From a virus, in the IMG/VR virus record IMGVR_UViG_3300007777_000003, positions 1 through 27,584 of that record: DNA of 27,584 nucleotides. One strand, given 5' to 3'. The notes under the pieces are model-generated. The model did no database searches. It was given only the letters and a program-made list of their open reading frames with translations, and had not been told where the DNA came from. Below, piece after piece: positions 1 through 27,584 of the stretch. The first letter of the stretch is position 1. Every line of letters starts with the position of its first letter. The position numbers and the translations under genes were made by a program.

Positions 1-1
1 T

Positions 2-187
2 GCCCTCGGACGCACCTCTTACATTACACAAGAGATGGTAGATGAACTGATTGATAATTGGGATGAGATGGAGCCTTGGCACGAGCAGATTAGGCTCGAC
101 ATTATAAATGCAATACACATGAATAGAGCTGGACACGACGTTGATGTTGAGCAGTGGAAACGAATACTGGAGGTAGGAAATGTTTGA
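2..187 (+). CDS. C-terminal fragment of an unknown phage protein (5' end outside window)
   Basis: An open frame enters from the left edge and stops at 185-187, giving 61 visible residues that begin ALGRTSYITQEM and end WKRILEVGNV. It is acidic with many Trp, Asp and Glu, and has no membrane segment. The ALGR...T..M...L...W pattern reminds me of a widespread short phage protein of unknown role; this is recollection only. The next gene starts at 180, inside its last codons, so the two are probably translationally coupled. No function is assigned. Confidence 0.7.
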   Translation, partial: ALGRTSYITQEMVDELIDNWDEMEPWHEQIRLDIINAIHMNRAGHDVDVEQWKRILEVGNV

Positions 188-305
188 TGTTGATGTGATG
201 AGTGAGTTTGAGTTGTGTGATATGTTGGTTGATTTGTGGTCCTTCAATCCAGCAAAGTATGAGACTATGTATAGCGCAGTCTACTATGGAGGCCTCCGAT
301 GCTAG
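180..305 (+). CDS. small acidic hypothetical protein, 41 aa
   Basis: ATG at 180 lies in the end of the preceding gene, behind an AGGTAGGAA purine stretch that can act as a ribosome binding site. The product is acidic (MFDVDVMSEFELCDML...) and ends YYGGLRC. The stop at 303-305 overlaps the next start at 299. Head-to-tail overlap on both sides is the main support that this short frame is a gene. I do not recognise it. Confidence 0.55.
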   Translation: MFDVDVMSEFELCDMLVDLWSFNPAKYETMYSAVYYGGLRC

Positions 306-481
306 AGGCTCTACGACACTGGCTTGAGAAGAGACTTGCTAAGCTCGAAGCTAAGGAACGAAGACTTAAGAGAGAACTTATACAGGAGAAGATGGAAGAT
401 ATGAGTGCTAGGCTTAAGCAAGAGTTAGTTGACGAGGAGGAGTGTGACTGTGTTGAGTGTACTAAGGAGGAACGTGGATGA
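299..481 (+). CDS. small charged coiled-coil protein, 60 aa
   Basis: ATG at 299 follows GGAGG at 288-292 with good spacing. The product is very rich in Lys, Glu, Arg and Leu with heptad-like leucines (LEALRHWLEKRLAKLEAK...), so residues 1-45 are probably one long helix or coiled coil. The tail contains C-D-C-V-E-C, three cysteines that could bind metal, but this is speculative. The stop overlaps the exonuclease start by 4 nt. Function unknown; coupling suggests co-expression with the exonuclease. Confidence 0.65.
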   Translation: MLEALRHWLEKRLAKLEAKERRLKRELIQEKMEDMSARLKQELVDEEECDCVECTKEERG

Positions 482-1233
482 GTGATTATGTAGCAGAGGC
501 AGGGCATTGGTATGACCATGAAGGTAAGCCAGCCTACACACAAGTAGTTAAGACAGGTAAGCGTAAGGGTGAGGACCGGAGTACTACACTACGGGATGCA
601 CGTAAGCTTGGTCTAGTCCCAAGTGTCACCACCATCAACGGTATCCTTGACAAGCCAGCACTCACACACTGGCTGATTAAAGAGGCTACGGCTAAGGCAT
701 TGGCTAAGGAGAGGGGCGAGGAGTACTTCGAGGATAACAGTGCTGAGGTAGGTAGTGCTATCCATGCTGCTATTGAGGAGTGGGTTGTCCATAGGAGTAT
801 TGAGAAGGAGTACATAGACTATGCTGAGATTGTTCAGAGCGTACTCATATCCTTAAGAAGTGCTAATCCAGTAGTTGAGCGTTCCTTCACCTCTCCTCTT
901 GGGTACGGCGGTGCTGTGGATTTCCATGATAAGGAAGCTAATATCATCATCGACTTCAAGACTAAGAACCTTAGTGAAGAGGACGTACTCAAGGGTAAGA
1001 AGCTGCATTATGATGAACATGCCATGCAGCTAGCCGCTTACCGTAAGGGACTGGACATGCCCACTGCTAAGTGTTACAATCTTTTCCTATCACGTACTGA
1101 CCCTAAGGTATTCGTACTACATGAGTGGGAAGAGGAAGAGATTCAACGTGGTGAGGAAATGTTCTTGGCTTCTTTCTACCTATGGAAGAAGATGAAAAGG
1201 TTCGACCCATCATTTAGTCTGGAGGATATTTAA
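478..1233 (+). CDS. PD-(D/E)XK exonuclease (RecB/Cas4-type)
   Basis: The 251-aa product has the order of motifs of phage PD-(D/E)XK exonucleases. There is an N-terminal P-S-V-T-T-I segment (48-53), GSAIH (92-96), G-G-A-V-D (144-148, motif II aspartate), IIDFKT (157-162, the D-x-K core) and a Q-L-A-A-Y motif (184-188) that is motif IV of RecB-like nucleases. Such enzymes degrade DNA ends with Mg2+ and serve phage recombination, replication or host DNA breakdown. AAGGAGG at 466-472 precedes the ATG. It overlaps the previous gene by 4 nt and lies 4 nt from the next. Fold assignment is strong; exact substrate polarity cannot be told. Confidence 0.85.
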   Translation: MSDYVAEAGHWYDHEGKPAYTQVVKTGKRKGEDRSTTLRDARKLGLVPSVTTINGILDKPALTHWLIKEATAKALAKERGEEYFEDNSAEVGSAIHAAIEEWVVHRSIEKEYIDYAEIVQSVLISLRSANPVVERSFTSPLGYGGAVDFHDKEANIIIDFKTKNLSEEDVLKGKKLHYDEHAMQLAAYRKGLDMPTAKCYNLFLSRTDPKVFVLHEWEEEEIQRGEEMFLASFYLWKKMKRFDPSFSLEDI

Positions 1234-1237
1234 TAGT

Positions 1238-1768
1238 ATGTTAATTAAAAATAGTGGTAAAGGTATTGTAGGGTTTCAGGTACATGAGGATAACTGTACT
1301 TGTGGCTACTGTGAGGATGAAAGTATCCTACGTAGTAACTTAGGTAATGGAAAAGTGGAGGAAGCAGCTATGAGTAAAGTACTAGAGGCGTTGGCACCAG
1401 AAGGATGGCCCTATGGACAGGAGTCTTGGGAGAGAGCTAATATGGGTGAGGGGGACAGCTACGCTAGTGCTGTTGAGGAGAACTCCGAATCAGACGTAGC
1501 AAAGCAGGAAGTGTGCGCAGAGCTGACATCCCTCCTGCGTCAGGAAGGTGGCGACCACTACAAAGAAATGGTGATTCAGCCAATAGAGTTCATCCATGCT
1601 AACGACATCCCATTCATTGAAGGCTGCGCTATTAAGTATCTGAGCCGTTGGCGTGACAAGGGCGGCATCAAAGACCTACGTAAATGTATGCACATCATTG
1701 AGATACTGGTGGACTTGGAGACAGCTAAGGGTTCCCAAGAACTTGAAGAGCTTAGTGAACTTCGATGA
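1238..1768 (+). CDS. DUF3310-domain protein (phage nucleotide-kinase-like family)
   Basis: Residues about 104-160 match the DUF3310 signature: G-G-D-H-Y near 104-108, a Q-P-I-E-F-I turn, then C-A-I-K-Y-L-S-R-W and K-G-G-I-K-D-L-K/R-K. The family is common in T7-like phages and often labelled nucleotide kinase, but its activity is unproven. The N-terminal 100 residues are extra; they hold C-T-C-G-Y-C (20-25), a possible metal-binding knuckle, followed by an acidic linker. The stop overlaps the next ATG (ATGA, 1765-1768). Copy 1 of the dispersed 12-bp dyad lies inside it at 1731-1742, read in a different codon phase (KGSQEL) from most other copies. Confidence 0.8.
   Translation: MLIKNSGKGIVGFQVHEDNCTCGYCEDESILRSNLGNGKVEEAAMSKVLEALAPEGWPYGQESWERANMGEGDSYASAVEENSESDVAKQEVCAELTSLLRQEGGDHYKEMVIQPIEFIHANDIPFIEGCAIKYLSRWRDKGGIKDLRKCMHIIEILVDLETAKGSQELEELSELR
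1731..1742. repeat. dispersed dyad copy 1 (GTTCCCAAGAAC)
   Basis: Copy of the GTTCYYRRGAAC palindrome, context AGGGTTCCCAAGAACTTG, near the 3' end of the DUF3310 gene. The first dyad base is codon position 2 of that frame, so the DNA word is kept although the peptide (GSQEL) differs from that of other copies. Confidence 0.8.
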
Positions 1769-2235
1769 TAGACCACCACTGGAAAGGTGTAGCTCCAGAC
1801 CCAGAGGGTAGCTTTGGGTTCATCTACGAAGTGGTGAATAAAGTAACAGGTGTACGTTACTTCGGTAAGAAGAAGTATGTCTCCGTTACTAGGCGTAAGG
1901 TAGCAGGGGCTGCACGTAAGAAGGTCACACGTAAGCCTAACAAGTGGGAGTACTACACCAGCTCTTCTAAGTATGTCAATGCAGACATCTTGAAGTATGG
2001 TAAGGACTCCTTTGAGTTCATCCTGTTAATGAACTGTGACTGTGCTGCTACCCTACACATGGAAGAGATTAGGGTACAGGTACTTAATGATGTGATGCGT
2101 TCTGTTGATGCCAAGGGTGAGTATAGGTACTACAACAGGGCTATTGCAGGGATAAGGTTCAGGCCTCCCAAGATACACTACACTAAAGCAGGTAAGGTAA
2201 GTAAGGTCAAAGTTAAACCTAAGAGGGGTAAGTAA
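1765..2235 (+). CDS. GIY-YIG/SegE-like endonuclease
   Basis: The 156-aa product starts with G-F-I-Y-E-V-V-N-K-V-T-G-V-R-Y-F-G-K-K, a degenerate GIY-YIG core (GFIY ... YFG), followed by a basic stretch, W-E-Y-Y-T-S-S and an H-M-E-E-I segment whose Glu could be the metal-binding residue. This layout resembles the T4 SegE-type GIY-YIG domain. The protein is strongly basic (many Lys and Arg at the C terminus), as expected for DNA binding. It may be a homing endonuclease or a domesticated nuclease. The ATG overlaps the upstream stop by 4 nt, so it is integrated in the operon rather than a loose insertion. The domain is likely; activity is uncertain. Confidence 0.7.
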   Translation: MIDHHWKGVAPDPEGSFGFIYEVVNKVTGVRYFGKKKYVSVTRRKVAGAARKKVTRKPNKWEYYTSSSKYVNADILKYGKDSFEFILLMNCDCAATLHMEEIRVQVLNDVMRSVDAKGEYRYYNRAIAGIRFRPPKIHYTKAGKVSKVKVKPKRGK

Positions 2236-2239
2236 TAAC

Positions 2240-2434
2240 ATGAGGAACAATATAGATAAGGACACACTGGTTGTACGTAGGCTTAAGATTGCACTTGTTG
2301 TGCTTATGTCCTCTGCACTGGTATTTGTGGCGGTGTTTAACTCAGGAGTACCTGACACATGGAGGAAGGTGAAGGAGTTCCCTTATGGTGTAGTACAGGC
2401 TTGGAAGTATCACGATAGGCCTCTAGACCGATGA
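2240..2434 (+). CDS. single-pass membrane protein, 64 aa
   Basis: A short basic N terminus (with R-R-L-K) is followed by one hydrophobic segment, about residues 17-34 (I-A-L-V-V-L-M-S-S-A-L-V-F-V-A-V-F), then a soluble basic tail with K-Y-H-D-R-P-L-D-R. Topology is probably N-in with one helix. The ATG lies 4 nt after the upstream stop behind an AAGAGGGGTAAG purine run. The stop overlaps the next ATG (ATGA, 2431-2434). No family recognised. Confidence 0.7.
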   Translation: MRNNIDKDTLVVRRLKIALVVLMSSALVFVAVFNSGVPDTWRKVKEFPYGVVQAWKYHDRPLDR

Positions 2435-3216
2435 GTGGCGGCAAGAAGATATTCATCATCCCCGATACTCAGGTGAAGGAAGGGGTCCCCACTGAGCACA
2501 TAGCAGCAGCAGGTGACTTGATTGTTGATAAGAAGCCTGACATTATTGTGTGCCTTGGGGATTGGTGGGACATGCCTAGTCTCTCCTCCTACGATAAGAA
2601 GGGGAGTAAGTCCTTCGAGGGACGGCGTTACCTGAAGGACACTGAGTCAGGGAATACAGCCATGAGGGAGTTGCTTGCACCATTGAAGTCCTACAATGAG
2701 AAGCGTAGGCAGCAGAAGATGAAGCTGTATCGACCACGTATGGTATTCCTTATGGGTAACCATGAGTACCGTATTCATCGAGCAGTCAACGAGGACCCTA
2801 AGCTTGAGGGTGTCATTGGTTACAAAGACCTAGACACTGAGGGGTGGGAAGTCCACGAGTATCAGGAGGTGGTGGACATTGAGGGTATCCTCTTCTCCCA
2901 CAACTTTGTTAACCCGTACAGCTTGACAAAGGGTACACTGTCAGGCACTATTGATAACAAGCTGCAGAAGATAGGCTCATCCTTTGTGATGGGACACCAA
3001 CAGATACTTCAGTTTGGTACACGTCATCTCAGTGCTGGTGAACCTATGATTGGTATTGTTATTGGTGCCTACTATCAACACAACGAAGAGTACATGGGGC
3101 CTCAGGGCAACCACCATTGGCGAGGGTGCTGCATCCTTAACGACACAAAGAAAGGGTACGGCGACCCTATGTTCCTATCGCTAGACTATATGATACGTAA
3201 GTACAACGGAGAGTAG
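2431..3216 (+). CDS. calcineurin-like metallophosphoesterase
   Basis: The 261-aa product shows the metallophosphoesterase blocks in order: P-D-T-Q at 11-14 (Gln in place of the usual His of D-x-H), G-D-W-W-D at 43-47, G-N-H-E at 109-112, S-H-N-F at 156-159 and G-H-Q-Q at 188-191. These residues bind two divalent metals and hydrolyse phosphomono- or diesters. Phages of several groups carry such genes beside replication and nucleotide-metabolism genes. The natural substrate (nucleic-acid end, cyclic nucleotide or protein) cannot be inferred. It overlaps the preceding gene by 4 nt. A small frame starts 2 nt after its stop. Confidence 0.87.
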   Translation: MSGGKKIFIIPDTQVKEGVPTEHIAAAGDLIVDKKPDIIVCLGDWWDMPSLSSYDKKGSKSFEGRRYLKDTESGNTAMRELLAPLKSYNEKRRQQKMKLYRPRMVFLMGNHEYRIHRAVNEDPKLEGVIGYKDLDTEGWEVHEYQEVVDIEGILFSHNFVNPYSLTKGTLSGTIDNKLQKIGSSFVMGHQQILQFGTRHLSAGEPMIGIVIGAYYQHNEEYMGPQGNHHWRGCCILNDTKKGYGDPMFLSLDYMIRKYNGE

Positions 3217-3217
3217 T

Positions 3218-3397
3218 ATGAGTAAATCATTGAGAAGTTATGAGAATAGTGTTGAGCGTGGTGGTGCAGTAGCACGTAGACTGCGTAACTCATCTAAGGA
3301 TGTGGAGACAGGTAAGTTGTTCGGTGGTCTTGGCTATTGGGCAGCCCGTGACTCTGAGAAGTTCACTACTAAGGGGGCACCCAATGCTAGTGTATAG
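3218..3397 (+). CDS. small hypothetical protein, 59 aa
   Basis: ATG at 3218 directly follows the metallophosphoesterase stop, with GGAGAG just upstream as a plausible ribosome binding site. The product (MSKSLRSYENSVERGGAV...) is hydrophilic and basic, with a G-G-L-G-Y-W patch in the second half. The next gene starts inside it at 3384. Not recognised. Support comes from position, SD and overlap. Confidence 0.6.
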   Translation: MSKSLRSYENSVERGGAVARRLRNSSKDVETGKLFGGLGYWAARDSEKFTTKGAPNASV

Positions 3398-3590
3398 GGA
3401 TATGACTTTCTGTAAGAGTTATGAGAGCTGTGCTACTACTGACTGTGCCCATAGACTGACTGAGGATGTGTTCAAAGCATCTGAGGAAACAGGCCTACCC
3501 CTCATGACATTCGTAGGTATCCCTTTCTGCCACGTTCCCAAGAACCCTACTGAGGAAGAAGAAGAAGAAAAGACTAAGGAGACTGTATAA
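3384..3590 (+). CDS. small cysteine-rich protein, 68 aa, acidic tail
   Basis: Start chosen at ATG 3384 because AAGGGGG lies six bases upstream; ATG 3402 in the same frame is an alternative with a poorly spaced SD. The product has cysteines at 10, 16, 21 and 49 (C-x5-C-x4-C ... C), which recalls small Zn-binding phage proteins of unknown role, and ends in a run of Glu followed by K-T-K-E-T-V. Dyad copy 2 (3534-3545) encodes V-P-K-N here. The gene overlaps the one before by 14 nt. Confidence 0.65.
   Translation: MLVYRDMTFCKSYESCATTDCAHRLTEDVFKASEETGLPLMTFVGIPFCHVPKNPTEEEEEEKTKETV
3534..3545. repeat. dispersed dyad copy 2 (GTTCCCAAGAAC)
   Basis: Context CACGTTCCCAAGAACCCTA, in frame as V-P-K-N in the cysteine-rich small protein. 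Spaced 1803 bp from copy 1. Confidence 0.8.
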
Positions 3591-3591
3591 T

Positions 3592-3747
3592 ATGGACATC
3601 AAAGACGTAAGAGCACTTGCAACATACGCTGTACTGGGTAAGGCCTCTGTCCCTGAGCAGGTAGATGAGGAGTCAGTGGTTGTCCTACTGGATACTATCC
3701 TCCTACTATGTGAGCATATCCTAGAGTCAGGAGAGGAGGATGCTTGA
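3592..3747 (+). CDS. small hypothetical protein, 51 aa
   Basis: ATG at 3592, one base after the previous stop; AAGGAG at 3575-3580 is the likely SD. The product MDIKDVRALATYAV... is acidic and helical in character, ending H-I-L-E-S-G-E-E-D-A. Its stop overlaps the next start. Not recognised. Confidence 0.6.
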   Translation: MDIKDVRALATYAVLGKASVPEQVDEESVVVLLDTILLLCEHILESGEEDA

Positions 3748-3919
3748 TAGAGACTTCATTCGACAGCAGTTGATTACATTCTCTACCCCTGCTGAAGTAT
3801 GCGCCATGCTGAAGATTGATGTTGAGAGTCTTCTTAGGGTGTATGAGGAGGAGTTCCTTGAGCTGATGCATGAGGAGTCCTTAGCCGCAGAGGATGACGA
3901 TGCATACGATGAGTGGTAA
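3740..3919 (+). CDS. small acidic hypothetical protein, 59 aa
   Basis: ATG at 3740 overlaps the preceding stop and follows GGAGAGGAGG, a strong SD. The product begins MLDRDFIRQQLITF and contains T-P-A-E-V-C-A-M-L-K-I-D, which looks like a short helix-turn-helix or sigma-region-like helix pair, then a very acidic C terminus (E-D-D-D-A-Y-D-E-W). A DNA-binding role is only a guess. Confidence 0.6.
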   Translation: MLDRDFIRQQLITFSTPAEVCAMLKIDVESLLRVYEEEFLELMHEESLAAEDDDAYDEW

Positions 3920-4022
3920 CGAGAACCAGAAACCAAACACTAAAGAATATGAGGTAGGGTATGACAGAATATTTCGTAAACCTAGTAAAGAATCTAATGA
4001 CAAAACTAAAGGGGACTGTTAA
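3909..4022 (+). CDS. small hypothetical protein, 37 aa
   Basis: ATG at 3909 overlaps the previous stop. The product MSGNENQKPNTKEYEVGYDRIF... is hydrophilic. The N-T-K-x-Y-x-x-x-Y/F-D-R-I-F pattern resembles tiny conserved proteins I recall from other podoviruses, but this was not searched. The tail K-T-K-G-D-C ends just before the next gene. Confidence 0.5.
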   Translation: MSGNENQKPNTKEYEVGYDRIFRKPSKESNDKTKGDC

Positions 4023-4026
4023 GGAT

Positions 4027-4269
4027 ATGGATGCATTGATGGTAGAAGATAGCGGTAATCAAATAGGCTCAGTAGGACGTGCCCTAGAACATCTAAGTAG
4101 TGCATTGGCGGAGATGGAGGAGGCCTATGAAGAGCTTGAGGAGAGCTACGATGCATGCCTGCAGGACAACCTTGTACTTCTGGAAGAGATGAGTGAGTTG
4201 TTCGAAGAGAACGAGAAGCTTAGTACTATCCTTCACCTGCATGGTATCTCTAAGACGGAGGAGTCGTGA
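4027..4269 (+). CDS. small acidic coiled-coil protein, 80 aa
   Basis: The start at 4027 was preferred because it follows the previous stop closely with AAGGA just upstream; the SD is very close to the ATG and M5 (4039) is an alternative. An upstream in-frame ATG at 3961 would overlap the previous gene by 62 nt. The protein is one long acidic helix with heptad leucines (R-A-L-E-H-L-S-S-A-L-A-E-M-E-E...L-E-E), so probably a coiled-coil oligomer. The stop overlaps a GTG-started gene. Function unknown. Confidence 0.6.
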   Translation: MDALMVEDSGNQIGSVGRALEHLSSALAEMEEAYEELEESYDACLQDNLVLLEEMSELFEENEKLSTILHLHGISKTEES

Positions 4270-4439
4270 AGCTCGACGAGTCTGCTGACGTTAGGGTATA
4301 TCTGCTAGATGGTACATCCACTAGCTTCCCTAATGTTAGGCAGGCTATGCTATATGTCTGGGATAATACAGATAGTGTATCTAAAGTATTGTGCAATGGT
4401 AGTTCATTAGCTGTAGGAGATGACGTATGGAAAAGGTAG
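4266..4439 (+). CDS. small hypothetical protein, 57 aa, GTG start
   Basis: GTG at 4266 has a strong SD (GGAGGA, 4257-4262) and overlaps the preceding stop by 4 nt (GTGA). The product V/M-K-L-D-E-S-A-D-V-R-V-Y-L-L-D-G-T looks beta-rich with a small-domain pattern and ends D-D-V-W-K-R. The sigma-factor gene starts within its last codons. Not recognised. Confidence 0.6.
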   Translation: MKLDESADVRVYLLDGTSTSFPNVRQAMLYVWDNTDSVSKVLCNGSSLAVGDDVWKR

Positions 4440-5125
4440 AGACTAGTAATAATAATAATAAGTATGTAGAGGATGACACACTGGTACGTAGGGCACAGTG
4501 TGGGGATGCTGGGGCAACAGAGGAACTATTGGACACATACCAAGGACTCCTCTTGTGGCATGTAGGTAAGGAGTTCCGTGGTGGTCCACTGAGTAAGGAG
4601 GATGTCCTGTCCATAGGATATCTTACCTTCCTCACTGCTATTCGGGACTATAGTGGAGGCCCCTTCTATCCCTACCTAGCCCAATGTGTACGTGCTGAGA
4701 TTAAACGTGAGAGGCTGCGCTGCTCTACACAACTGGCAGTGCCTGTACGTACACTCCAGCTTGCTAAGGCTAAGCTAGGGGGTTACGAGCAGAAGGCTAG
4801 TGCTAATGCATGGCGTAGGGCTGATGAGTACCTTGCAGTATATGTCAGTGAGGGGGATGCCTATGTATCCGGTGACTCTAGTACTACTCATCTGGACTTA
4901 GTAGGGGAGGAGGATGACCACCTACTGCTGCATGACACTAAGGTATTACTGGCACACATTGATGAACTCCCAACACAGCTACGTAGAGTGATGGGCTTTG
5001 TTCTTCAAGAGTGTAGCTTCGCTGACATAGCAGCCATTACTGGTGTGTCTAGGCAGAGGGCGCACCAGCAGTACAAGCAGGCCTTAGAGCTACTACGTAC
5101 TAGGATGATGGGGGTGGTTGTATGA
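4427..5125 (+). CDS. RNA polymerase sigma-70-family factor (phage-encoded)
   Basis: The 232-aa product has region 2 at about residues 18-98: L-V-R-R-A-Q-x-G-D-A-x-A-x-E-E-L, then E-D-V-L-S-I-G-Y-L-T-F-L-T-A-I-R-D-Y, then Y-P-Y-L-A-Q-C-V-R-A-E-I-K-R-E-R-L. Region 4 lies at about 180-226 with a helix-turn-helix S-F-A-D-I-A-A-I-T-G-V-S-R-Q-R-A-H-Q-Q-Y. It most resembles the SigF/SigB/FliA group or ECF-like factors; region 1.1 is missing. It should bind host core RNA polymerase and redirect it, presumably to phage middle or late promoters. AGGAG at 4416-4420 precedes the ATG. The N terminus contains four Asn codons in an AAT repeat. Its target promoter is not identifiable here. Confidence 0.88.
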   Translation: MEKVETSNNNNKYVEDDTLVRRAQCGDAGATEELLDTYQGLLLWHVGKEFRGGPLSKEDVLSIGYLTFLTAIRDYSGGPFYPYLAQCVRAEIKRERLRCSTQLAVPVRTLQLAKAKLGGYEQKASANAWRRADEYLAVYVSEGDAYVSGDSSTTHLDLVGEEDDHLLLHDTKVLLAHIDELPTQLRRVMGFVLQECSFADIAAITGVSRQRAHQQYKQALELLRTRMMGVVV

Positions 5126-5217
5126 AGGAACACCACCTACGCTGGCTTGTCTTAACACTACTTGTAACTTTCTACATCTTCATATTTAATCTAGGAGTAT
5201 CACTATGGATGAACTAA
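5122..5217 (+). CDS. 31-aa membrane peptide
   Basis: ATG at 5122 overlaps the sigma-factor stop by 4 nt (ATGA). A short basic head M-K-E-H-H-L-R-W is followed by one strongly hydrophobic helix (L-V-L-T-L-L-V-T-F-Y-I-F-I-F). The next gene begins within its end at 5205. It may be a small membrane effector, or only a coupling leader for the next gene. Support is position and clear hydrophobic pattern. Confidence 0.5.
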   Translation: MKEHHLRWLVLTLLVTFYIFIFNLGVSLWMN

Positions 5218-5438
5218 TCGACAACACCAATGACCTTACCTATGACTTCGGTAATCTCAGTCAGGAGTTGACTCACATAGAGAGTCGCCTTAAGGCCTGC
5301 ACTACTAACGAAGAGCGGGCTATGTGTCACCTCTATATCTCTAACATCGGCAACACCTTAGCACAGGTATCGACACAGCGTTACCAAGCAACAGTCGCTA
5401 AGTGCTTAGTTACCCTTGAACCTAGAGTATTGTCATGA
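5205..5438 (+). CDS. hypothetical protein, 77 aa
   Basis: AGGAG at 5192-5196 precedes ATG 5205 with good spacing. The product MDELIDNTNDLTYDFG... is helical and mildly acidic, with N-E-E-R-A-M-C-H-L-Y-I at mid-length. The stop overlaps the next ATG (ATGA). No family recognised. Confidence 0.65.
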   Translation: MDELIDNTNDLTYDFGNLSQELTHIESRLKACTTNEERAMCHLYISNIGNTLAQVSTQRYQATVAKCLVTLEPRVLS

Positions 5439-5896
5439 TGGTGACCAAGGTTCCTAAGAACCCTCATATCAGTAACTATGAATTAGTCGAGGATATGTCA
5501 GTGGTGGCTGACATAGTCTCAGAGTACGTTAAGGAAACTGAGTTGCATATAGAGACTATCCCCCATAAGAGTACTACGTGTTACTCACTGTCACTTAATG
5601 TGATTGACAATGTTAGGATATGCTCAGCGTGTAGGGAGGTGTCGGATTTAACTGGACGTGCTACTATTGATACTATTGTTAGGTCTATACGCCGTGACCT
5701 AGTATATGGGATGCGTAAACACTTAGATGTGTACGTCCACCCCGCAACTGGCCTCTATGCTATCTATTGGGAGGGCAGGGTCATGGCAAGGGGTTTGCCA
5801 CGAACCTACTCCTCCTCTAGTGCTGCAGCTATATCTTGGGGCTTAGCACATATTAAAGCTCCACCCCACTCACCGCTTGCTTATCCTGCTGTCTAG
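5435..5896 (+). CDS. hypothetical protein, 153 aa, last gene of the rightward operon
   Basis: ATG-ATG at 5435; overlaps the previous stop by 4 nt. The protein starts MMVTKVPKNPHISNY and has a mixed alpha/beta pattern with C-S-A-C-R-E (two Cys) in the middle and R-S-I-R-R-D-L-V-Y-G-M-R-K-H-L later. The last 14 codons overlap, on the opposite strand, the 3' end of the metallopeptidase-like virion gene, so two operons end inside each other. Dyad copy 3 lies at its 5' end (5450-5461), encoding V-P-K-N. Not recognised. Confidence 0.7.
   Translation: MMVTKVPKNPHISNYELVEDMSVVADIVSEYVKETELHIETIPHKSTTCYSLSLNVIDNVRICSACREVSDLTGRATIDTIVRSIRRDLVYGMRKHLDVYVHPATGLYAIYWEGRVMARGLPRTYSSSSAAAISWGLAHIKAPPHSPLAYPAV
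5450..5461. repeat. dispersed dyad copy 3 (GTTCCTAAGAAC)
   Basis: Context AAGGTTCCTAAGAACCCTC, 15 bp into the last rightward gene. Spaced 1916 bp from copy 2. Confidence 0.8.
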
Positions 5897-7166
5897 GTAC
5901 TAGGCTATATGTAGCACCTAGTCCCACACCCCAGAGTACCTTGCCCTTCTCACCGGAGGGCAGGGTTACTTCTTCCGCTACGTTAATCTCCTTAAAGAAC
6001 TTATCCATAGCCTTAACCAACTCAGGTGTCTCCCTCTTAAATGGGTGTACTGGCGACATCTTACTGTTACCTTTCAGTTTATGATTAGCATATACCTGAA
6101 ATGACCTAGCTAATAGCTCAGGGTCAGTGGCCCAATAAGGGTCTGCCGTAGTCTTAGCATCCTTAGCTAGACTTCTCTCATAGTATGACCCATCCTTAAC
6201 CTCATTGCCCAGCGTGTACATAGTCCTTCGGAGATTCATCCAAGCACTACGTAACTCTGGTCGCATATCAGGTAGACTCACCTCAGATAGGTCCTCACTC
6301 ACCATTGAGTCATTACTCAATCTCTCCTTACCAGTCCTAGATACACTCAGTGGCTCTCCAAGACTATTCCTCTGTACTTTATACTTAGGATTGTTCTTAT
6401 GATACATCGCAAACATCTGACCATCGAGTAGATGGAACAGCTCATGTAGGTGTGTTGTAGTATCATCCTTAACCCTAGAGGAAATAGTAGAAGTCCTCTC
6501 CATATACTCACCAAGGGCTGTCCTAGTCCCTACTCCAACTTCATCAAGACTCCCATCCTTACGTTTAGAGAATGTAGGTACGTACTCTTCTGGGTCTAAG
6601 TAAGCAACTCTTAGTTCCCCGTAGTGTGACATAGCCTGAGCATCTAAGCCTGTTACTTCCTCAAACTGCTGGAAGGACTTATCCCATAGACCTAACTCAT
6701 CCTTATCCAACATCAAATCGAAGTCCACATGAGGGTACTTATCTGCTGTCTTCTCCCACATCTTAACTGTCTCTGGTTTACGTGAGTTAGCTACCCTTAG
6801 CTGGTACTGCTGTGAGCGTATGTTAGCACTTAGACTACCATACTCTAATGGGTTACCTGAGAGTAGCTGTTCCTTCACACTCTGACTGAAATCATCCTTA
6901 GCCATATCCAGCTCCATCTGTACATGGGATACTGGGTCGAAGTTCTTGTTAGCAAAGGCTGAAGGCTGCTCCCCCTCATCTACTGCACCCATCATCGACG
7001 GCGTAGCTGGTGCAGGCTCCATACCCCCTGCACTCAACTCATCCATCGCCCCCTTCATAGGTGTGCCTACCTCAATGGGTCCCATAGGTGCCTTAATCGC
7101 AGCACCCTCAGCTACCTCATCGAGACTCTTCCCTGCCATCTTTCCCATCGCACGTAGCGCACCCAT
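5853..7166 (-). CDS. virion-associated protein with HExxH metallopeptidase motif
   Basis: The 437-aa product is last in the late operon; its ATG overlaps the stop of the 762-aa gene (TAATG). Residues 1-70 are Gly/Ala/Pro/Met-rich and probably flexible. H-L-H-E-L-F-H-L-L-D at 239-248 contains the Zn-binding HELFH (241-245). About 105 residues on, D-P-E-L-L-A-R-S-F (348-356) has a Glu in the position of the third gluzincin ligand. The HExxH...(S/D)PxExxARxF pairing matches metallopeptidase-like domains found in large polyvalent phage proteins. Its place after the internal virion proteins suggests it is packaged and injected, or acts in virion maturation. Activity is inferred. The C terminus (K-G-K-V-L-W-G-V-G-L-G) looks like a short hydrophobic strand. 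Confidence 0.72.
   Translation of the reverse strand: MGALRAMGKMAGKSLDEVAEGAAIKAPMGPIEVGTPMKGAMDELSAGGMEPAPATPSMMGAVDEGEQPSAFANKNFDPVSHVQMELDMAKDDFSQSVKEQLLSGNPLEYGSLSANIRSQQYQLRVANSRKPETVKMWEKTADKYPHVDFDLMLDKDELGLWDKSFQQFEEVTGLDAQAMSHYGELRVAYLDPEEYVPTFSKRKDGSLDEVGVGTRTALGEYMERTSTISSRVKDDTTTHLHELFHLLDGQMFAMYHKNNPKYKVQRNSLGEPLSVSRTGKERLSNDSMVSEDLSEVSLPDMRPELRSAWMNLRRTMYTLGNEVKDGSYYERSLAKDAKTTADPYWATDPELLARSFQVYANHKLKGNSKMSPVHPFKRETPELVKAMDKFFKEINVAEEVTLPSGEKGKVLWGVGLGATYSLVPRQQDKQAVSGVEL
5899..5965 (+). terminator. candidate terminator hairpins after the rightward operon
   Basis: Two inverted repeats follow the + strand stop at 5896. ACTAGG/CCTAGT (5899-5922) has an inner CTA/TAG pair. CCTTGCCCT/AGGGCAGG is at 5939-5963 with TTACTTCTT just after. 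Neither has a clean T-tract and both lie in the coding sequence of the convergent gene, so codon constraint could explain them. A stop for early transcription is expected near here, hence the listing. Confidence 0.25.
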
Positions 7167-9454
7167 TAACGTGACCCTCCTGCATACTGATACGTCTTAG
7201 ACTTACTATCCCAATTATAACGTAGCTTATCACTTGATAGGGTGTAGTAAGGGACTTTACCATAGTCATCCCTAGACTCTACTCCATCCACTAGCTCAGT
7301 CAGGTTCTTAGGAACCCCCTTAGACTGTATTGTCATGATACCACCTGCACTATCGTAGACGTAGACATTCCCATCAAGGACTTGGTACTTATTCAAGGCA
7401 CCTGCTGCGTTGTGTGTTATCTGTGCTGCAGCCCTCTCACCTTTACCTTCACCAACTACAAACATCAGTGGGATATTACTACCCTTAACAGTAGAGAACT
7501 CACCCATACCACTACGTACAGTATATGCGATAGCTGCATTCTCTTTATCTACATCTCTTACATACTTCTCATCTAGTAGACCATCAAACAAGATACTATC
7601 ATTAACAGTAGAGGCTACACTCTTAACCCTAGCATGGTCCTGTACACGGAAACCTCTTACCCAAGGGTTAGGGGACCAGTTATTTCTATTCTGTGGCGAG
7701 AGTGCCCGTGTTGGTGTTAGCTTACCGTCAGCACCTACCTCCATAAGAGGGAGCTTACCGAACTGGTCCGATGAACCACGTACCTTACTGATGACCTCCC
7801 CTACTTCCCTCTGTACTGAGTGGGCTACAAGATTACGTACTCTATCATGAGCATCCTTGAACTCCTGCTGCTGTTCTGGTGAAGCTGTACCTAACCACTT
7901 GACTAGGTTATCACTTACCCCCTCACTACCAACAGTCTTGAGTAGTCCCTTGAACTCTGGAGTCTCATACATGTCCTCATTCACTGCAGTCAACTGCTTA
8001 ATGACATCCGTATAGATAGGTGTCAACTCTTCTGGACTTGCTTTAGTCAATGCACCTGTATCTACTGCTGCCTGTAGTAGAGCATTAGTCATGCCAATAG
8101 ATGTAGCTGTTACCTTATTACTTCTATCACCAAACTCTTTACCCTGTCCCTTATAGTACTGAGCAATCTCTGCATCTACTTTAGTAGGGCTCTTCTTACT
8201 GTTGCTGAGGTAGGTAAGTACCTTATCATCTACACTAGCCCTGAACTCCTGATTGAGTTTCCCCTCCATGAACTTAGTAGCTGCTGAACGTGGGTTAGAC
8301 TTACCCATGAGTACTGCAGCACTCCAACTAGGGTACTTCTCCTGCATCCTCAGCTCTGTCATGTGCTTATCAATCTTAACTGATTCACCTGTACGTGTGG
8401 CAATATCGTACTGTGCCAGCATAGCCTTAGTTGAGTCCACTCTAGCCTGTAACCCAGCTAGTGTACGTGTGACTTCTCCATCCTTGAAGTTAGTCCCTAC
8501 ACTTGCAGCCTCTAGTTGTGCCTTCTGTGCCTCAAAGTTAAGTAGGTCACCTTGGGATTTGACTAGCTCTGCCTGTAGTGGTTCAACATTCTCTGAGGGG
8601 ACCTTACCCTGTGCATCAAGGAAGCCACTGAGTGTAGCGAACCGGCCCTGCGTCTCTACTGTGAGCACATCGGACTGTGCCTTAACTGTAGAGAGCCAAG
8701 ACTCTGTCATAATGGAAGACTTCTTAGCCTCAGCCTGTTCTCTGGTCAGCTTACCAATACGCAGCTCCTGCTCCTGCAGTGCTAGTTCAGCCTTATGCTT
8801 ATCTGATGCAGTTTTAGCTGCCTCCTCGATGCTCTGTGTCTTAAGACGTGTACTATAGGAAGTCTCCCACCCTTGCTTAGTTACATCTACGCCCATACGT
8901 ATAGCATCTAGGCGTACATCCCTAGAATCCTGTCGTTCAGCAGCTTCCCTCTGCATACGCAACTTCATGTAGCGTCCACCGGGGTCATACCCAAGTTTAT
9001 CAGCAGAGTACTGCCTAATCTCATCTGCCCAACCGGGTGCCATCTGCTCTACTCTACGAATAGCCTCATCTGCCTTCAGTGCAGCCATCTCCGCATTACC
9101 ACCATGAGATGCCTTCAATGCAGCCATGTCAATAGAGTCCTTACTCTCTGCCTGTAGTTTCTGTACAGATGAAGGGGTGTCAATGAATGGGTTAGAGTCA
9201 CCATCGGCTATCTTCTGACTATCTGTCTTGTTCTCTTGGGTTCTTAAGAACTTATCACCAGCAGCCTTACCTTCCTTGTATGCTTTGTTCTTAAGGTAGG
9301 CCTTGCCTCCAGCCTCAGCAGCCTGACCTAGAGCTGTAATACCTTCAGCTAATCCTGTGTTCAGTACTTTAGTAGTACGTCCCCCTGTGGTAGAGGGAAT
9401 ATCCATAGGATTCTGTACTCCAGTAATCTCTGCTTCAAAAGGTGCCTTAGCCAT
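7166..9454 (-). CDS. internal virion protein, T7 gp15-like (762 aa)
   Basis: The length is close to T7 gp15 (747 aa) and the position between other internal core proteins fits. Residues 1-110 are Gly/Ala/Lys-rich; about 110-340 is charged and helical with long coiled-coil-like stretches (A-E-L-A-L-Q-E-Q-E-L-R-I...). The C-terminal 150 residues look globular and beta-rich. Such proteins form the core on the portal and are ejected to build a channel for DNA entry. The ATG follows the upstream stop by one base. Dyad copies 4 and 5 lie inside. Assignment is by size, composition and context, not by a catalytic motif. Confidence 0.7.
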   Translation of the reverse strand: MAKAPFEAEITGVQNPMDIPSTTGGRTTKVLNTGLAEGITALGQAAEAGGKAYLKNKAYKEGKAAGDKFLRTQENKTDSQKIADGDSNPFIDTPSSVQKLQAESKDSIDMAALKASHGGNAEMAALKADEAIRRVEQMAPGWADEIRQYSADKLGYDPGGRYMKLRMQREAAERQDSRDVRLDAIRMGVDVTKQGWETSYSTRLKTQSIEEAAKTASDKHKAELALQEQELRIGKLTREQAEAKKSSIMTESWLSTVKAQSDVLTVETQGRFATLSGFLDAQGKVPSENVEPLQAELVKSQGDLLNFEAQKAQLEAASVGTNFKDGEVTRTLAGLQARVDSTKAMLAQYDIATRTGESVKIDKHMTELRMQEKYPSWSAAVLMGKSNPRSAATKFMEGKLNQEFRASVDDKVLTYLSNSKKSPTKVDAEIAQYYKGQGKEFGDRSNKVTATSIGMTNALLQAAVDTGALTKASPEELTPIYTDVIKQLTAVNEDMYETPEFKGLLKTVGSEGVSDNLVKWLGTASPEQQQEFKDAHDRVRNLVAHSVQREVGEVISKVRGSSDQFGKLPLMEVGADGKLTPTRALSPQNRNNWSPNPWVRGFRVQDHARVKSVASTVNDSILFDGLLDEKYVRDVDKENAAIAYTVRSGMGEFSTVKGSNIPLMFVVGEGKGERAAAQITHNAAGALNKYQVLDGNVYVYDSAGGIMTIQSKGVPKNLTELVDGVESRDDYGKVPYYTLSSDKLRYNWDSKSKTYQYAGGSR
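7304..7315. repeat. dispersed dyad copy 4 (GTTCTTAGGAAC; minus GTTCCTAAGAAC)
   Basis: Context on the minus strand GGGGGTTCCTAAGAACCTG, in frame as V-P-K-N in the 762-aa protein. Spaced 1854 bp from copy 3. Confidence 0.8.
9240..9251. repeat. dispersed dyad copy 5 (GTTCTTAAGAAC, perfect palindrome)
   Basis: Context CTTGGGTTCTTAAGAACTTAT near the 5' end of the 762-aa gene, in a codon phase different from copies 2-4 (peptide K-F-L-R-T). A 9-of-12 partial match follows at 9287 (GTTCTTAAGGTA). Spaced 1936 bp from copy 4. Confidence 0.8.
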
Positions 9455-9455
9455 A

Positions 9456-12400
9456 TTATTTATCCCCTAACAGGTTCATAAGTTTATTGTTATCGTACAT
9501 CTCATCGAGTAGTACTTCTAAATCTTTCTTCTGTGTCTCATTAAGTCTAGGGTCCTGTAGCATCTGCTGCATAGTCCTATCCTTATCAGGTGTAATCTGA
9601 AATGCACCATCAAAGTACTGTGCCATAGCATCATTCTCTACGGACACTCCTTTAAAGTACTTCTCAAAGCTCCTACGTACAATCTCTCTGGCCTTGTGTG
9701 GTAGGTCAGTGAGTACTGCTTGGAAGTGCTCCTCTATCTCGAACCACATCTTAGGTGGGATGTCTCCGTACTCGTTCAAGGACTTAAAGGCCTTATCGTT
9801 GAAGTGCTGAGCCAAGTGTTTGCCCATATCCTGATAATCCCTGAAGTCCTCTCCTGACTGCATACGTAACTCAATAGCAGCCAGCTCCTTACGTGACATA
9901 AATCCAGATACTCCTAACATAACAGCCTCAGATGCAGTAATCTGTGCGTCTGGGGTCAGTGTACTCTTACTGATGTGACGTAGTAGGTTGTGTGCCATGA
10001 TGCCGCGCTGAGCATTGCCTACAATAGGGAGTGCGGTCAGGAATCTAGTAACTGTAGTCCGAGCAGCCTCTTCAGTACTCACATCAGGAGACCTCCAAGC
10101 CTCTGCTGCGAACTTATAGGCGTTGATGTAGGCTGAGAAGGTGTAACCTGAGATACCAGTAGCCAGTCCACCGATAGTACCTTCCTTACTGAACGCATCA
10201 ACAATCAAACCAGCACCATTGAGGGGTGACATAGCACCACTGAAGTCAATAGCTGACTTATTGCCACTAGCATCCAAGCCGCCTAGTGCTGTAGCTGCTT
10301 CATTAAGGTAGTAGTCCACTAGACCATGTTCAATCTTATCCCTAGTATCCTGCTCAATACGTATATCCAACTCCTGAGCTACCTTATCCCATAGCCCACC
10401 TGCAAATACACCACCAGTGCCCCATGCTAAGGCCAAGCCACCAAACATACGTGCCCTCTCTGCCTTAGTGAATGCCTGTGATGAGGTAACAGCTAACCAA
10501 GACTTCAACTGGAAGGCCCAGAACTGTGTAGCAGTAGCCAGTATCCCTCTCTGGAACTTAAAGCTGCCCATCTTGTTTGCGTTGAGTGTCCACTGACGGG
10601 TCTTAGCTGCCCATTCAGCAGCGATGTCAGTATTACCTACCCACTTCACACCTCTGTTCTCCTCCTTCCAGATATTGTGTACCATCAACCAAGATACGGT
10701 AAGGTTATGTGCCTCACCTGCTTGGAAGCCTGCCTTCTGTGCTACGTTCATCGGTGCTTTAGCTACATTACCTGCGGCCTGCCCCAACCTAGCCATACCT
10801 GTCTCATATTTACGACTACCACGGAACATATCAGTAGCCTGAAGCATAGCATGATTCGTCAAAGATTGCAATAGGCCACTCTCATGCAGTGCAGCGGACA
10901 TAGCCCTGAACTCCTCCTTACTGACACCAGCAGCGATGGATGCAGCCTTCTCAATACGGTCAGCATGTTTAGAGTTACGTGCTAAGTAGGCTGTATGGAA
11001 TGCGAATGCCTGTCCAAGTGCCTTAGATGCCTGTATTGGATGGGCACCTGCTAGCATGAGGAACTGTGTACCCTGCAGGAGTATCTGTTTCCCGGGATTC
11101 ATGGCAATGAAGGTAGCGTAGGTAGCTGAACGTGCCACCTGAGCCAGTGAGAAACCACTACGGTTCCATGTTACCTTAGATGCGTACTTACCCAGCTTAC
11201 CTTTATCCTCCAACCAGTTAGATAGTTTAATCATATTAGAACGAACTACCTTATCACTGAAAGCAGGGACACCCTTGTACAATTCAAGGATACCCTGTGC
11301 TTCCTGTGCCTCCATAGAAGCACCTTCTCTTAGTCTGCCTGTGTTAGGGTCAATCTCATCAGAGAACTCCTTAGTGAAGCGTGCCTCAAGGTTAGCTATG
11401 ATGTCACCATGTGAGGCTAAGTAGGATACACTGTCAATGTCCTTCTCCATAGAGGTCATGATGTCCTCTACGTTTGCCTTATCCTCCATAGCAGCACCTT
11501 TGAGCTGGTCACCACGCTTAGCTGTGAAGAGTCTACCACCTGATTTCAGTGCCTCAATCTCACCTGCGTCAGTGAGTCCAGCACTCCTATCCAATGCAGG
11601 TTCTTTGAGTGTGAGTTCACCACTATCAATCCTAGCCTGAGTCTCTGAATCAAACTTATGTGCTAGTGCCTCCTCCCTTGTGCTATATGCTGCCACTGTC
11701 TGAGTGTGTACATCTGCAGAACCTTTATAGCGTACTGGTGAGGTGGTCTTAACGAACCACTTCTCTTTGTAGAACCTATGAATGTAGCCCTCACGATAGT
11801 TAAGGACTCGTGGAGGTAGCTCTTTCATGTGCTTACCGTTACGCACTAGCATGTGGTCAACCCTAGTACTACCGATAACCTCGGATGAGTGGAGGCGTGC
11901 TAGGTGACCACCCTTAACATAGACATCATCTATGAGTTCCTGTGTTGCTTCTACTACTTTACCGCTAACAGGGTCCAACATACTGTGGACTTCTGAGGGT
12001 GTAGGCTTACGCTGTGTAAGTGGACGTGCAATGTGACGACTCCCACCTTTACCTATCTGATAATCCTTATAGCCAAGCCTATCCAACTCTCTGCGTAGCT
12101 CTGTATTCTGGATGCTATCAGTCAGGTCCATGAGACTACGTGCAGTGAAGTACCCCTCCACTTCTTTATCAGTAATATCTGGGTACTTATGGATGAGTTC
12201 ATCTAAGGTGTAGTTCTTACCGATACTTACCTTCTCTCCCTCTGCGTTACGGACTACGTGCTTACTCCCTTCCTCCAGCATATTCAAGACTCGGCCCTTA
12301 GACTCATGCTTCAGGTCAACGAAAGCCTTAGCATGGTCCCTGAGCTTACCTCTAGTAGCGAAGCGTGTATCCTCAGATACGTTGAGCATGTCCATGATGT

Positions 12401-14273
12401 GCATGTTAAGCTTATTACCGTTATCTTTCAACCATGAAGTGAAGTAACCAGTACCTTTCATCCAAGCACCTGTCCTAAAGAAGGGTTCATCTAGGATGTC
12501 CTTGACTACATCGTACTCATGGGTCTTATCGTACTTGATATAGAACTCTGGTGTGGTCATATCTGCGTACTTAACATCACCATCAATAGGATGGAAGTCG
12601 CCTGTTGCAGCATCCCTAAGGATTACCTCAGCGAAAGGTTCTTGGGAACCCCCTAACTTTTTCCTAGCACCTAGTGCATCTATGTATGTAGGGAAGCCAC
12701 CCTCATTTGCACCGTAGACTACGGAGACATCCACTGATTTAGAGTCGCCTGCAATACCTTTGGTATCCTTTGGTGAGGTGAACTTGAACTCATGCACCTT
12801 GACACTATCACCAGTGTTACGGAGTGCAGACTCGATACCTACCTGAGCTGCCCTGCGTTCTGCTGGTGTCAGTACGATAGCCTTAGACCTAGTATCAGAC
12901 AAGATAGCAGCTTCGTTATCAGCCAACTTCTGTAGGTTCTCAAGGAGTTTAGGGCGTGAGCCAATAGCTGTCAGGTCAACTGCAGCATCTTCCTTAGGTC
13001 CTGTATTTAGGATTTGGATAGCATCCTGTACTAGGTCCATCTCCTCCTCTTTACCTGCAATCAACTCTGCTGTCTTAGCATCAGCTACCTTACCGTGTCT
13101 GCCTAGCTGTGCTTCGGCCTGTGTGATGACGGACTCTGTACGCTTACCCAACATCTTAGCTGCGGCAGATGTGGCATTAGAGGACTTAAGCATCTGCTTA
13201 ACCATCTTGATAGGCTTAGTCACTACCGACAATAGGCCTGAAGTTGCTGCATCTGTAACGCTCAGTGTATTATCTACGATACGGTCACCTGTACCATAGT
13301 CCAGTAAGGAGTCCCTAATCTCAGCGGCTAGGAAGAAGTTAGTATCCCCAACCACACCACTGTTCTGCTCAATGAACTGGTCGATACGTGCAATAGAAGC
13401 ATCCTGCTCTTCAGGACTGAGCTTACGGAATGCTGTTACCATATCATCCTTAGCCTCACCTGCAAGCAGTGGGCCGTAGAGGTAGGCCATAGGGTTGCCA
13501 GCCTCACCTTCTTTACGCACAACCTCAGAAGCCTGACGCATCTTATTGCCCCAAGTCAACGGCAACACAGCACCTACAAAGTCCAGTGTTAGGTCCCACA
13601 TGTCCTTACTTTCCCACATCTCGCGTGTGCCTTTATCGAGCATCTGCTGCTGCTTGATTGCATGTAGCTGACCTTCGAGCATAGATGTAGAACCACTAAC
13701 GTAGTCCTCCTGCATGGTCTGCACCATCTGATTCATCTGTGTGTCTGCCTCACGCAGCCAAGGGTGATTCAATGCGCCTGCCTTGTCCTCAACAGCAGGG
13801 TTATTGATTACATCCTGTACAACAACCTCCTGTTTCTTAGCTACGTATGCCTGCTGTGCCTGCTGTGCTAGGATTTGTGCCCCTTCACGGGATAGGATAC
13901 CAGCCACCAAACCCCTAGCCTTCTCAGTGTCTCCACCTGCAACGGTAAGGGCATCTGCTTCTATCTGCATCTTCTCTGGTGTACTGAGCGGTGCCTCTAC
14001 TTCCTCCTTAAGTACAGTATCAGCCCATGTTTCCTCCTCACCATCAGTAGGCCAAGTGGTAGTGTCCTCACCATATCGCATAGTGTTAGCAATATTCAAG
14101 GCATCCTCAGACGTAGGGTCGGATGAGAAAGCTGCTACACTTGGGGACTTAACAATGTCCTCCTGTACAGTGCGTTGACTAACCTGTGCTGACTGTGTTA
14201 CACCAACAGGTTCCTGTGTGACTCTGATTTCTTCACCAACTGTACCAGCTAACTCATCTTCACGTAATGCCAT
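9456..14273 (-). CDS. very large internal virion / DNA-ejection protein (1605 aa)
   Basis: The largest gene in the window. Its position after the gp14-like gene and its size suggest the role of T7 gp16 (1318 aa). Residues 1-200 are acidic and Gln-rich. The middle is charged and mostly helical. About residues 1050-1100 (I-A-M-N-P-G-K-Q-I-L-L-Q-G-T-Q-F) and 1265-1290 (G-G-L-A-L-A-W-G-T-G-G-V-F-A-G-G) are hydrophobic and could enter the host membrane at ejection. I see no lytic transglycosylase signature (E-S-S/T...G-L-M-Q) like that at the N terminus of T7 gp16. Start ATG is preceded by AGGGG. Dyad copy 6 lies inside. Function inferred from context. Confidence 0.72.
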   Translation of the reverse strand: MALREDELAGTVGEEIRVTQEPVGVTQSAQVSQRTVQEDIVKSPSVAAFSSDPTSEDALNIANTMRYGEDTTTWPTDGEEETWADTVLKEEVEAPLSTPEKMQIEADALTVAGGDTEKARGLVAGILSREGAQILAQQAQQAYVAKKQEVVVQDVINNPAVEDKAGALNHPWLREADTQMNQMVQTMQEDYVSGSTSMLEGQLHAIKQQQMLDKGTREMWESKDMWDLTLDFVGAVLPLTWGNKMRQASEVVRKEGEAGNPMAYLYGPLLAGEAKDDMVTAFRKLSPEEQDASIARIDQFIEQNSGVVGDTNFFLAAEIRDSLLDYGTGDRIVDNTLSVTDAATSGLLSVVTKPIKMVKQMLKSSNATSAAAKMLGKRTESVITQAEAQLGRHGKVADAKTAELIAGKEEEMDLVQDAIQILNTGPKEDAAVDLTAIGSRPKLLENLQKLADNEAAILSDTRSKAIVLTPAERRAAQVGIESALRNTGDSVKVHEFKFTSPKDTKGIAGDSKSVDVSVVYGANEGGFPTYIDALGARKKLGGSQEPFAEVILRDAATGDFHPIDGDVKYADMTTPEFYIKYDKTHEYDVVKDILDEPFFRTGAWMKGTGYFTSWLKDNGNKLNMHIMDMLNVSEDTRFATRGKLRDHAKAFVDLKHESKGRVLNMLEEGSKHVVRNAEGEKVSIGKNYTLDELIHKYPDITDKEVEGYFTARSLMDLTDSIQNTELRRELDRLGYKDYQIGKGGSRHIARPLTQRKPTPSEVHSMLDPVSGKVVEATQELIDDVYVKGGHLARLHSSEVIGSTRVDHMLVRNGKHMKELPPRVLNYREGYIHRFYKEKWFVKTTSPVRYKGSADVHTQTVAAYSTREEALAHKFDSETQARIDSGELTLKEPALDRSAGLTDAGEIEALKSGGRLFTAKRGDQLKGAAMEDKANVEDIMTSMEKDIDSVSYLASHGDIIANLEARFTKEFSDEIDPNTGRLREGASMEAQEAQGILELYKGVPAFSDKVVRSNMIKLSNWLEDKGKLGKYASKVTWNRSGFSLAQVARSATYATFIAMNPGKQILLQGTQFLMLAGAHPIQASKALGQAFAFHTAYLARNSKHADRIEKAASIAAGVSKEEFRAMSAALHESGLLQSLTNHAMLQATDMFRGSRKYETGMARLGQAAGNVAKAPMNVAQKAGFQAGEAHNLTVSWLMVHNIWKEENRGVKWVGNTDIAAEWAAKTRQWTLNANKMGSFKFQRGILATATQFWAFQLKSWLAVTSSQAFTKAERARMFGGLALAWGTGGVFAGGLWDKVAQELDIRIEQDTRDKIEHGLVDYYLNEAATALGGLDASGNKSAIDFSGAMSPLNGAGLIVDAFSKEGTIGGLATGISGYTFSAYINAYKFAAEAWRSPDVSTEEAARTTVTRFLTALPIVGNAQRGIMAHNLLRHISKSTLTPDAQITASEAVMLGVSGFMSRKELAAIELRMQSGEDFRDYQDMGKHLAQHFNDKAFKSLNEYGDIPPKMWFEIEEHFQAVLTDLPHKAREIVRRSFEKYFKGVSVENDAMAQYFDGAFQITPDKDRTMQQMLQDPRLNETQKKDLEVLLDEMYDNNKLMNLLGDK
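12638..12649. repeat. dispersed dyad copy 6 (GTTCTTGGGAAC; minus GTTCCCAAGAAC)
   Basis: Context on the minus strand GGGGGTTCCCAAGAACCT, in the 1605-aa gene, in a codon phase giving G-S-Q-E-P. Spaced 3398 bp from copy 5. Confidence 0.8.
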
Positions 14274-14315
14274 TATATTACTACCCCTTATTATTGTCTC
14301 TACTTACTACCACTA

Positions 14316-14780
14316 TTAGCCTGCGGCGTACATTTGCTTACCTACACCAGCCACTGCCTGACCTGTAGCCCCCTGCTGCTGCCAAGAGACTGCGCTATTT
14401 CCGGCCATAGTTGCTTGTGATAGGAGTGTATTCCTTTCACGCATAGTCCCTATCTGCTGGTTCTGGAAGCCTATGTTAGCACCTGCTTGAACGAATGGAG
14501 AAGATGCGGCTGCACTAGCTGATGTACTTGTAGCAGAGCCTTGGTTTACAGCCATCTGTCTAGTATTAGCGGAGGACTGTCGTGCCCTACGGATAGCCTG
14601 TAGCTGGTTCTGTCGATTAGTATTCTCAGCTATTGCTTGGTCCTTCGCACGGGCCTGCTGTGTCAGTGTATTCTGCTGTTCCTGTGCTTTAGCCGCCCGC
14701 TGTCCAGAATACACTGAGTACGCTGTGCCTGCTACCGCTACTCCTATACCTATAATAGCTAGTGTTGTTAAAGCTGCCAT
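14316..14780 (-). CDS. internal virion protein, T7 gp14-like (154 aa)
   Basis: A hydrophobic N-terminal segment (A-L-T-T-L-A-I-I-G-I-G-V-A-V-A-G-T-A-Y) is followed by a Gln/Ala/Arg-rich helical region (A-A-K-A-Q-E-Q-Q-N) and a Ser/Ala/Gly-rich tail. This matches the usual make-up of gp14-type proteins (T7: 196 aa), which are ejected and insert in the outer membrane. The ATG is 1 nt after the GNAT stop with AAGGAGG well placed. It lies directly upstream of the 1605-aa core gene. Family call from composition and synteny. Confidence 0.72.
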   Translation of the reverse strand: MAALTTLAIIGIGVAVAGTAYSVYSGQRAAKAQEQQNTLTQQARAKDQAIAENTNRQNQLQAIRRARQSSANTRQMAVNQGSATSTSASAAASSPFVQAGANIGFQNQQIGTMRERNTLLSQATMAGNSAVSWQQQGATGQAVAGVGKQMYAAG

Positions 14781-14781
14781 A

Positions 14782-15222
14782 TTAAAATACCTCCTTCGTG
14801 TATGTTGTCTCCATTAGAGTCATCCCATACCTCTTTTCAAACACTCTCCCAAGTGACGGCGTTAGCCTTGTGTGACACATCGTAACCGTACTGTATTTCT
14901 TTCCTTTCTCAGTAAAGGCCTTAACTAGGTGATGCATGGCCCTACTCTTACGGTGTCGTTTGTCTACCCATAAGAAGAGTTCAGATAGTACGATATAGTC
15001 TGGGTCGAATATATTAGGGGCAGCGTACCCACCCACGGCACCTAGCCTATCCCCATTCTCTGTAGCTATAAGGACTATACCATTCTCTAACATATCCAAG
15101 AGTAACTGTGCTATGTGTCCTGCCTTATATTTTATATCCAGTGGGTGATACTCTAGGAACTGCTCAGCCTGTCCCAGCATCCAAGGTAGGTCGAGTTCTG
15201 TTGCCTTACGTACTGTAATCAT
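14782..15222 (-). CDS. GNAT-family N-acetyltransferase
   Basis: The 146-aa product starts M-I-T-V-R-K-A-T-E-L-D-L-P-W-M, a typical GNAT beta1-alpha1 opening. The acetyl-CoA-binding strand and loop are seen as L-S-E-L-F-L-W-V followed by R-H-R-K-S-R-A-M (about 80-98), a variant of R/Q-x-x-G-x-G/A. It would acetylate an amine on protein or small-molecule substrate. It sits where T7 has gene 13, between tail tubular B and the internal virion genes; GNAT genes in this slot are common in marine podoviruses as I recall. It overlaps the tubular B stop by 4 nt. Substrate unknown. Confidence 0.82.
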   Translation of the reverse strand: MITVRKATELDLPWMLGQAEQFLEYHPLDIKYKAGHIAQLLLDMLENGIVLIATENGDRLGAVGGYAAPNIFDPDYIVLSELFLWVDKRHRKSRAMHHLVKAFTEKGKKYSTVTMCHTRLTPSLGRVFEKRYGMTLMETTYTKEVF

Positions 15223-17675
15223 CGTGTGTTACCTGATGTGAATGTTGCCCAGCCTAGTACATGCATATCATTAGTCCCCGTACTCTCTAGTCTTAACTGC
15301 ATAGCCCTACCGCTCCCTCTAACATTATGTTTCGATACTATCACAGACTGCCCATAGTTAAGTGGGTAAGTCCCTACTGCAGAAGGTATAGTAAGTGGGC
15401 GTACAAACTTGTATGCCTCCTCCTGTTTAGTAAACAATCCACTACTTACATCATCAGCCCAATCAAACTTATACTGCAGCATACACGAAGAGGGCTGGTC
15501 GATTACACCATCAGTCACTGTCTCCTCAGTCCTCTTGAAGAACAGATGAATATCATCTATGCTCTTATTCCTCATAGCATCGCCCATGAGTTCATGAGTA
15601 GTCTCCATATACGATAAGTATTCCACGCCGATACCGTCAGATGTCTCCCAATCAAGGAGACTATTCTTATAGAGTACTGAGAAGCGTACCTGCATACTTG
15701 TAGCAGTAACCTGATTAAAGGTAAGGAACCTTACCATGCTCTCATAGTCAGGTGCTACACTTGAGGAGTTAAGGGACTGTACTACTCCAGCAATATATGG
15801 GTTCGCTACACTGTCCCCTGAGATTGTGCCTGTGTACCATGCCTCCAATACCAAGTCCAACGTCAATGTCTTGTTGCAGTAGTCTGGATTGTTACCATCT
15901 AAGACCTCACTGTATGCCCACTTGACCTCCCTCTCTAGTGGGTCGTAGACTCCCTTAACATAGGGCAGACTCCCATTACTTACACTGTTAATACGTGACT
16001 GTATGCTTGCCTGTGTTATGTTACTTGCTGCCATAAGGAGTGTGTTGTTATCTAACTGCACTAGGTAGATACCTGAACGTGACCAGTACATGATAGAGCC
16101 TTCAACTTCAACGATACTATCTGGAGAGGTACACCCTACATTAGTTACCTTGTTTACACTAAACCCTGTAGCACTGAAACCTGTATCTGCTGTTCCTTGG
16201 ATATGCCACACGCCGTTGTGCGCGAAGACAATCAAACCTAAAGAGGAGACTACCATCTTAGTGATAATCCCTGCCTCTGGTATAGTAATGGTGCCTCCAT
16301 CAGATGCTACTAGGTCCATCACCACCTCTGATGTTGGGTCTGCGTCCATGTAACAATGGTGAGCATCCTGTATAGGGTCCTCAATTAGTCGGGAGTAGAG
16401 TATAGTCCCACTATATTGGTTATCCTTAATTCCACTGTACCATACCCTACCACTATAGAAGACTGTAGTAGAGGGGCGAGCTGTAGTAGAGAAGTTAGTA
16501 GCGCCTGTTACATAGGAACTACGTGCCATGTTAAATGCGTTATACAGGTAGTGTCCCCGTGCTCCCTTCATACTACCGAACCAAATCTTATCCAATGTTT
16601 CTGGTGTGAAGACACCTACACTATTCTTACCATACCACCACACATCACTGTTGGATGGGGCATTGCCACCAATCACTAGCACTGACCAAACACCGCCTGT
16701 ATATGTACCTGTAGCTGTACTTGTATCTACTGATATTGTTACTGTAGTAGCAGCCAAACCACCTAGAACAATACCAGTAATAACATGGTTACCGTTAATG
16801 TTAGGGGAGCCTGCTGGTATAGAGATACCCGACAATGTTATCGAGGCACCTACGGTAAGTGCAGCATTGTTGATAGTGACAAAGGAGGTAGTAGCACCTG
16901 CTGTGATACTCGTTATACCTGTAGTTACTGGTGCGTTACCTGTCATATATGTTGACACATGGGTAGCTGTCCAGCCTTGGTTGAGTAGGTTGTACGCATG
17001 GTTAGGATTGCTTGCTACTAACGCAGCCCATGTGGAAGCAGGTGGACGCGCATCTACTGCCAGTCCGTCATCTACACCCATGAAGTCACGTATCTGTAGG
17101 TTGCCTGCTGTAGTACCTACGTAGTGCGTACTGTAGTTACCTGTCGCTGCATGATACTCAATGATGAATGGGTTAATGTTAGGGGCTACTACGAATGCAG
17201 TCCCTTTACCAAAGCTGATACTTACCTTATCTAGTCCTGTGTCTGCTGCTGCAACTGCTACGTTAACCATATCAATAGACGTATCCGCTGCCCCGCCACC
17301 GATAGCTGTGTTATCAAAGGTGATACCTACACCACCTGTACCTAGTACAGCGACATCCAGTCCTCTAATATGTAGTGTGTTCCCTATCTGTACGATAGTC
17401 TTATTATTTGTACCATCTCCACCAATACTCCTCCACTCATGAATGGAAGCTGTATGTGTTGCAAAGTAACCTGCTGTATGTGCGAATGTAATTGAGGCAG
17501 CAGCTCCACCATTCTCATAGTCAATACCCCTGCGCCGCTTACGTGTACCATCACGGCGAAGGTCCATGTTGTCCTCATCGCTGCTGCTGTTTTCAGGGGA
17601 CGTTAAAGGACTAGCCTCAGTGACTAGTCCCTTAACGTATGTAAAGTAGTTCTTCTGTGCTTGAGAACGTGCCAT
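15219..17675 (-). CDS. tail tubular protein B / tail stabilisation protein (T7 gp12-like, 818 aa)
   Basis: The N terminus (R-S-Q-A-Q-K-N-Y-F-T-Y-V-K-G-L-V-T-E-A-S) and P-E-N-S...D-E-D-N-M-D-L-R-R-D-G-T-R-K-R-R are hallmarks of podoviral tubular B / nozzle proteins (T7 gp12, 794 aa). A beta-rich segment of about 90 residues (248-338), full of Thr, Gly, Ile and Val with V-G-A-S-I-T-L-S-G-I and T-G-T-Y-T-G-G-V-W, interrupts the usual N-L-L-N-Q-G-W ... P-S-N-S-D-V-W-W block and looks like an inserted surface domain. AAAGGGG precedes the ATG. A 50-nt leader rich in TAAGTAA motifs separates it from the 72-aa gene. Confidence 0.85.
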   Translation of the reverse strand: MARSQAQKNYFTYVKGLVTEASPLTSPENSSSDEDNMDLRRDGTRKRRRGIDYENGGAAASITFAHTAGYFATHTASIHEWRSIGGDGTNNKTIVQIGNTLHIRGLDVAVLGTGGVGITFDNTAIGGGAADTSIDMVNVAVAAADTGLDKVSISFGKGTAFVVAPNINPFIIEYHAATGNYSTHYVGTTAGNLQIRDFMGVDDGLAVDARPPASTWAALVASNPNHAYNLLNQGWTATHVSTYMTGNAPVTTGITSITAGATTSFVTINNAALTVGASITLSGISIPAGSPNINGNHVITGIVLGGLAATTVTISVDTSTATGTYTGGVWSVLVIGGNAPSNSDVWWYGKNSVGVFTPETLDKIWFGSMKGARGHYLYNAFNMARSSYVTGATNFSTTARPSTTVFYSGRVWYSGIKDNQYSGTILYSRLIEDPIQDAHHCYMDADPTSEVVMDLVASDGGTITIPEAGIITKMVVSSLGLIVFAHNGVWHIQGTADTGFSATGFSVNKVTNVGCTSPDSIVEVEGSIMYWSRSGIYLVQLDNNTLLMAASNITQASIQSRINSVSNGSLPYVKGVYDPLEREVKWAYSEVLDGNNPDYCNKTLTLDLVLEAWYTGTISGDSVANPYIAGVVQSLNSSSVAPDYESMVRFLTFNQVTATSMQVRFSVLYKNSLLDWETSDGIGVEYLSYMETTHELMGDAMRNKSIDDIHLFFKRTEETVTDGVIDQPSSCMLQYKFDWADDVSSGLFTKQEEAYKFVRPLTIPSAVGTYPLNYGQSVIVSKHNVRGSGRAMQLRLESTGTNDMHVLGWATFTSGNTR

Positions 17676-17725
17676 CTATACTCTACCCCTTTGTTACTTA
17701 CTTATTACTTACTCTTATACTCTTA

Positions 17726-17944
17726 TTACTTTTTACTGTTCTTACTCTCGAAGTAATCATCTATTGCTTTCTGTGCCAGACCTGAGGAGGTGTAGTAACT
17801 ATCCTTCAAACAGTCTGGAAGCTCGCCGCCGCCTACGAATCGTGTAGAGAAGAGTGCCGTCTGGGGCTGCCGATAAATCTCTACATCTCGCTTAGTGCCA
17901 AGTTCCTGTCGTGCCTTACCTTTAAGTTTGCCTGCTTCTGCCAT
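17726..17944 (-). CDS. small hypothetical protein between tubular proteins, 72 aa
   Basis: Basic N terminus (M-A-E-A-G-K-L-K-G-K-A-R) and a C terminus rich in Lys/Ser/Asp/Tyr. It sits between tail tubular A and B genes. AAGGGG just before the ATG is a good SD. A seven-fold TAA repeat separates it from the tubular A gene. The position suggests a virion or tail-assembly role; no family recognised. Confidence 0.65.
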   Translation of the reverse strand: MAEAGKLKGKARQELGTKRDVEIYRQPQTALFSTRFVGGGELPDCLKDSYYTSSGLAQKAIDDYFESKNSKK

Positions 17945-17956
17945 GCCATGTTCCCC

Positions 17957-17977
17957 TTATTATTATTATTATTATTA
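17957..17977 (-). repeat. seven tandem in-frame TAA stop codons
   Basis: On the minus strand the tubular A reading frame ends in seven consecutive TAA triplets, the first being the stop (17975-17977). The run ends directly before the AAGGGG ribosome binding site of the 72-aa gene. It is a trinucleotide microsatellite that could shrink or grow by slippage and so set the spacing between the two genes. Confidence 0.9.
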
Positions 17978-18931
17978 CTTACGCCCATAACCATAGACTA
18001 ACTTATCACCATCCTGTCTATTCTTATGGTCCTTCTTCTGCATGATTACCCGCTGCCTCTTAGCATCCCTCTCTTCCTGTGAGTCAACTACCTGCTTAAT
18101 CTTATTGAAGCACTGTGCCTTAGCCTGAGACAAGAGTAGTGGGAAGTGCTGTGCTGGGAGGTCAGGGACAAAGCTGTCACCTGCACTGATACCTACAACT
18201 ACGAAGGAGGCACCACCATCAACTACCGTAGCACCAATGATTGTACTGTACACTGGCATGATAGCTGCTGTAGTACCTGTGACGCTGCACCTGTAGTAGT
18301 AGGTGACACCTGTGGTTGCATCCAGTACTGCGATGACATCTCCAATGGTGTAGTCCGTAGATACTAGGTGCCCTGTGAATGGCGCACCCCATACAGGTTC
18401 TCTGAAGCCAAAGCACTGTGTCTTGGACTGCTGCATGGTGACATCCAAGTTACTATCATAGCTATCAAATACGATAGTAGTGTCATCAAAGGAAGTGTAG
18501 ATAGCTGGTGCTACGTCTGTACGGATGTTCAGTGTGACACCTGTAGTATCCGTTACTACTAGTACATTACTTGCTGTGCTTGCCCTAGAGTTAATCCTCT
18601 CTAGGAAGGTGAGTGGGTCTGTATAGGTAACAGTCCTATACTGGTCAGGGTCAGTGACAACTACCTTAGCGTTGTACTTCAACCACTCCACTCTGCGTAT
18701 GTTAGTTGGGATGGTCATGTGTGACGGACGTGCTACATCACCTAGACCTGTTAACTGGAATGTACTACCAAGGTGGGGCCAATTCTTCTCCTCCATCATC
18801 TTAGTGTACGTACTTTTAATAATGGTAGCTACACGTTCACTCTCTGCGGTAGCACCAATAGAGGCTACATTATCAGATGACATATCAGATAGAATATCCT
18901 GAGTCATTTCTAACCACGTCATCTTAGCCAT
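17975..18931 (-). CDS. tail tubular protein A / adaptor (T7 gp11-like, 318 aa) with inserted domain
   Basis: The N terminus (M-T-W-L-E-M-T-Q-D-I-L-S-D-M) and the C-terminal block (F-V-P-D-L-P-A-Q-H-F-P-L-L-L-S-Q-A-K) match the gp11/P22 gp4-type adaptor that seats on the portal. The family is about 200 aa; this one has extra length. Residues about 181-248 form a self-contained beta module: G-D-V-I-x-V, Y-Y-Y-R-C-S-V-T-G-T, P-V-Y-S-T, I-G-A-T-V-V-D-G. This pattern is found in many phage tail and fibre proteins as a mobile domain. AAAGGAG lies just before the ATG. It is the first gene after the capsid-end hairpin. Confidence 0.8.
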   Translation of the reverse strand: MAKMTWLEMTQDILSDMSSDNVASIGATAESERVATIIKSTYTKMMEEKNWPHLGSTFQLTGLGDVARPSHMTIPTNIRRVEWLKYNAKVVVTDPDQYRTVTYTDPLTFLERINSRASTASNVLVVTDTTGVTLNIRTDVAPAIYTSFDDTTIVFDSYDSNLDVTMQQSKTQCFGFREPVWGAPFTGHLVSTDYTIGDVIAVLDATTGVTYYYRCSVTGTTAAIMPVYSTIIGATVVDGGASFVVVGISAGDSFVPDLPAQHFPLLLSQAKAQCFNKIKQVVDSQEERDAKRQRVIMQKKDHKNRQDGDKLVYGYGRK

Positions 18932-18974
18932 TACTTACTCCTTTACTCTCTTAATCATAACCATTAGAGGGAAA

Positions 18975-19002
18975 GGGGCAGAGTTCCTAAGAACCCTACC
19001 CC
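18975..19002 (-). terminator. candidate attenuator/terminator hairpin after the capsid genes
   Basis: The minus-strand RNA can form a 12-bp stem, GGGGTAGGGTTC pairing with GAACTCTGCCCC, with a TTAG loop: ten Watson-Crick pairs and two G-U pairs. On the plus strand the same two positions would be C-A mismatches, so the stem is tuned to the late transcript. It is followed by TTTCCCTCT, a weak T-tract. It lies between the capsid-associated gene and tubular A, as T-phi does after T7 gene 10. It may lower expression past the capsid genes or be a processing site. Confidence 0.5.
18983..18994. repeat. dispersed dyad copy 7 (GTTCCTAAGAAC), intergenic
   Basis: The only copy outside coding sequence; it forms the top of the 18975-19002 hairpin. 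Context CAGAGTTCCTAAGAACCCTA. Spaced 6345 bp from copy 6. Confidence 0.8.
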
Positions 19003-19017
19003 TACCTTCTTACTTAA

Positions 19018-19497
19018 TTAAACGCGAGGCTTAATGAAGTTGACTACTACTTTCGCAGTACCAGCAGTGAAGACACCTACAGCCGTGGTATTCAGAGCGA
19101 TGTCTGAATTGACTGATGGTACGTCCGCACCGATTGCAGCACCCGCTCCCTGATGTGCAGAGCCAGCCGTCAGTGATGCGGTCAGTACAGGGGCCAAGCC
19201 CGTTGAAGGGACCGTGGGACCTGCACTATCTTCAAAGTCCAGTGCCAGAGAGGTGCCACCCACCCAAGCAGTACCGACAACCATGTGAATATCCTTAATC
19301 ACTGAGCCAGCAGGAATCAGGGAATTAGCTGCCTGATTTACCTGATAGCCTACGGTTGCGGTAGACGTGTAATCAAAGTCAACAATAAGCTGACCACCGT
19401 AGCCGTCCATCTCCACTGCACCAGCTACGCTGTTCTCCACGAGCCGTGTACCGAAGTTCTGAATCAGACCATCATCGTTAGTATATAGAGTACCCAT
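19018..19497 (-). CDS. probable capsid-associated structural protein (159 aa)
   Basis: It follows the major capsid gene directly, 15 nt downstream with GGGGG as SD. The protein is beta-rich, with many Ala, Gly, Thr, Val and Ser and no Cys, and reads like a soluble virion component (G-Y-Q-V-N-Q-A-A-N-S-L-I-P-A-G-S-V-I-K-D). Position and make-up suggest a head decoration or minor head protein; I recognise no motif. The candidate hairpin lies just after its stop, so it would be made with the capsid protein at high level. Confidence 0.6.
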   Translation of the reverse strand: MGTLYTNDDGLIQNFGTRLVENSVAGAVEMDGYGGQLIVDFDYTSTATVGYQVNQAANSLIPAGSVIKDIHMVVGTAWVGGTSLALDFEDSAGPTVPSTGLAPVLTASLTAGSAHQGAGAAIGADVPSVNSDIALNTTAVGVFTAGTAKVVVNFIKPRV

Positions 19498-19512
19498 TAC
19501 TTAATAACCCCC

Positions 19513-20448
19513 TTAAACCGCATTGCCGGATTCGACAACAACCAGATTCTCAGGACGATACAACTTAACACCGTAACGAGCAGTAGTGACATACTCTTCA
19601 CGCTGGAAGTCTTTATTGAACTCAGAATCTACTTTAGGCATCTGTCGCCATGCACCTACGAACGGCAGAATATCAGAAGCTGCAGAGAAGAACATGTTCT
19701 GTTTAACTGCAGCAGTAGTACCATCAGCAAGGTAGTTAGAAGTATATACGTCGAAGCCATATACATTCTTAACAAAGCGCATACCAGTAGCGATGCCACT
19801 AGATACAATGCCTTCCCATGCAGGGTTGTTACTTACGTTGGTGATGTTGGTCAGTGTATCCAATGTGTATGCAACAGACGGGTCAACAATAGCGACACGA
19901 CTTTCGTTGGATACGTTAGCCTTGGTCAGTGCCAAGGATGCGGTAGCGAAGTCAGCTACTGCCATTGCATTACCACCAACAAGTGCAGCACCTGTCGCTG
20001 TGAAGCGATGGTTACGGCCATTGATAGCCACGCCCGGGGTGCCTACTACACCAAGAGAAGATGCAAGGGCCATGATTGATGTTTCCAAGGACTCCTGAAT
20101 TGCACGGTTCTGCTTAGGTACGAAGGAAGCTACCAGACGGTCCATATAGAAACCATCCTGCATGTTCTGCTCAGTGATGTACGTAGCACTAGACTTGTAC
20201 TGGTCAATGGCGAACTGGAAGTTACCAGTATCCATTGCATCGTACACGACAGGGTCGTTCTCACTATAGTCACGGACAGTTGACTGACCGATGGATGGGA
20301 TGTTCAGTACGTTACCTTCAGGGAACTCTGACAACCAATCTACATATTTTGTACCCTGCAGCTCATCCAACAGAATGTCTTTGAGGTTCTGTGACCAGAC
20401 ACTTGAGCGGATAAGGTGGGCACTGTTTCCAGTTGAAAAACCAGCCAT
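19513..20448 (-). CDS. major capsid protein
   Basis: The 311-aa product starts M-A-G-F-S-T-G-N-S-A-H-L-I-R-S-S-V-W-S and contains a mid-region L-D-T-L-T-N-I-T-N-V-S-N-N-P-A-W-E-G and a late F-K-N/V-Y-G-F-D-V-Y-T-S-N-Y-L-type strand (V-K-N-V-Y-G-F-D-V-Y), as in HK97-fold capsid proteins of T7-like and SIO1-like phages. It is directly downstream of the scaffold. AAGGAG lies upstream of the ATG. Codons look more uniform and C-ending than in neighbouring genes, in line with high expression. No N-terminal maturation cleavage site is evident. Confidence 0.85.
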   Translation of the reverse strand: MAGFSTGNSAHLIRSSVWSQNLKDILLDELQGTKYVDWLSEFPEGNVLNIPSIGQSTVRDYSENDPVVYDAMDTGNFQFAIDQYKSSATYITEQNMQDGFYMDRLVASFVPKQNRAIQESLETSIMALASSLGVVGTPGVAINGRNHRFTATGAALVGGNAMAVADFATASLALTKANVSNESRVAIVDPSVAYTLDTLTNITNVSNNPAWEGIVSSGIATGMRFVKNVYGFDVYTSNYLADGTTAAVKQNMFFSAASDILPFVGAWRQMPKVDSEFNKDFQREEYVTTARYGVKLYRPENLVVVESGNAV

Positions 20449-20494
20449 AATATATTACTCCTTATTTGTGTTCATGCAGTAGATACTCAACTTC

Positions 20495-21238
20495 TTAACC
20501 AAAGTAAAGGTCAGGATTTTCTAGCGCAGCTTTCATCTGTGCCTTCTGAACTTCTGGGCTTAGGAACTTACGTGCGTCAGCCCTTCTGATTTCATCATAC
20601 TTAGCCTTACCTGTCAGTGTCGAGGTCTGAGCTAAAGTATTAACATCTCCCTGTGAGGAGCGAGTACCTGTATCTACTGTGCTGTTCTGCTTGAAGAGTG
20701 CTTGATAGGCTACTGGTGAACGTAGGGCAAGGCCCTTCAAATCATCAATAGACATACCGAGTTCAGCAGCTTTAGAGGTAGCGACTTCCTGAGCCTTATC
20801 TCCAAAGGTATCAAACATAAACTTATTAGCTGCCGCTACGTTTGACTCCGCCTTACTTGCATCTCTCTCTTCCTGTAACACGCTCTTAACAATCTCAGCC
20901 ATATCTTGAGGAGTGGTGTTCTCGACTTGAGTACCCTGAGGTGCGTTCATTTGTGCGTCTGGTGCTTGGTTGCTACTTGAGTTCATTGCTGCGAGTACAT
21001 CTTCAAGTTTCTTGCTTTCCGCAAGCTTAGCTCGCATCTCGGCATTCTCTTGTTCGATACGGGCAATATGTGTATCCTTATGTGGAATGCTTGATAGTGC
21101 TGCATTCTGGTCGGCATACTGCCTGCCCTCACCTATGAACTCGAATGTTGGCTGGTCACCTTCATTACTAGTAGTGGCTTCACTGTTACCTGTGTCGCCT
21201 GTTGGTGTTGCTGTTGTTGCTGTAAATACATCGGTCAA
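20495..21238 (-). CDS. capsid scaffold protein, TTG start
   Basis: The 247-aa product is acidic and Gln/Ala/Ser-rich with a predicted helical stretch (I-A-R-I-E-Q-E-N-A-E-M-R-A-K-L, about 57-71) and a Lys/Arg-rich C terminus, typical of scaffold proteins that direct procapsid assembly and leave. It lies between portal and capsid genes, as in T7 gene 9. The start is TTG at 21238: AGGAG lies nine bases upstream, no in-frame ATG or GTG exists near, and the nearby ATG is out of frame. A sigma-70-type promoter sits just upstream, so this starts a strongly expressed head unit. Confidence 0.8.
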   Translation of the reverse strand: MTDVFTATTATPTGDTGNSEATTSNEGDQPTFEFIGEGRQYADQNAALSSIPHKDTHIARIEQENAEMRAKLAESKKLEDVLAAMNSSSNQAPDAQMNAPQGTQVENTTPQDMAEIVKSVLQEERDASKAESNVAAANKFMFDTFGDKAQEVATSKAAELGMSIDDLKGLALRSPVAYQALFKQNSTVDTGTRSSQGDVNTLAQTSTLTGKAKYDEIRRADARKFLSPEVQKAQMKAALENPDLYFG

Positions 21239-21261
21239 AGTATTTATCTCCTATTTATAAC

Positions 21262-21297
21262 TCTGTTCATTCTATCATAATACATATTATATGTCAA
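21262..21297 (-). promoter_or_regulatory. sigma-70-type promoter for scaffold/capsid genes
   Basis: On the minus strand TTGACA (21297-21292), a 17-bp spacer, and TAGAAT (21274-21269): a perfect -35 and 5 of 6 in the -10. Start is expected near 21262. It lies in the 55-bp gap, one of the longest spaces in the late operon, upstream of the scaffold, whose SD is at about 21250-21246. Confidence 0.75.
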
Positions 21298-21560
21298 GGT
21301 AGTAACTCAAGTACCTCTCTCAGTGCCTTAGCGTAACCTAGTTCCTTAGCCTGATGCACATCCCAATTAGGTACATTGAAGTCTATATCCCGTGGTACTA
21401 ACTTAGCATTCAACCTACTCAGTACCTCATCCCGAATAGCATCAGTGATGTGGTGTACTGCATGGTAGCCATTACGGTAACTCTCCTTGTCCGCCGCCCG
21501 TTGCGTTAAGCAACTAGGGATAGACTTATCTTCAGTGTTTACTACTAGTACTGTTTTCAT
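21294..21560 (-). CDS. hypothetical protein, 88 aa
   Basis: ATG overlaps the portal stop by 4 nt. The product M-K-T-V-L-V-V-N-T-E-D-K-S-I-P starts like a beta strand and is then helical (Y-R-N-G-Y-H-A-V-H-H-I-T-D-A-I-R). It ends inside the -35 element of the scaffold promoter. Its position recalls small portal-adjacent genes of podoviruses, but I do not recognise the family. Confidence 0.65.
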   Translation of the reverse strand: MKTVLVVNTEDKSIPSCLTQRAADKESYRNGYHAVHHITDAIRDEVLSRLNAKLVPRDIDFNVPNWDVHQAKELGYAKALREVLELLP

Positions 21561-23320
21561 TGCTGCATCATATCCATTTCTTCAACTCCACCTGCTCCGG
21601 GGTCTACCTGTCCTTCAGCACCTAACTGCTGTTCTGCTGCCTGCTGCAACCTAGCTGTCTCAAGCTGCTCTGCGACTGCTACGTTCTCCTCGAAGAGATT
21701 GTAGGCCTGTAGGTCTAGCTGCTCATCCATCAGACGTGCAATCTCCTTACCTGAGAAGTGGACTGCTACATCCTGTCGCTGACCAATAGGACTTCCAAGG
21801 AAAGAGTTAAGGTCCTGTACTAACTTAGCCTTAGCTGCGAAGTGCCTTGCACCTTTAGGCTTGAGCTGTCCTGTAGCCTTGAGGTCATCTGCATTGATAC
21901 TAATGAACTGTACAACACTAGCATCCTTACCAATCATACGCTCAAGACTAGGCTCTGCGCCTGCATGGAGCTTAGCGATACGGAACATCTCATTAACCAG
22001 CGGCTCTAGGAAGGTCTCCTCAAAGTGTGTAATCTTATTCTGGAAGATACGTGCGGCTGCATTCTGTAGCTGCTGTACTTCAAAGGCAGTCTTCTCACCG
22101 GGGGTACGGATACCCATAGCTTCCTTAGGTGCTCCAGCGAACTCTTCCATCCTACGTTCAAGTGCATCAATCTGGAAGTCTGCATTAAGGGCTGTAGTAT
22201 CTGGATGGAGGTACTGTACACTACCCTCAGCCCCTACGTAGATGTCCTCACCCTTAGCGAAGTCAGGGACATCACCAGCAATAATCTTAACAGGGTTAGC
22301 TATCTGGTCAAAGATGTCAGCCCTAAGATTCTCTAGGTGGTCGATGCGGTACTGCATACCTACTAGGTTAGCCAGTGGGCCCATAGCAATCAGGTTGTCT
22401 GGGCGAGTCCTCCAACCAGTATGCACCTTGAAGGTGACACCTGATACGTTACGGACGATATGTGTACCATCAACAACTGTAATGGTACGGTCCTCCAACA
22501 GCTCACCTGTAGCTGCATTGTAGATAGTACCCTCGAACTCAATAATCTCTACTAGGCCTGAGGTTATGTACTGCTCATACGTACCGAAGCCATCAATGCT
22601 GATGCCATCATACTTGTTCCTATCCTTAGTACCCATAGTGCTGTACCGAATACGTCTATCCTTGAGATAGGTAACGATGTCCATATTGTAGCGTAGGCTA
22701 GGGTTATCCTTAGCTTCACGTTCAAGTTCTCCAAGGTTCTTAAGAACCCTTGTGATAGTAGGAGACTTCTTGAAGGAGGTAGCTGTGATGTCGAACACCA
22801 CATCATAAGGTGACTTACGGATAGCCTTAGGGCCACTGTACAGTACTGTCTCAGTACCATCCTCTTCCTTACGCTTCTCTACTACATACTCAGTACTGGC
22901 AATCACATTACCATAATCAATGTAGTCATAGATTAAGTCTGATACCGTAGCCCTGAAGTTACTGGCATCTAGGCGGTTACGCATGTAGTTCTGTATGATT
23001 AGTTTAGTCTTAGCTGTAACACTATCCTTATCTGCACCTACCCAAGACAACCAGTTATCATTAGGGAAGAGTGCTGCCATGTAGTTAGCATGTAGGTTAT
23101 CCCGTAGCTGTGTCAGTTTAGGTAAGGTAGTTGAGTTGGAATGCTTGAGTGAACCAGTAGATGTGCCACGGGTATCAGTAGCAAACAGGAAGTCTCTAGT
23201 CTCCTTCCACTCTGCTTCTGCTCCAGCCCTAGCTGACTTCCAGCGTGTCCAAGTGTCCACAATCTGAGATGCCAGATGGTCTGCGTCCTGCCATTGTTCT
23301 AAGTCTAGTGTGTCTGCCAT
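21557..23320 (-). CDS. portal (head-tail connector) protein
   Basis: The 587-aa product has the portal-type layout: an N-terminal helical part (W-T-R-W-K-S-A-R-A-G-A-E-A-E-W), an N-D-N-W-L-S-W block, a wing, and a stem/clip block R-T-P-G-E-K-T-A-F-E-V-Q-Q-L-Q-N-A-A, then a Gln/Glu-rich C terminus with V-D-P-G-A-G-G. T7 gp8 is 536 aa. It forms the dodecameric ring for DNA entry and exit. It lies directly after terminase (1 nt from the TerL stop). Dyad copy 8 encodes V-L-K-N here. Confidence 0.88.
   Translation of the reverse strand: MADTLDLEQWQDADHLASQIVDTWTRWKSARAGAEAEWKETRDFLFATDTRGTSTGSLKHSNSTTLPKLTQLRDNLHANYMAALFPNDNWLSWVGADKDSVTAKTKLIIQNYMRNRLDASNFRATVSDLIYDYIDYGNVIASTEYVVEKRKEEDGTETVLYSGPKAIRKSPYDVVFDITATSFKKSPTITRVLKNLGELEREAKDNPSLRYNMDIVTYLKDRRIRYSTMGTKDRNKYDGISIDGFGTYEQYITSGLVEIIEFEGTIYNAATGELLEDRTITVVDGTHIVRNVSGVTFKVHTGWRTRPDNLIAMGPLANLVGMQYRIDHLENLRADIFDQIANPVKIIAGDVPDFAKGEDIYVGAEGSVQYLHPDTTALNADFQIDALERRMEEFAGAPKEAMGIRTPGEKTAFEVQQLQNAAARIFQNKITHFEETFLEPLVNEMFRIAKLHAGAEPSLERMIGKDASVVQFISINADDLKATGQLKPKGARHFAAKAKLVQDLNSFLGSPIGQRQDVAVHFSGKEIARLMDEQLDLQAYNLFEENVAVAEQLETARLQQAAEQQLGAEGQVDPGAGGVEEMDMMQQ
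22736..22747. repeat. dispersed dyad copy 8 (GTTCTTAAGAAC, perfect palindrome)
   Basis: Context AAGGTTCTTAAGAACCCTT in the portal gene, with extra flanking symmetry (CAAGG ... CCTTG). Spaced 3753 bp from copy 7. A half-site GTTCTTAA occurs 1837 bp further on at 24573. Confidence 0.8.
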
Positions 23321-23321
23321 C

Positions 23322-24893
23322 TTATCTCATTCCTCCGAATCTTGAAGTAGCTACTACTACGTTGCTCTCTGTGTTGTTTAATGTTCTTCTCTTGCTTGGT
23401 GGTCTAGCGAAGTCAATCGCTGAGGCCAAGGCATCTTTCATATCATCATGTGCAGGTCGGCTCTTACGTACCTCTTCCTCTAGCTGCTGACAAGCACCGC
23501 CACGGAAATGCCACATCTTCCTGTTCTCATATCGAGGTGTAAGGATGCTATGCATTCTCTCTACCTTACTACCCTGATACCGTGGGTTGTATTCATCAAT
23601 GGCAAAGTAAATACCATCCTCACCCATGTAGGTCTTGAACTGTTCTATCACAGCCTTCTGACCTGCACTGACCTCACATCGCAGCTTACCGAAGTCCCAC
23701 CTAGTGTAGGAGGCTAAGGCCCTGTCGAACATCTCACGGTAGCTGCTAGTCTTGAATCTCTCGACATCCAGTACGTAGATGTTATGGTCTTCATCAATAC
23801 CTATCACTGCAATGGCTGAGTAATCTGCCATCTTTGCAACAGAGAATGCGAAGTCCATTGCGGCTACTACGTTCAACCTCTTGTTGCCTAAGTACCATTG
23901 CCCTTGCTTAGATACTAGATGTTCTTTGTTGTAGTACTGTACCCACTCTAACTGTACAGGTGCGTTGCTGCTATCGTTAGGGTCATTGTAGTATTGGGCA
24001 AAGAACTGATGACGGTCAACATACTTAGCCCTCTTACGTGCCAGTGTTGCAGCATCGAACCCAAAGTACTTACCGTCCTCCCTAGCCATTCGGGGCCATA
24101 GATACGTACCACTACCATTCCTTTCTGGACTATCTTCAACAGACTTCTCAAATACTTCATATACTTTCTCCGAACTTGTACATACTCCTTTAGAGTCATA
24201 GATTTCTTCTTCTAGGTCTAGCATTGTACTGTATAGGTCACGAGCATCGTACCTAGTACCTACTACCCATTCCCTTGCCTCTGTCGTTTCAATAGAGGAG
24301 AGCTGTGAATACATGGAGGCTACCTTGTTCCTACCCTCATTAGTATTAACATTGTTAGGGACCACTACATCATCAAGGGCAGCTACGTTACAGTGGAAGC
24401 CAGTGATGTTAGTGGTGAGACCTGCAGCGAAGACTGTACTATCACGTACCCCTTCCTTACTCCTAAGTGGATGGTCTACTGCTATCTCTGTAGCTGACCA
24501 CTTCTCCCTCTTACCTTCAATAGGGTTGACCATCTCAGGCCAGTACCGTTGGTATATCTTACTGGAGATGATGTTCTTAATAGCGTAGAGCTGCTTCTCT
24601 GCCAGTGCAGATGTAGCTGATACGTACAGGATAGTGATAGCAGGGTTACGTGTAATCTCCCAAGCCACACGTACAGCAAGGCAGTGAGACTTCTGGTGGT
24701 CACGAGGGAACAGACACAGTTGGTTATCCTTAGCATCAGGTCTAGTCCACCACTTGAACAGGGCCTCATGGATAGGACCATAGACACGATGGGGACCTAC
24801 AAGACGGGCGAAGGTGAGGAGGTCTTTCTCCGCAGCCTTACGAATACTCTCTTTAGTCATACCTACCATCTTAGTTAAATACCCTCTTCGCAT
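23322..24893 (-). CDS. terL: terminase large subunit (DNA maturase B)
   Basis: About 523 aa. ATPase: F-P-R-D-H-Q-K-S (about 62-69) is a variant Walker A as in T7-like maturases, A-L-D-D-V-V (about 172-177) is Walker B. Nuclease (RNase H fold): A-M-D-F-A-F (Asp near 347), R-C-E-V (Glu near 407), and H-D-D-M-K-D (Asp near 484 and 487). The enzyme pumps and cuts concatemeric DNA. Start is uncertain: ATG 24893 is taken. A TTG at 24902 and ATGs at 24869 and 24860 are in frame, the first two overlapping the small-subunit end. No start has an ideal SD. Confidence 0.9.
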   Translation of the reverse strand: MRRGYLTKMVGMTKESIRKAAEKDLLTFARLVGPHRVYGPIHEALFKWWTRPDAKDNQLCLFPRDHQKSHCLAVRVAWEITRNPAITILYVSATSALAEKQLYAIKNIISSKIYQRYWPEMVNPIEGKREKWSATEIAVDHPLRSKEGVRDSTVFAAGLTTNITGFHCNVAALDDVVVPNNVNTNEGRNKVASMYSQLSSIETTEAREWVVGTRYDARDLYSTMLDLEEEIYDSKGVCTSSEKVYEVFEKSVEDSPERNGSGTYLWPRMAREDGKYFGFDAATLARKRAKYVDRHQFFAQYYNDPNDSSNAPVQLEWVQYYNKEHLVSKQGQWYLGNKRLNVVAAMDFAFSVAKMADYSAIAVIGIDEDHNIYVLDVERFKTSSYREMFDRALASYTRWDFGKLRCEVSAGQKAVIEQFKTYMGEDGIYFAIDEYNPRYQGSKVERMHSILTPRYENRKMWHFRGGACQQLEEEVRKSRPAHDDMKDALASAIDFARPPSKRRTLNNTESNVVVATSRFGGMR

Positions 24894-25434
24894 CTTCCTC
24901 AAGCTCTGACTTAATCAAGGCCTGCTTCTTACGTTCACTGTCTACCTCAGACTTACTAGGGCGGCCACGCTTAGGTCCTTTACCCCCGTCAGCCCAGCCA
25001 CGGTCTGCTAACCACTTAGCTGACGCTGGTGTATCCATCTTACGCATCTTACTAATACTCTCAACAGAGAGTGCAACCTCTACCTCCTCCACCCACTCCT
25101 CCAAGTGTGGGGCGAGGGCACGACCAGACCATAGCTTCTTCCACTGTTTCCAGTTACCGATGGTACGCATACAAGTAGTATAACCTGTAGGGTCCATGTC
25201 CTCCTTAAACAGTTTGTATAGGCTAACGTACTTACCCTTGTCCCAACGTGCAAGAGTAAACAGAGGCTCCCACCCACTAGCCTTAGCTGCAGCAGATAGT
25301 GTCTCAATGAAGAGGGAGGTGGTACGCATAACCCCCATACCATCCACGAATGTACGGGAGTCACCTAAGGTAACTTCCTCCATAGGATGTTCCCATTCAA
25401 GTTCTTCTAGCTTAGAGTATTCGATTGCTGCCAT
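24871..25434 (-). CDS. terS: terminase small subunit (DNA maturase A)
   Basis: The 187-aa product lies directly upstream of the large subunit. Its C-terminal part (A-S-A-K-W-L-A-D-R-G-W, about 137-147, then K-R-G-R-P-S-K, 155-161) is a form I know from phage small terminases; K-R-G-R-P is an AT-hook-like core that could grip the DNA minor groove. The N-terminal and middle parts are helical. It recognises phage DNA for packaging. AAAGGAG precedes the ATG. Family call rests on context plus the C-terminal pattern. Confidence 0.78.
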   Translation of the reverse strand: MAAIEYSKLEELEWEHPMEEVTLGDSRTFVDGMGVMRTTSLFIETLSAAAKASGWEPLFTLARWDKGKYVSLYKLFKEDMDPTGYTTCMRTIGNWKQWKKLWSGRALAPHLEEWVEEVEVALSVESISKMRKMDTPASAKWLADRGWADGGKGPKRGRPSKSEVDSERKKQALIKSELEEDAKRVFN

Positions 25435-25482
25435 CTATTAGTGTCTCCTTTATTACTACTTACTTACTTCCCTAGCCCTTAC

Positions 25483-25845
25483 TTACTTCTTACCGACTAG
25501 GTGGGCAAGGAAGTAGAAACCTACAATGATACTGAACGGCTGCATGACCACATCGGTTAGAAACGTAAGTGTGAAGGAAGCGTACTCAGTTGCCCCCAGA
25601 GCCTTCGCAACCAGTACAGTAATACCTACTATCATCCACATAGCTACAACAGCCACAGCGATGATTCTACGGGCAATGGACTGCTTCTGTGTTACACGGG
25701 CATACTCAATCTTCCAATCAAGTATCTTCTGGGAGGCAACACTCTTCTCTTCATCAGTAAAGAAGAGGGCATCGCCTGTAGCGATAACTGCATCCACTGC
25801 CTTCTCAACACTCTTAGGTGCCCCGAACAACCACTCGAATCCCAT
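25483..25845 (-). CDS. holin, 3TM-type (120 aa)
   Basis: The ATG shares its A with the endolysin stop (TGATG); a GTG three bases upstream is the other possible start. An amphipathic N-terminal half (V-E-K-A-V-D-A-V-I-A-T-G-D, F-T-D-E-E-K) is followed by two strong hydrophobic segments (I-I-A-V-A-V-V-A-M-W-M-I-V-G-I and F-S-I-I-V-G-F-Y-F-L-A). This order is that of the 'holin of 3TMs' family found in phages and gene transfer agents. It would permeabilise the inner membrane to free the endolysin. Confidence 0.72.
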   Translation of the reverse strand: MGFEWLFGAPKSVEKAVDAVIATGDALFFTDEEKSVASQKILDWKIEYARVTQKQSIARRIIAVAVVAMWMIVGITVLVAKALGATEYASFTLTFLTDVVMQPFSIIVGFYFLAHLVGKK

Positions 25846-26252
25846 CACCGACCATCCTTAATCATCTTACATACTTCCTCAGCTCTACTACCAACCTGCT
25901 TGTACCAGAGACTATCCCTAGCCTCAGATGCAGCTTCGACATAGTCCCCTGCTTCCATAGCCATTATCATCCTACGGAATCCAGAGAACCTTGGAAGTCC
26001 GAGGTTGAACATCATATCAATCATGGCATTCTTCCTGACAGTGTTCAACCTATGGAACCACTCAAAGGTGTGGAGTGCATCCATACATGCCTCCACATCC
26101 TCCTCCAGCATAGTCATAGCGATGTCTTCGGAGATACCGTTGTCATCTAGGTTATGTCCTACACCTATCGTCAGCTTACCTTCAGAGCAGCGATACGGCT
26201 GCAAGCGTAGGCCTTCGTGTCTGATTAACATTTCATATACAGTCTCAGCCAT
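25845..26252 (-). CDS. GH24 endolysin (T4-type lysozyme)
   Basis: The 135-aa product has the glycoside hydrolase 24 active-site block: H-E-G-L-R-L at the N terminus with Glu13, then Cys22, then Thr28 in S-E-G-K-L-T-I-G-V-G-H. This is the E-8-C-5-T form, in which Cys replaces the Asp20 of T4 lysozyme. The C-terminal M-M-F-N-L-G-L-P-R-F and F-R-R-M lobe is also conserved. It cuts peptidoglycan. No signal peptide, so release needs a holin. Start at 26252 is behind GGAGAG; upstream in-frame codons overlap the holin gene. Confidence 0.9.
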   Translation of the reverse strand: MAETVYEMLIRHEGLRLQPYRCSEGKLTIGVGHNLDDNGISEDIAMTMLEEDVEACMDALHTFEWFHRLNTVRKNAMIDMMFNLGLPRFSGFRRMIMAMEAGDYVEAASEARDSLWYKQVGSRAEEVCKMIKDGR

Positions 26253-26442
26253 TACTCTCTCTCCGTTCCTTGTATGCTTTGTACTTACCATGTCCGTACT
26301 CTACGAACCTAACCATGTACCATATAACTGCACATAGTGCGGCAATCTCTGGCATCCATTCCAATACAGCTAATGCTGTAGCCCCTGCTGCTAAGACATC
26401 TGTCCCATGCTTAACTGCGTTAGCGTCCATTGTTCCTATCAT
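26245..26442 (-). CDS. class II-type holin candidate (65 aa)
   Basis: Start ATG 26442 is preceded by AAGGAAG; ATG 26430 with AGGA is also possible. The product has a short acidic/polar start, a hydrophobic helix (L-A-A-G-A-T-A-L-A-V-L), then W-M-P-E-I-A-A-L-C-A-V-I-W-Y-M-V-R and a basic tail (K-Y-K-A-Y-K-E-R-R). The P-E-I-A-A-L...I-W pattern and length are those of small phage holins next to lysozymes (T7 gp17.5 is 67 aa). It overlaps the endolysin start. Confidence 0.68.
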   Translation of the reverse strand: MIGTMDANAVKHGTDVLAAGATALAVLEWMPEIAALCAVIWYMVRFVEYGHGKYKAYKERRESNG

Positions 26443-26638
26443 CCTGTCTTCCTTTGTATGGCGTGTCCTCAGCCGCTCGTTCTGTTTCCCATATATACCC
26501 TCCAACAAAGAAGGCTGTTGTTGTCGCTATCAACAGTAAGTGCTCACGCTGGTAGAGTAGTGTGAATGCAGTTGCCATGAATAGGATAAAGATGCTCACC
26601 CCATAGAGGAGAGCACCTATAAATAAACGTACCCTCAC
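26420..26638 (-). CDS. two-TM small protein, GTG start (72 aa)
   Basis: GTG at 26638 overlaps the fibre-gene stop (GTGA). Two hydrophobic segments (L-F-I-G-A-L-L-Y-G-V-S-I-F-I-L-F and L-L-L-I-A-T-T-T-A-F-F-V-G-G-Y-I) are separated by Y-Q-R-E-H; the C-terminal tail is charged. It lies at the head of the lysis cassette and could be an antiholin, a second holin or a lysis-timing factor. No family recognised. Spanin genes were not found. Confidence 0.62.
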   Translation of the reverse strand: MRVRLFIGALLYGVSIFILFMATAFTLLYQREHLLLIATTTAFFVGGYIWETERAAEDTPYKGRQDDRNNGR

Positions 26639-27584
26639 CGGAACCCTTCTACTACTGCATCATTAAGTGTCTCAGTATATGCCCGAAGGTTACGCACTGC
26701 CATGTTGTTTCCGCCCAAGGCTTTAGCAATCTGGAGAAATGTGGTGGCAGTGAAGTCGCCATCATACGGAACTGCTGTGACGTGCGTAAACACATCGCCA
26801 TTTGACAAGTTGGCGTATGACAGTTGCAGCGTGTTTGCTGCTACATTAGCGCGAACCATCAGAATTATACTGTCGCCCCTATCCCACACTGGCAGATTAG
26901 CTGCCGTGAAGTTTGTGCTGTCAAACACCGCTATCTGTGTAAGAGCTACTGATGCTCTGTGGTACAGCAGGGACGATCCGCCAGCCAGGTCAATAATTGT
27001 ATGTGTGGCAAACGCCAAATCCCCACTCGCAAACTCCGGCACCATGCCGATGACATAAGTTAAATCACCACCCGTAGGAATCCTGCTGCCTGCCAGTGCC
27101 CACTTGAGAGAGCCGAGGCCTTCGGAGCGTGAAGCTGCTGTGTATGTGGAAAGCACGCCAAGCTCTGCCTGATAGCCCCATACGTTGATTGCACCTGCTA
27201 ATGCGTCCGATGAGTTCCGGATGTAAATTTTTGAATCAACAACAGTGGATGTGAAGGTGAAATCAAAACGCTCTATACTTGATGTTGTTGTGAAGTCAGC
27301 AGATGCCATCACGCCGTCTGTAGAATTGTATGCGATTAACTGAAAGCCCTTCCCTGCCGTGCTTTCGCTAGCATATACAGACAATGTGGTCTGACCTACG
27401 GGCAATACAGTGTTTAACGCAAGCTTAGACGCTGTAAGCGCATCGAACGTCACTCGGTCAGATGTAGTCGTCCCATCTGGTGAAGTTGCCACATTAGCAA
27501 CGGGGAGCGTAGTCATATTCGTCGCCGTCCATGTTGTGAAATCTTCTGGGCTTGTGCAGTAGTTAGTTGTAGCACCCTCACTCA
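26635..27584 (-). CDS. tail fibre / receptor-binding protein, C-terminal part (N terminus beyond window)
   Basis: The frame is open to the right edge; the ATG at 27516 is internal, because the upstream codons continue without a stop (S-E-G-A-T-T-N-Y-C...D-F-T-T-W-T-A-T-N). That segment and the following A-P/S-P-D-G-T-T-T-S-D-R-V pattern match the galactose-binding-like carbohydrate modules of phage fibres, followed by a second beta-rich domain. It should bind the host surface. The DNA is more GC-rich and CpG-rich than the other genes and holds the only GATC noted in the window (26975), so this end may be recently acquired. The stop overlaps the next gene. Confidence 0.75.
   Translation of the reverse strand, partial: SEGATTNYCTSPEDFTTWTATNMTTLPVANVATSPDGTTTSDRVTFDALTASKLALNTVLPVGQTTLSVYASESTAGKGFQLIAYNSTDGVMASADFTTTSSIERFDFTFTSTVVDSKIYIRNSSDALAGAINVWGYQAELGVLSTYTAASRSEGLGSLKWALAGSRIPTGGDLTYVIGMVPEFASGDLAFATHTIIDLAGGSSLLYHRASVALTQIAVFDSTNFTAANLPVWDRGDSIILMVRANVAANTLQLSYANLSNGDVFTHVTAVPYDGDFTATTFLQIAKALGGNNMAVRNLRAYTETLNDAVVEGFR

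Follow-up and report, generated by a model that had tools for sequence, protein, structure and literature searches.

A conserved hairpin between the capsid and tail genes of a Zobellviridae-type phage contig as a probable leaky transcription terminator

We analysed a 27.6-kb IMG/VR contig (hereafter the window, meaning the whole stretch of DNA analysed), an incomplete genome of an uncultured bacterial virus, and found between its capsid and tail genes a hairpin (18974–19003, minus strand) that is probably a leaky intrinsic transcription terminator, or attenuator, at the end of the capsid genes in the late operon on the minus strand. The hairpin exists as a real structure, as previously observed; it is highly improbable by chance, its position is conserved in the family and it prefers the sense strand.

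Gene order around the hairpin

The window has a two-arm layout in which plus-strand early genes (to 5896) meet a minus-strand structural block (5853–27516), the arms converging at ~5.85 kb. This layout, together with the homology of the major capsid protein (MCP) and of the tail adaptor to named members, places the virus in the Zobellviridae. On the minus strand, the MCP (major head protein) gene (19513–20448) is followed by a 159-aa gene that is decoration-like by position (19018–19497) and then by the hairpin, whose stem starts 14 nt past the stop of the 159-aa gene and ends 42 nt ahead of the tail-adaptor (tubular-A-like) gene (17975–18931; ribosome-binding site AAGGAG; PHROG 7592 tail protein). 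Homologues of the tail-adaptor product are annotated as “head completion adaptor” or “tubular tail A”. The site therefore lies between the capsid block and tubular A, as the preliminary description had placed it and as T-phi lies in T7, with the 159-aa gene also intervening after the MCP gene. No canonical sigma-70 promoter was found in the 42 nt between the hairpin and the tail gene, so that read-through is the obvious route to tail-gene expression. The closest relative (G001) has a homologue of the 159-aa gene in the same place; used as search probes, the 159-aa gene gave no matches and the tail-adaptor gene recovered one locus.

Several other features of the window were recorded. The tail-adaptor protein (17975–18931, minus) is extended at its C terminus by a region that weakly matches PHROG 20658, a head-decoration family, and looks like a domain insertion. 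A 17-bp hairpin (17600–17638, minus; −25.3 kcal/mol; ACGTTAAGGGACTAGTCACTGAGGCTAGTCCTTTAACGT) lies within the opening codons of the gene for the tail appendage (tubular-B-like), and G001 has a 10-bp hairpin (2236–2259) at the matching place. Another strong hairpin (5938–5966, plus) stands at the convergent arm junction, where cobaviruses (Zobellviridae) have a bidirectional rho-independent terminator between their two arms, according to PMC6775973. The early block ends with a sigma-factor-like gene (4427–5125, plus; PHROG 351, Pfam just below cut-off), which among annotated phages has only distant Bacillus phage homologues; its product could direct late transcription.

Structure of the hairpin

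The minus-strand RNA from 19003 to 18974 was predicted to fold into an unbroken 13-bp stem with a 4-nt loop (AGGGGUAGGGUUC-UUAG-GAACUCUGCCCCU; −21.6 kcal/mol) and two G·U pairs, whereas pairing on the plus strand is broken at exactly two positions (C/A and A/C mismatches). The sequence and coordinates given in the preliminary description were correct, and the 12-bp stem with two G-U pairs and two plus-strand C-A mismatches that it had proposed was recovered one A-U pair longer (12 bp if the closing A-U is excluded). Minimum free energies over 18960–19015 were −28.1 (z −3.7) for the minus strand and −21.0 for the plus strand, and the hairpin in the 89-nt gap was equalled by none of 2000 dinucleotide shuffles.

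The transcript contains the stable G+C-rich hairpin expected of an intrinsic terminator. The U-tract 3' of the stem (TTTCCCTCTAAT; 18962–18974, minus) is poor, with three U followed by CCC (TTTCCCTCT); the weakness noted earlier is thus real, and is compatible with a partial terminator. A d'Aubenton-Carafa-type terminator score, in our own implementation, gave a borderline +1.0 for this hairpin, the sole positive-scoring hairpin on either strand of the window among those with stem dG ≤ −8. It was missed by a simple terminator scan (at least five T in eight), and an Rfam search gave no match.

Comparative analysis

The decisive evidence for the hairpin comes from sequence comparison. A capsid protein search yielded 61 loci, to which G001 and G013 were added; the testable set comprised the 36 Zobellviridae-type loci with both capsid and tail-adaptor genes. 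A hairpin of dG ≤ −12 was found in the MCP–tail-adaptor interval of 34 of the 36 (30 by an automatic gap test, plus L019, L021, L052 and L054 from the hairpin listing), counts that overstate independence because the loci include near duplicates (L035/L036, L026/L028 and L043/L044). The two loci with no strong hairpin there were L025 and L050, and other late gaps (25–200 nt) had such a hairpin in 1 of 41 cases. The sense strand carried the strongest hairpin in 28 of the 34 loci and the antisense strand in three, with three ties. Terminator scores were positive on the sense strand in 15/36 and on the antisense strand in 0/36. Stem sequences vary among relatives (GGGGC-UUCG-GCCCC in several, long G-rich/C-rich arms elsewhere), so that structure and place are kept and sequence is not.

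Among named Zobellviridae, the junction hairpin was found in SIO1, P12053L, ICBM2, ICBM3, CRP-4 and CRP-5, and also in CVT22, Vibrio 1.253.O, Pseudomonas O4, MEP401, MEP402 and the metagenome-assembled genome GX1; the annotation tables consulted enter no terminator at the capsid–tail junction. A consensus sigma-70-like promoter (TTGACA ... TATAAT) directly follows the post-capsid hairpin in SIO1, P12053L, ICBM2, ICBM3 and CRP-5 (Siovirus/Veravirus isolate records with this arrangement: L422, L423, L425, L426 and L427), which makes full termination followed by re-initiation possible in Siovirus and Veravirus.

Many relatives have CCCC-TTTTT tails (L024, L030, L035, L045, L054 and L057), several have no U-run (L021, L051 and L058), and the closest relative has two hairpins, both negative-scoring (best −18.6). 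Because the window U-tract is weak, the main rival to a terminator is an RNA processing or stabilising hairpin, which would shield the capsid message at its 3' end or undergo RNase III-like cleavage, leaving capsid and tail messages to decay at unequal rates. A stem conserved with G·U asymmetry would suit such a role, as would a U-tract that is poor in the window and in about half of the relatives, down to the missing runs just listed. We nevertheless consider processing unlikely, as canonical terminator tails occur at the same place in the 15 positive-scoring loci and the antisense strand never scores.

Palindrome sites and a candidate reader protein

The palindrome GTTCYYRRGAAC (core GTTC-YYRR-GAAC) occurs eight times in the window, against ~0.4 expected for GTTC-N4-GAAC. 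Copies 1 (1731–1742), 3 (5450–5461), 4 (7304–7315), 5 (9240–9251) and 6 (12638–12649) lie inside genes, copy 2 (3534–3545) inside an ORF and copy 8 (22736–22747) inside the portal gene; copy 7 (GTTCCTAAGAAC; 18983–18994) supplies the hairpin loop together with the innermost 4 bp of the stem. Copies are spaced at ~1.85 kb in the window, where the evenness is slight (P 0.08); it is more marked in G015, G020 and G031, and we do not rely on it. The hairpins of relatives at the capsid–tail junction are all made from other sequence, none using the palindrome, and the putative terminator is therefore independent of it. On this comparison, the palindrome is a separate dispersed DNA layer and not the terminator's maker; either a terminator that was already there took up a palindrome as its inner stem, or two functions were combined.

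A subgroup of relatives carries a dispersed, genome-specific palindrome in 11–31 copies, shifting to GCTCTTAAGAGC or CGTTCCYRGGAACG, with CGTTCCCAGGAACG as a further variant. In G001 (82% capsid identity), the palindrome keeps this shape but differs in sequence (GCTCTTAAGAGC, 9–11 copies), and several copies immediately precede the Shine-Dalgarno sequence of an early gene. The 38 kb of G013 contain GTTCYTARGAAC 19 times exactly and another 7 times with one mismatch. Exact matches to GGTTCTTAAGAACC in viral contigs were mostly single and chance-like, but the search led to G013; a pattern scan added more palindrome contigs, most with proteins in common with G013. The base outside the palindrome core is genome-specific (G016 uses CGTTCCYRGGAACG). 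The Verrucomicrobia LexA box is TGTTC-N4-GAACA. A host-wide motif of this kind fits less well as the source of the palindrome, because the contigs bearing the motif cluster in a single phage clade and genomes vary in the outer base.

The carriers of dispersed palindromes included G001 (L177–L179), G013 (L195–L196), G015 (L395–L397), G027 (L398–L400), G031 and G016, and palindrome positions are partly conserved between carrier genomes (scaffold end, portal start and tail-adaptor start). Five further records (L209, L216, L228, L008 and L063) have their own over-represented palindromes (TTACTAGTAA, TTAGTGNCACTAA, GTTAACNNNGTTAAC), which may be the same kind of element. Integrases were found in G015, G020, G023, G028 and G016 and were absent from the other twelve records searched. 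The present survey found no isolate carrying a dispersed palindrome.

By its sequence pattern, the palindrome family looks like operator or stoperator sites, that is, dispersed operators of a putative repressor. Cluster A mycobacteriophage stoperators are many short repressor sites across the genome with immunity-specific variation (PMC9283540). The window-type palindromes are likewise many, short, genome-dispersed and varying, whereas stoperators are 13-bp, asymmetric and oriented with transcription and the window-type sites are palindromic and often intragenic, with a repressor that is putative. Copy 7 might alternatively owe its importance to a phage protein that binds the whole palindrome family, with the hairpin a by-product or a later addition. 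In favour of this, the phage subgroup does carry a true dispersed family whose sequence is genome-specific, and contact of its sites with non-coding DNA shows roughly a twofold excess (38 vs 17.4 expected), copy 7 itself lying in a gap. As an account of the hairpin, we find this improbable: relatives keep the hairpin with no palindrome at the junction, copy 7 is one base off the local 14-bp consensus, and a DNA-binding protein would need neither the extra 9 bp of its stem nor the strand asymmetry. Copy 7 also has the longest stem among 183 palindrome sites in eleven genomes (13 bp, with at most 11 bp at the 182 other sites). A functionless chance inverted repeat is scarcely credible given the shuffling result and the hairpin's retention in 34 of 36 relatives.

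An early protein family with the signature RSAKSVI...GK was present in each of the six long contigs with palindromes that were examined (G001, G013, G015, G027, G031 and G016), as well as in the short L295, and was found in none of eight long contigs lacking this palindrome (G006, G007, G008, G012, G014 and L434–L436); common ancestry could explain this co-occurrence. The family had no PHROG and no PDB match. Its predicted structure (mostly helical; mean pLDDT 74; only unnamed viral matches) neither supports nor excludes DNA binding. A 49–59-aa early protein common to the window and the closest relative was dropped as a candidate binder because no homologue was found in palindrome-bearing G013. 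A further, rather unlikely possibility is that the Zobellviridae-type subgroup has genome-wide palindromic operators, differing in sequence among phages (GGTTCYTARGAACC, TGTTCYTARGAACA, AGTTCYTARGAACT, CGTTCCYRGGAACG, TGCTCTTAAGAGCR) and read by undescribed RSAKSVI...GK early proteins as an immunity/silencing system; in the window, one operator would be fused into the capsid–tail terminator, where binding could modulate read-through.

Discussion

The borderline score of the window hairpin makes a partial, T-phi-like attenuator acting on host-type RNA polymerase the best-supported reading. A host-type RNA polymerase leaving the capsid and 159-aa genes would produce a nascent RNA that folds into the G-rich/C-rich 13-bp stem, and the short UUUCCCUCU tail would release some polymerases. 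Those remaining would continue and transcribe the genes for the tail adaptor, the tail tube and the internal virion proteins, and capsid protein would consequently exceed tail protein. We infer termination here, its partial nature and its stoichiometric purpose alike.

The proposal of an attenuator or processing site at the T-phi position is strongly supported by the conserved position, by strand preference and by the canonical U-tails of many relatives. Two points qualify it: a T7-type polymerase was not found in relatives, and the palindrome does not make the terminator. A search of 12 relatives for the single-subunit RNA polymerase family PF00940 gave no match, although the control search was silent too. 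SIO1 is described in PMC6775973 as having no T7-type RNA polymerase. We therefore assumed a host-type polymerase.

Expression of T7 genes 11 and 12 depends entirely on read-through of T-phi (PMC5592923). The window resembles T7 in having a hairpin just past the capsid gene with tubular A and B genes downstream. It differs in that T-phi stops the phage RNA polymerase, whereas a host-type enzyme is assumed here, and in its extra gene between MCP and hairpin, its weaker U-tract and the lack of sequence relationship. The T7-like Pseudomonas phage LUZ100 has a strong terminator directly after the MCP gene in transcriptome data (PMC10134795), which appears to make capsid transcripts exceed tail transcripts; unlike the window virus, LUZ100 belongs to the Autographiviridae and has its own polymerase, and its terminator was measured, whereas the window is known from sequence. 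The cobavirus terminator comes from the same virus family and is a rho-independent hairpin, as ours probably is, but lies at the convergent arm junction and not between capsid and tail genes; the available text of PMC6775973 gives a terminator at the arm junction only and describes no capsid–tail hairpin.

What sets the window copy apart is that a short DNA palindrome, recurrent throughout the genome, forms the core of its hairpin. The palindrome layer hints that these phages possess an undescribed DNA-binding system that diversifies rapidly. At the capsid–tail junction, the hairpin sequence turns over while its position and strand persist. The T7 capsid–terminator–tail layout would thus be retained throughout a large family of environmental phages thought to have no RNA polymerase of its own, and the control of capsid:tail stoichiometry that it may exert is directly testable with host RNA polymerase.
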